A stretch of DNA of 64,000 nucleotides from Thioalkalivibrio sulfidiphilus (GTDB lineage: Bacteria > Pseudomonadota > Gammaproteobacteria > Ectothiorhodospirales > Ectothiorhodospiraceae): the NCBI RefSeq assembly GCF_000377945.1, contig NZ_KB898937.1, positions 1 through 64,000 of the forward strand, read 5' to 3'. Positions 1 through 64,000 of the stretch are shown piece by piece. Every line of letters starts with the position of its first letter. Positions within the stretch are counted from its first letter, which is position 1. The translations under genes were made by a program, and so were the position numbers. The notes under the pieces were generated by a model. That model did no database searches. It saw only the letters and a list, made by a program, of their open reading frames with translations, and was not told the DNA's origin.

Positions 1-164
1 CCCGAATGTTTCATGAATTCGTGCGATGATCGCGCAGGATATTGGCCGCACAGGGGATTTTCCGAGGGAGCGCCGTATCGGGCTATACGGCCGACTGAGA
101 AAAATCCCCTGTGCGGACAAGAGACAAGCGAGGGCGTGCGAAATTCATGAAACATTCGGGCTAG
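1..164. repeat. MITE-like palindromic element, copy 1
   Basis: The left terminal arm (1-19) is perfectly complementary to the right arm (142-160); the right arm continues GGGCTAG to 164, so the first four bases of the element lie off the window. Inside it are a 16-bp inverted repeat (46-61 with 101-116, core CACAGGGGATTTT) and a small hairpin CCGTAT/ATACGG (73-78 with 85-90). A second copy lies at 58757-58996, with only one mismatch over the 81 bp following the left arm. There is no transposase gene inside or nearby, so this looks like a non-autonomous element. It sits directly upstream of the glycosyltransferase operon. Confidence 0.85.
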
Positions 165-200
165 AATACCGGGCGCATCCTGCTCACGAGACCGAATTCC

Positions 201-1226
201 ATGATCGACACCTCCCTCCCGGACACCACCGAGCCCCTCACCCTGTCGCTGGTGGTGCCCATGTACAACGAGGAAGACAACGTCGCCCCCTTCGTGGAAC
301 GGGTGCACGAGGTGCTGGCCGACTACAGCTATCCCTGGGAACTGGTCCTGGTGGACGACGGCAGCGCCGACAGCACCAACGAGCGCATGCGCGCCCAGCG
401 GGAACGCTTCGGCCATCACGTGCGCATCCTCACCCTGCAGCGCAACTTCGGCCAGACCGCCGCCATGCAGGCGGGCATCGACGTCGCCCGGGGCAGCGTG
501 ATCGCCCTCATGGACGGCGATCTGCAGAACGACCCCGCCGACATCCCCGGCATGGTGCAGCGCCTGGTGGACGAGGACCTGGACATGGTGGCCGGCTGGC
601 GCAAGAACCGCCAGGACGACCTGTGGCGGCGTAAGATCCCCTCGCGCATCGCCAACAAGCTGATCCGCTCCATCACCGGCGTAAATCTGCACGACTATGG
701 CTGCAGCCTGAAGGTATTCCGCACCCACATCCTCAAGGGCGTGCGTCTGTACGGCGAGATGCACCGCTTCATCCCCGCCTGGTTCGCCACCCAGACCTCG
801 CCGAAGCGCATCCGCGAACACGTGGTCCAGCACCACGCCCGCACCCGGGGCACCTCCAAGTACGGCATCTCGCGCACCTTCCGGGTGCTCCTGGACCTGC
901 TGGCGGTGTACTTCTTCATGCGCTTCAAGGCACGCCCCGGCCACTTCTTCGGTTCCATCGGCCTGGTCTTCGGCGGCCTGGGCGCATTGATCCTGGGCTA
1001 CCTGTTCATGCTCAAGGTGTTCTGGGACGCGGACATCGGTACCCGCCCACTGCTGTTCGTGGGTGTGATGTGCGTACTGGTCTCGGTACAGTTGCTCACC
1101 ACCGGCGTACTCAGTGAACTTACCGCCCGCACCTACTTCGAATCGGGACAGCAGCGCTCCTACGTGGTGCGCTCCAGCGTGCACGATCAGGCCGGCGAGT
1201 CCGACTGGCATCACGGGCGTGGCTGA
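201..1226 (+). CDS. Family 2 glycosyltransferase (GtrB/DPM1/ArnC type)
   Basis: This 341-residue protein probably moves a sugar from a nucleotide donor onto polyprenyl phosphate at the inner membrane. The N-terminal GT-A domain (about 14-225) begins LSLVVPMYNEEDN and has the donor-binding LVDDGSADST and MDGDLQNDP metal-binding motifs. Two membrane helices follow at about 245-270 and 280-305, the usual GtrB layout. The start ATG follows the repeat element by about 35 bp. Its last codons overlap the GTG start of the next gene, so the two are translationally coupled. It would supply lipid-linked sugar to that GT39 enzyme. The sugar cannot be told from sequence. Confidence 0.9.
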   Translation: MIDTSLPDTTEPLTLSLVVPMYNEEDNVAPFVERVHEVLADYSYPWELVLVDDGSADSTNERMRAQRERFGHHVRILTLQRNFGQTAAMQAGIDVARGSVIALMDGDLQNDPADIPGMVQRLVDEDLDMVAGWRKNRQDDLWRRKIPSRIANKLIRSITGVNLHDYGCSLKVFRTHILKGVRLYGEMHRFIPAWFATQTSPKRIREHVVQHHARTRGTSKYGISRTFRVLLDLLAVYFFMRFKARPGHFFGSIGLVFGGLGALILGYLFMLKVFWDADIGTRPLLFVGVMCVLVSVQLLTTGVLSELTARTYFESGQQRSYVVRSSVHDQAGESDWHHGRG

Positions 1227-2715
1227 GGCCCTGTCGGCACAGGACGCGCGCCGCTACTGGTTGGCGGCGATTGCGGTCACGGCCCTCTACACTCTCTATC
1301 GCCTGGTCCTGCTGGCGAACTTCCCCTACGACCTCTACGGCGACGAGGCCCAGTACTGGACCTGGGCCCAGGCCCCCGACTGGGGCTATTACTCCAAGCC
1401 GCCGGTGATCGCCTGGCTGATCACGCTCACCACCGCCCCCTGCGGTGACGGCCTGTTCTGCATCAAGCTCGCCTCGCCCCTGCTGCATGCGGCCACGGCA
1501 CTCATCCTGTTCGCCCTGACCCGGCGCCTGTTCGACGCCCGGGCGGCCTTCTGGGTGGCGGCCCTCTACGGCCTGATGCCCGCCATCTCCCTGTCCACCA
1601 TGATCATCAGCACCGACGCGCCGCTGCTGTTCTTCTGGGCACTCGGGATCTACGCCCTGGTGCGCGCCCTGGACGAGGGACACTGGCGCTGGTGGCTGCT
1701 CACCGGCCTGGCCCTGGGCCTGGGGATGCTCAGCAAGTACAATATGGTGATCTTCGCCCTCTCGGGCCTGGTGTTCGTGCTCGCCACACCACGGCACCGG
1801 CACTGGATCACCTCGCCACGACCCTGGGCTGCGGCGGCGCTGGCCTTCCTTATCTACCTGCCCAACCTGCTGTGGAACGCCGCCACCGGCTTCGTCAGCT
1901 ACCAGCACACCCAGGAGATCTCCCAGGTGGACCGGGCCCGCTGGTCCCTGCAGGGGCTCGGGGACTTCATCGGCTCTCAGTTCGGGGTGTTCGGCCCGAT
2001 CCTGTTCGCCGTGTTGCTGTTCCTGCTGCTGCGCCGGCTGCCTGCCCTGTGGCGGGATGAAAGGACCCGCCTTCTGCTCGCCTTCGTGCTGCCCTGGCTG
2101 CTGATCGTGGCCTTCATCAGCCTGGCCTCCCGGGTCCATGCCAACTGGTCGGCGCCCATCTATCTCACGGCACTCATACTGGTGGTAGTCTGGCTGCTGG
2201 GGCGTGGCCGGCTGGGCCGCATCCTGCTGGGTGCCACCCTGGCGATTCACTTGCTGCTCTCCGGCGTGATCTATCACTACGACACGGTGCTCAGGGCAGC
2301 GGGCGTGGAACTGACCGCGCGCAACGACCCCTACAAGCGGGTACGTGGCTGGTCCGAACTGGGCCAGGCCATCGCCCACGTGCAGGACCTGCACCCGGAA
2401 GCCACGCTGATGACCGGCGATCGCATGCTCACGGCACAGCTCATGTATTACGTGCAGCCGCGCATGCAGACCGTGGTGAAGTGGAACCCCGGCGGCCTGA
2501 TCCGCGACCATTACGACATGACCACCAGCCTGGAAGGCCGTGAGGGCGAGGACTTCCTGTTCCTGCACTCACCCGGCGACCTGTCGCCGGCCATCGCGGC
2601 ACACTTTGAAAGTCACCAGCGCGTGGCCCGCATCCGCATCCCGGTACACCCGGACTGGGGACACCATTTCGACGTCTATCTGCTGCAGGGTTATCGCGGC
2701 ACGACCAGTCCCTGA
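1219..2715 (+). CDS. GT39/ArnT-like membrane glycosyltransferase
   Basis: A 498-residue polytopic protein of the PMT/ArnT superfamily, which transfers sugars from polyprenyl-phosphate donors to lipid or protein on the periplasmic side. The first periplasmic loop carries the acidic motif YGDEAQYW (about 32-39), the site of the catalytic Asp/Glu in this family, followed by many hydrophobic helices. I chose the GTG at 1219, which overlaps the upstream stop (GTGGCTGA), over the in-frame upstream ATG at 1114; the extra residues from 1114 read as translation of the upstream gene. Lipid A, O-antigen or protein glycosylation are all possible. Confidence 0.85.
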   Translation: MAEALSAQDARRYWLAAIAVTALYTLYRLVLLANFPYDLYGDEAQYWTWAQAPDWGYYSKPPVIAWLITLTTAPCGDGLFCIKLASPLLHAATALILFALTRRLFDARAAFWVAALYGLMPAISLSTMIISTDAPLLFFWALGIYALVRALDEGHWRWWLLTGLALGLGMLSKYNMVIFALSGLVFVLATPRHRHWITSPRPWAAAALAFLIYLPNLLWNAATGFVSYQHTQEISQVDRARWSLQGLGDFIGSQFGVFGPILFAVLLFLLLRRLPALWRDERTRLLLAFVLPWLLIVAFISLASRVHANWSAPIYLTALILVVVWLLGRGRLGRILLGATLAIHLLLSGVIYHYDTVLRAAGVELTARNDPYKRVRGWSELGQAIAHVQDLHPEATLMTGDRMLTAQLMYYVQPRMQTVVKWNPGGLIRDHYDMTTSLEGREGEDFLFLHSPGDLSPAIAAHFESHQRVARIRIPVHPDWGHHFDVYLLQGYRGTTSP

Positions 2716-2748
2716 ATCGCCGCGGCGGCTCTCCTTACTCGCACACGA

Positions 2749-2777
2749 CAAAAAAACAGGCACCCGAAGGTGCCTGT
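2749..2777 (-). terminator. Intrinsic terminator of the sorAB operon
   Basis: On the minus strand a 9-bp perfect stem ACAGGCACC/GGTGCCTGT with a 4-nt loop is followed directly by a run of seven T. It lies 30 bp past the cytochrome gene stop and faces the end of the plus-strand glycosyltransferase operon. Confidence 0.9.
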
Positions 2778-2806
2778 CAGTGTGTCCTCCCGAATACCTG
2801 CGCCGA

Positions 2807-3127
2807 TCAGCGCGGGGCGTCCGGTCCGTAGTTTTCCACCAGATGATCCACGATCTTCTCGCGCTGCTCCGGGGTGAGCCAGGTCATGCCGTACTTGACC
2901 ATGTCATCCATGACCCAGTTCCAGTCGTTGCGGCCCAGACGCTGGGTCTGGGGCAGCTCGATGGAATGGCAGGCGGCACAGTGGATGTTGAACAGCTGCT
3001 TCGGTGTCATTTCATCGGCATGGGCCGGGGTGATCATGTTCCCCGCAGGCACGCTGAAGGCCACCAGCCAAGTGGCCAGAAGTGCCGGGGGGGTTAGCCA
3101 CAGGGGGAGATGGCGTCGCTTGAACAT
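2807..3127 (-). CDS. sorB: Periplasmic c-type cytochrome, SorB-like
   Basis: A 106-residue secreted monoheme cytochrome c. The signal peptide ends near THE AHA|DE junction at about residue 37, and the heme site is C50-A-A-C53-H54. A Met-rich segment (WVMDDMVKYGM, about 71-81) is the likely place for the axial ligand. It lies 86 bp downstream of the sulfite dehydrogenase gene on the same strand and ends in a terminator, so it is almost certainly that enzyme's electron acceptor, passing electrons towards the oxidase. The SorB name is given by context and size; a SoxD-like role is less likely because there is only one heme motif. Confidence 0.85.
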   Translation of the reverse strand: MFKRRHLPLWLTPPALLATWLVAFSVPAGNMITPAHADEMTPKQLFNIHCAACHSIELPQTQRLGRNDWNWVMDDMVKYGMTWLTPEQREKIVDHLVENYGPDAPR

Positions 3128-3213
3128 CTGATGACTTCCTCATTGCTTGTTGATCGTGAAAACGGCGGCCCGAAGATCGGGCCGCCGCACAAGGCCTAAG
3201 GGAGGGACTTCGC

Positions 3214-4569
3214 TCAGGCCGGTTGGACCATGATAGGCACGCGGTGCACTGCGTTGCCTTCGTAGGCACGGGGGTTCCAGGGCTGAATGATGGGTTGAGT
3301 GTTGCCCTTGTCATCCACGGCCCGGGCCCAGATCTCGTAGTAGCCCCGGTTGGGGAGCTTGAGATCCATCTCCCACTGCTGCCAGGAGTACTTGTTGTGG
3401 GGCTTGCCCAGCTTGGCCTTGGTCCAGTTCAGGCCGAAGTCGGTGGACACCCACATCTCCTTGACCTCATTTTCGCCCGCCCAGGCATGACCGGTGACCT
3501 TGGCGGTCTGGCCCACCTTGAACTCGCTGTCGGCCAGCGGCCCGGTGATCAGGGACTTCACCGGCCACGGACCGCCCACCACCATATCCTCTTCCGGCGG
3601 ACGGGAGCCCGGGGCCACCGGGTATTTGGGCATGCGGTAGGAGTAACCGGTCATGCCACGGCCGTCATGCTCGCGGTCGCGAATGACGATCTTGTTCAGC
3701 CACTTGTGAGAGGCGCTGCCGTACCAGCCCGGCACCACCAGGCGTACGGGGTAGCCGTGGGCGGCGGGGATGTCCTGGCCGTTCATCTTGAAGGCCACGA
3801 TGGTGTGCTTCTCCATGGCCTTGTCGATGGGGATGCCGCGGGAGAAGGGCGGGCGGTCACCCAGCACCGGCTCCTCGCCGTAGTGGCCGGTGTAGATGGC
3901 ACTGCTCTTCAGGCCGGCTTCCTTCAGCAGGTCGGCCAAGGGCACACCGGTCCACTCGGAGTTGCCGATGGCGCCGTACATCCACTGGTTGCCGCGCACC
4001 GGCGGATCAAAGCGACCGCGGCCATTGCCACCGCACTCGATGGGTGCGCGATAGGTGACGGTCTTCATGCGCTGCAGCTGGTCCAGGGTGAAGGAGACCT
4101 TCTTGTTGACCTCACCCTCGATCTCCAACTTGTAACCCTGGGGGTTCTTGCGCATGGCGCGCTCGGAGATCAGGTCGTTGTTGCGGATGAAGTGATACTT
4201 GATCGGGGTGACCGCGTCCTTGAGATTAGCAACCGGGGTTTCAGCATTCATGGGACGCTGGTTGTAGACGATCAGACCTTCCTTGCCGGAGTCGGCCAGC
4301 ATGAACTTGGCCTGCTCGTCGGTGATCTCAACCGGCTCGCTGGCCCAGGCGGCGGGAATCATGCCCCGGCCGAACAGACCCTGCATGGCGGCCTCGGTGC
4401 CGGCGCCAAAGCCCAGCAGCGCCAGGGCGGCTCCGCCCTTGCCCACCTGACCGAAGAACTGACGACGGGACGAAACCTCGTCGAAGATTTCCATGTCCTG
4501 GGGGCTCGCGCCGTGGTCGCGGGTGTAGCTCCGCAGCCATTCCCAGGTACCTTGATCCGTTTTCTTCAT
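3214..4569 (-). CDS. sorA: Sulfite dehydrogenase, molybdopterin subunit (SorA/SoxC-like)
   Basis: A 451-residue sulfite-oxidase-family enzyme oxidising sulfite to sulfate in the periplasm. A twin-arginine signal SRRQFF (34-39) plus hydrophobic stretch follows an unusually long 33-residue N-region. The molybdenum ligand is C179 in PIECGGNGRGRF, and the C-terminal part (about 330-451) matches the Mo-co dimerisation domain. The neighbouring cytochrome indicates cytochrome c, not O2, as acceptor. No other sox genes are present in the window, which favours a SorAB-type enzyme over SoxCD, though the sequence alone does not separate them. Well-defined 220-bp upstream region. Confidence 0.88.
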   Translation of the reverse strand: MKKTDQGTWEWLRSYTRDHGASPQDMEIFDEVSSRRQFFGQVGKGGAALALLGFGAGTEAAMQGLFGRGMIPAAWASEPVEITDEQAKFMLADSGKEGLIVYNQRPMNAETPVANLKDAVTPIKYHFIRNNDLISERAMRKNPQGYKLEIEGEVNKKVSFTLDQLQRMKTVTYRAPIECGGNGRGRFDPPVRGNQWMYGAIGNSEWTGVPLADLLKEAGLKSSAIYTGHYGEEPVLGDRPPFSRGIPIDKAMEKHTIVAFKMNGQDIPAAHGYPVRLVVPGWYGSASHKWLNKIVIRDREHDGRGMTGYSYRMPKYPVAPGSRPPEEDMVVGGPWPVKSLITGPLADSEFKVGQTAKVTGHAWAGENEVKEMWVSTDFGLNWTKAKLGKPHNKYSWQQWEMDLKLPNRGYYEIWARAVDDKGNTQPIIQPWNPRAYEGNAVHRVPIMVQPA

Positions 4570-4682
4570 TTAGATATCCCTCCAGCCTTGTTGTTTATTG
4601 GCTTGTACAGGTTGTGTGGTGTCGCCACGGTTGGTGGGCCGTGACGCCGAGTACATGAGTACTTGGTAATGCACTGATTTCT

Positions 4683-4697
4683 TTAGACTAAGTCTAA
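4683..4697. promoter_or_regulatory. Perfect 15-bp palindrome upstream of sorA, candidate operator
   Basis: TTAGACT-A-AGTCTAA is a perfect inverted repeat in the 221-bp gap between sorA and ubiK. A second partly symmetric stretch, AGTACATGAGTACT, lies about 40 bp closer to sorA. I cannot name the regulator; the placement suggests control of sulfite oxidation. Confidence 0.45.
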
Positions 4698-4790
4698 TTC
4701 TCAGTGCCCAGCTTTTATAGGCCAGCCCTTTTGGGGCGTCAATAGGATGACCCTGCCCCTCCGTTTATTCCATTTTTCGATCCGTTGGTC

Positions 4791-5078
4791 TCATTCGGCC
4801 TCTTTCTGCCACGACTGACCCGATCCGTGCCCCGGTGCCAGCGCCGCCTCCAGGGCGGCCACCCGGGCCTCCAGTTCCGCCAGCCGCTCGCGGCTGCGGG
4901 CCAGCAGGGTGGTCTGCACCTCGTATTCCTCCCGGGTCACCAGGTCCATGCGCTGCAGGGCGCTGGCCAGCCCCGCGCGCAGGTTCTTCTCCATCTCCTG
5001 TTGAAACTGTTTCGCCGGTTCCGGCATGAGCTCGGCGAGTTTGCGGACCAGATCGTCCAGGCCTTGGGTGTCGCGCAT
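4791..5078 (-). CDS. ubiK: Ubiquinone biosynthesis accessory factor UbiK (YqiC/BMFP family)
   Basis: A 95-residue protein with the N-terminal DLVRKLAELMPEP amphipathic segment and a C-terminal coiled coil (REEYEVQTTLLARSRERLAELEARVAALEAAL), the standard BMFP architecture. Family members assist the soluble Ubi complex. The ATG at 5078 is preceded by AGGAG at good spacing; a longer in-frame reading to 5219 lacks support. The gene is usually found beside glnK in gammaproteobacteria, as here with a porin gene between. Confidence 0.88.
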   Translation of the reverse strand: MRDTQGLDDLVRKLAELMPEPAKQFQQEMEKNLRAGLASALQRMDLVTREEYEVQTTLLARSRERLAELEARVAALEAALAPGHGSGQSWQKEAE

Positions 5079-5183
5079 GGTGGGGCTCCTCTGTCTTGAG
5101 ATATCTGTTACTGGATCATAGAGGAGAAGGTCGGATGTAGCACCGGCAATACATCCCTGTGCAAAGATCCGCAATCCAAATAT

Positions 5184-5198
5184 GCACCATAAAAGTGC
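5184..5198 (+). promoter_or_regulatory. NtrC-type binding site upstream of the porin gene
   Basis: GCAC-N7-GTGC (spacer CATAAAA), matching the NtrC half-site pattern exactly. It lies about 105 bp upstream of the -24/-12 element at 5296. A weaker second half-site pair (GCAC-N7-TGGC) begins at 5216. Confidence 0.65.
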
Positions 5199-5295
5199 AA
5201 TTTGGACCGATAGATGCACACAGGTGTGGCATCAGACAGGCAAAAACACCACACCAGAGTCACATAAATACAACAAATCCCGCCAACCTACCGAT

Positions 5296-5311
5296 TGGCA
5301 CGATCAATGCT
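5296..5311 (+). promoter_or_regulatory. Sigma-54 promoter (-24/-12) of the porin gene
   Basis: TGGCACG-N4-ATGCT agrees with the sigma-54 consensus TGGCACG-N4-TTGCW at all but one defined position, with GG and GC at the right spacing. It lies 68 bp upstream of the porin start codon. With the NtrC-type site at 5184 it implies nitrogen control. Confidence 0.75.
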
Positions 5312-5378
5312 TTTAGAGAACCAGTGATTGAATCCCGATCACATCCACGATCTTTTTTCGAGACTTAGGAGAAGGGCC

Positions 5379-6047
5379 ATGCATCCCAACCTGAAGAAAT
5401 CTATGATCAACTCCGCTGTCGCTGGTGCCCTGATGGTCGGCGCCGCCGGTTTCAGCACCGCAAAGGCGGAACTCACTTTCAACGCTGGCGCGTTCAGTGA
5501 CTACATCCTGTGGGGTGTCTCGGCCTCCGGTGGCAATGCCGTGGTACAGGGCGGTGTAGATTACGAGCACGAATCCGGTTTCTACCTGGGCACCTGGATG
5601 TCCACTCTGGGTGATGGTGAAGGGCAGGAGGTCGACCTCTACTTGGGCTACGCCTTCGAAGCCGGCGACCTGGAATTCGATATCGGCTATGTGTACTACT
5701 ACTATCCGGCCTTGGATGATTTCGATTATGGCGACATCTACGCCTCTGTTGGCTTCGGTCCCGTCTACGCAAGCGTGAACTATGCGGTCCACGCCGACGA
5801 CAGTGATTACGAAGGCAGCACCGTGTATGCCATTGGCGGTGGCTTGGAAATCTTGCCCAGCGTCACCTTCGATGCCGAGATTGGTTACACCGAACAGAAG
5901 TTCACTGGCGGCAGCGACAAGTGGACCTTCTGGACCCTGGGCCTGACCAAGTCCACCGACATGGGAGACATCTCCCTGACCTATGCTCAGACTGACGAGA
6001 GCGACATCGATCCGCTGTTTGTGGTGGGTTACAGCATCAGCTTCTGA
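5379..6047 (+). CDS. TorF-family putative outer-membrane porin
   Basis: A 222-residue protein with a signal peptide (about 1-28, ending STAKA|E) and alternating aromatic/glycine-rich beta strands ending in SYSISF-type terminal Phe, as in outer-membrane barrels. It matches the short TIGR02001/TorF porin family, which is often found next to glnK-amtB. The start at 5379 has TTAGGAGAA upstream; an in-frame TTG at 5328 adds 17 residues of no signal-like character. A sigma-54 promoter and its own terminator make it a single-gene unit, probably induced with glnK-amtB under nitrogen limitation. Substrate unknown. Confidence 0.85.
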   Translation: MHPNLKKSMINSAVAGALMVGAAGFSTAKAELTFNAGAFSDYILWGVSASGGNAVVQGGVDYEHESGFYLGTWMSTLGDGEGQEVDLYLGYAFEAGDLEFDIGYVYYYYPALDDFDYGDIYASVGFGPVYASVNYAVHADDSDYEGSTVYAIGGGLEILPSVTFDAEIGYTEQKFTGGSDKWTFWTLGLTKSTDMGDISLTYAQTDESDIDPLFVVGYSISF

Positions 6048-6072
6048 TCCAGATAACCGATCTGTCTGCTGT

Positions 6073-6103
6073 GAAGGCGGCCCATCTGGGCCGCCTTCTT
6101 TTT
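6073..6103 (+). terminator. Intrinsic terminator of the porin gene
   Basis: An 11-bp perfect stem GAAGGCGGCCC/GGGCCGCCTTC with loop ATCT, followed by a T-run, 26 bp after the stop codon. The remainder of the 397-bp gap to glnK holds the NtrC sites and sigma-54 promoter; nothing else is seen. Confidence 0.93.
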
Positions 6104-6247
6104 GTCGTACACACACGCCCGATTGGCGAACCAAGCCCCGCGTGCACCCAGCGCAGACTCGCACCGTATGCGATCACATCTGCACGACGTTAGCGATCGT
6201 GGCATTCCATCCTTGTTGAGTACTCGACGTTATTGCGTCATCTCCTT

Positions 6248-6281
6248 GCACGACAAAGGTGCGCACGCACCAATTTGGTTC
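6248..6281 (+). promoter_or_regulatory. Two tandem NtrC-type sites upstream of glnK
   Basis: Site 1 (6248-6262) is GCAC-GACAAAG-GTGC, a perfect half-site pair. Site 2 (6267-6281) is GCAC-CAATTTG-GTTC, with one mismatch and the CCA-N3-TGG core typical of strong NtrC sites. Centres are 19 bp apart, roughly two helical turns, suited to cooperative binding, and lie about 105-130 bp upstream of the -12 element. Confidence 0.75.
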
Positions 6282-6354
6282 GTTCGGACTGGGGGCCGGC
6301 TCTAAGCAGAACAACTGCCCCATCGCAGAACCCGCGCCAGCCCTCGCTCTCTGA

Positions 6355-6783
<429 letters not shown>

Positions 6784-6822
6784 ATAACACCAAGCTGACA
6801 ACCGTTAGCGGAGGACGCACAA

Positions 6823-8067
<1,245 letters not shown>

Positions 8068-8105
8068 CTCCCCCGGCCAACTCTCACACAAGTTGGTGAT
8101 CTTTG

Positions 8106-8132
8106 ACGGGCGCTTCGGCGCCCGTTTTTTTT
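8106..8132 (+). terminator. Intrinsic terminator of glnK-amtB
   Basis: An 8-bp stem ACGGGCGC/GCGCCCGT closed by a TTCG tetraloop and followed by eight T, 38 bp past the amtB stop. Confidence 0.95.
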
Positions 8133-8221
8133 GCGCAGGCGAACAGGGCTTGAGTACAAGAGAAAAGGAAACTGCCCCGTGTGCGGTATGATGCGCGCAC
8201 TGGCAATCAACGAGACCGAAC

Positions 8222-8845
8222 TTGGACAACCTGCCCGCTTCCCAGACCGTGCTCGAGGTCCGCGGCCTGCGCGCCGCCCACGTGGGCCCGGTGGACTTCC
8301 GCTTGCTGGCCGGCGAGATCTGCCGGCTCTCCGGCGAATCCGGCGCCGGCAAGACCCTGCTGCTGCGCGCCCTGGCCGATCTCGATCCCAATGAAGGCGA
8401 GGTGATCCTGGACGGTATCGAACGCGCCCGCATCGCACCCACCGACTGGCGCCGCCAGGTGGCCTACCTGCCGGCGGAACCCCTGTGGTGGGAGGAACGG
8501 GTGGGCCTGCATTTCAGACAGGACGGCGACGACAGCAGACTCAAGGCCCTGGGCTTCGAGCCGGAGGTGCGCAACTGGGAGGTGGAGCGGCTCTCCAGCG
8601 GCGAGCGCCAGCGCCTGGCCCTGGTCCGCCTGCTGGAGAACAGGCCCCGGGTGCTGTTGCTGGACGAACCCACCGCCAACCTGGACCCGGCCAACAGCCG
8701 CAAGGTGGAGCGCATGGTGCGCGAGTACGTCTCCGACCACGGCGCCTGCGCCCTGTGGGTGAGCCACGACCCGATCCAGCGCCAGCGCCTGGGCGGTCGC
8801 TCACTGGTCATGGAGGCGGGACGCATGCGGGAGGAGACGCCATGA
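8222..8845 (+). CDS. fetA: ABC transporter ATPase, FetA/YbbL family
   Basis: A 207-residue ATPase with Walker A GESGAGKT (38-45), signature LSSGERQ, Walker B VLLLDEPTANLD and the switch His in WVSHD. With the downstream permease it forms the FetAB pair, described as an iron exporter in E. coli. The start is TTG at 8222 because no ATG or GTG precedes the conserved LEVRGL strand. The stop overlaps the fetB start as ATGA, so the two are coupled. Iron specificity is inferred from homology only. Confidence 0.88.
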   Translation: MDNLPASQTVLEVRGLRAAHVGPVDFRLLAGEICRLSGESGAGKTLLLRALADLDPNEGEVILDGIERARIAPTDWRRQVAYLPAEPLWWEERVGLHFRQDGDDSRLKALGFEPEVRNWEVERLSSGERQRLALVRLLENRPRVLLLDEPTANLDPANSRKVERMVREYVSDHGACALWVSHDPIQRQRLGGRSLVMEAGRMREETP

Positions 8846-9648
8846 ACGTGATCGCCCTCTCGCCCTGGGACCTGTCCCTCGCCGCTGCCCTGGTGGTGGC
8901 CCTGGCCGCGCTCACCGCGCGCATCGGCATGGGCCTGTCCCGCAGCCTACTGATCTCCGGCGCACGCACCGTCATCCAGCTGCTGCTCATCGGCCTGGTG
9001 CTCAAGACCCTGTTCGAGAACGCCCAGCTCTACTGGGTGGCGGGCCTCGCGCTGATCATGCTGTCCGTGGCCGGCTACGAGGTGATGTCCCGTCAGGGCC
9101 GGCGCTTCTCCGGCTGGTGGGGGTACGGCATCGGCACCTCGGCCATGTTCGTCTCCGCCTTTGCGGTCACGGTGCTGGCGCTCACCACCATGATCGGCCC
9201 GAGCCCCTGGTGGGAGCCCCAGTACGCCATCCCGCTGCTGGGCATGCTGCTCGGCAACACCATGACCGGCATCGCCTTAGGATTGGACCGCCTCACCCAG
9301 ACCGCCTGGCAGCAGCGCCGGGTCATCGAGGCGCGTCTCATGATGGGGCACGGCTGGGGCGAGTCCATCGGCCAGATCCGCCGCGACGCGGCGCGCAGCG
9401 GCCTGATGCCCATCATCAACGCCATGGCCGCGGCGGGCATCGTCAGCCTGCCCGGCATGATGACCGGCCAGATCCTGGCCGGCACCCCGCCGATGGAGGC
9501 GGTGAAATACCAGATCCTGATCATGTTCCTGATCACCGCCGGCACCGGCTTCGGCACCCTGGGCGCGGTGTGGCTGGGCTCGAAACGGCTGTTCGACGAC
9601 CGTCAGCGGCTGCGGCTGGATCGCCTCAAGCCGGGGCGGGGGAAGTGA
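8842..9648 (+). CDS. fetB: ABC transporter permease, FetB/YbbM (UPF0014) family
   Basis: A 268-residue integral membrane protein with seven or so helices and the family motifs GARTVIQLLLIGLVL, PLLGMLLGNTMTGIALGLDRL and SLPGMMTGQILAGTPP. It is the membrane half of the FetAB exporter. The start ATG overlaps the fetA stop. A composite inverted repeat begins 14 bp after its stop codon. Confidence 0.9.
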   Translation: MNVIALSPWDLSLAAALVVALAALTARIGMGLSRSLLISGARTVIQLLLIGLVLKTLFENAQLYWVAGLALIMLSVAGYEVMSRQGRRFSGWWGYGIGTSAMFVSAFAVTVLALTTMIGPSPWWEPQYAIPLLGMLLGNTMTGIALGLDRLTQTAWQQRRVIEARLMMGHGWGESIGQIRRDAARSGLMPIINAMAAAGIVSLPGMMTGQILAGTPPMEAVKYQILIMFLITAGTGFGTLGAVWLGSKRLFDDRQRLRLDRLKPGRGK

Positions 9649-9661
9649 GGATTTGAACGTC

Positions 9662-9825
9662 TGCCGCAGAGACGCAGAGGCGCGGAGAACTGAAAGGATC
9701 TGACAGGATTAACATGATTTACATGATGTAATACCAACACCGGTCAGGCCGGCTTTTTCAAATCCCGTTAATCATGTAAATCCTGTCACAAAAGATTTTC
9801 TCCGCGCCTCCGCGTCTCTGCGGCA
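9662..9825. repeat. Composite short-period inverted repeat (octad outer arms, decad inner arms)
   Basis: The outer arms (9662-9689 and 9798-9825) are built from 8-bp units of the CGCAGAGN type. The inner arms (9701-9728 and 9763-9788) are built from 10-bp units of the ACAGGATTNA type. The centre has CCGG-TCAGG-CCGG followed by five T (about 9740-9758), able to terminate fetAB transcription. It fills the gap between the convergent fetB and speE genes. Confidence 0.85.
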
Positions 9826-9843
9826 ATCCCTTCAGCCTTTAAC

Positions 9844-10695
9844 TCAGCCGTACAGCTTCTTGCGGAAGAACTCCGGGCAGGCGATGGCGGCGCGCTGGAT
9901 GGCGGCGTTGTAGTAGTGGGTCTCGAAGGGCTTCTTTTCCGCCTGTTCTTCCCGCAGGAATGTCACGGGCATGTCCTTGCAGGCCATGGTGGCGGTCCAC
10001 CAGCCGGAGGGGTAGCTGCACTGGGGGAAGTGCAGGGCGAGGGTGTCCAGGAAACCGGCGTTGCGCAGGCTGTCGTGCATGGGCTTGATGATGGAATCGG
10101 TGTGCAGCAGGGGTGACTCGCTCTGCTGCACCAGCAGGCCGCCAGGGCCGAGCGCCTTGATGCAGTCCCTGTAGAAGGCGGTGGAGAACAGGCCTTCCGC
10201 CGGGCCCACCGGATCTGTGCTGTCGATGATGATCACGTCAAGCGAGCCGGGTGCTGCGTCCTGCACGTACTTGATGCCATCGTCGAACAGGAGCTTCGCC
10301 CGCGGGTCGTCGTTGGAATCGCACAGCTCCGGGAAATATTTTTCGGACAGGCGCGTGACCCGCTCGTCGATGTCCACCTGGGTAGCGGACTTCACCTCGG
10401 GGTGCTTGAGCACCTCGCGCAGGGTGCCGCAGTCGCCGCCGCCGATGATGAGCACGTTCCTGGGATCGGAATGGGAATACAGCACCGGGTGAGACATCAT
10501 CTCGTGGTAGATGAAGTTGTCCCGGTCGGTGAGCATCACGCAGCCATCGATCACCATCAGGGTGCCGAAGCCCACGGTCTCGTAGATCTCGATCTTCTGG
10601 AACGGCGTCTGTTCCTCGTGCAGCTTTTCCTTCATGCGCAGCGAGAAGGCCGTGTCCTGATGGATCTCGGTGAACCAGGTGTTGTCCAGTGACAT
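9844..10695 (-). CDS. speE: Spermidine synthase
   Basis: A 283-residue aminopropyltransferase, making spermidine from putrescine and decarboxylated S-adenosylmethionine. Motifs include IIGGGDCGTLREVLKH (nucleotide loop), QVDIDERV and the catalytic IIDSTDPVGPA. I chose ATG at 10695 (MSLDNTWFTE), which matches family length; a longer in-frame start at 10806 would run through the divergent speA promoter. Divergent from speA across 109 bp, so polyamine synthesis genes share a control region. Confidence 0.95.
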   Translation of the reverse strand: MSLDNTWFTEIHQDTAFSLRMKEKLHEEQTPFQKIEIYETVGFGTLMVIDGCVMLTDRDNFIYHEMMSHPVLYSHSDPRNVLIIGGGDCGTLREVLKHPEVKSATQVDIDERVTRLSEKYFPELCDSNDDPRAKLLFDDGIKYVQDAAPGSLDVIIIDSTDPVGPAEGLFSTAFYRDCIKALGPGGLLVQQSESPLLHTDSIIKPMHDSLRNAGFLDTLALHFPQCSYPSGWWTATMACKDMPVTFLREEQAEKKPFETHYYNAAIQRAAIACPEFFRKKLYG

Positions 10696-10804
10696 GGGGT
10701 CGGGCTCCCAACGGGATGGGTGGAGGCAGTATGATAAAGCAAGCAAACTACATGTCCATGTCGGACCATCCGTCGGACATCCCTCCCAATCCACAGGAAT
10801 GCCC

Positions 10805-12688
10805 ATGACCGCCTGGACCCTGGACCAAGCCCGCGCCCTCTACAACATCGGCAACTGGAACGGCGGCTACTTCCATATCAACGACCGGGGCCGGGTGTGC
10901 CTGCGGGTGCCGGAGCGGCCCGAGCACCCGGGGGTGGACCTCTACGAGCTGGCCCAGTCCCTGCGGGAATCCGGCCAGTCCAGCCTGCCGGTGCTGATCC
11001 GCTTCCAGGACATCCTTACCGACCGGGTGCACCGCCTGCGCCAGGCCTTCGACAACGCCCGGGCCGAGACCGGCTTCACCGGCAACTACACCGCCGTCTA
11101 CCCCATCAAGGTCAACCAGCAGCGCTCCGTGGTGGAACAGATCCTCGAGGCCGGCGGCGATCGTGTGGGCCTGGAGGCGGGCAGCAAGCCGGAGCTGATG
11201 GCGGTGCTGGCGCTGTCGCGCCCCGGCGGCGTGATCGTGTGCAACGGCTACAAGGACCGGGAATACCTGCGCCTGGCCCTGATCGGCCGTCTGCTGGGCC
11301 ACCGGGTCTACATCGTCATCGAGAAGCCCTCGGAGCTGGACGGGGTCATGGAGGCGGCCCGGGACCTGGGTGTGCGCCCCATGCTGGGCATGCGCGTGCG
11401 CCTGGCCTCCATCGGCAAGGGCAAGTGGCAGAACACCGGCGGCGAAAAGGCCAAGTTCGGGCTCTCCGCCAGCCAGTCCCTCAAGCTCCTGGAGCGCCTG
11501 CGGGACGCGGACATGCTGGACTGCATGCAGCTGCTGCACTTTCACATGGGCTCCCAGATCGCCAACATCCGCGACATCCAGGCGGGCATGGGCGAGGCCG
11601 GGCGCTTCTACGCCGAGCTGCGCCGCCTGGGCGCGGACATCCAGGTGGTGGACGCCGGCGGCGGCCTGGGGGTGGATTACGAGGGCAGCCGCTCGCGCAA
11701 CGACTGCTCCATGAACTACAGCCTGCAGGAGTACGCCAACAACATCGTGCGCGGCATCATGAACACCTGCCGAGAGTACGACCTGCCCCACCCGCAGATC
11801 TTCACCGAGTCCGGCCGCGCGCTCACCGCCCACCACGCGGTGCTGGTGACCAACGTCATCGACACCGAGCGCGCCCCCGAGCAGGGCGACCTCTCGCCGC
11901 CCGCCGAGGACGAGCCCCTGATCCTGCAGGACATGTGGCAGCTCTACGAGAACGCCGAGGGCATCGCCCCCACCGAGGTCTACCACGACATGGCCCACTG
12001 GCTGTCCGAGGCCCAGGCCATGTATACCCACGGGGTGCTGGACCTGGCCCAGCGGGCCCGGGCCGAGACCCTGTACTTCGCCACCTGCCGGCGGCTGGTG
12101 AGCGACGCCTCACTGCGCCTGCCGGCGGACATCCGCCACGAGATCCACGAGAAACTCGCCGACAAGTACTTCTGTAACTTCTCGGTCTTTCAGTCCATCC
12201 CGGACGTCTGGGCCATCGACCAGATCTTCCCCATCATGCCCCTGCACCGGCTGGATGAACCGCCCGTGCGCCGTGCCGTGCTCCAGGACCTGACCTGCGA
12301 CTCCGACGGCCACGTGGACCGCTACGTGGAGGCCGGAGGTACCGATACCACCCTGCCCCTGCACTCGCTGCGCGAGGGTGAGCCCTACCTGCTGGGCATC
12401 TTCCTGGTAGGCGCCTACCAGGAGATCCTGGGCGACCTGCACAACCTGTTCGGGGACACCGACTCCATCAACGTGGCCCTGGAGGCCGACGGCGGCTACC
12501 GGCTGGAGCATCCGGAACGGGGCGATACCGTGGACGAACTGCTGCGCTACGTGCACTTCGATCCCGAGTCCCTGGCCGTCGCCTACCGCGAGAAGGTGGC
12601 CGCCGCGGGGCTCGACCAAGACCGGGGCCGGCGCATCCTGGCGGAACTGGAGCACGGTCTGTCGGGATATACCTACCTGGAGGAGTGA
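10805..12688 (+). CDS. speA: Biosynthetic arginine decarboxylase
   Basis: A 627-residue PLP enzyme converting arginine to agmatine, the first step of this putrescine route. The PLP lysine lies in the YPIKVNQQ motif; GLEAGSKPEL, FHMGSQI and DAGGGLGVDY are further family motifs. Start choice: ATG at 10805 has AGGA six bases upstream, whereas ATG at 10799 has none at usable spacing. Agmatine-to-putrescine genes are not in the window. Confidence 0.95.
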   Translation: MTAWTLDQARALYNIGNWNGGYFHINDRGRVCLRVPERPEHPGVDLYELAQSLRESGQSSLPVLIRFQDILTDRVHRLRQAFDNARAETGFTGNYTAVYPIKVNQQRSVVEQILEAGGDRVGLEAGSKPELMAVLALSRPGGVIVCNGYKDREYLRLALIGRLLGHRVYIVIEKPSELDGVMEAARDLGVRPMLGMRVRLASIGKGKWQNTGGEKAKFGLSASQSLKLLERLRDADMLDCMQLLHFHMGSQIANIRDIQAGMGEAGRFYAELRRLGADIQVVDAGGGLGVDYEGSRSRNDCSMNYSLQEYANNIVRGIMNTCREYDLPHPQIFTESGRALTAHHAVLVTNVIDTERAPEQGDLSPPAEDEPLILQDMWQLYENAEGIAPTEVYHDMAHWLSEAQAMYTHGVLDLAQRARAETLYFATCRRLVSDASLRLPADIRHEIHEKLADKYFCNFSVFQSIPDVWAIDQIFPIMPLHRLDEPPVRRAVLQDLTCDSDGHVDRYVEAGGTDTTLPLHSLREGEPYLLGIFLVGAYQEILGDLHNLFGDTDSINVALEADGGYRLEHPERGDTVDELLRYVHFDPESLAVAYREKVAAAGLDQDRGRRILAELEHGLSGYTYLEE

Positions 12689-12742
12689 TCCGCCCTCCTT
12701 CGCGGGTATACTCAAGCCTGTCGCGACACGGGGAGGACGCAC

Positions 12743-13540
12743 ATGGGCATCATGGACACGGCACTGCTGGTGGGGCTCGGTGGCGTTCTGCTCGGCTATT
12801 TGCTGGTGGTGCGCGCCGGCTTTCACCGGGAATTCGCCTGGGGCGTCATCACCCTGATCCCCGTGGTCTCCCTGGCCTTCGTGATGCTCTACTGGCGCAA
12901 GGCCCGTATTGGTTTCATCCTAAGCATCCTTGGCCTGATGGTCACTGCCGTCGCCCTCTACGGCGGCGCCGACCGCACCGTGGAACGTCAACTGGCGAAG
13001 CTGGGGATTGATGTGGACATCCCCATGCCGGTACAGCGCTTCTGGGAGGTGGAAGTCCCCAACGAGGAGTTGGTGCGGCGCATCGAGGCCGAGACCGGCC
13101 AGCCCCTGGTGATGGTGGAAGACAACCCCTACGCCCCCGTGGACATCCAGCCCCTGTCCCCCGCCGGCAGTTTCCGCGTTGAGCAGGCCCCGGCAGTCAC
13201 CCGGGCCTGGCGCGAGGCCCATCGGGAGGAACTGAGCCGGCTGGTGGGCGAACACATGCGCCTGACCATCAGCCCCGGCGCCACCCGCGAGGGCCTGCTC
13301 ACCAGCGTGACCGGCCCGACCCTGTTCCTGTCCCAGCGCACCGCCCAGGGCACCATCAGCTTCGAATACCGGATCCGTGACCTGCAATCCATCGAGGTCT
13401 GGGACGTGGCGGGCGCCCGGCCACGCATCCCCGAACCTGAGCCGGAGCTGACATCCGAGGGCGAACCGGACATCATCTTCGCCCCGCCCGACAGCGACAC
13501 CCCGCCGCCGACCGAGGAACAGCCGCCGCTGGACTGGTAA
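12743..13540 (+). CDS. Hypothetical membrane-anchored protein with Pro/Glu-rich tail
   Basis: 265 residues with three N-terminal hydrophobic helices (about 4-25, 32-50, 56-73) followed by a roughly 140-residue soluble region. The C-terminal 45 residues are rich in Pro and Glu, ending PPTEEQPPLDW. It has a strong GGGAGGAC ribosome site. I do not recognise a domain. It lies between speA and ycgL with short gaps. Confidence 0.75.
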   Translation: MGIMDTALLVGLGGVLLGYLLVVRAGFHREFAWGVITLIPVVSLAFVMLYWRKARIGFILSILGLMVTAVALYGGADRTVERQLAKLGIDVDIPMPVQRFWEVEVPNEELVRRIEAETGQPLVMVEDNPYAPVDIQPLSPAGSFRVEQAPAVTRAWREAHREELSRLVGEHMRLTISPGATREGLLTSVTGPTLFLSQRTAQGTISFEYRIRDLQSIEVWDVAGARPRIPEPEPELTSEGEPDIIFAPPDSDTPPPTEEQPPLDW

Positions 13541-13571
13541 GCCACACGACTCTCAGGAAGCACGCAGCATC

Positions 13572-13817
13572 ATGCAGGTCTACGTCTACAAAAGCCGCCG
13601 CAAGCCGGACACCTACATCTACCTGGCCAGGAAGGACGACTTCGAGGTCATCCCCGCGCCGCTCAAGCAGGTGTTCGGCACGCCGGAATTCGCCCTGGAA
13701 TTCGAGCTCACCCCGGAGCGAACCCTGGCCCAGGAAGACCCTAAGGCCGTGCTCGCCAGCCTGCGCGAGCGGGGGTTTCACTTGCAGATGCCGCCGCAAA
13801 ACGAAATCCCCCTGTAA
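13572..13817 (+). CDS. ycgL: YcgL-domain protein
   Basis: 81 residues matching the small YcgL family: MQVYVYKSRRKPDTYIYL, then FEVIPAPLKQVFG and a C-terminal GFHLQMPP. The family is gammaproteobacterial and of unknown function. It follows the membrane protein by 31 bp. Confidence 0.9.
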   Translation: MQVYVYKSRRKPDTYIYLARKDDFEVIPAPLKQVFGTPEFALEFELTPERTLAQEDPKAVLASLRERGFHLQMPPQNEIPL

Positions 13818-14152
13818 GCCTCTAGCCCGCAACAGGCGATGACAGCCGTGGATTTTTGACCCTCACAAGCGCGTCGTTGTATCCTCGATCCAATAACCAT
13901 TCATAAATGCGTCAGTGCCTCTGCACGAGACGCTCATTCAGACCTCTGGTTTTCCAAGTCACTCAAAACGCTCGGACCCCACCGGGATTGTTCGCGCCCG
14001 CCGCGACGAACCCGCCTACAGGGCCGCCCCAAAGGCCCTGGATAAACGCATATCCGCCCCATGGCGACCCTGAAAACAAGACCCGTATTGAACCCGTGCA
14101 GGGTCACCAATGGTTTGGTTTCGTTCTTTTTTCTGTCAATGAGGAGATGCCT
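13818..14152 (+). promoter_or_regulatory. Porin upstream region with candidate sigma-70 promoter and hairpin
   Basis: This 335-bp gap has no gene. TTGACC (13856-13861) and TATCCT (13880-13885), 18 bp apart, form a plausible promoter that would leave about 260 nt of untranslated leader. A hairpin CAGGGCC/GGCCCTG lies at 14019-14040. No recognised riboswitch or sRNA was identified. Confidence 0.4.
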
Positions 14153-15148
14153 GTGAAGCATAACAATGCCCTGATTGCCGGCGCCGTGGCCCTGGCCCTC
14201 GCCGTGCCCATGGCCGCCAACGCCAATGACATCAACTTCGACTTCTACGGTTCCGCCCGGGTACACGCGGAATCCGTACAGCCCGACGACACCTCGGTGC
14301 TGGATTCCTACACCGGCGTGCGCGATGCCTACTCACGGATCGGCTTCAACGCCGACTACGCGCTGAGCGACAACGTGGAACTGTTCGGTCAGCTGGAGCT
14401 GCCCCTGGACCTGGCCAACAAGGCGGTACAGGACCCCTGGGATCAGGACCAGGACATCCGTGTCGCCCAGATCGGCCTGCGCGGTGATTTCGGCACCTTC
14501 GCCTACGGGCAGATGTGGATGCCCTACTACAACACCATCGCCTACCCGGTGGACATGTTCAGCACCTACTACAGCGGCTTTGCCACCTTCACCAGCTTCC
14601 GCCTGGGCGATACCATCGCCTACTACAGCCCGAGCTTCGGCGGCTTCTCGGTAGCCGCTGCCTGGAGCGACAGCAATGGCGCCAACGGTGATGACCGCTA
14701 CCAGCTCACCGCCAGCTACAGCTTCGGCGACACCACCCTCGCCGCGGGCCTCGACGATTGGGGGGGAGATTTCAATTCACGCATCTGGGGTGTATCGCTC
14801 ATGCACACCATCGGCGACCTCTACATCGGCGCCAAGTACGAGGTCCATGACAGCGACATCGACAGCGGCTACGGTGCAGATGGCGACAGCGCCGTGAACC
14901 TCTACGCCGGTTACACCCTGGGCAAGAACACCTTCAAGCTCATGCTGGCCAACGTGGACAACTACGGTGAGGACATCGTGCATCTCGGGGTGGACCACCA
15001 GTTCAACGACCAGCTGAAATTCTTCGCCGAGTACTACTACGAGGAAGAGACCGCCGCCATCACCGAAAAGCGCGGTGGCCGCAATGAAACCGCCTGGGCC
15101 GCCAACGGCGGACAGGTGTTTGCCGCGGGCGTGCGCTACGACTTCTGA
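14153..15148 (+). CDS. Gram-negative general porin
   Basis: A 331-residue outer-membrane barrel. The signal peptide (VKHNNALIAGAVALALAVP...ANA|ND) is cleaved near residue 23. A 16-strand-type porin pattern follows (FYGSARVHAES, GLRGDFGTFAYGQMWMPYYN, FAAGVRYDF), ending in terminal Phe as needed for BAM recognition. The constriction loop contains acidic residues. Start choice: the GTG at 14153 has AGGAG six bases upstream, while the ATG at 14147 overlaps that site. Its neighbours are a stress protein and a betaine carrier, suggesting osmotic adaptation. Confidence 0.9.
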   Translation: MKHNNALIAGAVALALAVPMAANANDINFDFYGSARVHAESVQPDDTSVLDSYTGVRDAYSRIGFNADYALSDNVELFGQLELPLDLANKAVQDPWDQDQDIRVAQIGLRGDFGTFAYGQMWMPYYNTIAYPVDMFSTYYSGFATFTSFRLGDTIAYYSPSFGGFSVAAAWSDSNGANGDDRYQLTASYSFGDTTLAAGLDDWGGDFNSRIWGVSLMHTIGDLYIGAKYEVHDSDIDSGYGADGDSAVNLYAGYTLGKNTFKLMLANVDNYGEDIVHLGVDHQFNDQLKFFAEYYYEEETAAITEKRGGRNETAWAANGGQVFAAGVRYDF

Positions 15149-15260
15149 TCTCCTGCGCGAGGTGGGAGGCAAGGGTAAAGACACGACAAGGTCCTTGCCC
15201 TCCCGCACTCCGCTTCGCGCAAACACCCACCATCTCTGAACCGGAAGAGGAGCCCCGTTC

Positions 15261-15683
15261 ATGTTCAATAAGATCATGGTACCGGTGGATCTTGCGCATC
15301 TGGATGCGCTGGAGAAATCACTCACCGTCGCTGCCGACCTGGCACGACATTACCAAGCCGCACTGTGCTACGTCGGCGTCACCACTTCCCAGCCCAGCAC
15401 CGTGGCGCGAACCCCCGAGGAGTACCAGCAAAAGCTCAAGGCCTTTGCAGACGGGCATGCCCCGGACAACGGACATGTCCCCGACGCCCGCGTCTACAAC
15501 AGCCACGACCCGGTGACCGACCTGGACGACATCCTGGTCAGAGCCGTTACGGACATCGGTGCTGACTTGGTGGTCATGGCCACCCACCTGCCCGGACACC
15601 TGGATGCCATCATGCCCGCCAACGGCAGCAAGGTGGCTTCACACACCCGGGCGTCCGTCTTTCTCGTCCGCCCGGACGCCTAG
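15261..15683 (+). CDS. Universal stress protein, UspA family
   Basis: 140 residues with the Usp fold: MFNKIMVPVDLAHLDALEKSL at the start and a C-terminal MATHLPGHLDAIMPANGSKVASHTRASVFLVRP, where the GS/T region normally contacts ATP. The canonical G-2X-G-9X-GS motif is altered (first Gly present, others not clear), so nucleotide binding is uncertain. It lies 30 bp upstream of the BCCT transporter gene, a known pairing of Usp proteins with carriers. An imperfect hairpin (about 15155-15220) precedes it. The stop codon sits in a stretch resembling the MITE terminus. Confidence 0.88.
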   Translation: MFNKIMVPVDLAHLDALEKSLTVAADLARHYQAALCYVGVTTSQPSTVARTPEEYQQKLKAFADGHAPDNGHVPDARVYNSHDPVTDLDDILVRAVTDIGADLVVMATHLPGHLDAIMPANGSKVASHTRASVFLVRPDA

Positions 15684-15713
15684 CCCGAATATTTCCAAGC
15701 CAAGGGAGCTCTC

Positions 15714-17378
15714 GTGGAAAACAAAACTGACAAATCCCCGGAGAATCCGAACCAGTCCGTCGGCGTGCCCGCACCGGAGGGTGCCGCCAACCTGATCGAC
15801 ACCGATTACCAGATCGGCCAGGACAATTACCAGGCCAGCCCGCTGGGCGTGAACATCGACATCCACGGCGCGGTGTTCGCCATCTCATCCCTGGTGATCA
15901 TTGCCTTCGTGGTGCTCACCCTGGCCCTGCCCGAGCAGGCCACCTCCGTCTTCGTGGGCATAAGGGACTGGATCAACAGCAACATGACCTGGTTCATGCT
16001 GTTGTCGGCCAACGTCTTTGTGCTGCTGTGCCTGTTTCTGATCATCTCACCCCTGGGGCGGATTCGTATCGGCGGTGACAAAGCGACACCGGACTTCTCG
16101 CGGTTGTCGTGGTTCTCCATGCTGTTCGCCGCAGGCATGGGTATTGGCCTGATGTTCTTTGGCGTGTCCGAGCCCCTGTCCCATTACGGCACTGCCCTGG
16201 GCGGAACCAGCGTCGGTGAAGACGGTATCCGTACCGACTGGGCACCCCTCGGGGCCGCCGCGGGCGATCCAGAAGCGGCCGCGAGGCTCAGTATGGCCGC
16301 GACCATCTTCCACTGGGGCCTGCATCCCTGGGCCATCTATGCCATCGTGGCACTGGCTCTGGCCATCTTCGCCTACAACAAGGGGCTGCCCTTGACCGTC
16401 CGCTCGATCTTTTACCCCCTCCTGGGTGAGCGGGTCTGGGGCTGGCCGGGGCACGTCATCGATATCCTCGCGGTGTTCGCCACCTTGTTCGGCCTGGCCA
16501 CCTCCCTAGGTATCGGCGCACAGCAGGCATCGGCCGGACTGGAACACCTGTTCGGCATCGGCGGCGGCAACGTCACCTTGGTACTGCTGATCACCGGCAT
16601 CACCGCCGTGGCGGTGATCTCCATCGTGGCCGGCGTGGACAAGGGCGTGAAGCGCCTCTCTGAGTTCAACATGGTGCTGGCCTTCCTGCTGCTGATGTTC
16701 GTGGTGATCTTCGGACCCACCCTGCTGATCGCCACCGGCTTCATCAGCAACCTGGGCAGCTACCTGGCGCAACTGCCGTTCCTGTCCAATCCCTTTGCCC
16801 GTGACGACGCCAATTTCAGCCAGGGGTGGACCACCTTCTACTGGGCCTGGTGGATCAGCTGGTCACCCTTCGTGGGCATGTTCATTGCCCGCGTCAGCCG
16901 CGGCCGAACGGTGCGGGAGTTCCTGATCTCGGTACTGCTGATCCCCTCCGCCGTGTCCGTGTTCTGGATGACGACCTTCGGCGGGACCGCCATCCGTCAG
17001 CTCCAGGAAGGCTTTGAGGCCGCCGCCTCCGCGGACCTGCCGCTGCAGCTGTTCATGATGCTAAGTCAACTGCCTCTGGCCGAGATCACCTCTTTTGTCG
17101 CCATCATCCTGGTGCTGGTATTCTTCATCACCTCCTCGGACTCCGGTTCGCTGGTGATCGACACTATCACCGCCGGCGGCAAGATCGACGCACCCAAACC
17201 CCAGCGCGTGTTCTGGGGTGTGATCGAGGGGGCCATCGCCATCGCCCTGCTGTTGGGCGGTGGCCTGGCCGCCTTGCAGGCGATGGCGGTCTCCGTGGGG
17301 CTGCCTTTCACCCTGGTCCTGTTGGTGGGATGTTTCGCCATCGTCAAGGGATTGATGTCGGAACCCAGGCCTGCCTGA
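15714..17378 (+). CDS. BCCT-family betaine/choline transporter
   Basis: A 554-residue secondary transporter with about 12 helices, importing quaternary ammonium osmolytes such as glycine betaine. The family motif in helix 8 reads WTTFYWAWWISWSPFVGMF, the Trp-rich aromatic box for trimethylammonium groups; FGVSEPLSHY and GIGAQQASAGL are also typical. The N-terminal 45 residues are hydrophilic. GTG start with AAGGGAG upstream. Uptake of osmolyte fits a salt- or alkali-adapted organism. BetT, OpuD or ectoine specificity is not resolved. Confidence 0.93.
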   Translation: MENKTDKSPENPNQSVGVPAPEGAANLIDTDYQIGQDNYQASPLGVNIDIHGAVFAISSLVIIAFVVLTLALPEQATSVFVGIRDWINSNMTWFMLLSANVFVLLCLFLIISPLGRIRIGGDKATPDFSRLSWFSMLFAAGMGIGLMFFGVSEPLSHYGTALGGTSVGEDGIRTDWAPLGAAAGDPEAAARLSMAATIFHWGLHPWAIYAIVALALAIFAYNKGLPLTVRSIFYPLLGERVWGWPGHVIDILAVFATLFGLATSLGIGAQQASAGLEHLFGIGGGNVTLVLLITGITAVAVISIVAGVDKGVKRLSEFNMVLAFLLLMFVVIFGPTLLIATGFISNLGSYLAQLPFLSNPFARDDANFSQGWTTFYWAWWISWSPFVGMFIARVSRGRTVREFLISVLLIPSAVSVFWMTTFGGTAIRQLQEGFEAAASADLPLQLFMMLSQLPLAEITSFVAIILVLVFFITSSDSGSLVIDTITAGGKIDAPKPQRVFWGVIEGAIAIALLLGGGLAALQAMAVSVGLPFTLVLLVGCFAIVKGLMSEPRPA

Positions 17379-17400
17379 CTCGGGCTCTAGGGCTTTCCCA

Positions 17401-17426
17401 AAAGGCGGCCTTGGCCGCCTTTCTTT
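17401..17426 (+). terminator. Intrinsic terminator of the BCCT gene
   Basis: A perfect inverted repeat AAAGGCGGCC/GGCCGCCTTT followed by a T-rich tail, 22 bp past the stop codon and ahead of the convergent exonuclease gene. Confidence 0.85.
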
Positions 17427-17473
17427 CATCCCACAAGCTCCTAGCCCGCACTCACCTTGGAGCACTGTATGGG

Positions 17474-18196
17474 TTAAACCCAAAGCGTCGATACAGGCGT
17501 GTCCGGGCCGTAGTGCTTGGCGACCTGGGCCAGGAGAAGTTCCGCCGTGGCGATGGCATCCACCTTGGCATGGTGGGATGAATAGGCGGGTAGCCCATAA
17601 CGGGCGCGACTATCGGCCAGGCGTATGGAGGGCGGACGGACCCCGAAAAAGCCCTTGAGGCGTTGCATGAGCCCACCGCGCTGCTGCCGGGCCTCCAGGG
17701 ACATGGTGTCGATGACGGGGAACAAACAGCGCTCTCCTCGGCGCCGCAACACGGCGGCGTCCATGAACGGCCGCTCGATCGCCCGGTAATGCACCACCAC
17801 CACGCGGCCCGCAAGCGCTGCCAGGACTTCATCGAGCACGGCGTCCAAATCCGGCGCAGCGGCAACCTCCGAATGGGTGATGCGATGAAACTTGATGGAG
17901 GCCTCCGAGAGGGGAAGTGGTGGCTTAACGACCCAGTAATGCCCCTGTGCGGGACGGATGCGGCGCAGATCGAAGGGCACGATGCCGATACTCACGATCA
18001 CATCCCGCTCGGCGTCCATGCCTGTGGTCTCCAGGTCCAGGGCCGCCAGGGGCACCTCGCCAATGGGTGTCTCCTCGGACGGCAGCCCGGCGGCATAGAA
18101 ACGGCGCAGCGCAGGATCCCGGCAGGCCTGGCTCTGCCGAGAGAAGTATTCCTGCCAGGTGGGCAGGTCCTGCCCATTGCCTGTCTCGCCGGACAT
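17474..18196 (-). CDS. DnaQ-like 3'-5' exonuclease (DEDDh)
   Basis: A 240-residue protein with the exonuclease fold. D54 and E56 (LDLETTGMD), D146 (ERPFMD) and H209...D213 (HHAKVDA) supply the DEDDh metal-binding set. A Pol III epsilon role is unlikely because an N-terminal extension (1-48) precedes the fold and the partner gene is not holE- or rnhA-like. It starts 4 bp after the CNB-CBS-nucleotidyltransferase gene; these two are commonly paired beside solute symporters in proteobacteria. Confidence 0.82.
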   Translation of the reverse strand: MSGETGNGQDLPTWQEYFSRQSQACRDPALRRFYAAGLPSEETPIGEVPLAALDLETTGMDAERDVIVSIGIVPFDLRRIRPAQGHYWVVKPPLPLSEASIKFHRITHSEVAAAPDLDAVLDEVLAALAGRVVVVHYRAIERPFMDAAVLRRRGERCLFPVIDTMSLEARQQRGGLMQRLKGFFGVRPPSIRLADSRARYGLPAYSSHHAKVDAIATAELLLAQVAKHYGPDTPVSTLWV

Positions 18197-18200
18197 GGCG

Positions 18201-20108
18201 TCAGCGGGTCGGGCTGGGGTAACGAAAGCGCAGGAACTTCTGCGCATTGCTCAGCACCTGGAAGGCCTCCTTCAGATTGTGCCGCTCCAGGGGAGATACC
18301 CGCTCAGGATCAATGGCGTTGTCGGCAGGCTGGTCGTGCTTGACCTCATAGGCCTGGTGTCGCAGACGCATGATGGACATGAACTCCAGGGCATAGCGCA
18401 GCTTGTCCGTTTGTCCCGCGGGCAACAGGCCGGCCTGATCGATATCATCCAGTCGTTCGAAGGCATTCTGCCTGCGCGAGCCGGCGGCCAGGGCATGGAC
18501 CCGGATCACATCGTTCATGGGCGCCACACCGCGACGTTTGATGTTGATGATGTTGTTCTGTTTGCCGTCCTGCTCCAGCACGAAGGTACGGAACAGGCCC
18601 AGTGGCGGCGTGCGGCTCAAGGCGTTGCGCGCCAGGGCGGCAAGGAACTTCGGGCTCTGCCGGGCCCGGGTCGAGATCAGCTCCTGCAAGACCTCCACGA
18701 AGCGCTCCTCGCCGTACACGGCATCCAGATCAAAGAAGATGGAGCTGTGCAGCAATCGCTGCGGATCGGGTTGCGCGATCCATTCCTCGAAGTAGCGCTT
18801 CCACTGCGACAGGGGCTGACGCCAGAGATCATTGGTGGCCATGATGCCGCCCTTGCAATAGGGGTAGGCGCAGGCATCCAGCCCGTCGCTGACCCTTTCC
18901 GCCAGGGCCTTAAAGTAACCGTCATGGCGCTTCGAGTCGAAGTCGTCATGCAGCACCAGGGCATTGTCCTGATCCGTGGTGACCGACTGGTCATTGCGTG
19001 CCAGAGAGCCGTGCACCATGAAACAGTAGGGCACCGGTGGCGGACCCAGCTCTTCCTCGGCCAGCTCCACCAGGCGGCGCATCAGGCTGCGGCCGATGGT
19101 GGACATGGCGTTGCCGATCATCTGTGATGTGGCGCCCTCGTCCACCAGGCGCACGAACGCCGCGCGGATATCCGGCACCAGGCGCGCCAGCCCCTTCACC
19201 GAGGTCCGATTGAAAATATTGCTGACCAGGTAGGCACTGCTGTTGGTCTCGTAACGCACGATGTCCGCCAGGTGCACCACGCCCACGGGGCGCCGCCGGT
19301 GCAATACGGGCAGTCGCTGGATGTTGTGGCGCAACATGGCGAGCATGGCCTCGTAGACCGACTCGTCGGACTGGATGGCGATCAGCTGCCCGTGGCTGAT
19401 GGCGCTGAGCGGCGTATCCGGCGGCGCGCCCCGGGCGACGATGCGTTCCCTCAGATCCTTGTCGGTCACCATGCCGACCAACTGCCAGTGACGTCCTTCC
19501 GCATCGGAAAATGCCCGTTCTGTATCATCACTCATCGCGGGTGCGATGAGCAGCACGGACGAAACATCCTCCTCTGTCATCAGACATGCCGCCTCCTGGA
19601 CGGTGGCGGATTCCTGGATCATCACCGGCAAGCGTGAGATCAGACGGCGTACCCGTGTCACCATCAAGTCATTGCTGCGTGCCGTCTGCTCCACGGTGCT
19701 CTGCAGCCGAGACCCGGAAAGCTCTACGAAATCGGCGAATTGATCGTCCTCGTTGCAGAGGCGATCGAACACCGCTTCCGGGATCAGGTAGAGCAAGGTA
19801 TCTTCGATGGCCTTGACCGGGAAGCGCACCCGCCGGTTACGCAGTAGACCGAACTGTCCGAAGATGTCCCCCTCGCCGAGACGGTTGTACAGTTCGCCGC
19901 TGTGCCGGTAGACCTCCACCGCACCACTGCGGATGTAGGGCAAGGCATGGATGGCATCGCCATGGGCGAAGATGCTCGACCCTGCCTTGTAATAGGCGAT
20001 CTCCACCGAGGCGGCCACTTCGTCCAGCAGCTCATCACTCAGGGTGTCGAAAGGCGGAAACCGCCCCATGTGTTCACGTATTTCCCTGACTTCTGCTTCC
20101 ATGGTCAA
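18201..20108 (-). CDS. CNB-CBS-nucleotidyltransferase (DUF294) signalling protein
   Basis: A 635-residue multidomain protein: cyclic-nucleotide-binding-like domain (about 10-125), paired CBS domains (about 150-285), a nucleotidyltransferase domain with GSLARNDQSVTTDQDNAL (about 370-390), and a helical DUF294 C-terminal domain. The GS...D-x-D arrangement is the polymerase-beta-type active site seen in GlnD-like enzymes. It probably modifies a target protein in response to nucleotide signals. Partner exonuclease follows on the same strand. Location beside a betaine transporter suggests, but does not show, control of uptake. Confidence 0.85.
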   Translation of the reverse strand: MTMEAEVREIREHMGRFPPFDTLSDELLDEVAASVEIAYYKAGSSIFAHGDAIHALPYIRSGAVEVYRHSGELYNRLGEGDIFGQFGLLRNRRVRFPVKAIEDTLLYLIPEAVFDRLCNEDDQFADFVELSGSRLQSTVEQTARSNDLMVTRVRRLISRLPVMIQESATVQEAACLMTEEDVSSVLLIAPAMSDDTERAFSDAEGRHWQLVGMVTDKDLRERIVARGAPPDTPLSAISHGQLIAIQSDESVYEAMLAMLRHNIQRLPVLHRRRPVGVVHLADIVRYETNSSAYLVSNIFNRTSVKGLARLVPDIRAAFVRLVDEGATSQMIGNAMSTIGRSLMRRLVELAEEELGPPPVPYCFMVHGSLARNDQSVTTDQDNALVLHDDFDSKRHDGYFKALAERVSDGLDACAYPYCKGGIMATNDLWRQPLSQWKRYFEEWIAQPDPQRLLHSSIFFDLDAVYGEERFVEVLQELISTRARQSPKFLAALARNALSRTPPLGLFRTFVLEQDGKQNNIINIKRRGVAPMNDVIRVHALAAGSRRQNAFERLDDIDQAGLLPAGQTDKLRYALEFMSIMRLRHQAYEVKHDQPADNAIDPERVSPLERHNLKEAFQVLSNAQKFLRFRYPSPTR

Positions 20109-20156
20109 TGCGCTTCTCGGTTGAGAATGGATACCTGCCGAGACAGAGGTCGAAGG

Positions 20157-20195
20157 TAAAACAACAAGGGGGCTGCTTACCAGCAGCCCCCTTGT
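20157..20195 (-). terminator. Intrinsic terminator of the small membrane protein gene
   Basis: A 13-bp perfect stem (20164-20176 with 20183-20195, core AAGGGGGCTGC) and 6-nt loop, followed on the minus strand by TGTTTTA. It lies 34 bp past the stop at 20229. Confidence 0.8.
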
Positions 20196-20228
20196 GTCGA
20201 ACCCGCACCCGTCAGTACGGGCCCGCTA

Positions 20229-20600
20229 TCACCACAACAGGGTCTCCGGATTCTCCATCGGCTTGTTGTCCAGGGCACGCAGCACGCCCTTGACGCAGCG
20301 GACCAGGGTCCACACGAACCACCACAGCAGGATCAGGTAGCCGATGATCAGCATGGCGGTGAGCACGCCCACGATCATGTAGATCAGGCCGAACCAGAAG
20401 GTGCGGATCTGGTACTGGTAATGGCTCTTCGCGGCGGCATCCGCCTCGCCGCGCTTCATGTGCGCCATGATCACGCCCACCAGGGCGGTCAGTCCGATGA
20501 AGAAGCCCACGAAATAGAGCACGTAGATGATCATCACCGGGCCGCTCTTGAGCTGCTCGGCCGGCGCTTCCTGCATGGGTGATTCCTGTACCTGGGACAT
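20229..20600 (-). CDS. Small membrane protein, DUF4870-like
   Basis: 123 residues: a hydrophilic N-terminus, then hydrophobic helices at about 22-42, 62-85 and 88-103, with HYQYQIRTFWFGLIYM between helices, typical of the Tic20/DUF4870 group. ATG at 20600 follows AGGAAACC. Function unknown. Confidence 0.75.
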   Translation of the reverse strand: MSQVQESPMQEAPAEQLKSGPVMIIYVLYFVGFFIGLTALVGVIMAHMKRGEADAAAKSHYQYQIRTFWFGLIYMIVGVLTAMLIIGYLILLWWFVWTLVRCVKGVLRALDNKPMENPETLLW

Positions 20601-20674
20601 GGAGGTTTCCTTGTTGTGTCGTTGTTGTGTCGCGCCCCGTGGCGCCATTCAAGTGTGGGCAGGCAGGAATCAAA

Positions 20675-20819
20675 ATTCAACATTCAAGATTCAAAATTCA
20701 AAAGTCAAAAGCAGGAACGCAAAGGGCGCAAAAGGGGCACCAAGAGCGCGAAGTAATTCATGGTGAATAAAAAACCTTTGCGATCTTCGCGCAGACCTTC
20801 GCGCCCTTCGCGGTTCGCT
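20675..20819. repeat. Heptad array plus octad/nonad inverted repeat
   Basis: 20675-20711 is five heptads of the form NATTCAA (AATTCAA, CATTCAA, GATTCAA, AATTCAA, AAGTCAA). Directly after it, 20716-20753 and 20774-20819 form an imperfect inverted repeat of CGCAAAG-like units. Both types recur elsewhere in the window. There is no gene between 20649 and 20819. Confidence 0.75.
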
Positions 20820-21032
20820 TTACAGCACCTGATCAATCGGCACAACGCATGCACTGTATGTCGTAACGGTCCACCCAGCGATTGAGGGCCACGGCGGTAT
20901 CAGATGTCCGTGGATGCGCGGCACGTTGCCCGGGATCAGGCCGGGATGGGCCAGCCACAGCAGGCCCACCAGCCCGCCCAGCAGGCTGTAGATCAGGGCG
21001 GCGAGGATGAACAGACGATTGCGGGGGTGCAT
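20820..21032 (-). pseudogene. Truncated heme-copper-oxidase-like membrane protein fragment
   Basis: The 70-residue reading starts MHPRNRLFILAALIYSLLGG and runs one helix plus NVPRIHGHL, the point where cbb3/NorB subunit-I-like proteins continue with a His-ligand helix. After HGHL the frame turns into non-hydrophobic sequence and stops; a different frame over the last 60 bases also reads sensibly to a nearby stop, suggesting a deletion junction. Divergent from the hemerythrin genes across an FNR-type site. The family assignment is by pattern and is tentative. Confidence 0.5.
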
Positions 21033-21086
21033 GGCCGACTCCGGTGTTGCCTACCACCAGAGCACATAAGATGTATATTAAATACA

Positions 21087-21100
21087 TTGATGATAATCAA
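21087..21100. promoter_or_regulatory. FNR/ANR/DNR-type binding site
   Basis: TTGAT-GATA-ATCAA is a perfect match to the FNR-family palindrome TTGATnnnnATCAA. It lies 35 bp upstream of the hemerythrin start and 55 bp from the divergent oxidase-like fragment. It implies control by oxygen or nitric oxide. Confidence 0.8.
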
Positions 21101-21134
21101 AGACAATCGGATCAATCCGTACCACACTTCAGCG

Positions 21135-21677
21135 ATGAAATCGTTTTTCAAACCGCCCGCCCCGGGCTTCGACGATCCGCTCGGCATGCTGCACGCCTGC
21201 CACGAGCGCATCCTAGAACGCCTGGAGACCCTCGAACGCCTGCCGGAGCACCTGAGCCGGCGTGGCGCGGACCCGGACGCCCGTCACGCGGCGGAACGCA
21301 TCCTGGACTACTTCGACCGGGCCGCGCCCCAACACCACGCCGACGAGGATACCGACCTGTTCCCCCTGCTGCTCGGCTGCCGGGGCCGGGCTGAATGGGA
21401 CACCCGCCTGCCCCTGTGGCTGGAACAGCTCAGCGCCGAGCACCCGGGACTCGAGCGGGGCTGGGCAACACTGCGCCCCCGGCTCGAGGCGGTCATCAGA
21501 GGCGACAACGACGCCATGCCCCGCGCCGTCGAGTGGATCGCCAGCACCCGCCGCCATCTGGCCCTGGAAGAAGAACGCGTCCTGCCCCTGGCCCGGCGGC
21601 TGCTGAACGCGGACGAAATCCGAGGCCTGGGTCGTGCCATGGCATCGCGTCGCGACGTGGCGCTGAGCCATGGCTGA
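21135..21677 (+). CDS. Hemerythrin-domain protein
   Basis: 180 residues with HHE-type helices. Likely diiron ligands are H21 in LHACHERI, H60s in QHHADEDTDLFP (His and Glu/Asp) and a further His/Glu pair in STRRHLALEEERVLP. Such proteins bind O2 or NO or protect/repair diiron and Fe-S proteins. ATG at 21135 follows a short leader after the FNR-type site. Its end overlaps the next gene by 8 bp. Confidence 0.82.
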   Translation: MKSFFKPPAPGFDDPLGMLHACHERILERLETLERLPEHLSRRGADPDARHAAERILDYFDRAAPQHHADEDTDLFPLLLGCRGRAEWDTRLPLWLEQLSAEHPGLERGWATLRPRLEAVIRGDNDAMPRAVEWIASTRRHLALEEERVLPLARRLLNADEIRGLGRAMASRRDVALSHG

Positions 21678-22374
21678 TTTCACCCTGGACCTGCGCGGCC
21701 TGGGCAGCCATGCCCACACCCGCGCCTACTACACCCTCAAGGAACTGTGTCCCGGCCAGGTGTTCGAGGTGCTGCTCGACCAGGCACCGGAGATGCTCAT
21801 GGAGGCGGTGAGCCTGCAACTGCGCCACGGCATCTACTGGCAGACCGATGCCGCCGGCCCGCCCCTGTGGCGGCTCAGCGTGCGCCGCCGGGAAGACGTG
21901 GAACCGGTGGACCTGGTGGACCTGCTCACCCGCGACCACCTGCGCATCGACCGCCTGTTCGCCAGCGCCCTGCACAAGGTCAACGCCGAGGACCTCGCCG
22001 GCGCGGAGCCGGACTTTCGCGCCTACGTCACCGGCCTGCGCCGACACATCCAGGTGGAGAACGAACTGTTCGTGCCGCTGCTCGACCTGCCCCGGCACCC
22101 GTCTGGCCAGGACCCCACCTCGGTGATGCTGCGCGAACACGAGGAGATCCTGGAACAGACGGCCCTGCTGGAAAGCCAGTTCGACGAGGGCGTGGACGCC
22201 GGCTGGGAAGTGGCGCCTTTCTTCGCACTCATCTCCGGCGCCCTGGCCAAGCACGAAGGCCGCGAGGAAACGAACCTGTTTCCCCACTGGACGCGGGCGC
22301 TGCGCTCACTGCCCGACGGCGGAGTGGAACTGCTGGCCCGGGCGAAGACGATCCTGGCCGGGGATGAATCCTGA
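21670..22374 (+). CDS. DUF2249/TusA-like plus hemerythrin domain protein
   Basis: 234 residues. The first 75 (MADFTLDLRGLGSHAH... FEVLLDQAP) resemble the DUF2249/SirA-like fold; residues about 85-225 are a hemerythrin domain with LLTRDHLRID, LRRHIQVENELFVP, LREHEEIL and LAKHEGREETNLFP supplying His/Glu ligands. DUF2249-hemerythrin proteins recur in denitrification and NO-response loci. It is coupled to the preceding hemerythrin gene by an 8-bp overlap and shares its FNR-type promoter. Confidence 0.85.
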   Translation: MADFTLDLRGLGSHAHTRAYYTLKELCPGQVFEVLLDQAPEMLMEAVSLQLRHGIYWQTDAAGPPLWRLSVRRREDVEPVDLVDLLTRDHLRIDRLFASALHKVNAEDLAGAEPDFRAYVTGLRRHIQVENELFVPLLDLPRHPSGQDPTSVMLREHEEILEQTALLESQFDEGVDAGWEVAPFFALISGALAKHEGREETNLFPHWTRALRSLPDGGVELLARAKTILAGDES

Positions 22375-22382
22375 AACGCCTC

Positions 22383-22420
22383 AACGCAAAGTCGCAAAGT
22401 CGCAAAGAACGCGAAGGGAA
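22383..22420. repeat. Single-arm octad repeat (CGCAAAGN)
   Basis: Three 8-bp units CGCAAAGT, CGCAAAGT, CGCAAAGA followed by ACGCGAAGG, starting 9 bp after the DUF2249 gene stop. No opposing arm is seen. Confidence 0.7.
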
Positions 22421-22493
22421 TATCGTCATCAGCAGGACGGATATTGGTACCCGTCCCTGACACAAGAGTCATCTTCGACTGTTCCGCAGTTGC

Positions 22494-23261
22494 TCAAGCA
22501 GAACCAGGGGGGCGCAACGCATCCTGAGGCAGCCAGATCCAGCCCTCCGAGGCTGGAATGTGCCCCGGCGGCGGGGCCAGGGTTTCGGGCTGATGGGCGA
22601 ACAGATGACCGATCAGGGCACAGACCAGGGCATCCCGCTTGTCCTCATGATCCAGGTCCGCCGGCCAGGCCCGCGACGAGGGATCGTTCACGTCTCTCGG
22701 GGCGTAGTCATCCAGCAGCGCCTGCACCCGCAGCGATGACCTGCAGGGCGACGGATAGGCCTCGATGGCGGTGAGGCCCGCCCCGTCGCTCCACACCCCG
22801 CAGCGCTCGATCCGGGACGCGAACCGGCCCAGCACATGCATGCCCTTGGTGGCCTGGCTGCCGATCATGTCCTTGACCGGTGACAGCGGCCTGACACCCC
22901 GCGCGAACAGGTAAAATTCAGCGGCACGGAACAGGTACGGATTGCTGTGTGATGCACCAGGTGCAGGCGCGGCCTCGAACCGGGTCACCAGCGCCTTGAA
23001 GGCCTCGGAGAATCCCAGCGGCGTGTCGATGGCCAGCACGACCCGGCTGTGATCCGCCGGCGCGGGCAGGCCGCACAGGGCGAACAGGGCCCCGATCCAG
23101 CCGCGTGTGTCTGCCGCCCCATTGATGGTGCCGCGCAGATTGCCCCGCCAGGGGACGCCGAGGCGCTTGCGGTCGGCATCCAGGATCACCAGGGCATCCC
23201 GGCTTGCCGGGTTGTGGTCGCAGTTCCAGCCACCCACGTCCCAGCCTATGGAGTAATGCAT
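22494..23261 (-). CDS. DUF429-like hypothetical protein
   Basis: 255 residues beginning MHYSIGWDVGGWNCDHN, with VVLAIDTPLGFSEAF and a C-terminal HEDKRDALVCALIGHLFA. The spaced acidic residues (WDVGG, AIDTPLG, KRDAL) recall the RNase H-like fold of DUF429 proteins, whose members are predicted nucleases of unknown role. Family call is by motif memory and is moderate. Confidence 0.7.
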   Translation of the reverse strand: MHYSIGWDVGGWNCDHNPASRDALVILDADRKRLGVPWRGNLRGTINGAADTRGWIGALFALCGLPAPADHSRVVLAIDTPLGFSEAFKALVTRFEAAPAPGASHSNPYLFRAAEFYLFARGVRPLSPVKDMIGSQATKGMHVLGRFASRIERCGVWSDGAGLTAIEAYPSPCRSSLRVQALLDDYAPRDVNDPSSRAWPADLDHEDKRDALVCALIGHLFAHQPETLAPPPGHIPASEGWIWLPQDALRPPGSA

Positions 23262-23378
23262 GGGGTTTCATTCCCGTGCCGACGTTGAATGTCTCATCAT
23301 CTGTCTGTGCCTCGCATAGTGCATCTGCTCCTGATGAAGCTTTCATCCCTCCGCCCCTTTATCACACGACTTTGCCGA

Positions 23379-23405
23379 CTCCGCGCCTCCGCGCCTCCGC
23401 GGCAA
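23379..23405. repeat. Single-arm octad repeat (CTCCGCGN)
   Basis: Three 8-bp units CTCCGCGC, CTCCGCGC, CTCCGCGG, 17 bp after the truncated hemoglobin stop. They are the reverse complement of the CGCAGAGN-type family. Confidence 0.65.
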
Positions 23406-23421
23406 TCCTTTCAAGCCCCCC

Positions 23422-23811
23422 TCACCGATTCCGCATGTGATCCGCCAGCTGCCAGAAGGCATGGCGCACCCCCTCGCGCAGCGCCTCTTCCTCCACCAGC
23501 TCATCCAGGGCCTGGTTCATGCACAGCATCCACTGGTCCCGGGCCTGTTCGTCGATCGGAAACGGCAGGTGGCGGCGGCGCAGCATGGGGTGGCCGTATT
23601 CCTGGATGTAGAGCGGCGGGCCGCCCAGCCAGCCGGAGAGGAACTTGAACAATTTTTCCCGGGAGCCGGCGAGGTCTTCCGGGTGGAGCTTGCGGATCTC
23701 CCAGGCCTCGAGGAGGGTGTCCATGAGCTCGTAAAAACGGTCTACCAGGGCGCGGACGGCGGGTTCGCCGCCCATGCGAGTGTAGGGGGATTCGGGATTG
23801 ACAGAGGACAT
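23422..23811 (-). CDS. Group II truncated hemoglobin
   Basis: 129 residues. YTRMGGEPAVRALVDRFYELM opens the fold, with the group II EYGHPMLRRRHLPFPI segment holding the proximal His and DQWMLCMNQALDE the G helix with its Trp. Group II proteins bind O2 and NO and can act as NO dioxygenases or peroxidases. Lies about 1 kb from two hemerythrin genes, supporting an O2/NO-handling cluster. Confidence 0.92.
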   Translation of the reverse strand: MSSVNPESPYTRMGGEPAVRALVDRFYELMDTLLEAWEIRKLHPEDLAGSREKLFKFLSGWLGGPPLYIQEYGHPMLRRRHLPFPIDEQARDQWMLCMNQALDELVEEEALREGVRHAFWQLADHMRNR

Positions 23812-23842
23812 TCAAAACTCGATGTTGAAAGCTGATCCGTTA

Positions 23843-23920
23843 TCTGCGAAAAACGCGGAATTCACAGAAATTAAACACTCAATCGCCACAATTTGCGTCC
23901 ATTCGCGTTTATTTGCGGAC
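23843..23920. repeat. Decad repeat upstream of typA
   Basis: 23891-23920 is three 10-bp units: ATTTGCGTCC, ATTCGCGTTT, ATTTGCGGAC. A degenerate opposing arm lies at about 23843-23875. The typA promoter must be in or after this stretch; ATATAATTTT near 24001 is a possible -10. Confidence 0.6.
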
Positions 23921-24052
23921 CCCGGGTTGGTTTTTGGCCGGTTTCCGGCCCCAAAGGCGCGCCAGCATAAAAGAAATCCGACGCTTCTCCTGGCGTTCGG
24001 ATATAATTTTGCACCTTTTTCTCGTTACCCGCCCAGGCAGGGCCTTCCCAGT

Positions 24053-25870
24053 ATGACCGACAAGCTTCGCAATATCGCCATCATCGCCCACGTTGACCAC
24101 GGCAAGACCACGCTGGTGGATAAGCTGCTTCAGCAGTCCGGCACCTTCGGTGAGCGGGCCCACATCACCGAACGCATGATGGACTCCAACGCCCTGGAGC
24201 AGGAACGTGGCATCACGATCCTGGCGAAGAATACGGCCCTGACCTGGAACGGCTACCGCATCAACATCGTGGACACCCCCGGACACGCCGACTTCGGCGG
24301 CGAGGTGGAGCGTGTGCTGTCCATGGTGGATTCGGTGCTGCTGCTGGTGGATGCGGTGGACGGGCCCATGCCCCAGACCCGCTTCGTGACCTCCAAGGCC
24401 TTCGCCATGGGCTTCAAGCCCATCGTGGTGGTGAACAAGATCGACCGCCCCGGCGCCCGACCCGACTGGGTGGTGGACCAGATCTTCGATCTGTTCGACC
24501 GTCTGGGCGCCACCGAGGAGCAGCTGGATTTCCCCGTGGTGTACTGCTCGGCACTGAAGGGCTTTGCCGGGCTGAGCAAGGACGTGACCGAGGGAGACAT
24601 GACGCCCCTGTTCCAGACCATCATCGACAAGGTGAGCCCGCCGGCCGTGGATGCCGAGGGCCCGTTCCAGATGCAGGTCTCCTCGCTCGATTACAACAGC
24701 TTCCAGGGCCTGATCGGCATCGGCCGCATCACCCGCGGCAAGGTCAAGACCAACACCGCCGTGAAGGCCATCGACCGGGAAGGCAACGTGCGTTCCGGGC
24801 GCATCCTGCAGATCCTGGGCTTCAAGGGTCTGGAGCGCGTCGAGGTGCCCGAGGCCCGGGCCGGCGACATCATCGCCTTCACCGGCATGGACGAGCTCTA
24901 CATCTCCGACACCCTGTGCGATCCAGCCGCCGTGGAGGCGCTCAAGGCGCTCACCGTGGACGAGCCCACCGTGAGCATGACCTTCCAGGTGAACACCTCC
25001 CCGTTCGCCGGCAAGGAGGGCAAGTACGTCACCTCCCGCAACATCCGCGACCGGCTGTTCGAGGAGCTCAAGCACAACGTGGCCCTGCGCGTGGAGGAGA
25101 CCGACGACCCGGACAAGTTCCGCGTCTCCGGCCGTGGCGAGCTGCACCTGTCCATCCTGATCGAGAACATGCGCCGCGAGGGCTTCGAGCTGGGCGTGTC
25201 CCGCCCCGAGGTGATCGTGCGCGAGCGTGACGGGGTCCGGGAAGAGCCCTATGAGATGGTGACCGTGGACGTGGAGGAGCAGCACCAGGGCGCCATCATG
25301 GAGAAGCTGGGCGGACGCCGCGGCGAGCTGCTGGACATGATCCCCGACGGCAAGGGCCGGGTGCGCCTGGACTACAAGGTGCCGTCCCGCGGCCTGATCG
25401 GCTTCCAGACCGAGTTCCTCACCGCCACCTCCGGCACCGGCATCCTGCACCACGTGTTCGACAGCTACGGCCCCTACCGTCCGGGCTCCGTAGGCGCGCG
25501 CAACAACGGCGTGCTGATCGCCAACGGCGCCGGCAAGGCCCTGGGCTATGCCCTGTTCAATCTCCAGGAACGCGGCCGCCTGTTCATCGGCCACGGCGAC
25601 GAGGTCTACGAGGGCATGGTGATCGGCCTGCACAGCCGCGACAACGACCTGGTGGTGAACCCGCTCAAGGCCAAGCAGCTGACCAACATCCGCGCCGCCG
25701 GCTCCGACGAGAACATCATCCTCACACCGCCCATCCGCATGACCCTGGAGCAGGCCCTGGAGTTCATCGAGGACGACGAGCTGGTGGAAGTCACGCCCAA
25801 GTCCATCCGGGTGCGCAAGAAGATGCTGCTGGAGCACGAGCGCAAGCGGGCGTCGCGCGCGGCGAGCTGA
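24053..25870 (+). CDS. typA: Ribosome-associated GTPase TypA/BipA
   Basis: A 605-residue translational GTPase with G1 AHVDHGKT (12-19), G2/G3 RGITI and [20 protein letters not shown], and G4 NKID. The EF-G-like domain II and the C-terminal BipA domain ([36 protein letters not shown]) are complete. It acts in 50S assembly and stress adaptation. The ATG at 24053 gives the family N-terminus; the frame is open further upstream but reads through the decad repeat. Confidence 0.97.
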
Positions 25871-25881
25871 GGCTGCGCCTT

Positions 25882-25939
25882 GCCCCGACCCGCGCGGGCC
25901 GAACTACCCAAGCATGGGTATTCGGCCCGGGGTCGGGCC
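25882..25939. repeat. REP-like palindromic hairpin downstream of typA
   Basis: Imperfect inverted repeat with outer arms GCCCCGACC/GGTCGGGCC and inner arms GGGCCGAACTACCCA/TGGGTATTCGGCCC around a 4-nt loop. There is no T-run, so it resembles a REP-type element more than a terminator. The remaining 150 bp to the next gene show nothing recognisable. Confidence 0.6.
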
Positions 25940-26091
25940 TCCTACGTCTACACCGGGGCCTCGGGCGATTCCGCCCTACCCTCCTACAGACAAATCCGCC
26001 ATTCATCCCGGCGGGGGCACCGTTTGTGTCCCAGACCTCATTACTTCTTGCGAATTGGGTGCTAACCTCCTGAAAAACATCGGGAGGAGCC

Positions 26092-27294
26092 ATGCACGCG
26101 ACCATCGCAGACAGCACGGAGAGCGCGGAAAGCGCCGACAGCTACACCATCGCCAAGCCCCGCATCCTGGTGGTCGAGGACTCCACCACCATGCGCAAGG
26201 CGATCCGCCGGCTGCTCAGCAACGACTTCGAGGTGGTGGAGGCCGACGACGGCGACACCGGCTGGGAGCTGGTGCGCGACGATCCCAGCATCCAGGTGGT
26301 GTTCTCCGACCTGATGATGCCGCGCATGAACGGCTTCATGCTGCTGCGCCAGATCCGCGAGTCCATCCACAGCCGCATCAGCGAGCTGCCGGTGATTATC
26401 ATCACCGGGCACGAGGACGACGAGAAGATGCGCCGCCAGGCCATGGCCCTGGGCGCCACGGACTTCATCACCAAGCCCTTCGACTCCCTGCAGCTGCGCG
26501 CACGCGCCAAGGCCCACGCCAAGTTCGAGCACACCCAGCGCCGCCTGCAGCAGGCCACCCAGGCCCTGGAGCAGCGCAGCACCATCGACCCGCTGACCGG
26601 CCTGGCCAATGCCAACTACTTCCGCGAACACGGCCCGGTGCTGCTGTCCTTTGCCATCCGCCACGGCAATGAGCTGTCGGTGCTGCGCATCGACGTGGAC
26701 CAGTACGACGAGCTGTTCCGCAAGCGCGGCCGCCAGGTGGCGGACAAGGTGCTGGTGAATATCTCCAAGATCATCACCGGCAGCGTGCGCCGGGAGGACA
26801 CGGTCGCCCGGGTGGGCCTGTCCAAGTTCGCCGTGCTCATGCCCGGCGCCAATGAACAGGTGGCTCGCGAGGTCGCCAGCAAGATCCACGATCTCAACCA
26901 GAAGGCCGGCTACCGCCTGGGCAACACCCGCTTCGCCATGACCGTGAGTGCGGGCCTGGTGACGCCGGCCCTGTACGAGAACCTGCAGTTCGACGAGGTG
27001 ATCAAGCTGGCCGAGGCACGGGTGGCCAAGGCCATGGCCTCCGGCGGCAACACGGTGGTGTTCGAGGAAGGCCCGCCGGCGGAGAGCCGCGCCGCCCCCG
27101 AGGGGCGCCGCGTGGCACTGTCCGTGGAAGAGGCCCTGATCCTGCTGCGCACCGGCGACACCGCAAAGGTCAACGAGCAGCTGGGCCCCCTGCTGCGGCG
27201 CATGTTCCCCCTGCTGGTCCACGCCAACCGCCAGCTGCGCCTGGGCATGGACGGCGCGCTGCTACAACTGAAGAACCGCGCCAAGGAGCTGTAG
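26092..27294 (+). CDS. Response regulator with degenerate GGDEF domain
   Basis: 400 residues: a receiver domain (22-140) with E29/D30, phospho-acceptor D73 and K128 intact; a linker helix; then a GGDEF-type domain (about 163-320) starting IDPLTGLANANYF. The active-site motif that should read GGDEF is GLSKF (242-246), so diguanylate cyclase activity is very unlikely. The C-terminal 75 residues are a helical extension of unknown role. It may act as a GTP or effector-binding output. Single-gene unit ending in an inverted repeat with a terminator. Confidence 0.88.
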   Translation: MHATIADSTESAESADSYTIAKPRILVVEDSTTMRKAIRRLLSNDFEVVEADDGDTGWELVRDDPSIQVVFSDLMMPRMNGFMLLRQIRESIHSRISELPVIIITGHEDDEKMRRQAMALGATDFITKPFDSLQLRARAKAHAKFEHTQRRLQQATQALEQRSTIDPLTGLANANYFREHGPVLLSFAIRHGNELSVLRIDVDQYDELFRKRGRQVADKVLVNISKIITGSVRREDTVARVGLSKFAVLMPGANEQVAREVASKIHDLNQKAGYRLGNTRFAMTVSAGLVTPALYENLQFDEVIKLAEARVAKAMASGGNTVVFEEGPPAESRAAPEGRRVALSVEEALILLRTGDTAKVNEQLGPLLRRMFPLLVHANRQLRLGMDGALLQLKNRAKEL

Positions 27295-27307
27295 ACCAGG
27301 GAATCTC

Positions 27308-27408
27308 GGACAGGATTCACATGATTAACGGGATTGGAAACCAAGAAAGCGGCCAGGAGGCCGCTTTCTTTTTGAAATCATGTTCATCATGTAAATCCTG
27401 TCAGATCC
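27308..27408. repeat. Decad inverted repeat enclosing a terminator
   Basis: Left arm (27308-27335) and right arm (27375-27405) are built from ACAGGATTNA-type 10-bp units and lie either side of the terminator hairpin at 27343-27373, between convergent genes. Confidence 0.85.
27343..27373 (+). terminator. Intrinsic terminator inside the decad repeat
   Basis: A 12-bp perfect stem AAGAAAGCGGCC/GGCCGCTTTCTT with AGGA loop and a following T-run. It serves the response regulator gene and, because the left arm is A-rich, may act in the other direction too. Confidence 0.92.
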
Positions 27409-27747
27409 TTATTTCCCATCCACCCTGGACAGCATGCGCAACCCGCCTAGCATGCTGGTCAGGCGTCGGCGGATCTCCGCTTCGGTCTCCTCGGGGGGAA
27501 GTTCGGGCAGGTCCCAGACCTTGAGCCGTGCCGTGGGTGGCAGCGCCGGACAGCGCTGCCGGGTGTCCACGTCGAGGGGAATCACCAGGTCGGCCCAGGC
27601 AAGCTGTTCGGCGTCGAGCCGGTCCAGATCCACGCCGCGCCCTTCCATCCACCCGGCGCCGATCTCACCCATCAGCCGGACCGCAAGGTCCGTGCGCCAA
27701 TCCCCGGAACCCCCGATGAACAGCACACGCGCCGCCCGCTTGAACAT
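27409..27747 (-). CDS. Low-molecular-weight phosphatase-like protein lacking catalytic Cys
   Basis: 112 residues with the LMW-PTPase/ArsC topology: VLFIGGSGDWRTDLAVRL in the P-loop position, LAWADLVIPLD, and KVWDLPEL near the general-acid position. The P-loop that normally reads CxxxxxCRS has no cysteine (IGGSGDWRTD), so phosphatase or reductase activity is not expected. It follows the LexA-like gene by 38 bp on the same strand. Confidence 0.65.
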   Translation of the reverse strand: MFKRAARVLFIGGSGDWRTDLAVRLMGEIGAGWMEGRGVDLDRLDAEQLAWADLVIPLDVDTRQRCPALPPTARLKVWDLPELPPEETEAEIRRRLTSMLGGLRMLSRVDGK

Positions 27748-27785
27748 TGGCCCTTTTCTTGCCTCTTGCCTCTGGCAACGTGTCT

Positions 27786-28250
27786 CTAGCGCATGTCCCT
27801 GATCACACCCGTGACGATGCCCAGGATCTCGATCTCCTCGTTCCTGAGGATGATGGGATCCATGTCCGGGTTGGCAGGCTGCAGGCGGATGCCGTCGCGC
27901 TCCACGTAGAACTTCTTCAGGGTCACCTGCTCGCCGTTGATCATGGCCACCACGGTCTGGCCGTTCTCGGCGCTCTGGCGGCGCTCCACCACGATGATGT
28001 CGCCGTCCTGGATGTTGTCGTCGATCATGGAGTGGCCGCGCACCCGCAGGGCATAGGTGTTGCGCCGGACCATATGGGCGGGCACCGAGACCCGCTCGTC
28101 GTCGCTGCACAGGTCAACGGGCAGGCCGGCGGCCACCCAGCCGAGCAGGGGGATCTCGCAGGTATCGACCGGCGCCGCCTCGAAATTCTCCATGCCGGCG
28201 GGCCAGACGGGGCGGTTCAGCTTGGGGATCAGCAGGTGCAGTTCGGACAT
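27786..28250 (-). CDS. LexA/UmuD-like S24 peptidase without DNA-binding domain
   Basis: 154 residues covering only the C-terminal autopeptidase half of LexA: A41-G42 cleavage site (GWVAAGLPV), nucleophile S74 (RGHSMIDDNI) and general base K112 (EQVTLKKF). LexA is normally about 200 residues with an N-terminal winged helix; here only 25-30 residues precede the cleavage region. ATG at 28250 has GAGGTG upstream. No umuC follows. It may be a UmuD-like or regulator-partner protein; calling it the SOS repressor would be wrong. Confidence 0.82.
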   Translation of the reverse strand: MSELHLLIPKLNRPVWPAGMENFEAAPVDTCEIPLLGWVAAGLPVDLCSDDERVSVPAHMVRRNTYALRVRGHSMIDDNIQDGDIIVVERRQSAENGQTVVAMINGEQVTLKKFYVERDGIRLQPANPDMDPIILRNEEIEILGIVTGVIRDMR

Positions 28251-28408
28251 GGGTTTCACCTCGGGGCTGGGACGCATGGTCCGAGCATAACACAAGACCT
28301 TTCATTTACAGCAAGTTAACAGAAACTCCTAAAGTTGATTGGGCATTTTGTGGGGCGATGTCCCCGGGTCCATAATGGCAGGCACCCCATGCTTCAGGAG
28401 CCAGCCCC

Positions 28409-28609
28409 ATGCGCAGCCTCAAGGAATATCCGGTCAACGAGCTCAAGCTCATCTACCAGACCCTGCACGCCAGCCTGCCCAACGAACCGGAACTCATGGA
28501 CAGCCTGCTGCTGGAGGACCTGCAGCGTTTCCTGCAGGAGCGTGCCAGTCAGGACGGGGTGGACGTCTCCACCCACAGTCAGTGGGCGGGCTGGCTCAAC
28601 GACCGCTGA
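28409..28609 (+). CDS. Small conserved hypothetical protein
   Basis: 66 residues (MRSLKEYPVNELKLIYQTLH...QWAGWLNDR), soluble, acidic and helical. AGGAGCC precedes the ATG. It is divergent from the LexA-like gene across 158 bp. No domain recognised. Confidence 0.7.
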   Translation: MRSLKEYPVNELKLIYQTLHASLPNEPELMDSLLLEDLQRFLQERASQDGVDVSTHSQWAGWLNDR

Positions 28610-28621
28610 AACTTCCCAGGA

Positions 28622-31192
28622 TCAGGCCTCCCGGGCGACGCATCGGGACAACGCGCCCGCCGGCCCCGGGCGACCATAGAGGTAGCCCTGGAAATAGCGG
28701 CAGCCCAGGGCCAGCAGCTTGTCCCGCTGGGCCTCGCGCTCCACGCCCTCGGCGATGACCCTCAGGTCCAGGCTCTCGCCCAGGGCCACGACGGTGCGCA
28801 CGATAGCCTCGTCGTTGCTGTCCACCAGCAGGTCACGCACGAAGGACTGGTCGATCTTGAGCTGATCCAGGGGCAGGCGCTTGAGATAGGACAGGGATGA
28901 GTAGCCGGTGCCGAAGTCGTCCAGGGAGAAACGCACGCCCCGGGCTCGCAAGCGCATCATGATGCCGATCATGTCCTCGACGTTGTCCACCAGCTGACTC
29001 TCGGTGAGCTCCATCTCCAGCCGGCGCGGATCCGCGCCACTGTCTTCCAGCACGTCCTGCACCCGGGAGACGAAATCCGGGTGCCGGAACTGACGCACGC
29101 TGACATTGATGGCCAACACCAGCCCGGCCATCTCGGGATCGCGGGACCAGGCCGCCAGTCGGTCACAGGCCTGCCGCAGCACCCAGTCGCCCAGGGGCAG
29201 GATCATTCCGGTGGCCTCGGCCACTGGAATGAACTCGCCCGGCGAAACCAGACCCCGCTCGGGATGCCGCCAGCGCAGCAGGGCCTCGGCGCCCACCACC
29301 GTCCCGGCCGCATCCACCTGGGGCTGCAGATCGAGGAAGAACTGCTCCGTCTGCAGGGCCTCGCGCAGATCCGCCTCCAGCGCCGCCCGGGCGCTGACCG
29401 CCGCCTGCATGGAGGGATTGAAGAACCGCAGGCCGTTGCGCCCGGCGGACTTGGCCTCGTACATGGCCAGATCCGCGCGCTTGAGCAGTTCTTCCACCGT
29501 GTCATCGCTGTCGCTGAACATGGCGACGCCGATGCTGGCGGTGATGCGGTAGACCACCCGGTCCAGGCTGAAGGGTTCGCTCAGCACCCCCAGCAATTTC
29601 TCGCCCACGTGGCGCACCTGGTGCACCGCCTCGCCGCCCTCGGGCTGCAGCCCTTCAAGCATCACCACGAATTCGTCGCCACCCAGGCGCGCCAGGGAAT
29701 CGTTCTCCCGCACATGCTCGCGCAGCCGCTCGGCGATCTGCTGCAGCAGCAGGTCGCCCATGTCGTGACCCAGGGTGTCGTTGAGATTCTTGAAGTTGTC
29801 CAGGTCGATGAACAGCAACGCGCCCTCGTGACCGGTGCGGTCGCAATTGGCCAGGGCGTGGCGCAACTGATCGATGAGCAGGCGGCGGTTGGGCAGACCG
29901 GTGAGCGGATCGAAGAAGGCCAGCTGGTGCACCTCCTCCAGGATCTTCTTCTGTTCACTGATGTCGGTGGAGATGCCGCACAGGGCGTGGATGCTGCCGT
30001 CGGCATGACGCAGGGGGAGCTTGACCGTCAGGAAGGTGTTCACGTGCCGGCCGTCGCGGGTGCGATTGTGCTCTTCCTCGGCGAAGCGCTCGCCGCGCTC
30101 CAGCACCAGGCGATCATTCTGCTCAAGTCTGGCGGCCGTTTCGGCATCGAAGAAATCCGCGTCCCGGCGGCCGATGATGCGTTCCGGCGAGGCACTGAAC
30201 AGCTCGCAGAGCTTGCGGTTGGCGTACTGGTAACGCAGCTCCGTGTCCTTGATGTAGATGCACGCCTCGACGCTGTTGAGGATGGTGGACAGGCGCTCCT
30301 CGCTGGCGCGCAACTGGCGGGTGCGCTCATTGACCTGCAGGCGCAGGAACAGACTGAACAGCAAGGCCAGCCCCAGGGCCGCCAGCAGGCCCGCCAGCCC
30401 CCACCACAGATGCTCCGGGATGCGTGTCTCGGTGTGCTCGAAGCCCCAGCTGCGCAGGATGTCGAAGTACACCGAACCCGGGGTGTCCTTCCAGCGGGTC
30501 AGGTGGGCGTCGATGCGTGCCAGCAGGTCGGCGTTGCGTCCCCTGGGGGCTGCATAGAACAGCTGCACGGGCTGGAACATGATGGGCGTGACCCGCAGGC
30601 CCATCTCCAGGGCCCGCTGGTCGCCGAAGCGATGGTTGGCCACCACCGCGTCGGCCTCTCCGGCAATTACCCGGTCGAATCCCTCCTGCAGGGTCTGCAC
30701 CGGCAGCCAGGAGACGCGCACGCCGAAGTTGTCCAGCAGGTCCATGAGAAAGCCCTGCTGGATGGAACCTTCCAGTACCGCCAGGGAACGCCCCTCCAGG
30801 TCCAGCATGGAATCGATGCGCGCACCCGGCCCCTGGTAGACCTGGGACCAGCTGTACAGGGCGGGCACCCGGTGAAAATCCATGCGCGCGGCCCGCTCCT
30901 CGCTGTAGGCCACGTCGGGCAGCAGGTCGAGCTCGCCCCGGCTGAGCAGTTCCAGGCACCGGGACCACTCGCAGGACACCGGGACCAGCCGCCAGTCTTC
31001 CTCCTGCGCCATCTCCCGGAGCAGATCCCCCAGGATGCCGGTGATCGTGCCGTCGGCCTCCAGCATCAGCTTGGGCGCGTTGTCATAGACGCCCACCCGC
31101 ACCTCCCGGGCATCAGCCGCGGACGACGCAACCACCAGGCCCAGCCACATCAGGCCGATCCTTAGCCATCCCGCTGAAGCGACGAACCGCAT
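28622..31192 (-). CDS. Sensor diguanylate cyclase/phosphodiesterase (SBP-PAS-GGDEF-EAL)
   Basis: 856 residues: signal sequence (about 1-28), periplasmic solute-binding-protein-like sensor (about 30-260), one membrane helix (about 262-285), PAS (about 300-420), GGDEF domain with intact [13 protein letters not shown], and EAL domain with EALLRWRHP and DDFGTGYSSL. Both c-di-GMP synthesis and hydrolysis motifs look complete. The sensor part should bind a small solute, perhaps an amino acid. ATG at 31192 gives a clean signal peptide; an in-frame ATG at 31213 is the alternative. Confidence 0.92.
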   Translation of the reverse strand: MRFVASAGWLRIGLMWLGLVVASSAADAREVRVGVYDNAPKLMLEADGTITGILGDLLREMAQEEDWRLVPVSCEWSRCLELLSRGELDLLPDVAYSEERAARMDFHRVPALYSWSQVYQGPGARIDSMLDLEGRSLAVLEGSIQQGFLMDLLDNFGVRVSWLPVQTLQEGFDRVIAGEADAVVANHRFGDQRALEMGLRVTPIMFQPVQLFYAAPRGRNADLLARIDAHLTRWKDTPGSVYFDILRSWGFEHTETRIPEHLWWGLAGLLAALGLALLFSLFLRLQVNERTRQLRASEERLSTILNSVEACIYIKDTELRYQYANRKLCELFSASPERIIGRRDADFFDAETAARLEQNDRLVLERGERFAEEEHNRTRDGRHVNTFLTVKLPLRHADGSIHALCGISTDISEQKKILEEVHQLAFFDPLTGLPNRRLLIDQLRHALANCDRTGHEGALLFIDLDNFKNLNDTLGHDMGDLLLQQIAERLREHVRENDSLARLGGDEFVVMLEGLQPEGGEAVHQVRHVGEKLLGVLSEPFSLDRVVYRITASIGVAMFSDSDDTVEELLKRADLAMYEAKSAGRNGLRFFNPSMQAAVSARAALEADLREALQTEQFFLDLQPQVDAAGTVVGAEALLRWRHPERGLVSPGEFIPVAEATGMILPLGDWVLRQACDRLAAWSRDPEMAGLVLAINVSVRQFRHPDFVSRVQDVLEDSGADPRRLEMELTESQLVDNVEDMIGIMMRLRARGVRFSLDDFGTGYSSLSYLKRLPLDQLKIDQSFVRDLLVDSNDEAIVRTVVALGESLDLRVIAEGVEREAQRDKLLALGCRYFQGYLYGRPGPAGALSRCVAREA

Positions 31193-31281
31193 GGGGTCTC
31201 CGGAAATGAGCATCCGGGATTACTTTACAATCAGACTGGGATTCATGCCGCCCTTTCTTGCCACCGTGCAGCGCGCCTGGC

Positions 31282-32706
31282 TCAGCGGTAAAACAACACC
31301 AGCGTGGACACCGCCACGGCATTGCCGAGGCCATGCACCACCATGGCCGGCAGCAGGCTGCGGAAGCGCTCGAAGCTCCAGGCCAGCAGCACGCCGCTCC
31401 AGAACACCGCCAGCATGGCCGTGAAGCTGTAGAGGTGCAGCAGGCTGAACAGGGCGGCGGAGAGCAGGATCGCCACCCAGGGGCGCATGACACTGCGCAG
31501 GGTCACGTAGACCAGGCCCCGGAAGGCGATCTCCTCGATGATCGCCGCCCACAGGATGGCGTTGGTGGCGGCCAGCAGGGTGTTGCGCCAGGAGCCGAAC
31601 ATGGCCAGTTCGTGGATGCCCTGTGACCAGTGGCTCTCCAGCCCCAGACCCCAGCCCAGCGCCGAGATGAGCATGTTGCCGGCCCAGTGCACCGCCAGCA
31701 GCATCACGGTCACCGCCGCGAAGGCCTTCAGACCCACGCCCCGCAGGCTGAGACCGAAGCCCTGCACGAAGCCCATGCCCCGGGGCTTGAGCAGGTGCCG
31801 GCGCATGAGCCAGAGCATGGGCAGACCCGCCACCAGGGTGATCCACAGGGACAGGATGCCGGGGCGGAAGTAGTGCTGCTGGAACAGCCCGATGCCCACC
31901 ACCAGGATGGCGTACAGGGCGGCGCGCACCATCACGGCGAAGCCCTGGGCGGCGGGCCAGGGATCGTCCAGCACCGCCGCGCGCCAGGCCGGAGGGTGGG
32001 TGAAGACCCGCGCCCGGGCCAGCAGGATCAGGCCGAGCGCCAGGGTCACCGTCACCGTGATACCCAGCCAGCGCAGCCGCTCGCGCATCTCGGCGCCGCG
32101 CTGGTTCAGGGCAAGACGGAAGGCCTCGGCCGTCTCCAGGTCACCAGCCTGCTCGGCCAGGCGCATGCGCAGGTGATCCCTGCCCCAACCGCCCGGCACC
32201 ATGCGCGCCCCGTAGCGCAGCTCCGAAGGGGTCAGGTACTCCCCCTCCACCCCATAGGCATGGGCCAGGGTGGCGATGAGCACATCCTCCTCGGGGCCGC
32301 TGCCCAGGCTCTGCAGCCCTTCGATGAAGGCCTCCCGCTGACCCGTCTCGGCCAGGGCGATGAGCCAGCGGGCGCGGGTGTTCTGCTCGTTCCAGGGCTT
32401 GACCCGGTGCGGGTTGCGCTCGAACCACTCCAGGGTCTCGGCATAGATGTCGATGGACTTCTGCTCCACCGCGCTGCGTTCGCCGAACAGCAGGCGGTGG
32501 TAGGCCCGTTCCCAGGCAGGCACGGTCTCGTAGCCGCCGTAGAAATAGAGATGCCGGTCCGCCTTGCGTCCGGCGGACTCGCCCACGAAACGCAGGCCCG
32601 AGGGGCCCTCGGTGGTCAAGGCGGGGTACAGGCTGATGGCCATCACGGCCGCCACCAGCAGGGCCAGCAGGCCGGTAAACCAGGGATTGGGGCGGGATCG
32701 GGCCAT
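31282..32706 (-). CDS. CPBP-family intramembrane metalloprotease
   Basis: 474 residues: one N-terminal helix, a periplasmic or cytosolic helical region (about 35-215), then about eight helices. The CPBP/Abi motifs are EEIAFRG, FSLLHL and VVHGLGNA, providing the Glu-Glu, His and His/Asn metal set. Substrate unknown. The start at 32706 (MARSRPNPW) was chosen over the in-frame start at 32787, which adds Pro/Cys-rich sequence. Confidence 0.85.
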   Translation of the reverse strand: MARSRPNPWFTGLLALLVAAVMAISLYPALTTEGPSGLRFVGESAGRKADRHLYFYGGYETVPAWERAYHRLLFGERSAVEQKSIDIYAETLEWFERNPHRVKPWNEQNTRARWLIALAETGQREAFIEGLQSLGSGPEEDVLIATLAHAYGVEGEYLTPSELRYGARMVPGGWGRDHLRMRLAEQAGDLETAEAFRLALNQRGAEMRERLRWLGITVTVTLALGLILLARARVFTHPPAWRAAVLDDPWPAAQGFAVMVRAALYAILVVGIGLFQQHYFRPGILSLWITLVAGLPMLWLMRRHLLKPRGMGFVQGFGLSLRGVGLKAFAAVTVMLLAVHWAGNMLISALGWGLGLESHWSQGIHELAMFGSWRNTLLAATNAILWAAIIEEIAFRGLVYVTLRSVMRPWVAILLSAALFSLLHLYSFTAMLAVFWSGVLLAWSFERFRSLLPAMVVHGLGNAVAVSTLVLFYR

Positions 32707-32858
32707 ACAGCTCCGATCATGGCACGGCGGGCTTTGTTCCCGATACGGGGACAGGGGCCACCATCCAGGGGACGCGCGGTGCCCCACATCCCGGCCGGGA
32801 TGGTTTATGGTTAGTGCAGGCGATCTTGCCTGTTGCGCTGCCCGATAAAGAGACCCGC

Positions 32859-33377
32859 ATGTCCCAAGCCCAGTATCGCGTCATCCTCACCGGCACCCTG
32901 GCCAGCGGCGCCGACCCCGCCCAGGCCGAGGCCAACCTGGCGCAGCTGTTCAAGCTGCCGTTGGATCGGGCCGAGGCCTTGGTCAAAGAGGCACCGGTGG
33001 TGATCAAGAAGGGGCTCGACGAGGCCACCGCCCGTAAATACCAGGCGGCCCTGCACAAGGCCGGCTGGCTCTCCGAGGTGCGCCTCTGGGAGGCGGCGGA
33101 GAGCACCGACACCCCACCCGCCGCGCCGCCGGCCCCGGAACCCTCCCGTGCCGCCGGCCCCGCGCCCCTGGAGGCCAGCATCGCGCCGCCCGGCTCGCTG
33201 CTGGCCGACCCCCGGGAAGTTCCGCCGCTGCAGGTGGATCTCTCCGGCATCACCCTGGCCGAGCCCGGCGCGACCATCGGCGATCCCCGGGAAGTCCCCC
33301 CGCTGCGGGTGGATCTCTCCGAACTGAGCCTGGCCGAACCCGGCGCGCGTCTGGACGAGGACCCGACCGGGCGCTGA
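32859..33377 (+). CDS. Hypothetical protein with tandem 25-residue repeats
   Basis: 172 residues. The N-terminal 75 (MSQAQYRVILTGTL...KYQAALHKAGW) look like a small alpha/beta fold reminiscent of L7/L12 C-terminal-like domains. A Pro/Ala linker follows, then two near-identical repeats of the type DPREVPPLxVDLSxxxLAEPGA at about residues 114-165. Function unknown. Confidence 0.7.
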   Translation: MSQAQYRVILTGTLASGADPAQAEANLAQLFKLPLDRAEALVKEAPVVIKKGLDEATARKYQAALHKAGWLSEVRLWEAAESTDTPPAAPPAPEPSRAAGPAPLEASIAPPGSLLADPREVPPLQVDLSGITLAEPGATIGDPREVPPLRVDLSELSLAEPGARLDEDPTGR

Positions 33378-33464
33378 CTACCCAGGCGCCCGGCCGGCGC
33401 GGGGAACTTGAGGGCGCCCCGGCAAACAAAGGCCCTACCATTCAAGGTAATGAGAGGATTCGTC

Positions 33465-34592
33465 ATGACCCGATTCATCACCTGGCGCAGCCTGCTGGCC
33501 CTGCTGCTCATCCTGCCCATGGGCGCCTGCGCAAACCCCAACCTGGACACCCGGGAACACGTGGTCAAGGTGGTGCCCCTGACCGACGGCCTGGAACACC
33601 CCTGGTCCCTGGCCTTCCTGCCCAACGGCGATATGCTCATCACCGAGCGCCCCGGGCGCCTGCGCATCTTCCGCGACGGCCAGCTGCTCCCCGAACCCGT
33701 GTCCGGCCTGCCCGAGATCCGCGCCTTTGGCCAGGGCGGTCTGCTGGACATCGCCCTGCACCCGGACTTCGAGAACAACCGCCTGCTGTATCTCTCCTAC
33801 GCCGCTAACCACCAGGGCGGCATCACCACCCGGGTCGCCCGGGGCCGCTTCGAGAACGACGCCCTGCACGACGTGGAGGTGCTGTTCACCGCCGAGCCCG
33901 CCTCCGATAACGGCCGCCACTTCGGTTCCCGGCTGCTGTTCGACCGGGCCGGTTACCTGTACATCACCGTGGGCGACCGGGGCGACATGCCCCGTGCCCA
34001 GGATCTGAACGACCACGCCGGTAGCACCATCCGTCTGCACGACGACGGCCGCATCCCCGAGGACAACCCCTTCGTGGGCCGAAGTGACGCCCGCCCGGAG
34101 ATCTACACCTACGGCAACCGCAACGCCCAGGGCATGGCCCTGCATCCCGAGACCGGTGCCGTGTGGCAGCACGAGCACGGCCCCCGGGGCGGCGACGAGC
34201 TCAACCTGATCCGCTCTGGCGTGAACTACGGCTGGCCGGTGATCACCCACGGCGTGGAATACTCCGGCGCCACCATCGGTGAAGGCATCACCGAGAAGGA
34301 GGGCATGGAACAGCCGGTGCACCACTGGACCCCGTCCATCGCCCCGTCCGGCATGGCCTTCTACACCGGCGACGTGTTTCCCAACTGGCGCGGCAACGTC
34401 TTCGTCGGCGCCCTGGCCCACACCCACGTGACGCGTCTGGTCATGGACGGCGACCGGGTGGTGGAAGAGGAACCCATGTTCCGGGAGATGGGCCAGCGCA
34501 TCCGCGACGTGCGCCAGGGCCCGGACGGCTACCTGTACCTGCTCACCGACCACACCAACGGCCGGCTGCTGCGGGTGGAACCAGCAGAGTAA
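33465..34592 (+). CDS. PQQ-dependent sugar dehydrogenase-like lipoprotein (YliI/Asd type)
   Basis: 375 residues with a signal peptide ending in a lipobox-like MGAC at about 22-25, then a six-bladed beta-propeller. Family motifs: GLEHPWSLAFLPNGDMLITERPG, YGNRNAQGMA and EHGPRGGDELNLI...NYGWP. Such periplasmic enzymes oxidise aldoses using PQQ. No pqq synthesis genes are in the window. GAGAGGATT precedes the ATG. Confidence 0.9.
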   Translation: MTRFITWRSLLALLLILPMGACANPNLDTREHVVKVVPLTDGLEHPWSLAFLPNGDMLITERPGRLRIFRDGQLLPEPVSGLPEIRAFGQGGLLDIALHPDFENNRLLYLSYAANHQGGITTRVARGRFENDALHDVEVLFTAEPASDNGRHFGSRLLFDRAGYLYITVGDRGDMPRAQDLNDHAGSTIRLHDDGRIPEDNPFVGRSDARPEIYTYGNRNAQGMALHPETGAVWQHEHGPRGGDELNLIRSGVNYGWPVITHGVEYSGATIGEGITEKEGMEQPVHHWTPSIAPSGMAFYTGDVFPNWRGNVFVGALAHTHVTRLVMDGDRVVEEEPMFREMGQRIRDVRQGPDGYLYLLTDHTNGRLLRVEPAE

Positions 34593-34611
34593 GATCAGGA
34601 ATCGCCGCAGA

Positions 34612-34789
34612 GGTGCGGAGCCGCAGGGCAAAGGCAATGGACAGGATGAACAGGATTTTTCAGGATTGATTAAAACCGAGTAAAGCTGCGTTTTCGATCT
34701 CAAGCTTTCATCCTGTACATCCTTCAAAATCCTGTGAATCCTGTCGTTCCTTGAATCCGTTCTTAGCGTCTCCGCGTCTCTGCGGCAGC
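34612..34789. repeat. Composite octad/decad inverted repeat
   Basis: Outer octad arms at about 34612-34635 and 34764-34789 (CGCAGAG type), and inner decad arms at 34639-34671 and 34708-34745 (ACAGGATTNA type). It fills the 233 bp between the sugar dehydrogenase and msrA. No terminator-like core is evident. Confidence 0.8.
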
Positions 34790-34825
34790 TTGTCATGCCC
34801 TTGAGCCCAAACGAGGACCAACACC

Positions 34826-35485
34826 ATGTTCGGATTCCTCAAATCCGTTGAAATGCCCAGCCCGGAGGAGGCCCTGCCGGGTCGTGCCGAGGCGATGCCG
34901 GTGCCGGAGCGCCATGCCGTGCTGGGCACGCCGCTGACACCCCCCTGGCCCGAGGGCATGGCCGAGGCCGTGTTCGGCCTAGGCTGTTTCTGGGGCGCGG
35001 AAAAGACCTTCTGGAAGCTGCCCGGCGTCTACACCACGGCGGTGGGCTATGCCGCCGGCTACACCCCGAATCCCACTTACCGGGAGGTGTGCACCGGGCG
35101 CACCGGCCACAACGAGGTGGTGCGGGTGGTCTACGATCCGGCGAAGATCCGCTTCGCCGAGCTCTTGAAGGTGTTCTGGGAATCCCACGACCCCACCCAG
35201 GGCATGCGCCAGGGCAATGACGTGGGCACCCAGTACCGCTCCGGCATCTACCTTTCAGATCCCGCCCAACGGGCCGAGGCCGAGGCCTCCAGGGCCGCCT
35301 ACGGCGCGGCGCTCGCCGCGCGCGGGTTCAGGCCCATCACTACCGAGATCCTGGACGCGCCGCCCTTCTACTACGCCGAGGACTACCACCAGCAGTACCT
35401 GGCCAAGAACCCGGGCGGCTACTGCGGCCTGGGCGGCACCGGCATCCCCTGCCCCGGCTGGGAACCGGCGGATGCTAGGGCCTGA
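34826..35485 (+). CDS. msrA: Peptide methionine sulfoxide reductase A
   Basis: 219 residues with catalytic C54 in [13 protein letters not shown], plus [26 protein letters not shown] and a C-terminal [14 protein letters not shown] region carrying resolving cysteines. It reduces the S-epimer of methionine sulfoxide. A 45-residue N-terminal extension without signal features precedes the core. The 3' end overlaps the DUF924 gene by 14 bp. Confidence 0.95.
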
Positions 35486-36041
35486 GGCAGCCCTGCCGCC
35501 GGATGCGGCGGCGATCCTCGAATTCTGGTTCTCAAGCCGGGTCAAGCCCCGCTGGTTCCGGTCCACCCCGGAACTGGATACTGAGATCCGCGAGCGCTTC
35601 GAGGCCCTCTGGCAGCGGGGCCGCGCGGGAGCGCTGGACCACTGGGGCGAGACCGCAGAAGGCGCCCTGGCCCTGGCGATCCTGCTGGACCAGCTGCCGC
35701 TGAACATGTTCAGGGGTCACCCCGATGCCTTCTCCACCGAGGCCGCCGCACGCCGCGTGGCCGATGCCGCCATCGCCCGGGGCCTGGACCAGCAGTTGCC
35801 CCCGGAGCAGCGCGCCTTCCTCTACCTGCCCTTCATGCACAGCGAGGACCTGGACGACCAGGACCGCTCCGTGACCCTGTTCTCCCAGCCGGGCCTGGAA
35901 TACAACCTCAAGTGGGCCACCCATCACCGGGACATCGTCGCCCGCTTCGGCCGCTTCCCCCACCGCAACGCCATCCTCGGCCGGGAGAGCAGCCCGGAGG
36001 AGCAGGCGTGGCTGGAGAGCGAGGAGGGCTACGAAGCTTAA
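35472..36041 (+). CDS. DUF924 family protein
   Basis: 189 residues matching the DUF924 helical family: [47 protein letters not shown] and [18 protein letters not shown] are all diagnostic. Function unknown. Coupled to msrA. Its TAA stop abuts the heptad repeat at 36043. Confidence 0.93.
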
Positions 36042-36042
36042 G

Positions 36043-36135
36043 TGCGAAGTGTGAATTGGGAAGTGCGAAGTGTGAATTGGGAAGTTGGAAGGATAAACAA
36101 CACTTCGCACTTCCCAATTCACACTTCGCACTTCT
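36043..36135. repeat. Heptad inverted repeat (AAGTGNG family)
   Basis: The left arm reads AAGTGCG, AAGTGTG, AATTGGG, AAGTGCG, AAGTGTG, AATTGGG, AAGTTGG: seven 7-bp units. The right arm (about 36101-36135) is complementary. It overlaps the 3' end of the convergent amidotransferase-like gene and provides its stop codon. Confidence 0.9.
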
Positions 36136-36904
36136 GATGCGCCGCGTTCACCAGCGCCCTGAACAGCCCCTGCTGACTGCGCTTCTGGGGCAGGTACTCC
36201 GGGTGCCACTGCACGCCGATGGCGAAGCGCCGCCCGGTGTGCTCCACCGCCTGGATCACCCCATTGGCCTCCCGGGCCACCACCCGCAGGCCTTCGCCCA
36301 GCCGGTCCACGCCCTGGTCGTGCAGGGCATTCACGGGGCAGCGTTCGCAGCCCAGGATCTGCCGCAGCATGGAATCCGGCGCCAGGGCCACGGTCTTTCT
36401 CGGCAGCACGCTGCGGATCTGCGGATGCTCCTCGTGGAAACCCTCCAGCCCCTGGTGCAGGGAGCCGCCGCAGACCACGTTCATGAGCTGCATGCCCCGG
36501 CAGATGCCCAGCAGGGGCAGGTCCCGGTCCAGGGCGTCGCGGATCAGGGCCTGCTCCAGACGATCCCGGTCCGCATCCCCTTCCGGCGCATGGGTGAGCA
36601 GGGTGCGGCGCAGGGCCCACAGCAGCGGATAGACCAGCAGGCCCAGCAGGCGCTGACCCAAGCGCGGTTCGGCGGCCTCGTAGTCCTCCAGCAGGGTGTG
36701 GCGGTGGGCCCCGTAGAGCACCGGGTCCACGTCGGCGCCGCCGCCGATGATCAGGCCGTCGAGCCTGAGTTCCGCCCTCGGCCGGCGCGGGGTGATGCGC
36801 ACCGCCCGACCGCCGGCGCGGCGCACCGCCAACCAGGTGGCGTACCAGGCGGCCAGGCCGCCCCGGTCCGGGCCGGTGACGCCGATCAGGGGACGCTGGG
36901 ACAT
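36119..36904 (-). CDS. Class I glutamine amidotransferase-like hydrolase (peptidase C26)
   Basis: 261 residues with the GATase triad: Cys in LLGICRGMQLMN, and His/Glu in IGVQWHPEYL. This is the family of gamma-glutamyl-GABA hydrolase PuuD. It starts 1 bp after the amidoligase gene, so the two are one operon; this pairing is known in comparative genomics of amidoligases, where the hydrolase may reverse or edit the ligation. The last residues (QKCEV) and stop codon are encoded by a heptad repeat, so the native C-terminus was probably different. Confidence 0.88.
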   Translation of the reverse strand: MSQRPLIGVTGPDRGGLAAWYATWLAVRRAGGRAVRITPRRPRAELRLDGLIIGGGADVDPVLYGAHRHTLLEDYEAAEPRLGQRLLGLLVYPLLWALRRTLLTHAPEGDADRDRLEQALIRDALDRDLPLLGICRGMQLMNVVCGGSLHQGLEGFHEEHPQIRSVLPRKTVALAPDSMLRQILGCERCPVNALHDQGVDRLGEGLRVVAREANGVIQAVEHTGRRFAIGVQWHPEYLPQKRSQQGLFRALVNAAHQKCEV

Positions 36905-36905
36905 G

Positions 36906-37895
36906 TCAGTCCTGGAACAGCTCGACGAGGGCCGAGCGCCAGCGGTCGCCGATGCGCCCCAGGGCATGGCCCGGCGAGGCCAGGACCTCCTCGGACAGGG
37001 CCGCGAGACGTTCGTGATCGTCGGCCAGGCGCTCCACCGCCACCCAGTCGTTCCAGGGCAGGGCCAGGCTCCAGTCCGGCTCGTCGATCTGGCAGTTGGG
37101 CAGGCGGTAGTGGAAGGCCGGGCGGGGCTTGACCAGGTGACGCTCCACCGGCGCGGCCATCACCCGCGCCCTGTCCACGTGGGCGAACAGCGGCAGCATG
37201 TCCAGGGGCCTGTTGCGGGTGGGATTGTCGCGCAGGTAGTCGTCGATCAGCCCGGCCATGTCCGGGGCATAGTCATGCGCCAGGATGCGCCGGGCGTAGC
37301 GGCCGGGGAAAGGATTCACGTAGGGGGTGAAGCGCCGGGAGAGGTCCACCTCGCCCCGCTCCATGAGCCATTCATGGAGCAGCAGGAAGGCGCGCAGGAT
37401 GTCGCGCAGATAGCCGGGCTCCAGGCAGGCCGCCTCCACGTTGAGCTGCAGGCCGAAGGCGTAGAGCAGGGAGGCATGGGTGCCCAGGGCACCCTTGTGG
37501 CGCAGGGCCTCGCGCAGTTCGTCCAGTTCCGGCAGCGCCGTCCAGGGCACCGGCGGGGCCACCAGTTCGTGGGGCACCACCAAGCCGGCCAGGTCCGAGA
37601 GCACCTGGTCGAGCCCCGCCTCCGGGTCCACCTCCACCCCCAGGCGGCGCAGGAATTTCAGGTACTCCCGCTCCTTGAGCAGGTTGCTGTCCAACTCCAG
37701 CTGGAAGTCACCATGACGGGTCCCGCGCACATGCAACACGAAGGGGCTGTCGGACTCGATGCGCCCGCCGAAGGCCCGCTGCACCTCACGGGCCATGTCC
37801 GGCAGCGAGATCTGCGCCATCTCCATCTCCACGCCCACCCGGCGGATCTCGCCCTCGGCGGTGCGGGTCTCGGGGAGCTGCATGAAGCGCGTCAT
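36906..37895 (-). CDS. Amidoligase (COOH-NH2 ligase, glutamine-synthetase-like fold)
   Basis: 329 residues matching the Amidoligase_2 group: RRVGVEMEMAQI (G-x-E-x-E metal-binding start), HGDFQLELDSNLL, LGTHASLLYAFGLQLNVE and RFTPYVNPFPGRYARRIL. The family joins an amine to a carboxylate using ATP, and members make novel metabolites or modify peptides. Partner peptidase C26 gene follows. No transporter or carrier-peptide gene lies next to it, so the substrate is unknown. Confidence 0.88.
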   Translation of the reverse strand: MTRFMQLPETRTAEGEIRRVGVEMEMAQISLPDMAREVQRAFGGRIESDSPFVLHVRGTRHGDFQLELDSNLLKEREYLKFLRRLGVEVDPEAGLDQVLSDLAGLVVPHELVAPPVPWTALPELDELREALRHKGALGTHASLLYAFGLQLNVEAACLEPGYLRDILRAFLLLHEWLMERGEVDLSRRFTPYVNPFPGRYARRILAHDYAPDMAGLIDDYLRDNPTRNRPLDMLPLFAHVDRARVMAAPVERHLVKPRPAFHYRLPNCQIDEPDWSLALPWNDWVAVERLADDHERLAALSEEVLASPGHALGRIGDRWRSALVELFQD

Positions 37896-37919
37896 GGTGT
37901 CGGGGTCTCGATTCGGATC

Positions 37920-38087
37920 ATGCGCACCATACTAACAAGATCGCTGTTTCCTTCGCGTGATGCCGCCGACAGAGACCTGAACGTTAGCCGTGCCGGGAAG
38001 TCTCCGCAGCAATGCCACCATAACCGTGGCGAACCCCATAACCACAACAATAAACAACAACACCATCACCACCACGGACACCACTGA
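37920..38087 (+). CDS. Possible His-rich leader peptide
   Basis: A 55-codon frame starting MRTILTRSLF and ending in a run of five His codons, GHH and stop. Eleven of its codons are His, all in the last 23. An intrinsic terminator begins 27 bp after the stop. The organisation is that of an amino-acid operon attenuator (compare HisL), but no his gene follows, and the start has no strong ribosome site. The +1 frame over the same bases is Thr-rich (ITTT...TITTTDTT), as in thr leaders. Which frame, if any, is translated is unknown. Confidence 0.35.
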   Translation: MRTILTRSLFPSRDAADRDLNVSRAGKSPQQCHHNRGEPHNHNNKQQHHHHHGHH

Positions 38088-38113
38088 GGAGTCCCTGACG
38101 ATGCACAACCCTG

Positions 38114-38137
38114 ACGCCCCCTCGCGGGGCGTTTTTC
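38114..38137 (+). terminator. Orphan intrinsic terminator upstream of lutABC
   Basis: A 7-bp stem ACGCCCC/GGGGCGT with 5-nt loop followed by TTTTTC. No gene precedes it on the plus strand in the 414-bp divergent gap (37896-38309) except the putative leader, so a short transcript must start within the gap. Confidence 0.85.
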
Positions 38138-38166
38138 TTTGCTGTACTGGTAAAGCCAAAATCGCA

Positions 38167-38257
38167 CAACGCAAAGACGCGAAGACGCAAAGGAACGCAA
38201 AATGTCTCCTTGATAAAAAACCTTTGCGTTCCTTTGCGTCTTCGCGTCTTTGCGTTG
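38167..38257. repeat. Perfect 35-bp inverted octad repeat
   Basis: Arms 38167-38201 and 38223-38257 are perfectly complementary over 35 bp with a 21-nt loop, built from CGCAAAGN/CGCGAAGN 8-bp units. It lies between the orphan terminator and the lutA start. Confidence 0.92.
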
Positions 38258-38309
38258 AATGCTTTCAAACCATGTTTATTCGGTATGCCCCAAGGCCTAA
38301 TATGGGCCC

Positions 38310-39086
38310 ATGACACCATCCCCCAAACCGCGCGTCGCGCTGTTCGTCACCTGCCTGGTGGATCTGTACCGCCCCGCAGTGGGCTTTGCCGCCGTGAAGC
38401 TGCTGGAGGATGCCGGCTGCCAGGTGTCGGTGCCCGACGCCCAGACCTGCTGCGGGCAGCCCGCCTACAACAGCGGCGACAACGCCAGCGCCGCCGCCCT
38501 CGCCCGACAGGTGATCGAGGCCTTCGAGGGCTACGACTACACCGTGCTGCCCTCCGGCTCCTGCGCCGGCATGATCCAGTACTTCCCGCGCCTGTTCGAC
38601 ACCGAACCGGACTGGAAGGCCCGCGCCCAGGCATTGGCGGACAGGACCCATGAGCTGATGAGCTTCCTCACCGACGTGTGCGGTGTCGAATCGGTGTCCG
38701 CCCGCTACCCCGAGAGGGTCACCTACCACGACAGCTGCTCCGGCCTGCGCCAGCTGGGCATCAAGCAGCAGCCGCGCACACTGCTTGCCAGCGTCGATGG
38801 CCTCAAGCTCGAAGAGATGAACGACGCGGAGGTCTGCTGCGGTTTCGGCGGCACCTTCTGCGTGAAGTACCCGGAGATCTCCGGGCGCATGGTGGATGAC
38901 AAGTCACACAACATCACCGCCACCGGCGCCAGCACCGTGCTGGGCGGCGACCTCGGCTGCCTGCTCAACATCGCCGGCCGCCTCAAGGCCACAGGAAGCC
39001 CCGTGAAGGTGCGCCACGCCGCCGAGGTGCTGGCCGGGATGACGGACCTTCCGGGACTTGGGGACCCGGAAGGTCGTGAGGGGTGA
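38310..39086 (+). CDS. lutA: Lactate utilisation protein LutA/LldE (CCG-domain)
   Basis: 258 residues with two cysteine-rich CCG domains (TCCGQPAYNSG and VCCGFGGTFCVKYPEIS), which bind Fe-S or heterodisulfide-type centres. With LutB and LutC it forms the L-lactate oxidising complex, feeding electrons to the quinone pool. The last codons and stop lie in a GTGAGGG heptad repeat. Followed by lutB after 71 bp. Confidence 0.95.
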   Translation: MTPSPKPRVALFVTCLVDLYRPAVGFAAVKLLEDAGCQVSVPDAQTCCGQPAYNSGDNASAAALARQVIEAFEGYDYTVLPSGSCAGMIQYFPRLFDTEPDWKARAQALADRTHELMSFLTDVCGVESVSARYPERVTYHDSCSGLRQLGIKQQPRTLLASVDGLKLEEMNDAEVCCGFGGTFCVKYPEISGRMVDDKSHNITATGASTVLGGDLGCLLNIAGRLKATGSPVKVRHAAEVLAGMTDLPGLGDPEGREG

Positions 39087-39152
39087 GGGGGCAGGAGTGA
39101 GGTACTACCACCTAACTCCAAACGACTATCGCCTAACGCCTAACCCCTAACG
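39073..39152. repeat. Heptad arrays (GTGAGGN and GTTAGGN families)
   Basis: 39076-39103 holds GTGAGGG, GTGAGGG, GGCAGGA, GTGAGGT. 39104-39152 on the minus strand holds GTTAGGG, GTTAGGC, GTTAGGC, GATAGTC, GTTTGGA, GTTAGGT. Both sit in the lutA-lutB gap; the first includes the lutA stop codon. Confidence 0.8.
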
Positions 39153-39157
39153 AGCCC

Positions 39158-40585
39158 ATGCACAACGCCCGAAGTCACGAATTCATGACCCGCGCCGTGG
39201 AGGCCCTCCACGACGAGACCCTGCGCACGGCGCTTGGCCGTGCCAAAGATGGTTTCGTGCTCAAGCGCCGGCTGGCCTTCGACGCCCTGCCCGAATACGA
39301 GCAGTTGCGCGACCGGTCCGTGGCGATCAAGAACCACACCCTGGAACACCTGGACCACTACCTGGAACGTTACGAGCAGGCGGTCATCCGCCAGGGCGGG
39401 CAGGTGCACTGGGCGGAGAACGCCGAGGACGCCCAGCGCATCGTGGTGGAGATCTGCCGCAAGGCGGGCGCGAAGAGCGTCACCAAGGGCAAGTCCATGG
39501 TGGGCGAAGAGGTCGGCGTGAACGCCGCCCTGGAAGCGGCGGGCATGGAGGTGGTGGAGACGGATCTGGGCGAATACATCATCCAGCTTGCCGGCGAACC
39601 ACCCAGCCACATCATCGCGCCGGCCGTGCACAAGACCAAGGGCCAGATCTCTGACCTGTTCCACGAACACCACGCCAAGTATGGACTGACGAAACGGCTC
39701 ACCGAGATCCCCGACATCGTCAACGAGGCCCGCCAGGTACTGCGCCAGAAGTACCTGGATGCGGACGTGGGCATCACCGGCGCCAACTTCCTCATCGCCG
39801 AGACCGGCTCCAACATCATCGTCACCAACGAGGGCAACGGCGATCTCACCAACACCCTGCCCCGGGTACACATTGTCACCGCCGGCATCGAGAAGGTGGT
39901 GCCCACACTGGAAGACGCCACCACGCTCCTTCGTCTGCTGGCCCGCAGCGCCACCGGCCAGCAGATCACCAGCTACACAACGCTGTCCACCGGCCCGCGC
40001 CGGGAAGCCGATTTTGATGGCCCCGAGGCGTATCACGTGGTGCTGGTGGACAACGGTCGCAGCGCCATGCTCAGGGACGAGTTCCGCGAGATGCTGCGCT
40101 GCATCCGCTGCGGCGCCTGCATGAACCACTGCCCCGTGTACGGCGCCATCGGCGGCCACGCCTACGGCTGGGTCTACCCCGGCCCCATGGGCTCGGTGCT
40201 CACCCCCCTGACCATCGGCCTGCGCGAGGCCAAAGACCTGCCCAACGCCTGCACCCTCAACGGCCGCTGCGCCGAGGTCTGCCCGGTACGCATCCCCCTG
40301 CCCGACCTGCTGCGCACCCTGCGCCACCGGCAGTTCCAGCACCATATCGGCACCCGCCGCGCCCGCTGGGCCCTGGGCCTCTGGTCCTGGCTCGCCCGGC
40401 GCCCGGGGCTTTATCACGGCATCACCCGATGGCAGGCGCGCGCGCTCAAGTGGCTTTCCGGCAGAACCGGACGGCTCAAGGCCGTGCCCCTGGCCGGTCA
40501 CTGGTTCAAGGGTGGCCGCGTGCTGCCCGCCCCCCAGGGCGAGACCTTCATGGACGCCTGGCGGCGCCGGGAGAAGCAGTCATGA
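39158..40585 (+). CDS. lutB: Lactate utilisation Fe-S protein LutB
   Basis: 475 residues: an N-terminal LUD domain (about 60-290, including KGKSMVGEEVGVN and TGANFLIAETGSNIIVTNEGNGDLT) and two 4Fe-4S clusters in CIRCGACMNHCPVYG and CTLNGRCAEVCPVRIP. The second cluster motif has one variant spacing residue (C-x5-C). A C-terminal membrane-associating helical region follows. The stop overlaps the lutC start. Confidence 0.95.
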   Translation: MHNARSHEFMTRAVEALHDETLRTALGRAKDGFVLKRRLAFDALPEYEQLRDRSVAIKNHTLEHLDHYLERYEQAVIRQGGQVHWAENAEDAQRIVVEICRKAGAKSVTKGKSMVGEEVGVNAALEAAGMEVVETDLGEYIIQLAGEPPSHIIAPAVHKTKGQISDLFHEHHAKYGLTKRLTEIPDIVNEARQVLRQKYLDADVGITGANFLIAETGSNIIVTNEGNGDLTNTLPRVHIVTAGIEKVVPTLEDATTLLRLLARSATGQQITSYTTLSTGPRREADFDGPEAYHVVLVDNGRSAMLRDEFREMLRCIRCGACMNHCPVYGAIGGHAYGWVYPGPMGSVLTPLTIGLREAKDLPNACTLNGRCAEVCPVRIPLPDLLRTLRHRQFQHHIGTRRARWALGLWSWLARRPGLYHGITRWQARALKWLSGRTGRLKAVPLAGHWFKGGRVLPAPQGETFMDAWRRREKQS

Positions 40586-41256
40586 GCGCCGCCCGAGACA
40601 AGATCCTCGCCAGGATTCGCACAGGCCTCGGCCGCGGCACCTTGCCCCGCGAATCCAGAGAGGCCCTCGACGCCCGCCTGGACGGCGCGTTCAAACCGGA
40701 CGAACCCCTGCGCCCGCGCCTGCCCGACAAGCCACTCGCCGCGCTGTTCCGTGAACGCCTGGAATCCGTCGCCGGCACGCTACAGACCCTGCACGGCGAG
40801 CCCTACATCCCCGGCGCCGTGGCGACCTACCACGCCAGCCGACAGGTCACGGGCCCCATCGCCGTCGCCCCATCGCTGCAGGATCTCGACTGGTCCGCCA
40901 CCGGCCTTGAACCCCGCTTCGGCCGCAGCCACGGCGAGGAACTGCTGTGCGTCAGCCGCGCCTTCTGCGCCATCGCCGAGACCGGCACCCTGGTCCTGCT
41001 CTCCGGTCCCGAAAACCCCACCACGCTTAACTTCCTGCCAGACCACCACTTGGTGGTCCTGGATGCCGCGGACGTGGTGAGTCACATCGAGGATGCCTGG
41101 GCCCGCATCCGCACCCGGGATGCCGACTGGCCGCGCACGGTGAACCTGATCACCGGCCCTTCCCGCACCGCCGACGTGGAACAGACCATCCAGTTGGGGG
41201 CCCATGGGCCGAGGAGCCTGCATGTGCTGCTCATCAATTCACCACGCAGAAGTTAA
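40582..41256 (+). CDS. lutC: Lactate utilisation protein LutC (LUD family)
   Basis: 224 residues of the LUD/DUF162 family with FCAIAETGTLVLLSGPENPTTLNFLPDHHLVVLDAADVV and the end motif NLITGPSRTADVEQTIQLGAHGPRSLHVLLI. The ATGA overlap couples it to lutB. The lactate permease expected with this operon is found 5.6 kb further on, after the accessory segment. Confidence 0.95.
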   Translation: MSAARDKILARIRTGLGRGTLPRESREALDARLDGAFKPDEPLRPRLPDKPLAALFRERLESVAGTLQTLHGEPYIPGAVATYHASRQVTGPIAVAPSLQDLDWSATGLEPRFGRSHGEELLCVSRAFCAIAETGTLVLLSGPENPTTLNFLPDHHLVVLDAADVVSHIEDAWARIRTRDADWPRTVNLITGPSRTADVEQTIQLGAHGPRSLHVLLINSPRRS

Positions 41257-41328
41257 CCCACAAGAAGGCCATACTAGGCGCCATATTTATGTATGGCACA
41301 CTGACTGGCGCTCTGCTATGTTCTCAGC

Positions 41329-41617
41329 ATGGGCAAGGACAGCTTTGAATGGGATCCCGGGAAGGATCTGATCAACCAGGCGAAACATCAGGTTTCGTTC
41401 GCCGAAGCCCAGTACGCATTCTGACCCTCGGCGCGTGATCGCCGAGGACCTGTCACACAGCCAGGGGGAGAAACGCTATTTCTGCTTCGGCAAGGTCCCG
41501 GATGGCATCCTGACTGTCCGCTTCACATACCGCCACGGGCTGATCCGAATCATCGGCGCAGGCTACTGGCGCAAAGGCAAACAGATCTATGAGCGCGAAA
41601 ACCAAATACACCGATGA
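41329..41617 (+). pseudogene. brnT: Frameshifted BrnT toxin
   Basis: The first 31 codons read MGKDSFEWDPGKDLINQAKHQVSFAEAQYAF then TGA. The rest of a typical BrnT (DPRRVIAEDLSHSQGEKRYFCFGKV...GYWRKGKQIYERENQIH) continues in another frame to 41617. Two bases appear lost at the junction (the family has a Leu codon there). The toxin is therefore inactive unless frameshifting restores it. The antitoxin gene overlaps the 3' end. Confidence 0.85.
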
Positions 41618-41828
41618 AGCCATTGGCCCCGTCAAGGTCATCCCTGACTTCCTGCCGCCACCGGAAGAGCTTGTTTTCAAGGAAGACACCGTCAAGGTGA
41701 CTATCGCCCTGAGCAGGGAAAGCGTGGAATTCTTCAAACGCGAGGCGCGCAAACACGATACTCAATATCAGAAAATGATTCGCCGACTTCTGGATGCCTA
41801 CACAGCGGCCCATAGCAAGGCGACGTAA
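41589..41828 (+). CDS. brnA: BrnA antitoxin
   Basis: 79 residues typical of BrnA: a flexible N-terminus and the ribbon-helix-helix region KVTIALSRESVEFFKREARKHDTQYQKMIRRLLDAYTAAH. It normally neutralises BrnT and represses the operon. It is intact while its toxin is broken, a usual decay order for toxin-antitoxin pairs. Confidence 0.88.
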   Translation: MSAKTKYTDEAIGPVKVIPDFLPPPEELVFKEDTVKVTIALSRESVEFFKREARKHDTQYQKMIRRLLDAYTAAHSKAT

Positions 41829-41894
41829 GTCGAGAAGATCGCCAAAGTCCGGCTCGAAGACGATGATACGGTCATTCTCGCTTGACATATGACA

Positions 41895-41942
41895 ACGGTT
41901 TTGGGCATCGATAATTCTGGATTGTGGATGCCCCCAAACCGT
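41895..41942. repeat. Hairpin upstream of the GIY-YIG gene
   Basis: Inverted repeat ACGGTTTTGGGCATC / GATGCCCCCAAACCGT with about two mismatches and a 17-nt loop, ending 19 bp before the GIY-YIG start codon. It could be an operator or part of the left recombination boundary. Confidence 0.4.
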
Positions 41943-41961
41943 CCACTACCAGGAAGAATGC

Positions 41962-42810
41962 GTGCCAACAGCAACTCTTAAAATATTTCTTGCATACGGC
42001 GACCCCAAAAGGCTGCGCACTGCCGAACTATCAAATTGGACCGGGAAAGCTGTTTCTGGACCTCGGAGTGAATTCGATAAGGTACTGGAGCGCGAGGAGT
42101 CACAAGGATCAGGTGTTTACTTCCTATCTGGCACTGACCCCGAGACTAACAAGAGCGCGATTTATATCGGCGAAGCGGAATGCATCAAGGATCGCGTGAA
42201 ATCTCATCTATCCAGAGACTTCTGGAATAACATCACGCTCTTTGTCACCAAGGACGAGAATCTGACCAAGGCGCACATTAAGTATCTGGAAGGTCGATTG
42301 ATTGATATTGCGCGCTCTACAGAACGGTCTATTGTGATGAACAGCCAAAGCAGTGGCGCAAGGCTACCAGAGTCAGACCGTGAAGATATGGAAATATTTC
42401 TTGAAAAAATGCAACAGGTGCTTCCGGTTCTTGGGGTAGAGGCATTTCTGGACAAATCCTCATCCACAGCACATGGAAAACAAAGAACGGATTTCCTTAA
42501 CTGCAACATCAAGGGGCTAACTGCAACCGGCTATTTGACGCCTAATGGGATTGTTGTGCTCAAAGGTTCCCAGGCTGTTCTGGAGGAGCGCGCCTCCGCC
42601 CAGAAATGGCCAAGCGTTTTAGTGCAGCGTAAGAAGCTTATTGAGGACGGCGCGCTTATTGAGAAAGACGGTGCTTACGTCTTCGCAAAGGATATCGAGT
42701 TCACAAGCCCAAGTTCGGCTGCAGCCACGATTCATGGTGGTAGCGCTAACGGGTTAACAGCGTGGGTAAATAAGGATGGGATTCCGCTTAAGCAGCTGCA
42801 AAACGTATAA
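41962..42810 (+). CDS. GIY-YIG nuclease domain protein with C-terminal DUF4357
   Basis: 282 residues. The GIY-YIG signature is spread as GVYFLSGT...SAIYIGEAE...DRVKSHL with the catalytic Glu likely in YLEGRLI. The C-terminal part (about 190-280; GIVVLKGSQAVLEERASAQKWPSVLVQRKKLIEDG) matches DUF4357. GTG start with AGGAAGAA upstream. Codon use is visibly less GC-rich than the flanking lut genes, indicating recent acquisition. Its stop codon lies inside a candidate attC site. Such proteins occur near restriction or defence loci, but role is unknown. Confidence 0.85.
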   Translation: MPTATLKIFLAYGDPKRLRTAELSNWTGKAVSGPRSEFDKVLEREESQGSGVYFLSGTDPETNKSAIYIGEAECIKDRVKSHLSRDFWNNITLFVTKDENLTKAHIKYLEGRLIDIARSTERSIVMNSQSSGARLPESDREDMEIFLEKMQQVLPVLGVEAFLDKSSSTAHGKQRTDFLNCNIKGLTATGYLTPNGIVVLKGSQAVLEERASAQKWPSVLVQRKKLIEDGALIEKDGAYVFAKDIEFTSPSSAAATIHGGSANGLTAWVNKDGIPLKQLQNV

Positions 42811-42877
42811 CAAGTCGCTCGTTCGGGCGCAAACCACGCTGCGCTTTGTTTGCGCCGCACAGCTTCATCGTTATGGG
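42804..42877 (+). other. Candidate integron attC recombination site
   Basis: Starts with R''-like GTATAAC (42805-42811) and ends with R'-like GTTATGG (42870-42876), the form of attC cores. Between them GGCGCAAAC and GTTTGCGCC pair to form the folded arm, with intervening unpaired bases. The GIY-YIG stop codon falls inside the left core and the parE stop codon begins at the cut point (G|TT at 42870/42871), as expected for cassette boundaries. No integrase gene is present. Confidence 0.55.
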
Positions 42878-43182
42878 GTGAGCCGCTTTCGCCAATAGCC
42901 GGGTTTACGAGCATGGTGCGCAAATGCAACTACCGTGATCGTTTGCTGGTTCTGAACGGCGATGAGAGAGAAAGGAAATCTATGGAGAATGAGCTTCTTC
43001 GCACCCATTCCAGCCGCCTCTCCTGTCACCGGAGTAACCGGTGGATTTGGCTCCTTGAGAAGCTGCGTTGCGTGCTCAAAGGCATCTATCAGTCGTTCAC
43101 CGAGCCCGGATTCTTCCTTCTCGTACCAGGCCGCGGCTTCTTCCAACTCTCGGGCAGCTTCCCTGCTGACTTTTACTTCCAA
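42871..43182 (-). CDS. RelE/ParE-family toxin
   Basis: 103 residues with the ParE fold: VKVSREAARELEEAAAWYEKEESGLGERLIDAFEHA and LILHRFPFSLIAVQNQQTITVVAFAHHARKPGYWRKR. Likely targets gyrase or mRNA, as family members differ. It is separated from the antitoxin gene by 2 bp and lies in reverse orientation to the surrounding genes. Its stop codon is formed by the first bases of the presumed integron cassette. Confidence 0.88.
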   Translation of the reverse strand: MEVKVSREAARELEEAAAWYEKEESGLGERLIDAFEHATQLLKEPNPPVTPVTGEAAGMGAKKLILHRFPFSLIAVQNQQTITVVAFAHHARKPGYWRKRLTP

Positions 43183-43184
43183 AA

Positions 43185-43424
43185 TCAGTCCCTTATGCGT
43201 GCTCTTGCGAGGGCAAGAACCTCATCGACATCAAGCAACTCGGCTTTCCCAGACTCTATCTCATTGATTCGACGGCAAATTTCAATATCCCAGGCTTCGG
43301 CCGCATCATGTTCCGCTGGACCGTCCAAACTTGCCACTAAGTCTCGGGCCAATTTTGCCCGATCCCTCTCGGAGAGGGTCATGGCAGCGTCCTTGAGGGC
43401 CTCGAGTTCGACCGTACGCATCAT
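43185..43424 (-). CDS. Addiction-module antitoxin (TIGR02574-like)
   Basis: 79 residues: MRTVELEALKDAAMTLSERDRAKLARDLVASLDGP...EICRRINEIESGKAELLDVDEVLALARARI, matching the short antitoxins that pair with ParE-like toxins. Start at the ATG pair 43424/43421; longer in-frame starts up to 43535 are not family-like. First gene of the toxin operon. Confidence 0.85.
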   Translation of the reverse strand: MMRTVELEALKDAAMTLSERDRAKLARDLVASLDGPAEHDAAEAWDIEICRRINEIESGKAELLDVDEVLALARARIRD

Positions 43425-43471
43425 TTTGTTCCGCGAGGGTGGGTAATAAGGAAATGATGCAGAAAGATACA

Positions 43472-43480
43472 CCCCATAAC
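43472..43480 (+). other. Candidate attC left core of the second cassette
   Basis: CCCCATAAC is followed by AAGGGAAGCC. Its first eight bases are the exact complement of TTATGGGG at the presumed cassette start (42871-42878), which is what an integron cassette requires. A matching right half could not be found downstream, so this site may be decayed. Confidence 0.4.
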
Positions 43481-43598
43481 AAGGGAAGCCACTCTGACGC
43501 CAATGCCCATGGGACATCGGAGTCATGACTCCCATTGCACATCCACTGACACCGAGAATGCTCCTTTGTATGTTTGATTCTTGAGAGGAATGGAAGCC

Positions 43599-44083
43599 AT
43601 GTATGTTCCACGAGTCTGGGCAAGAGACACACGTAGCGCGACGCTCCGGGACGGCCGCACTGTTCCCGTCTCCGCCTGGGGATGGGGTGATGATCAGATC
43701 AGCGCACAGGCCATGGCCTCTGAGCGTCTACGCAGGGCATTGCACCGCATCCACAGACACAAGCCCGTCCCTCACAGCTATGACTACGAAGGCCTCCCTC
43801 TGCACGACTCTGCCGTTCCCAGAAATGCTTTCGTGCGCGTCTCACACCCAAGCCATGGCGGGCTGGCGTCAGCAGACCGCCTTGGGACTATCCTCGTCTG
43901 GAGCGTGACGACCAACACGCGTTCTCAGCCTGGCTGCGCGACTATGAGCAGGCCTCCACACGCTTTGCCACCTGCCGCTACCTCGAGACCATCGGCAATG
44001 GCCGGCCCAGCGGGGAAACTCGGCGATTACAGGAACTGCACGACCGGGTAACGAAATCCCAGGAACCCTTACCGCTCGCCTGA
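43599..44083 (+). pseudogene. Hypothetical protein gene with internal deletion/frameshift
   Basis: An N-terminal part (MYVPRVWARDTRSATLRDGRTVPVSAWGWGDD... about 70 codons) runs in one frame. The C-terminal part (FRARLTPKPWRAGVSRPP...AWLRDYEQASTRFATCRYLETIGNGRPSG...) continues in another frame to TGA at 44081. The two halves look like the ends of a larger conserved protein of unknown function, with the middle missing near 43805-43825. Assignment of both halves to one family is from pattern memory. Confidence 0.6.
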
Positions 44084-44142
44084 ACCCCGGATATCCGATC
44101 TCTGCGGATCAGGCTCCATCACATCTGAGGAAATCGCGCCCC

Positions 44143-44784
44143 ATGCATGGCCCCAGCCCATTGACAACCCACCCCATGGAAGGCTTCCCCCAGGTGTGCT
44201 TCATCAAGAACACCGTCAGCAACCCGAACATCATCATCGGGGACTACACCTACTACGATGACCCCGACGGCTCGGAGAATTTCGAGCGCAACGTCCTTTA
44301 CCACTTCCCCTTTGTCGGCGACAAACTGATCATCGGGCGGTTCTGCGCCATCGCACGGGGCGTGAAGTTCATCATGAACGGCGCCAATCACAAGCTCTCC
44401 GGGATCTCCACCTACCCGTTCCAGATCTTCGCCAACGGCTGGGAATCATTCGCGCCCGCCGAGGATGAGTTTCCCTACAAGGGTGACACGGTGATCGGCA
44501 ACGATGTCTGGATCGGCTATGACGCGCTGATCATGCCCGGCGTTCATGTCGGCAACGGCGCGGTGATCTCGGCCCGCTCCGTGGTGACGAAGGACGTGCC
44601 CGCCTACAGCATCGTCGGCGGCAACCCGGCCAAGGTGATCCGCCAGCGTTTCACGGACGCGGAGATCGAATCCCTGGAGGCCATCGCCTGGTGGGACTGG
44701 CCAGTGGAGAAGATCACCCGGCATCTGGCGCAGATCATGGCGGGCGATGTGCATGCGCTGCTCGCTTGCGCTGATGACAGCTGA
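44143..44784 (+). CDS. CatB/Vat-type xenobiotic acyltransferase
   Basis: 213 residues with left-handed beta-helix hexapeptide repeats (VIGNDVWIGYDALIMPGVHVGNGAVISARSVVTKDVP) and the catalytic-His segment MNGANHKLSG, then the family's STYPFQIF. Members acetylate chloramphenicol or streptogramins, but most chromosomal homologues have no proven drug substrate. CatB genes are frequent integron cassettes. A start at 44176 is also possible. Confidence 0.88.
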   Translation: MHGPSPLTTHPMEGFPQVCFIKNTVSNPNIIIGDYTYYDDPDGSENFERNVLYHFPFVGDKLIIGRFCAIARGVKFIMNGANHKLSGISTYPFQIFANGWESFAPAEDEFPYKGDTVIGNDVWIGYDALIMPGVHVGNGAVISARSVVTKDVPAYSIVGGNPAKVIRQRFTDAEIESLEAIAWWDWPVEKITRHLAQIMAGDVHALLACADDS

Positions 44785-44799
44785 AGACAAGACTATATC

Positions 44800-44880
44800 C
44801 TCTCACGGGGACACGGAGACACGGGGAGAAAACAGAATCAAGACAAGATTTTCCTCCGTGTCTCCGTGCCCCCGTGAGAG
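44800..44880. repeat. Octad inverted repeat (CACGGAGN family)
   Basis: Arms 44800-44832 and 44849-44880 are near-perfect complements with a 16-nt loop, built from CACGGGGA, CACGGAGA, CACGGGGA 8-bp units. Confidence 0.88.
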
Positions 44881-44956
44881 AACATGTTTTCGCCCTTCTT
44901 AAAGTCAAAGCAGACCTACAAACCCTCCTGAAACATCACTGACAGCGCACCCAACT

Positions 44957-45748
44957 ATGCCGGCATCTATCCTTTATCTCCCCCATGGCGGTGGACCGCT
45001 GCCACTCATGGATGATCCCGGCCATGCGCAACTGACCGCGTTCCTGCGCCACATCCCGGAACGGCTCGGCAGGCCGGACGCCATCCTGGTGATCAGCGCC
45101 CATTGGGAAGCGGATATTCCGACCGTGACTTCTGGCGCCCATCCTGCACTGATCTACGACTACTACGGCTTCCCGGAGGAAACCTACCAGATCCAGTACC
45201 CGGCTCCGGGCGATCCCGTCCTGGCGGATCGCGTATGCGCGTTGCTTTCTGACCACGGCATCGATTGTCGCCAGGACGGTGAACGGGGCTTCGATCACGG
45301 CCTGTTCATCCCCCTCATGCTCATGTACCCGGAGGCGGATATCCCCTGCATCCAGCTTTCCCTGGTCAAGGGCCTGGACCCCGCCGCCCACATCGCACTG
45401 GGCAGGGCGCTCTCGTCCCTGCTGCATTCAAACCTGCTGGTGGTGGGCTCGGGGCTGTCCTTCCACAACATGCGTGCACTGATGGATCCAGGCTTCGGTG
45501 ACAAGCACGATGAGCATGCCTTTCACGACTGGCTCGTGGAGACCTGCACCGCACCGGGCCTGTCGGGCGACGAACGTGTACAGCGCCTGGTCAATTGGTC
45601 ACAGGCGCCGGGTGCGCGGTTCTGCCATCCCCGTGAGGAGCACCTGCTGCCGCTTCACGTGTGCCATGGGATGGCGGCGGCCCGGCCAGCGGAGATGGTG
45701 TTCGACGGGGAGGTCATGGGGCGACGTACGGTGAGTTTGCTTTGGTGA
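44957..45748 (+). CDS. LigB-type extradiol dioxygenase (DODA/YgiD family)
   Basis: 263 residues of the class III ring-cleavage family: SILYLPHGGGPLPLMDD, VISAHWEADIPTV, ERGFDHGLFIPLMLMYPEADIP and ARFCHPREEHLLPLHV hold the metal-binding His and Glu. Homologues open catechol-type rings, such as DOPA. Substrate here unknown. Confidence 0.9.
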   Translation: MPASILYLPHGGGPLPLMDDPGHAQLTAFLRHIPERLGRPDAILVISAHWEADIPTVTSGAHPALIYDYYGFPEETYQIQYPAPGDPVLADRVCALLSDHGIDCRQDGERGFDHGLFIPLMLMYPEADIPCIQLSLVKGLDPAAHIALGRALSSLLHSNLLVVGSGLSFHNMRALMDPGFGDKHDEHAFHDWLVETCTAPGLSGDERVQRLVNWSQAPGARFCHPREEHLLPLHVCHGMAAARPAEMVFDGEVMGRRTVSLLW

Positions 45749-45772
45749 CCCGCCCGGCTTGAATCGCTGTAA

Positions 45773-45790
45773 GTATCACTTTAGTATCAC
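45773..45790. promoter_or_regulatory. Direct-repeat operator upstream of phd-relE type module
   Basis: GTATCAC-TTTA-GTATCAC: two identical 7-bp repeats, 11 bp apart, ending 3 bp before the antitoxin ATG. Position fits autorepression by the Phd-like antitoxin. Confidence 0.5.
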
Positions 45791-45793
45791 ATC

Positions 45794-46051
45794 ATGCGCA
45801 CCGAACTCGTCACCACCCTCAAACGCAGGGCCACCGAACTGCTCAATGAGCTTGAGCAGAGCAAGGAGCCTATCCTCATTACGCAACATGGGGTGCCCAG
45901 CGCATACCTGGTGGATGTTCAAAGCTACGAAGCCTTACAGCGCAGGATGCATCTGCTGGAAGGTATCGCACGGGGCGAGATGGCGGTCGAAGATGGGCGC
46001 ACCGTGACCCAGACACAGGCAAGGAAGCGCATGGCCCGATGGCTGAAGTGA
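45794..46051 (+). CDS. Phd/YefM-family antitoxin
   Basis: 85 residues: LVTTLKRRATELLNELEQSKEPILITQHGVPSAYLVDVQSYEALQ is the Phd/YefM DNA-binding fold, with a disordered toxin-binding tail. Overlaps the toxin gene by 13 bp. Confidence 0.92.
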   Translation: MRTELVTTLKRRATELLNELEQSKEPILITQHGVPSAYLVDVQSYEALQRRMHLLEGIARGEMAVEDGRTVTQTQARKRMARWLK

Positions 46052-46347
46052 TCTGGACTGAACCCGCCCTCAGTGACCTGGATGCGATCGCGGACTACAT
46101 CGCCCTCGATAATCCCGAGGCGGCCAGGACTCTCGTACGCAAGGTCTTCGATCATATCGCCCTGCTGGCCGATCACCCGAGACTGGGCACAAAGCCGCCG
46201 GAACTGAAGGGATGGCGTTACCGCCAGATCATCGAGCCTCCTTGCCGGATCTTTTATCGACAGGACGGCGATCGCATCTTCATACTCCACGTGATGCGCG
46301 CCGAGCGTCTGCTCGATCTATCCGCGCTCACAGATCCCAACAACTGA
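46039..46347 (+). CDS. RelE/ParE-family toxin
   Basis: 102 residues: AEVIWTEPALSDLDAIADYIALDNPEAARTLVRKVFDHI...LKGWRYRQIIEPPCRIFYRQDGDRIFILHVMRAERL, a complete ParE-like fold with the conserved C-terminal Arg-Tyr/Phe region. Translationally coupled to the antitoxin. Confidence 0.92.
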   Translation: MAEVIWTEPALSDLDAIADYIALDNPEAARTLVRKVFDHIALLADHPRLGTKPPELKGWRYRQIIEPPCRIFYRQDGDRIFILHVMRAERLLDLSALTDPNN

Positions 46348-46466
46348 CCGCCGCTGACTCCATGTACTTCATCCGCATCTTCCCCCTCCAGGAAATCGAG
46401 CACGCCGCCGCCCCCATTTCAAGCAAGCGTAACAACGCCACACGCCCGCACAGCCGCGCCCGCAGG

Positions 46467-46562
46467 GAGCCTCGCAAAAGCGCCAATTCGGCGTTGCGCA
46501 CCTTGCCAAGGGCTTGCCATTGGCTGCGGTGCGCGCCTTGCCTTGGCGCTTTTGCGAGGCTC
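46467..46562. repeat. 96-bp element with 20-bp perfect terminal inverted repeats
   Basis: Arms 46467-46486 and 46543-46562 (core CCTCGCAAAAGCGCCAA) are perfectly complementary. Inside, GCGCACC and GGTGCGC form further pairs. The right arm supplies GAGG before the next ATG. It may be a small mobile hairpin element. Confidence 0.75.
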
Positions 46563-46565
46563 TGA

Positions 46566-46772
46566 ATGGCAAGATATTTGTCAGACAGGACACTAGTCAA
46601 CGGCATTCGTATCCGGCTGCGCTCCGGCGCCCGCTTCGTGATCCCCGACGACCCTGAGGACGAGGAGGCCTCGTTCCTCGCCCTGCTCGGGCGCGCGCTG
46701 AAGGGCGAGATCGTGGAGATGGAGTTCTCCCGCTATCTCGGCAGCCTCGCCAAGCCCAAGAGCCTTCGCTGA
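46566..46772 (+). CDS. Small hypothetical protein
   Basis: 68 residues ([45 protein letters not shown]...), with beta-strand-like then acidic helical composition. The ribosome site GAGG comes from the adjacent inverted repeat. No family recognised; could be spurious. Confidence 0.4.
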
Positions 46773-46842
46773 GTTCTATCGCGGTTTTACCTGTCATGCT
46801 CTCTGCGGCATCCTGAAGGGACATCGTGACCCCGGATCTGCC

Positions 46843-48603
46843 ATGACCCTGCCCGTCCTGTTCACCCTCGCCCTCACCCCGGTCATCACCGTGTTCCTGT
46901 TCCTGGTGATCCTGCGCTGGCCCGCGTCCCGGGCCATGCCCCTGGCCTACGGGGTCACTGCGCTGATCGCGCTGCTGCTCTGGGGCACGGACTGGATCGT
47001 GGTGGCGGCGGCCACGGTGCACGGGGTGGTGACGGCGCTCAATATCCTGTTCATCGTGTTCGGCGCCATCCTGCTGCTCTACACCTTGCGCGAGTCCGGG
47101 GCCATCATCGCCATCCGCCGGGGCTTCATGGACATCTCCCCGGACCGGCGCGTGCAGGCCATCATCGTGGCCTGGCTGTTCGGTTCCCTGATCGAGGGGG
47201 CCTCGGGCTTCGGCACCCCGGCGGCCATCGCCGCGCCCCTGCTGGTGGCCATCGGCTTTCCCGCCATGGCGGCGGTGCTCTCGGCCCTGATCATCCAGTC
47301 CACGCCGGTGTCCTTCGGCGCCGTGGGCACGCCCATCCTGGTGGGGGTGAACACCGGGCTGTCCGGGCAGGCCATGGTGGAGAGCCACATCGACGTGCCC
47401 TTCTTCCCGGACTACCTCTACGAGATCGCCTTCAACGTGGCGCTCCTGCACACCCTGATCGGCTTCCTCATCCCGCTGATCATGATCGGCATGTTGACCC
47501 GCTTCTTCGGCGCCAGTCGCTCGTTCCGCGAGGGGCTGGCCGCCTGGCCCTTCGCCCTGTTCGCCGCCGCCGCCTTCACCCTGCCGTATCTCGCCGTGGC
47601 CGCCTGGCTGGGGCCGGAGTTTCCCTCCCTGGTGGGCGGCCTGATCGGACTCATGATCGTGGTGCCGGCGGCGAAACGCGGCTTCCTGGTGCCGAAGCAG
47701 GTGTTCGATTTCGAACCCCGTGCCCGCTGGCAGCCGGAGTGGGTGAGCGCGCTGCAGGACCTGCCGGACCCGGTGCGAAACGGCGCACCCGTGACCCTGA
47801 TCCAGGCCTGGATCCCCTACCTGCTGGTGGCGGTGCTGCTGGTGATCACCCGGGCCGTGGAGCCGGTGAGCGAACTGCTGCGCTCATCCGCGCTCACCCT
47901 GTCCTGGCCCAACATCTTCGGCACCAGCGTGAGCACCTCGTCGCAGCCCCTGTATTTGCCGGGCTTCGTGCTGCTGGTGGTCTCGCTGCTGACCTACGCC
48001 CTGCACCGCATGGACCGGGAGCCGGGCGCCTATGCCCGGGCCTGGCGCCAGTCGGGGCGCACGATCCTCTCCGCCAGCGCGGCGCTGCTGTTCGCCGTGC
48101 CCATGGTGCAGGTGTTCATCCAGTCCGGGCAGGCCTCGCCCTATGCCAGCATGCCCCTGGTGCTGGCGGAAGGGGTGTCCCTGGCCTCGGGGGAATTCTG
48201 GCCGCTGTTCTCGCCGCTGATCGGGGCGCTCGGCGCCTTCGTGGCCGGCTCCAACACCATCAGCAACATGATGTTCGCCCTGTTCCAGTTCGCCACCGCC
48301 GAGAGCATCGGCCTGGACGCCCGGGGCGCGGCGGTGGTGGTGGCCCTGCAGGCCGTCGGCGGCGCGGCGGGCAACATGATCTGCGTGCACAACGTGGTGG
48401 CGGCCTCGGCCACCGTGGGCCTGATCGGGCGCGAGGGGGACCTGATCCGCAAGGCACTGATCCCCATGGGCTACTACGTGCTGGCGGCGGGACCCCTGGG
48501 CATGGCGCTGATCAGCGGCGGACTCAATGGCTGGTACGCGGTGTGGCTGGCGGTGATGGTGGTCATGCTGGTGCTAATGCGCTTCAACCGGGCGCGTCGC
48601 TGA
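46843..48603 (+). CDS. lctP: L-lactate permease (LctP/LldP family)
   Basis: 586 residues, about 13 helices. [25 protein letters not shown] and [20 protein letters not shown] are family signatures. Imports lactate by proton symport, supplying LutABC encoded at 38.3-41.3 kb. The 3' end overlaps the convergent GGDEF-EAL gene by 20 bp. Confidence 0.94.
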
Positions 48604-50467
48604 TCGGCACCAGGCGCAGACGGTGCCCGCCGGCCAGCCAGTCCAGGAAGTCATCGGCGGGCATGGGCCTGGCCAGGTAATAACCCTGCAGCAGCCGGCA
48701 GCCCATGCCCAGCAGGGTGGCGCGCTGCTCGGCAGTCTCCACGCCCTCCGCCACGCATTCCACGAACAGGGTGGAGGCGATCTGGATCAGGGAGCCCACC
48801 AGGGCGCGTTCGCCCGGATCCTCCATGGCGGCGACGAAACCCCGGTCGATCTTGATGGCCTGGATGTGCAGGCGGCGCAGGTAGGCGATGGAGGCGTAGC
48901 CGGTGCCGAAGTCGTCCAGCACGAAGCGCACGCCCAGCTCCGCCAGTTCCTCGATGAGCCGGCCCACCTTGTCGAAGTCGTTGATGACCGTGCTCTCCAC
49001 GATCTCGATCTTGAGCCGTGACGGGTCGCAGTCGGGATGCTCGCGCAGCATCTCCCGCAGGCGCGAGGCGAAGCCGTGGCCTTCCAGTTCATGGCCGTCC
49101 ACGTTCACGCTCAGCCACAGCCCCAGGCCGCGCCGCTCCCAGTCCGCCAGCGTCGCCACCGCATGGCGCAGCACCCAGGCGCCCAGGCGGGCGCTGACCG
49201 CGGTGCCCTCGATCTGGGGCAGGAAATGCCCCGGCCCCATCAGGCCCTGCTCGGGATGCGCCCAGCGCACCAGGGCCTCGGCACCCACCGCCCGGCCGGT
49301 CTGGGCATCCACCACCGGCTGGAACACCAGCCGGAACTCGCCCTCCTCCAGACCCCGGCGCACCTCCAGCTCGATGCGCTGGCGGTCGTGGATGCGCCGG
49401 TGCAAGCGGGCGTCAAAGTAACCGTAGCGCTGGCCGCCGGTCTTCTTGACCTCGTACATGGCGGCGTCGGCATGACTCAGCAGGGCCTCGGGCGCGGCAT
49501 CGTCGAAGGGATAGACCGTGATGCCCACGCTGGCGGTGATGCGCAGCGCCAGGTTGCCGCCCATGCCGACGCCGAAATTGAGCGCCGTGACCAGGCGTGC
49601 CGCCACGTGCTCGATCTCCACCACGCTGGCGCAGTTCTCCACCAGCACCACGAACTCGTCGCCGCCCAGCCGCGCCACCATGTCGGAGCGGCGCACCACG
49701 TCCCGCAGACGCCGGGCCACGTCCTGCAGCAGCCGATCGCCCACCTGGTGTCCGAGTCGGTCGTTGACCTGCTTGAAACCGTCCAGGTCCATCACCATCA
49801 CCGCCGTGAGACGCTCCGCCTGGCGTGACTGGTACAGGGCATGCTCCAGGCGCGCGAACAGCTTGCTGCGGTTGGGCAGACCGGTGAGGGCGTCATAGAG
49901 GGCGCGGGTCTCCAACTCCTGCTCCAGACGCAGGCGATGGAAGGCGGTACCGATGAGCCCGGCCAGGACCTCCACCACCGCCACGCGCCGGCGTTCAAGC
50001 GATTCGGGCGCGCGATGGCTGAACCAGGAGATGGCCAGCACACCCACCGGCATATCGCCGGCGAACACCGGCACCACCAGGTTGGACTTGAGACCCGCGG
50101 CCACGTACTCGGGCATGGCCTGGTCACTGGCGGCATAGTCCTGGCAGAACACCGGCCGGCCGCTGCGCAACGCCTGACCCGAAGTGCCCAGGTGCGCGGG
50201 AAAGCGGTGATTGCGGTATCGGGCCTCGTACTGTGGCGGCAGGCCGATGAAAAACCGGTACTGCAGGTACTCTGCGCCGTCGAGCACGATCATGGCGGCG
50301 CCGTCGGCGCCCAGCAGGTCCGCCGCCGCCCGGGCGGCGCGCTCGAAGAACACCGAGAAATCCAGCTGGCGCGACAGTTCGCCCAGGGTGCCGATGAGCT
50401 GGTCGAACAGGCGGTCCGGGGACTCGCCCGCACCGTCATCGGACGCGCTGGGGTGTGAATGCACCAT
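48584..50467 (-). CDS. GAF-GGDEF-EAL c-di-GMP enzyme
   Basis: 627 residues, no membrane segment. GAF domain (about 20-170), GGDEF domain with intact [17 protein letters not shown] domain with [13 protein letters not shown] and [13 protein letters not shown]. Both active sites look complete, so it may be bifunctional and controlled by the GAF ligand. ATG at 50467 with GAGAGG upstream; earlier in-frame starts to 50530 would approach the nei stop. Confidence 0.9.
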
Positions 50468-50516
50468 GATGGGGCCTCTCGGCGAGGATACGGACGCCAT
50501 GGAGGGACGCAGCAAG

Positions 50517-51329
50517 TTACATGCCCGCATTCCCCTGACAATTCGGGCACCAGTAGGTGCCGCGCTGATCCCGGCCCAGCCGGGCATAGTGGATCGCAGA
50601 TCCGCACTTCAGGCAGGGCGCATCCCGGCGACCGTAGACCCAGAGGTGGCCGCGTCCGTCCGACTCGAAGCGGGTGGTGCGCGGGCCGTAGCCGAGATTG
50701 CGGGAGAGCAGATCCCGGGCCAGGGCATAGGCCGCGACCAGGGTCTCGTCGCTCACCGCCTCGAGCGGCGTCAGGGGCGCGAGCCCGAGCAGGAACAGCA
50801 GCTCGGATTTGTAGACGTTGCCGATCCCGGACGCGATGCGCTGGTCCAGCAGCACGTCCACCAGGGGCGCCTCACCGGGCAGTATCTCCCGGGCACGGGC
50901 GGGCAGGGCCGCCAGGTCCACCTCGGCGCCGAGCAGGTCGGGACCCAGGCGGGCCATCAGCCCTTGGCGCCGCACGCCCGTGGCGGACATCACCTCCACC
51001 TCCCGGGCATTGAAGCACACGAACACTGCGCCATCGGTCTGAAGCACCACCCAGGCCTGGCGGGCGGGCTTGCGCCAGGCCTCCCCCGGCGCGTACTGGT
51101 GCCAGCCGCCCCACAGGCCAAGATGGGTGCGCAGCACCTGTGCGACGCCCTCCTCGTCGGCGAAGCGGATCAGCAGGTGCTTGCCCTCGGCGGTCACGGA
51201 CTCGACACGGCCCCCAGGCAGTGGGGTGCGCGGCGGCACGCCCCGCAGGTGGGTCAGCCGGATGGTCTGCCCCTGCAACCGGAGTTGCAGGGCCTTGGCC
51301 AGCTTGTGGAGGGTATCGCCTTCGGGCAT
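50517..51329 (-). CDS. nei: Fpg/Nei-family DNA glycosylase (endonuclease VIII-like)
   Basis: 270 residues starting M-P-E-G-D-T, with catalytic P2 and E3 after Met removal, GNVYKSELLF helix-two-turn-helix and a C-terminal zinc finger (CLKCG...CPNC). It removes oxidised pyrimidines and cuts the abasic site. The long in-frame extension to 51461 reads through a REP-like repeat and cannot be used because the N-terminal Pro is catalytic. Confidence 0.92.
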   Translation of the reverse strand: MPEGDTLHKLAKALQLRLQGQTIRLTHLRGVPPRTPLPGGRVESVTAEGKHLLIRFADEEGVAQVLRTHLGLWGGWHQYAPGEAWRKPARQAWVVLQTDGAVFVCFNAREVEVMSATGVRRQGLMARLGPDLLGAEVDLAALPARAREILPGEAPLVDVLLDQRIASGIGNVYKSELLFLLGLAPLTPLEAVSDETLVAAYALARDLLSRNLGYGPRTTRFESDGRGHLWVYGRRDAPCLKCGSAIHYARLGRDQRGTYWCPNCQGNAGM

Positions 51330-51375
51330 GGCATCAGTGTGCCCCGCGGCCGGAGAACTGCAAGCCCATGGGCAG

Positions 51376-51454
51376 GTAGGCCGGATACGGCGCAGCCGCA
51401 TCCGGCACATCTGAGTTTCAGGCGGGGCGGATGCGCTGCGCTTATCCGCTCTAC
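51376..51454. repeat. BIME-like pair of REP elements
   Basis: 51376-51407 reads GTAGGCCGGATACGG...CCGCATCCGGCA and 51427-51454 reads GCGGATGCGCTGCG...TTATCCGCTCTAC in inverted orientation. Both resemble enterobacterial REP palindromes. They fill the nei-CHAD gap. Confidence 0.75.
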
Positions 51455-51461
51455 GTGTCAC

Positions 51462-52511
51462 TCAGTCGCCGGGATAGGTCTCGGGGTTTGGAGGGGCATC
51501 CGCATCCGCCTCGGCATCGCTCTCGTCTGCCGGCGCCACCAGGCGGCGCAGCTGCTCCGCTGCCACCTGCAGATGCGCCAGGAACCGGGTGAGATCCCCC
51601 TCGCCCATGCGCCCCAGCAGCCGGTTGATCAGGTCCTGCTCCCGCTCCTGCAGGTCACGGGCGAGGCTCACCAGGCCCGGGCGCTCATCGCTGCGCCGGG
51701 CGGCCTCCACCTGGGGGTCGTCGTGGGGCAGGCGCAGGCTCAGTTCGATGAGCCGCTTCATGCGCGCGGCGCCGGCCTCCTCGGCCGCCTGGGACAGCTC
51801 CGCGCCCAGCACCTGGGTGTCGTGGATCTCGCCCATGATGTCCTGCAGGGCCTTCAGCTCCCTGACCAGCTCCTTGCCGTTGTCCAGCTCCGGGGCCAGG
51901 GGCTCCAGCAGGTAGCGCAGGCGCTTGGCGGTGATGCGCGCCTGGTGGATCTCGTCCTCGTCTGCCTGGCCATGCACCTGTTCCAGGTGGGCGCGGAATT
52001 CCTCGCCGGTCTCGAGCAGCAGGTCCGCCGCCACCTCACCCAGAGGCGGGGAACTGTCGTCGTAATCCAGGGCCAGCCGGGTGGCGATGCGTTCGCGCAG
52101 GCGCTCGAAGCGCCCGGGCAGGTGCTCGCGGATGTCCTGGTATTCCTCGTCCAGGCGCGCCTCCAGGCGGCGGATGATCCACATGTAGCCGGGGCGCTCG
52201 TGGGAACGGGCCTGGCCGCGCTGGTCGTTGAGCCAGGCCAGCTGCACCTCCGTGTCCCGGGCGATACCCGTGCCCGAGGCCAGGTCCTTCACCCGGCGAC
52301 GCAGCTTCTTGGGCAGGCAGTCGCGGATGTAGGGCTTGTAGGCGCGGGTCAGGCTGCGCAGGCGCCGCAGGGCGACCCGGAAGTCGTGCAGGGCCTCGGT
52401 GTCGGCGGGATCCTCGAGCCGACGGCAGGCGGCCGCGGCGGCCTCGAGATGGACGCTGGCCAAGTGTCGGACCGCGCGGGTCACCGGCTGGGTTGCCAGG
52501 GGGGCAGTCAT
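51462..52511 (-). CDS. CHAD-domain protein
   Basis: 349 residues of Arg/His-rich helical bundle. Conserved LHDFRVALRRLRSLTRAY and IHQARITAKRLRYLLE motifs provide the basic surface that in CHAD proteins binds inorganic polyphosphate. ATG at 52511; divergent from the pyruvate-kinase-like gene across 132 bp that contain a Pho-box-like site, which fits a phosphate-related role. Confidence 0.9.
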   Translation of the reverse strand: MTAPLATQPVTRAVRHLASVHLEAAAAACRRLEDPADTEALHDFRVALRRLRSLTRAYKPYIRDCLPKKLRRRVKDLASGTGIARDTEVQLAWLNDQRGQARSHERPGYMWIIRRLEARLDEEYQDIREHLPGRFERLRERIATRLALDYDDSSPPLGEVAADLLLETGEEFRAHLEQVHGQADEDEIHQARITAKRLRYLLEPLAPELDNGKELVRELKALQDIMGEIHDTQVLGAELSQAAEEAGAARMKRLIELSLRLPHDDPQVEAARRSDERPGLVSLARDLQEREQDLINRLLGRMGEGDLTRFLAHLQVAAEQLRRLVAPADESDAEADADAPPNPETYPGD

Positions 52512-52601
52512 GGTGCATTTCGGGATCGGGTCATCATCGCGTGACATTAACGTCACGGCCAGGACCTGGCAACCAACAAAATGATGACAACGTGCCGCGA
52601 T

Positions 52602-52635
52602 CTGTCACAAAAGCGTCATCACTCCGTGGTATCCA
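52602..52635 (+). promoter_or_regulatory. Pho-box-like site with -10 element
   Basis: CTGTCAC-AAAA-GCGTCAT (52602-52619) fits the PhoB direct-repeat consensus CTGTCAT-N4-CTGTCAT at 11 of 14 positions. TATCCA follows after 10 bp (52630-52635), the spacing seen in PhoB-activated promoters. Start of transcription would be close to the ATG at 52644, so the mRNA may be almost leaderless. Confidence 0.5.
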
Positions 52636-52643
52636 CTCAGGCC

Positions 52644-54524
52644 ATGAACACCCCGATCCAGACCGAGGAGGCCGGACGACTTCTCGAAGCCCTGCTGGCG
52701 CTACGTGCCCGGATCACCCGGCACGCGGCCGCACGCCTGTCCCGTTTTGCCCGGGACTTTCCCGAGGGCCCGCCACCCAGCGCTGTGAACCTGGCCCACT
52801 ACCTGGCCCTGCGCACCGTGGATCTGCGCCCCCTGCAGAGCGGACTGGCCCGGCTCGGCCTGTCCTCCCTGGGACGCAGCGAGTCCCATGTGATGACCGC
52901 CCTGGACCAGGTGATCCGTGTGCTGCAAGCGCTCACGGCCCGCGGCGATGACGACGCCGATCATCCGGAGCCCGACTTCGAGGCCGGGCCGAAGCGCCTG
53001 GCCGAACACGCGCGAAGCCTGTTCGGGCCGCCGCCCGCCGGTCGGGATGTGCGCATCATGGTGACCCTGCCCACGGAGGCCGCCCGTGAACCCGGCCTGG
53101 TGCAGCGGCTGGTGGCCACGGGCATGGATGTCGCACGGATCAACTGCGCCCATGACGACCCCGAGGCCTGGAGCCGCATGATCCGTCATGTGCGCGAGGC
53201 CTCCGAGGCCAGCGGTCGGCCCTGTCGCATCCAGATGGACCTGGCCGGGCACAAACTGCGCACCGGACCGCTGGCACCGGCGCCGCCGGTACTGCACCTG
53301 CGTCCGGTCAGGGATGCCCAGGGCCGGGTCCTCGCCCCGGCCACCCTGTTGCTGGTGGCCGATACCGGCGGCCCGGCGAGTGACACCGCCCTGCCCCACC
53401 TCGCCCTGCCCGCCGCGGTACTCGCCCGGCTGCAGCCCGGCGACCGCCTGCGTTTCCGGGACACCCGAGGCAAGAGACGCAGCCTGCAGGTAACGCAGAG
53501 TACGGCCGAGGGCCTGCTGGCCCAATGCGAGGCGAGCAGTTACCTGAGCCCCGAAACCCGCCTGAGCGCCGAGCGCATGGCGGAGGACGGTCTCTGGCAC
53601 GCACTGGCCCGGGACATCCGCCCCGGCGGTTTCCTGCTTCGCCCGGTGGAGATACGCCTGCATCGCGGTGATCGCCTGATCCTGACCCGCGAGGCCATCC
53701 CCGGCGAACCGGCGCGCCTGGATACAGAGGGTCATACACTCGCGCCGGCCCACGTGAGCTGCACCACGCCCCAGGCCCTGGATCGCCTGACCACGGGTCA
53801 GGCCGTGTGGATCGACGACGGCAAGCTGGGCGGCGTGGTGGAGGCGATCAATGCCGAAGGCGTGCACCTCAGCATCACCCACTGCCGGCCCCAGGGTGTG
53901 CGACTGCAGGCGGACAAGGGGCTCAACTTCCCCGGCGCCGATCTCGGCCTGCCGCCGCTCACCGCCAAGGATCTGGAAGACCTGGACTTCGTCGCGGCCC
54001 ATGCCGACCTGGTGGGCTACTCCTTCGTCGAGACCCGCGAGGACATGCTGGCGCTGATCCAGGCCCTCTCGGAGCGGGGCGCCTCCCGGCTCGGCATCGT
54101 GGCCAAGATCGAGACCCAGCGCGCCCTGGCCCACCTGCCCGACATCATCCTCAGCACCATCGGCTACCACCCCCTGGGCATCATGATCGCCCGGGGCGAC
54201 CTGGCCGTGGAGATCGGCGGCGAACGCATGGCGGAGATCCAGGAGGAACTCCTGTGGCTGTGCGAGGCGGCCCACGTGCCGGTGATCTGGGCCACCCAGG
54301 TGCTGGAGACCCTGGCCAAGAAGGGCGTGGTCTCGCGCCCGGAGATGACCGACGCCGCCATGTCCGGGCGCGCCGAATGCGTCATGCTCAACAAGGGACC
54401 CTACATCGTGGATGCCGTGCACACCCTGGACGGCATCCTGCGCCGCATGCAGGAACACCAGCGCAAGAAGACCTCGCGGCTGCGCGCGTTGCGCCTGGCG
54501 GGGATCGATCAGGACCAGGAATGA
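52644..54524 (+). CDS. Pyruvate-kinase-like protein with N-terminal extension
   Basis: 626 residues. A helical N-terminal region (about 1-130) is unlike classical pyruvate kinase. The barrel shows VTLPTEAAREPGLVQRLVATGMDVARINCAHDD, IQMDLAGHKLRTG, GIVAKIETQRAL (catalytic Lys), IARGDLAVEIGGERMAEIQEELLWLCEAAHVPVIWATQVLE and MLNKGPY. A typical B-domain is inserted, but the allosteric C-terminal domain is absent. Activity is plausible but unproven; substrate could differ. Phosphate control is suggested by the upstream site. Confidence 0.82.
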   Translation: MNTPIQTEEAGRLLEALLALRARITRHAAARLSRFARDFPEGPPPSAVNLAHYLALRTVDLRPLQSGLARLGLSSLGRSESHVMTALDQVIRVLQALTARGDDDADHPEPDFEAGPKRLAEHARSLFGPPPAGRDVRIMVTLPTEAAREPGLVQRLVATGMDVARINCAHDDPEAWSRMIRHVREASEASGRPCRIQMDLAGHKLRTGPLAPAPPVLHLRPVRDAQGRVLAPATLLLVADTGGPASDTALPHLALPAAVLARLQPGDRLRFRDTRGKRRSLQVTQSTAEGLLAQCEASSYLSPETRLSAERMAEDGLWHALARDIRPGGFLLRPVEIRLHRGDRLILTREAIPGEPARLDTEGHTLAPAHVSCTTPQALDRLTTGQAVWIDDGKLGGVVEAINAEGVHLSITHCRPQGVRLQADKGLNFPGADLGLPPLTAKDLEDLDFVAAHADLVGYSFVETREDMLALIQALSERGASRLGIVAKIETQRALAHLPDIILSTIGYHPLGIMIARGDLAVEIGGERMAEIQEELLWLCEAAHVPVIWATQVLETLAKKGVVSRPEMTDAAMSGRAECVMLNKGPYIVDAVHTLDGILRRMQEHQRKKTSRLRALRLAGIDQDQE

Positions 54525-54564
54525 TTCCATCTACGCGAAGACGCCGGGGCAAGGCGATCTCAAA

Positions 54565-54678
54565 GGACTGGACAGGATTTACAGGATTCGAACAGATTGA
54601 ATGCCTTTGATCACTCCTGTTAATCCTGAAATCCTGTCCAATGTTCTTTCTGCGCCCCTGCGTCTCTGCGGCAGGGAA
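54565..54678. repeat. Decad inverted repeat plus octad arm
   Basis: Decad arms 54565-54597 and 54612-54640 (ACAGGATTNA type), then a single octad arm 54645-54678 (reverse of CGCAGAGN), which runs up to the nfi stop codon at 54679. Confidence 0.85.
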
Positions 54679-55341
54679 CTATCGACGCGAGGCCAACTGG
54701 TCCGCGCGCCGGATCGGCTCCGGCAGCCGGTAACGGGGCGCGGCCTGCAGCACCAGCTCGATGGCGGTCTCCAGCGACACCCGGTGGCCGATGGAGACGT
54801 ACACCGGCTTCACGCCCGCACGGGTGCGCAGGACCGCGCCGATCACATCATCCCCGTCCCGCAGCGCACACCAGGCACCCCGCGCTGGAGGCACCTCGTC
54901 GTGCTCGCCGATCAGGCGGGTCTTGCCCACGCCGATGGCAGGCAGGTCCGTGAGCACGCCCAGGTGGGCGGCGATGCCGAGCCGGCGGGGATGGGCGATG
55001 CCCTGGCCATCGCACAGCAGCAGGTGGGGAAGCGCGGATAATTGCTCCAGCGCCTCCAGCACCGCCGGCAGTTCTCGAAACGAGAGCAGGCCCGGCACGT
55101 AGGGAAAGCTCGTGGGCCGGCGCGCCACCGCATCCTCCACGGGCACGAGATCCGGCCAGGAGAGCACCGAGACCACCGCCCGGGTGATCCGGCCGCCGTC
55201 CTCGAAACCCACGTCGACGCCGGCCACCCGTTTGAGCGGGCCCAGCCGGTCCTCCCGCACGACCAGCGGCGCGAGGCGTGCCTGCACCGCCCGCGCCTCG
55301 GCCGGCGTCAGGTGCCAGGCATGGACGTGGCGAAGCCTCAT
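54679..55341 (-). CDS. nfi: Endonuclease V
   Basis: 220 residues with the Nfi motifs: VAGVDVGF (metal Asp), [14 protein letters not shown] wedge, [21 protein letters not shown] and [11 protein letters not shown]. Cleaves DNA next to deoxyinosine. Divergent from the PLD-helicase gene across 84 bp. Confidence 0.95.
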
Positions 55342-55425
55342 TCAGGCGATCCGGTAACGGCTCTGCACCAGCCCGTCCGGGCTGGTGGCGATGAATACAC
55401 TTGCTCCAGCGGTATAGTGTCCATC

Positions 55426-58400
55426 ATGAGTCAGCCCCAACCTCCCGACAACGAGCAGATCGATCTGTTCTCCCCGCCAGCGGAGGAACACGCAGATGCC
55501 TGGCCGGATCATGCGCGCTTCCCCTGCAACCGCCCCGGCCATACGGTCGGCGAGGTGGTACTGGATGATCTGCGCAAGTCCCAAAGCCCGCTGATCGTGA
55601 GCGGTTATGCCTCGCTGGAGCGCATCCTGCGCCTGCTCGCGGATCTGAAACCCGAGCAAGGGCCCGTGCGCTTGCTGTTCGGCGTAGAGCCCCACGTGAC
55701 GGGCCGGGAACGCTTCACCCTGCGACATACCAACTTCCCCGACGAGGTCCGGGACTACTGGCTGTCCCGGGGTATCTCGCTGGAGGCCAGCGCATCGCTG
55801 ATCCACGCCATCGGACTCATCGAGGCGGGCCGGGTCGAGGCCCGTCACCTGGGCGGTAGCCGCAAGCGGCTGCACGCCAAGATCTATAGCGGCGATAAGG
55901 GTGTGACGCTCGGCTCCAGCAACTTCACGGACTCGGGTCTGCGCCATCAGCTGGAGGCCAACGTGCGTTTCACGGCGGCTGAACCCCGTCGCTTTCACGA
56001 GACCCGTCGCATTGCCGAGAATTTCTGGGATGAGGGCCTGCCTTACGGAGATGAACTGCTCGCCCTGCTGCACCGCCTGCTGGCGGTGGTCGGCTGGCAG
56101 GAGGCCTTGGCCCGGGCCTGCACGGAACTGCTGGACGGCGACTGGGCCCGCGCCTACCTGGGCGCCCTGCAGCTGGAGGACGCGGGTCTGTGGCCCTCCC
56201 AGATCCAGGGCATCGCCGAGGCCCTGTGGCTCATGGAGAACGTGGGCAGCGTGCTGGTGGCGGACGCCACGGGCTCCGGCAAGACCCGCATGGGCGCGCA
56301 CCTGATCCGCGCCGCCATGGACCGGATCTGGGGCAGCGGGCGCATGCGCAAGGGGCGCCCGCTGATGATCTGCCCGCCGGCTGTAAGGCATGCCTGGGAA
56401 CGAGAAGCGCGGTTGTGCGATCTTCCCCTGGAGACCCTCTCCCACGGCGTGTTGTCCCGAGCCACGGGCAGCGCCGGTGACCAGGTGGAGGACGCCCTGC
56501 GCCGCGCCCAGGTGCTGGCGGTGGACGAGGCGCACAACTTCCTCAACCTCGGCTCGCGGCGCACCCGCATGGTGCTCTCCAACATGGCGGACCACACCCT
56601 GCTGTTCACCGCCACCCCCATCAACCGCAGCGTGGTGGACCTGCTGCGCATCGCCGACACCCTTGGCGCCGACAACCTGGCCCCGGAGACCCTCACCATG
56701 TTCGAGGGCCTGCTGCGCAGCCGTCGCCTGGATCGCAGCCTGACGCCCGGCGAACTCTCGGCCCTGCGCCAGGAAGTGGAGCGCTTCACGGTGCGGCGCA
56801 CCAAGCGGGAGTTGAACGCGCTGGTGGACCGCGAACCCGAGGCCTACCGGGACGCCCGCGGTAAGCCCTGCCGCTACCCCCGGTACCATTCACACATCTA
56901 CCCCTTGAACGAGTCTGCCGCCGATCAGGCCCTGGCCGCAGAGATCCGCGCCCTGGCAGGCAGGCTGCGGGGCCTGCTCTACCTGCGCGGCGCCATCGAG
57001 ATGCCGGCGGTACTTAAGCGGGAACACTGGGACCCTGCCCGTTATCTGGACAGCCGCCTGAAATCCGCGCGCATGCTCCCCGCCTATGTGATCAGCGCGG
57101 CGCTGCGCTCCTCCCGCGCGGCCCTGGCGGAACACTTGAAGGGCACGGACTTCGCCCTGGAACACTTCGGGCTCACGGGCCAGTTCAACAAACCGCCTAC
57201 AGGCGACGTGCTGGGCAAGCTCCGGGAGATCCGCGGACAGATCCCCGAAAACCGGCTGGGCATCCCCCTGCCGGACTGGCTCTGCGACCCCGAGGCCCAT
57301 GCCCGGGCCTGCGACGAAGAGATCGGGCTCTACGAGGCCATGTGGTCAGCACTGACCCGTCTCTCCGATGGCCGGGAACGGGCCAAGGCGGCCCTGCTGA
57401 CCCGACTGTTGTCCGATCACGACCTGGTACTCGCCTTCGACAGCCGGCCCATCACCCTGGCGCTGATTCGCAGCCTGCTGACACAGGAGAGCGACGCCCG
57501 CGTGCTGCTGGCCACCGGCGACAGCGGCTCCGACCGGCGCGAGATCGCCGAGGTGCTGCGCCCCGGCTCCGCCCATCAGCGGGTGGTGGCCCTGTGCTCC
57601 GACAGCCTCTCCGAAGGCGTGAACCTGCAACAGGCCAGCACCATCGTGCACCTGGACATGCCGAGCGTGGTGCGCATCGCCGAGCAGCGCGTGGGCCGCG
57701 TGGATCGCATGGACAGCCCCCACGAGGCCATCGACGCCTGGTGGCCCGACGATGCCCCCAGCTTCGCCCTGAGTTCCGATGAACGCTTCATCGAGCGATT
57801 CGAAACGGTGGAGAACCTGCTGGGCTCCAACCTGCCCCTGCCCGAGGAGATGCTGGGCAAGGGCCATGGTGCGGTGCGTACCGAGGAATTGATCCGGGAG
57901 TTCGAGGAACAGGCCGACGCAGATCCCTGGGACGGCATCCGCGACGCCTTCCAGCCGGTACGTGACCTGTTGGAAGGCCCCAAGGCCCTGGTCTCCGAGA
58001 CCGTGCGCGACGAGCTTCGTGGGCGGAAAGCCACGGCACAGACCCGCATCGCAGCCGTGCATGCGGTGGAGCCCTTTGCCTTTTTCTGCCTCGCCGGCGA
58101 CGGAGACCGTGCGCCCAAGTGGATCCTGCTGCGTCGGCGCGCGGGCCGAGCCAGACCCCTGGTGGACACGGATTTGCATCGCATCTCCGGCCATCTGCGA
58201 CGACTGCTCGGGTCCGCTGCCGATAACCTGCCCCTGGACGAGACCGTCCAAGCGCAGCTCGGCGCCTTCTTCCAAGACCTGCACCATGCCGAGCGGGAGA
58301 CCCTGCCGAGACGCAAGCGTTGCGCCCTGGAGGAGATGCAAAAGGTGCTGGAGGCCCATGCCCGGCACAGCCGTGACCCGCAGATGCGCCGGGTGGTGAA

Positions 58401-58692
58401 CGCCCTGCTGGTGACCCTGCGTGCCCCGGACCCCGGGCAGGCGCCCGACTGGGACGCCCTGGCGGAGCGCTGGCTGGACCTGATCCGGCCTGTCTGGTAT
58501 CGGCGACTGGCCGAGCGCAAACGGGCCCGGCCCCTGCTGCTCAAGGATATCCGCCATGACCTGCAGGCCGAGGATGCCCTGGACGCCGCCACCCTGGAGG
58601 CCGCGTTCAGCGACGTCCCGCTGGCGGGCAAGTTGGAAGCGCGTCTGGCCGCGTGCATCATTGGCGTCACTCAAGACGCTGAACCCGGCTGA
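55426..58692 (+). CDS. Phospholipase D-like / SNF2-type helicase fusion protein
   Basis: 1088 residues. The N-terminal part (about 40-215) is PLD-like: HAKIYSGDKGVTLGSSNFTDSGL (from about 151) is the HxK...GSxN motif of PLD nucleases. The helicase core has Walker A ATGSGKT (about 281-287), DEAHN (about 366-370), TATPINRS (about 395-402) and motif VI EQRVGRVDRMDSPHEA (about 753-768). A 300-residue helical C-terminus follows. PLD plus SF2 helicase modules occur in anti-phage and repair systems. It is a single gene; no methylase, nuclease or recombinase partner lies beside it. Confidence 0.85.
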   Translation: MSQPQPPDNEQIDLFSPPAEEHADAWPDHARFPCNRPGHTVGEVVLDDLRKSQSPLIVSGYASLERILRLLADLKPEQGPVRLLFGVEPHVTGRERFTLRHTNFPDEVRDYWLSRGISLEASASLIHAIGLIEAGRVEARHLGGSRKRLHAKIYSGDKGVTLGSSNFTDSGLRHQLEANVRFTAAEPRRFHETRRIAENFWDEGLPYGDELLALLHRLLAVVGWQEALARACTELLDGDWARAYLGALQLEDAGLWPSQIQGIAEALWLMENVGSVLVADATGSGKTRMGAHLIRAAMDRIWGSGRMRKGRPLMICPPAVRHAWEREARLCDLPLETLSHGVLSRATGSAGDQVEDALRRAQVLAVDEAHNFLNLGSRRTRMVLSNMADHTLLFTATPINRSVVDLLRIADTLGADNLAPETLTMFEGLLRSRRLDRSLTPGELSALRQEVERFTVRRTKRELNALVDREPEAYRDARGKPCRYPRYHSHIYPLNESAADQALAAEIRALAGRLRGLLYLRGAIEMPAVLKREHWDPARYLDSRLKSARMLPAYVISAALRSSRAALAEHLKGTDFALEHFGLTGQFNKPPTGDVLGKLREIRGQIPENRLGIPLPDWLCDPEAHARACDEEIGLYEAMWSALTRLSDGRERAKAALLTRLLSDHDLVLAFDSRPITLALIRSLLTQESDARVLLATGDSGSDRREIAEVLRPGSAHQRVVALCSDSLSEGVNLQQASTIVHLDMPSVVRIAEQRVGRVDRMDSPHEAIDAWWPDDAPSFALSSDERFIERFETVENLLGSNLPLPEEMLGKGHGAVRTEELIREFEEQADADPWDGIRDAFQPVRDLLEGPKALVSETVRDELRGRKATAQTRIAAVHAVEPFAFFCLAGDGDRAPKWILLRRRAGRARPLVDTDLHRISGHLRRLLGSAADNLPLDETVQAQLGAFFQDLHHAERETLPRRKRCALEEMQKVLEAHARHSRDPQMRRVVNALLVTLRAPDPGQAPDWDALAERWLDLIRPVWYRRLAERKRARPLLLKDIRHDLQAEDALDAATLEAAFSDVPLAGKLEARLAACIIGVTQDAEPG

Positions 58693-58694
58693 TT

Positions 58695-58726
58695 CCCGTA
58701 GGTCGGCCTGAAGGCCGACCTACGGG
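58695..58726. repeat. REP-like perfect palindrome
   Basis: 15-bp perfect arms (CCCGTAGGTCGGCCT and its complement) separated by 2 nt, beginning 2 bp after the helicase stop. It has no T-run, so REP-type instead of a terminator. Confidence 0.8.
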
Positions 58727-58756
58727 ATCGTTATCCTGGAAGGAGACAATCCAAGC

Positions 58757-58996
58757 CTAGCCCGAACATTTCATAAATTCGCGCGATGATCGCGCAGGAT
58801 ATTGGCCGCACAGGGGATTTTCCGAGGGAGCGCCGTATCGGGCTATACGGCCGACTGAGACAAATCCGCCGGGAGCGGATTTGAACAGCCGAAGGCTGGC
58901 CCGAAGGGCGGACTCCAGGGATGGAGTCCGTAAAAATCCCCTGTGCGGTCAAGAGACAAGCGAGGGCGCGTGCAATTTATGAAATGTTCGGGCTAG
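58757..58996. repeat. MITE-like palindromic element, copy 2
   Basis: Perfect 23-bp terminal inverted repeats (58757-58779 with 58974-58996, starting CTAGCCCGAACATTTC). The interior matches copy 1 with one mismatch over 81 bp. A 71-bp block (58861-58931) absent from copy 1 contains three hairpins: CAAATCCGC/GCGGATTTG, CAGCC/GGCTG and GGACTCCA/TGGAGTCC. With the REP palindrome it accounts for most of the 340-bp gap after the helicase gene. Confidence 0.9.
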
Positions 58997-59032
58997 AAAC
59001 ACCATGACCGTGTGTCATGGTTCTTTTCCCGG

Positions 59033-59341
59033 TTACACCCCCAACACGGCCATGATCCACCCGGGCCTGACCAACAAGAGGATTCCCAGGCCGATCTGCA
59101 CCATCAACAAAAACAACGCCGGCCCCACCGGCAACTGCCCTGACACCTCGCAACTGGACGCATTGCCGGCATAGCGCCTCAGGAGCTGGATCACGGCAAG
59201 CAGGATCAGCAGCCCGCCCGCCGTGCGTAGCCCCGACTCAAGCCCCGCGAGTCCCGTCACCAACACCACGGTGATGATGGCAGCCAGGCGCAGTAGCGGC
59301 CATGGAAGGTATGCCAGCACCCGGTTCAGGAAGGCAAGCAC
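59033..59341 (-). CDS. Small hydrophobic membrane protein
   Basis: 102 residues with about three helices (13-32, 36-52, 72-98) and a loop with one Cys (ASSCEVSG). No family recognised. The gene lies between the MITE copy and a heptad repeat. Confidence 0.6.
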   Translation of the reverse strand: MLAFLNRVLAYLPWPLLRLAAIITVVLVTGLAGLESGLRTAGGLLILLAVIQLLRRYAGNASSCEVSGQLPVGPALFLLMVQIGLGILLLVRPGWIMAVLGV

Positions 59342-59400
59342 TCTCTCACCGCAACCCTCTCCCTGAGAGAGAGGGAGTCAAGAAAGATTGGGGGCCTTTA

Positions 59401-59503
59401 CTTCTCACTTCAAAATTCACACTTCGCACTTGATTTCCCACTTCCCAATTCACACTTCCCAACTCCCCTTCCCACTTCCAACTTCCCCCTTCACACTTCA
59501 TCC
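59401..59503. repeat. Heptad array at the recG 3' end
   Basis: A run of CTTCNNA/ATTCACA-type heptads (CTTCTCA, CTTCAAA, ATTCACA, CTTCGCA ... CTTCCCA, ATTCACA, CTTCCCA). Same family as 36043-36135. The recG stop codon TGA lies in its last unit. Confidence 0.85.
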
Positions 59504-61558
59504 CACCCTCCCATACTCCTCCGCGCCGCTCAGCCAGCGCGCGATGAGCGGCTCCACGTTCTCCGGATGGGACTGCATCAACCGGCCGGCGGCGTCTTTC
59601 ACCGTATCCAGCAGATCCTGGTCGCGCAGCAGGTCGGCAATGCGAAACTGCATGTCGCCGGTCTGGCGCGTGCCGAGCACCTCGCCGGGACCACGCAATT
59701 CCAAGTCGATGCGCGCGATCTCGAAACCGTCGGTGCTGGCGCGCAGGGCGTCCAGGCGCTTGCGGGCAGTATCGGAGAGCGGCGGACGGTAGAGCAGCAC
59801 GCAGGAACTCTCCGCCGTGCCCCGCCCCACCCGGCCGCGTAACTGGTGCAGCTGGGCAAGGCCCAGGCGCTCGGCGTTCTCGATGATCATCAGCGAGGCA
59901 TTGGGCACGTCCACGCCCACCTCGATCACCGTGGTGGCCACCAGCAGATGGATCTCCCCGGCCTTGAAGCGGGCCATCACCGATTCCTTGTCCCTGGGCT
60001 TCATGCGCCCGTGCACCAGGCCCACGTTCACGTGGGGCAGCGCCTCGGTGAGCTGCGCGAAGGTGTCCTCCGCCGCCTGGGCCTGCAGGGCCTCGGACTC
60101 CTCGATCAGGGTGCACACCCAGTAGGCCTGACGACCCTCGGCCACGGCGGCACTGATGCGCTCCACCACTTCGTGGCGGCGCTTGTCGTTCACCGCCACG
60201 GTCTTGATGGGCGTGCGACCCGGAGGCAGCTCGTCGATCACCGAGTAATCCAGGTCCGCGTAGGCGGTCATGGCGAGGGTGCGCGGGATGGGCGTGGCGG
60301 TCATGATGAGCTGGTGGGGCAGGCGTCCGTCCCTGTTGCCCTTCTCACGCAGGGCCATGCGCTGGTGCACGCCGAAGCGGTGCTGCTCGTCGATCACCAC
60401 CAGGGCCAGGTCGTCGAAGCCTACGTCCTCCTGGAACAGGGCGTGGGTGCCCACGGCCACCCGGGCGCGACCCTCGGCCACTTCGGCAAGCGCCTCCCGG
60501 CGGGCCCTTGCGGTGAGCTTGCCGGACAGCCACGCCACGCTGATGCCCAGGGGGGCCAGCAGGTCGCTGAAGTTGCGGAAGTGCTGTTCCGCCAGGATCT
60601 CCGTGGGCGCCATGACCGCCGCCTGGTAACCGGCCTCCACCGCGTGCAGACAGGCGGCCACGGCCACCAGGGTCTTGCCGGCGCCCACGTCGCCCTGCAC
60701 CAGGCGCAGCATGGGATGAGGGCGCGCCATGTCGGTGCTCAGTTCCGCGATCACCCGCTGCTGGGCGCCGGTGAGGGCGAAGGGCAGCCGTGCCTGCAGT
60801 TGCGCGAACAGTTCGCCTTTGACCTTGATTGGAGGGGCCGGCTCGTCCGTGGTGCGTGCGCGCAGTCGGGCCAGGCTCAGGTGATGGGCCACCAGTTCCT
60901 CGAAGGCAAGGCGGCGCTGGGAGGGATGCCGTCCGTCGAGGAGCGCGGCGACCGGCACATCCGGCGGCGGACGATGCACGGTGCGAAGCGCGGTCTCCAG
61001 GTCCGGTAGACCTGCGCCATTGAGCACACCCGGCGGCAGCCAGTCCGGCAGCCTGTCCAGACGCGCCAGGGCCTCATCGGTGAGGCGGCGCAGGCTCAGT
61101 TGATGCAGACCCTCGGTGGTGGGATAGATGGGTGTGAGGGTGTCATCCACGCTGGCGGTTTCGTCCAGCACCGCCCGGTACTCGGGGTGAACGATCTCGA
61201 GACCCGCCTGCCCACGCCGCGCCTCGCCGAAGCAACGCAAGCGCAGGCCCCGGACCAGGTTCTGCTGCTGGGCGGCTGAAAAATGAAAGAAGCGCAGGGT
61301 GATGGAACCGGTGCCGTCGCTGAGGCGCACCAGCAGCATGCGCCGGCCGCGGAACACCACTTCCGAGTGATCCACGACCCCTTCCACCACGCCCTCGTCA
61401 CCCGGACGCAGGCTGCCCATGGGCATGACCCGGGTGCGATCCTGGTAACGCAGGGGCAGGTGGAACAGCAGGTCCGTCACCGTGCGGATGCCGATCTTGG
61501 CGAGCTTCTCGGCCAGCTTGGGGCCGACGCCCTTGAGGACGGTGACGGGTTCGGTCAT
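59498..61558 (-). CDS. recG: ATP-dependent DNA helicase RecG
   Basis: 686 residues. N-terminal wedge/OB domain with GVGPKLAEKLAKIGI, Walker A GDVGAGKTLVA, DEQHRFGVHQR, TATPIPRTLA and the C-terminal LHQLRGRVGRG. Remodels stalled forks and junctions. Full family length. The stop lies in a heptad repeat. Confidence 0.97.
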   Translation of the reverse strand: MTEPVTVLKGVGPKLAEKLAKIGIRTVTDLLFHLPLRYQDRTRVMPMGSLRPGDEGVVEGVVDHSEVVFRGRRMLLVRLSDGTGSITLRFFHFSAAQQQNLVRGLRLRCFGEARRGQAGLEIVHPEYRAVLDETASVDDTLTPIYPTTEGLHQLSLRRLTDEALARLDRLPDWLPPGVLNGAGLPDLETALRTVHRPPPDVPVAALLDGRHPSQRRLAFEELVAHHLSLARLRARTTDEPAPPIKVKGELFAQLQARLPFALTGAQQRVIAELSTDMARPHPMLRLVQGDVGAGKTLVAVAACLHAVEAGYQAAVMAPTEILAEQHFRNFSDLLAPLGISVAWLSGKLTARARREALAEVAEGRARVAVGTHALFQEDVGFDDLALVVIDEQHRFGVHQRMALREKGNRDGRLPHQLIMTATPIPRTLAMTAYADLDYSVIDELPPGRTPIKTVAVNDKRRHEVVERISAAVAEGRQAYWVCTLIEESEALQAQAAEDTFAQLTEALPHVNVGLVHGRMKPRDKESVMARFKAGEIHLLVATTVIEVGVDVPNASLMIIENAERLGLAQLHQLRGRVGRGTAESSCVLLYRPPLSDTARKRLDALRASTDGFEIARIDLELRGPGEVLGTRQTGDMQFRIADLLRDQDLLDTVKDAAGRLMQSHPENVEPLIARWLSGAEEYGRVG

Positions 61559-61586
61559 TGGTTCGGTGTCCTTACCGGGAAAACCT

Positions 61587-61748
61587 ATGGACAGGATGAA
61601 CAGGATAAGGGCGAAAGAAATTTTGACAGGATTGACATGATTTACAGGATTTTTTCTTCAAGGCCTTTAATCCGGTCAATCATGTCAATCCTGTCCAGTC
61701 CTACATGCTGATCGTTCAATCCTGAAAAATCCTGTTCATCCTGTCCAT
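61587..61748. repeat. Nested decad inverted repeats
   Basis: Outer 20-bp perfect arms (61587-61606 with 61729-61748, core ACAGGATGAACAGGAT) enclose inner 18-bp perfect arms (61625-61642 with 61678-61695, core CAGGATTGACATGATT). It fills the recG-ridA gap. Confidence 0.9.
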
Positions 61749-61752
61749 GCCT

Positions 61753-62133
61753 TTAAAGTTCAAGGACGGCGTCCATTTCCACCTGCGCACCCTTGGGCAG
61801 GCTGGCCACGCCGATGGCGGCGCGGGCCGGATAGGGTTCGCTGAAGTATTCGGCCATGACCTGGTTGACCAGGGCAAAGTGGGCGAGGTCGGTGAGGAAG
61901 ATGTTGAGCTTGGCCACGTCCGCGAGGCTACCACCGGCCGCCTCGGCCACCGCCTGGAGGTTGTCGAACACCCGGCGGATCTGCGCCTCCATGGGGCCGT
62001 CCACCAGGTCCATGGTGGCGGGGTCCAGCGGGATCTGCCCGGACAGGTAGACGGTGCTGCCCACCTTCACGGCCTGGGAGTAGGTGCCGATGGCCTGGGG
62101 GGCCTTGTCGGTGCGGATGATCTCGCGGGGCAT
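61753..62133 (-). CDS. ridA: RidA family reactive-intermediate deaminase
   Basis: 126 residues: [51 protein letters not shown] and [25 protein letters not shown], with the catalytic Arg in PARAAIGV. Hydrolyses enamine/imine intermediates. GGAGCC precedes the start. Confidence 0.95.
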
Positions 62134-62167
62134 TGGTGGCTCCTTGTTTTTTCTCGAAATGCGAATG

Positions 62168-62373
62168 GAATGGACAGGATTAACAGGATTTTTCAGGATT
62201 TACAGGATGAAAGACAATGCGAAAAGAAGAAGAGCTTAGACACGATTAACATGATTTACAGGATTAAAGGCACTCTTCTTTGAATCATGTAAATCTTGTT
62301 AATCCTGTCTGATGTTTTTCTTCAGATGTCTTAATCCTGTGAATCCTGAAAAATCCTGTCCATCCTGTCCATC
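62168..62373. repeat. Nested decad inverted repeats between ridA and spoT
   Basis: Outer arms 62168-62215 and 62327-62373 and inner arms about 62238-62268 and 62279-62310 are all ACAGGATTNA-type units; the outer arm ends 5 bp before the spoT stop codon. Confidence 0.88.
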
Positions 62374-62378
62374 AAAAA

Positions 62379-64000
62379 TCAACCACGCGCGCGCTGGATC
62401 TTCATCACCTGGGGCAGGCGCCGGATGCGGCGCATCATGCCGGCCAGGTGACGGCGACCCTGGGTGGAGAGGGTGAAGGTGATGGTGGTGGAGGAGCCAT
62501 CGCGCTCGTCGAAGGAGACGTTCTCGATGTTCGAGCCCATGTCGGCGATCACGGCGGCGAGGCTCGCCAGCACGCCGCGCTGGTTAGCGGTCTGCACGCG
62601 GATGGCGGCGGGATATTCCAGTCCCGGCTCCGGCGACCACTCCACGGGGATCCACTTGTCCGGCTTGTCGCGGAACTCGGCCACATTGCGGCAACCCTCG
62701 CGGTGCACCACCAGGCCGCGGCCGGCGCTCATCACACCGACGATGGGATCACCGGGGATCGGATAGCAGCAGCGGGCGAACGACAGCACCATGCCCTCGG
62801 TACCCTTGACCGCCAGCGGGCGGTTCGGGGTGGCCTGATCCGCCGGCTCCTCCTCGGCGCCACCCAGACGCCGGGCCACCAGGGCGGCCATGCGGTTGCC
62901 GAGGCCGATGTCTGCCAGCAGGGCGTCCAGATCCTTGAGCTGCAGGTCGGCCAGCAGGGCCTGCAGCCGCTCCGGCGCCACCTGATCCAGGGACATGCCG
63001 TAGCCGGCGAGCGCCTTGTCCAGCAGGCGACGGCCCAGGTTGGCGGCCTCGTCCTCCTGCAGGTTCTTCAGATAATGACGAATGCTGGTGCGGGCCTTGC
63101 CGGTGACTACGAAGGACAGCCAGGCAGGGTTGGGCCGGGCGCCGGGGGCGGTGATGATCTCCACGGTCTGGCCGCTGAACAGCTGGGTGGACAGGGGCGC
63201 CAGGCGCCGGTCGATCTTCACCGCCACGCAGGTGTTGCCCACGTCGGAGTGCACCGCATAAGCGAAGTCCACGGCGGTCGCCCCCTTGGGCAGCTCCATG
63301 ATCTCGCCCTTGGGGGTGAAGATGTAGACCTCCTCGGGGAAGAGATCCACCTTGACGTTTTCCAGGAACTCGATGGAGTTGCCGGCGCTCTGCTGGATCT
63401 CCAGCACGCCCTTGAGCCACTCCCGGGCGCGGGCCTGGGCGCTGGCGGAATGCCGGTCGCCGGCCTTGTACAGCCAGTGGGCGGCGATGCCGCTCTCGGC
63501 CACCTGGTCCATCTCCTCGGTGCGGATCTGGATCTCGATGGGGATGCCGTGGGGGCCGAACAGCACCGTGTGCAGGGACTGGTAACCGTTGGCCTTGGGG
63601 ATGGCGATGTAGTCCTTGAAGCGCCCTGGCACCGGCTTGTAGAGGTTGTGCACCACGCCGAGCGCCCGGTAACAGGTGTCCACGTCGGCCACGATGATGC
63701 GCACCGCGTACACATCGAACACCTCCGCAAATGTCAGGCGCTTCTGCTTCATCTTACGGTAGATGCTGTAGAGGTTCTTCTCACGCCCGATGATGCGCGC
63801 CTCGATGTGCGCGTCTTCCATGCGGCTGCAGATGGCCGTCTCGATCTTCTGCATCACCTCCTTGCGATTGCCCCGGGCCCGATTGACCGCGTCCTGCAAC
63901 ACCTTGGCCCGGTTCGGGTACATGGCCTCGAAACCGAGCTGCTCCAGTTCACGGCGGATGGCGTTCATGCCCAGGCGCTGGGCGATGGGGGCATAGATCT
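62379..64000 (-). CDS. spoT: Bifunctional (p)ppGpp synthetase/hydrolase SpoT, 5' end off the window
   Basis: The visible 540 codons read in from the window edge as IYAPIAQRLGMNAIRRELE. They cover the end of the HD hydrolase region, the synthetase domain (GRFKDYIAIPKANGYQSLHTVLFG, EIQIRTEEMD...GIAAHWLYK), TGS domain (IFTPKGEIMELPKGATAVDFAYAVHSDVG), the CC/ZFD region (CCYPIPGDPIVGVMS) and a C-terminal ACT domain. The HD motif itself lies beyond 64000, so SpoT rather than RelA is inferred from the spoT-ridA-recG order. Confidence 0.92.
   Translation of the reverse strand, partial: IYAPIAQRLGMNAIRRELEQLGFEAMYPNRAKVLQDAVNRARGNRKEVMQKIETAICSRMEDAHIEARIIGREKNLYSIYRKMKQKRLTFAEVFDVYAVRIIVADVDTCYRALGVVHNLYKPVPGRFKDYIAIPKANGYQSLHTVLFGPHGIPIEIQIRTEEMDQVAESGIAAHWLYKAGDRHSASAQARAREWLKGVLEIQQSAGNSIEFLENVKVDLFPEEVYIFTPKGEIMELPKGATAVDFAYAVHSDVGNTCVAVKIDRRLAPLSTQLFSGQTVEIITAPGARPNPAWLSFVVTGKARTSIRHYLKNLQEDEAANLGRRLLDKALAGYGMSLDQVAPERLQALLADLQLKDLDALLADIGLGNRMAALVARRLGGAEEEPADQATPNRPLAVKGTEGMVLSFARCCYPIPGDPIVGVMSAGRGLVVHREGCRNVAEFRDKPDKWIPVEWSPEPGLEYPAAIRVQTANQRGVLASLAAVIADMGSNIENVSFDERDGSSTTITFTLSTQGRRHLAGMMRRIRRLPQVMKIQRARG

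Follow-up and report, generated by a model that had tools for sequence, protein, structure and literature searches.

Why do short tandem repeats lie exactly at stop codons, even supplying the last codons of genes, in the genome of a soda-lake sulfur bacterium (G000)? The question is posed by the gap between a DUF924 gene (35472-36041, + strand; PF06041, E 6.9e-63) and a convergent gene for a peptidase C26/class I glutamine amidotransferase (36119-36904, - strand) in a 64-kb stretch of DNA, the whole of which is called the window. Re-reading of the sequence confirmed repeats at all five sites named in a preliminary description (C26, DUF924, lutA, recG and nfi), and Pfam supports the identities of the DUF924, C26, Endonuclease V and RecG genes. 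The C26 gene ends with ..CAT CAG AAG TGC GAA GTG TGA (stop at 36119-36121), its K-C-E-V-stop being composed of AAGTGCG/AAGTGTG heptads; these last four residues and the stop lie past both Pfam domains. The DUF924 stop (TAA, 36039-36041) is fused to the array, its two A's being common to the AAGTGCG that begins at 36040. The heptads described at 36119-36135 are indeed placed at a stop, but they belong to a palindrome that fills the gap and has perfect 34-bp arms, of which they form one end: a left arm (36040-36073, + strand) with units AAGTGCG AAGTGTG AATTGGG AAGTGCG AAGTGT overlaps the DUF924 stop, a spacer or loop (36074-36099) contains further heptad copies, and a right arm (36100-36133, - strand) provides the KCEV-stop of C26. 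The hairpin of 36039-36135 folds with -62.5 kcal/mol (z -12), and the DUF924 and C26 messages are predicted to share one stem (-62.5 and -61.7 kcal/mol, z below -11). Pairs of AAGTGNG units number 14 within the window, compared to 0.13 from shuffling.

The other sites were compared with their equivalents in related genomes, above all the same-genus sister strain G004, with which the window shares syntenic blocks of mostly 91-97% identity (about 94.5%). At recG (59498-61558, - strand; Pfam), the array is at the TGA (59498-59500) as described, the TGA opening the first heptad, TGAAGTG, but the array (59396-59500, - strand; AAGTGNG heptads) is a single unpaired arm with negligible folding (z -0.7); a hairpin is thus not formed by every element. 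The AGTGGCT family occupies the recG stop of G004. The position of the end of recG is identical in 15 of 15 genomes examined, and the tail EEYGRVG-stop is independent of array type, being found in eight of the 15, of which five are array-free and the three others have arrays and stop with TGA, TAG and TAA. A gene for a CCG-domain protein (38310-39086, + strand; PF02754), with which the name lutA is compatible though not proven, ends with CGT GAG GGG TGA within GTGAGGG units that encode its REG-stop, the element (39076-39152) continuing as CCTAACG units; the corresponding position in G004 holds a CACAGAGG octad element. The lutA-like tails GREG and DREV accompany TGAGGSG-type heptads (G000 and G001), EKE and EIK accompany CACAGAGG octads (G004 and G002), and EPG accompanies another octad (G003), a grouping discordant with the sisterhood of G000 and G004, which hints that alleles were exchanged or that conversion recurred. 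The C26 tail is HQKCEV in G000 and G004, four amino acids longer than in G003, where RE is followed by an octad palindrome; the gap itself has one extra 21-nt block in G000 relative to G004. The tails of C26 and the lutA-like protein differ among orthologues by two to four residues. The TAG (54679-54681) of nfi (endonuclease V; 54679-55341, - strand; Pfam) has an octad arm a few nt away, in an element (54571-54674) that combines this arm with a nonad hairpin 3' of the gene. The nfi tail is LASR[RHQ] in G000, G001 and G002; in G004 the stop has been lost, and 20 amino acids are read through into the hairpin that G000 and G004 have in common.

The further claim that the repeats change protein C-termini holds at C26, lutA, C13:10185 and the nfi of G004, where comparison of the 3' ends of orthologues finds tails lengthened or replaced, but not at recG, where the tail is the same either way. 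At C13:10185, the protein of G000 has gained 11 amino acids by reading into an array that G004 also carries. Heptads encode the last codons of 13 of 751 genes. Among 506 orthologous ends of G000 and G004, tail length changed in 9 of 62 that are adjacent to arrays (14.5%) and in 35 of 444 others (7.9%; Fisher p = 0.09), so C-terminal change was rejected as a general effect of arrays, and new tails made from arrays are restricted to a small minority of proteins. A stop lost into an array offers proteins an easy way of acquiring new tails, and C-terminal tails beside such arrays should not be taken as functional.

The placement of repeats was quantified in 864 kb of G000 (28% of the total), with genes called by a purpose-built ORF scorer based on a codon model instead of a standard caller. 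Intergenic arrays number 121 (99 heptad, 12 octad and 10 nonad), compared to none of this type in shuffled noncoding DNA, and at least eight heptad families, the octads and the nonads share one layout. With the expectation that arrays are positioned uniformly within the same gaps, 41 of the 121 arrays lie within 5 nt of a stop versus 13.9 expected (0 of 2000 simulations as high), as the preliminary description anticipated in proposing that edges are non-random relative to stops; within the same 864 kb, six arrays lie near starts versus 6.3 expected, which is no excess. Eight of the nine heptad arrays that are mostly inside coding sequence sit at the 3' end of the gene. The density of arrays per kb is 1.49 in convergent gaps, 1.04 in tandem gaps and 0.31 in divergent gaps. 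The sense strand is purine-rich in 51 of 56 cases next to stops and pyrimidine-rich in 15 of 17 next to starts; read along that strand, the purine-rich arm of an element precedes the other. Because the two arms of one palindrome are not independent, whole elements were placed as units instead. In convergent gaps, 36 edges of whole elements are at stops versus 34.2 expected, the lack of any excess being due to the elements filling the gap (median fill 0.81). In tandem gaps, whole elements have 26 edges at stops versus 13.8 expected and six at starts versus 11.8 expected; for tandem elements at least 15, 25, 40 or 60 nt from the start, the stop edges are 19 versus 9.7, 14 versus 8.5, 10 versus 7.4 (p = 0.14) and 5 versus 3.6, respectively. 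Gap filling and the avoidance of start regions together account for most of the stop-hugging, perhaps leaving a residual excess, and persistence of the tandem excess with a buffer of 15-25 nt from the start may mean that geometry is not the whole story. Stop codons within the heptads were rejected as a cause: the units ATTCAAA, AAGTGGG and CAAGATA are open in all sense-strand frames.

From the placement, it had been suggested that repeats target stop codons or spread from them, replacing C-termini as they go. The array-level excess and the residual two-fold excess in tandem gaps favor this idea, as do two apparent gains accompanied by altered tails (C7:31580, and G004 at C13:16840) and, among the matches listed from other phyla, the 23 of 59 AGTGGCT arrays with both neighbors called that lie within 5 nt of a stop versus 14.4 expected, a rough count since genes at the 80 cross-phylum loci are longest ORFs only. 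Nevertheless it is very unlikely, because the excess vanishes for whole elements in convergent gaps and fades in tandem gaps with exclusion of start regions, because the arrays into which nfi and C13:10185 were extended are already present in both strains and were read into after loss of the stop, and because the C-terminus of recG is constant whatever lies past its stop. Thus, the observation of placement is upheld and the reading of invasion from the stop is not: for the most part, the repeats get halted at the stop codon instead of originating there, and the codon is probably best viewed as fencing in a hairpin element that evolves rapidly and is probably transcribed.

Periodic arms characterize 71 of the 94 palindromes located in gaps, and the complementarity of arm to arm (96.6%) exceeds the likeness of unit to unit (76%). 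A palindrome is found in G004 in 58 of the 81 gaps that have one in G000, versus 38 of the 283 gaps that lack one, a persistence that could also be caused by shared ancestry together with permissive sites. Among palindromes that could be compared with G004, 30 agree in the orientation of the spacer and 10 were flagged as inverted, of which at least six are clear by eye (C1:19316, C4:4274, C6:24731, C9:9685, C18:36209 and C19:17970) and the others ambiguous. Unrelated arms were scored in 11 of the 58 gaps with palindromes in both strains, a count that hinges on the k-mer threshold and exceeds the true number, at least one scored swap (C1:19305) being a phase difference within a single family. 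In clear examples, AGTGGC is exchanged for AAGTGNG at C14:36516, an octad for a nonad at C2:21272, and a heptad palindrome for a REP-like one bearing GTAG at C6:28345 and C7:22258; families have also been swapped with unchanged C-termini at recG and elsewhere. Template switching has been reported to homogenize the arms of inverted repeats and to invert their spacers (PMC8604942), and both arm homogenization and spacer inversion, as expected of inverted repeats shaped in this way, are present here. If so, the spacer inversions between strains would be a countable record of template switching.

The reading preferred here, with a probability of about 0.6 on the basis of sequence comparison, is that these are hairpin elements which template switching has shaped and coding constraint confines, and which are probably kept as hairpins at the 3' ends of genes. 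They are dispersed palindromes with arms made up of successive 7-, 8- or 9-nt units, and they lie just 3' of genes, often filling the gap. Replication slippage would generate and trim units; switching of the polymerase template between arms would copy one arm onto the other and flip the spacer; and recombination at shared units may carry copies from gap to gap. Growth would be limited by coding sequence on one side and by start-region signals on the other, so that edges pile up at stop codons, and a gene deprived of a nearby stop would read into the array and end at the next in-frame stop. The elements would function as transcribed stem-loops at the 3' ends of flanking messages, terminating transcription, protecting the 3' end or insulating it from transcription in the opposite direction; this would account for the retention of palindromes even as their sequences are replaced. 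Against such a role are palindromes between divergent genes, where it makes no sense, such as the octad palindrome at 38167-38257 with ACGCAAAG/ACGCGAAG units and perfect 35-bp arms. An intrinsic terminator consists of a GC hairpin followed by a U-tract. Canonical terminators of this kind were found at one of 77 array-bearing gene ends versus 28 of 359 other ends; the elements do not have the features of intrinsic terminators, and the scarcity of the latter at array ends counts in favor of the preferred reading.

A possible but rather unlikely alternative is that selfish or neutral repeats accumulate wherever selection tolerates them, the 3' flanks being merely the most permissive places and the hairpins having no function. 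Such repeats would be expected to be depleted near starts and in divergent gaps, as the arrays are, and to turn over rapidly in sequence, as the arrays do; the existence of arrays without a hairpin, such as that of recG, and the occurrence of AGTGGCT heptads in what are, judging from record titles, at least nine phyla also agree with this alternative. It accounts less readily for the marked symmetry of the palindromes together with their sense-strand polarity, although template switching alone could yield the symmetry, and for the occupation of one gap by different families and also by REP-like palindromes; the scarcity of canonical terminators at array ends counts weakly against it. That the elements are of the REP/BIME type, moved by a RAYT transposase, is very unlikely. 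REP and GTAG or CGTC palindromes are short, extragenic and mostly 3' of genes with convergent or unidirectional neighbors (Di Nocera et al. 2013, PMC3733652), and the elements here are likewise short extragenic palindromes, dispersed and mostly 3' of genes, with GTAG-bearing palindromes (CGTAGGTCGGGCTTCAGCCCGAC) replacing heptad palindromes in some gaps. However, the GTAG/CTAC foot is present in only four of 71, for which reason membership of the REP/RAYT group was rejected, the arm sequences are many and unrelated, REPs have not been described as having arms composed of tandem units, and spacers are inverted here.

The closest known likeness to these hairpin elements is with the heptamers GGGAATC and GGGGA(C/T)T of Xanthomonas and Nostoc, which are intergenic, belong to one family per genome and were interpreted as G-quadruplexes (Rehm et al. 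2015, PMC4692102). Their G- or purine-rich strand is sense 0-50 nt from stops and antisense upstream of starts, copies overlap stops, 70-75 inverted pairs occur per Xanthomonas genome, few lie between divergent genes, and the loci that flank them are reported to be more stable (PMC4692102). The arrays of G000 resemble them in being enriched in intergenic DNA, in a period of 7 (the 99 heptad arrays), in their absence from shuffled DNA and in the reversal of strand composition between stops and starts. Thus, stop-hugging heptads of the same polarity and with inverted pairs are already known, Xanthomonas and Nostoc each having a single G-rich family (PMC4692102). Unlike these, G000 has at least eight heptad families as well as octads and nonads, and between close strains the families swap and the spacers flip. 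G-quadruplexes were rejected for most families by direct reading of the sequence, ATTCAAA, AGTGGCT and CAAGATA having no GGG tracts. The TAACTGA direct repeats of marine Beggiatoaceae, Cyanobacteria and Bacteroidetes are also heptad arrays in intergenic DNA, scattered patchily among phyla, but they are almost never inverted and lie mostly just upstream of start codons (MacGregor 2015, PMC4679880), whereas those of G000 are palindromic and 3' of genes. The reported cases of template switching in inverted repeats are from coding genes of yeast and from genes for RNA hairpins (PMC8604942, PMC8794818), with homogenized arms and inverted spacers like those found here, where the process itself would be read from its products. 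No Rfam family matched the 64-kb window at its gathering score. Many families per genome, exchange of families within one gap and inversion of spacers look new, no description of them having been found.

An exact 27-nt AGTGGCT pattern occurs in at least 111 stretches from at least nine phyla by record titles, and among the matches listed AGTGGCT is on the sense strand in 31 of 40 near-stop cases. An exact four-unit ATTCAAA pattern was matched in G000 alone and is absent from the 199 other genomes of a 200-genome sample of the phylum; on these matches, the ATTCAAA family is not broadly shared, in contrast to AGTGGCT. A tentative generalization is that the palindromes may belong to a widespread and so far largely undescribed class in which many unrelated families of 7-9-nt units, all with one polarity, take each other's place at a given post-stop site; other families or REPs would overwrite an element with the hairpin kept, spacers would flip, and part of the class would share one heptad across at least nine phyla, the 3' ends of genes being continually rewritten with the stop as a fence. 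If swapping with retention of the hairpin holds genome-wide, it would be a natural experiment on whether gene 3' ends need shape or sequence.

Several other elements of the window vary on the same theme. A nested palindrome between convergent genes (9662-9825) has octad outer arms and nonad inner arms; a similar one recurs far away at 34604-34786, with a different inner module in G004. An octad palindrome of the CACGGAGA type (44795-44885) is 3' of a gene with a differing C-terminus in G004. A nonad palindrome (61587-61752) abuts a Rid-like gene (61753-62133, - strand), and its inner nonad module has a near-identical copy in the neighboring gap of G004; the stop of gene 62379 (- strand) is 5 nt away from nested nonad palindromes (62170-62373), whose inner module is replaced in G004. 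Elsewhere in G000, the gaps C14:36516-36651 and C11:6810-6959 contain another hairpin repeat (CCCTCACCCC...CCCTCTCCC / GGGAGAGGG...GGGGTGAGGG) as the spacer between heptad arms, and on contig C4 of L014 a nearly perfect (CCCACTT)n array of approximately 20 units (39656-39796) overlaps the end of a small called gene. A palindromic element of approximately 250 bp (GCCCGAACATTTCATAAATT...TTGGCCGCACAGGGGATTTT...GTTCGGGC), bounded by CTAG at about 58752-58997 of the window and similar to sequence at 1-160, is missing from the equivalent gap of G004 and is likely a MITE with an empty site. A 75-bp tandem duplication (85% matches) lies within a coding region at 33206-33347. The codon-based caller gave no gene at 41257-44175, where ORFs of 100-280 amino acids are present and the DNA is possibly foreign.
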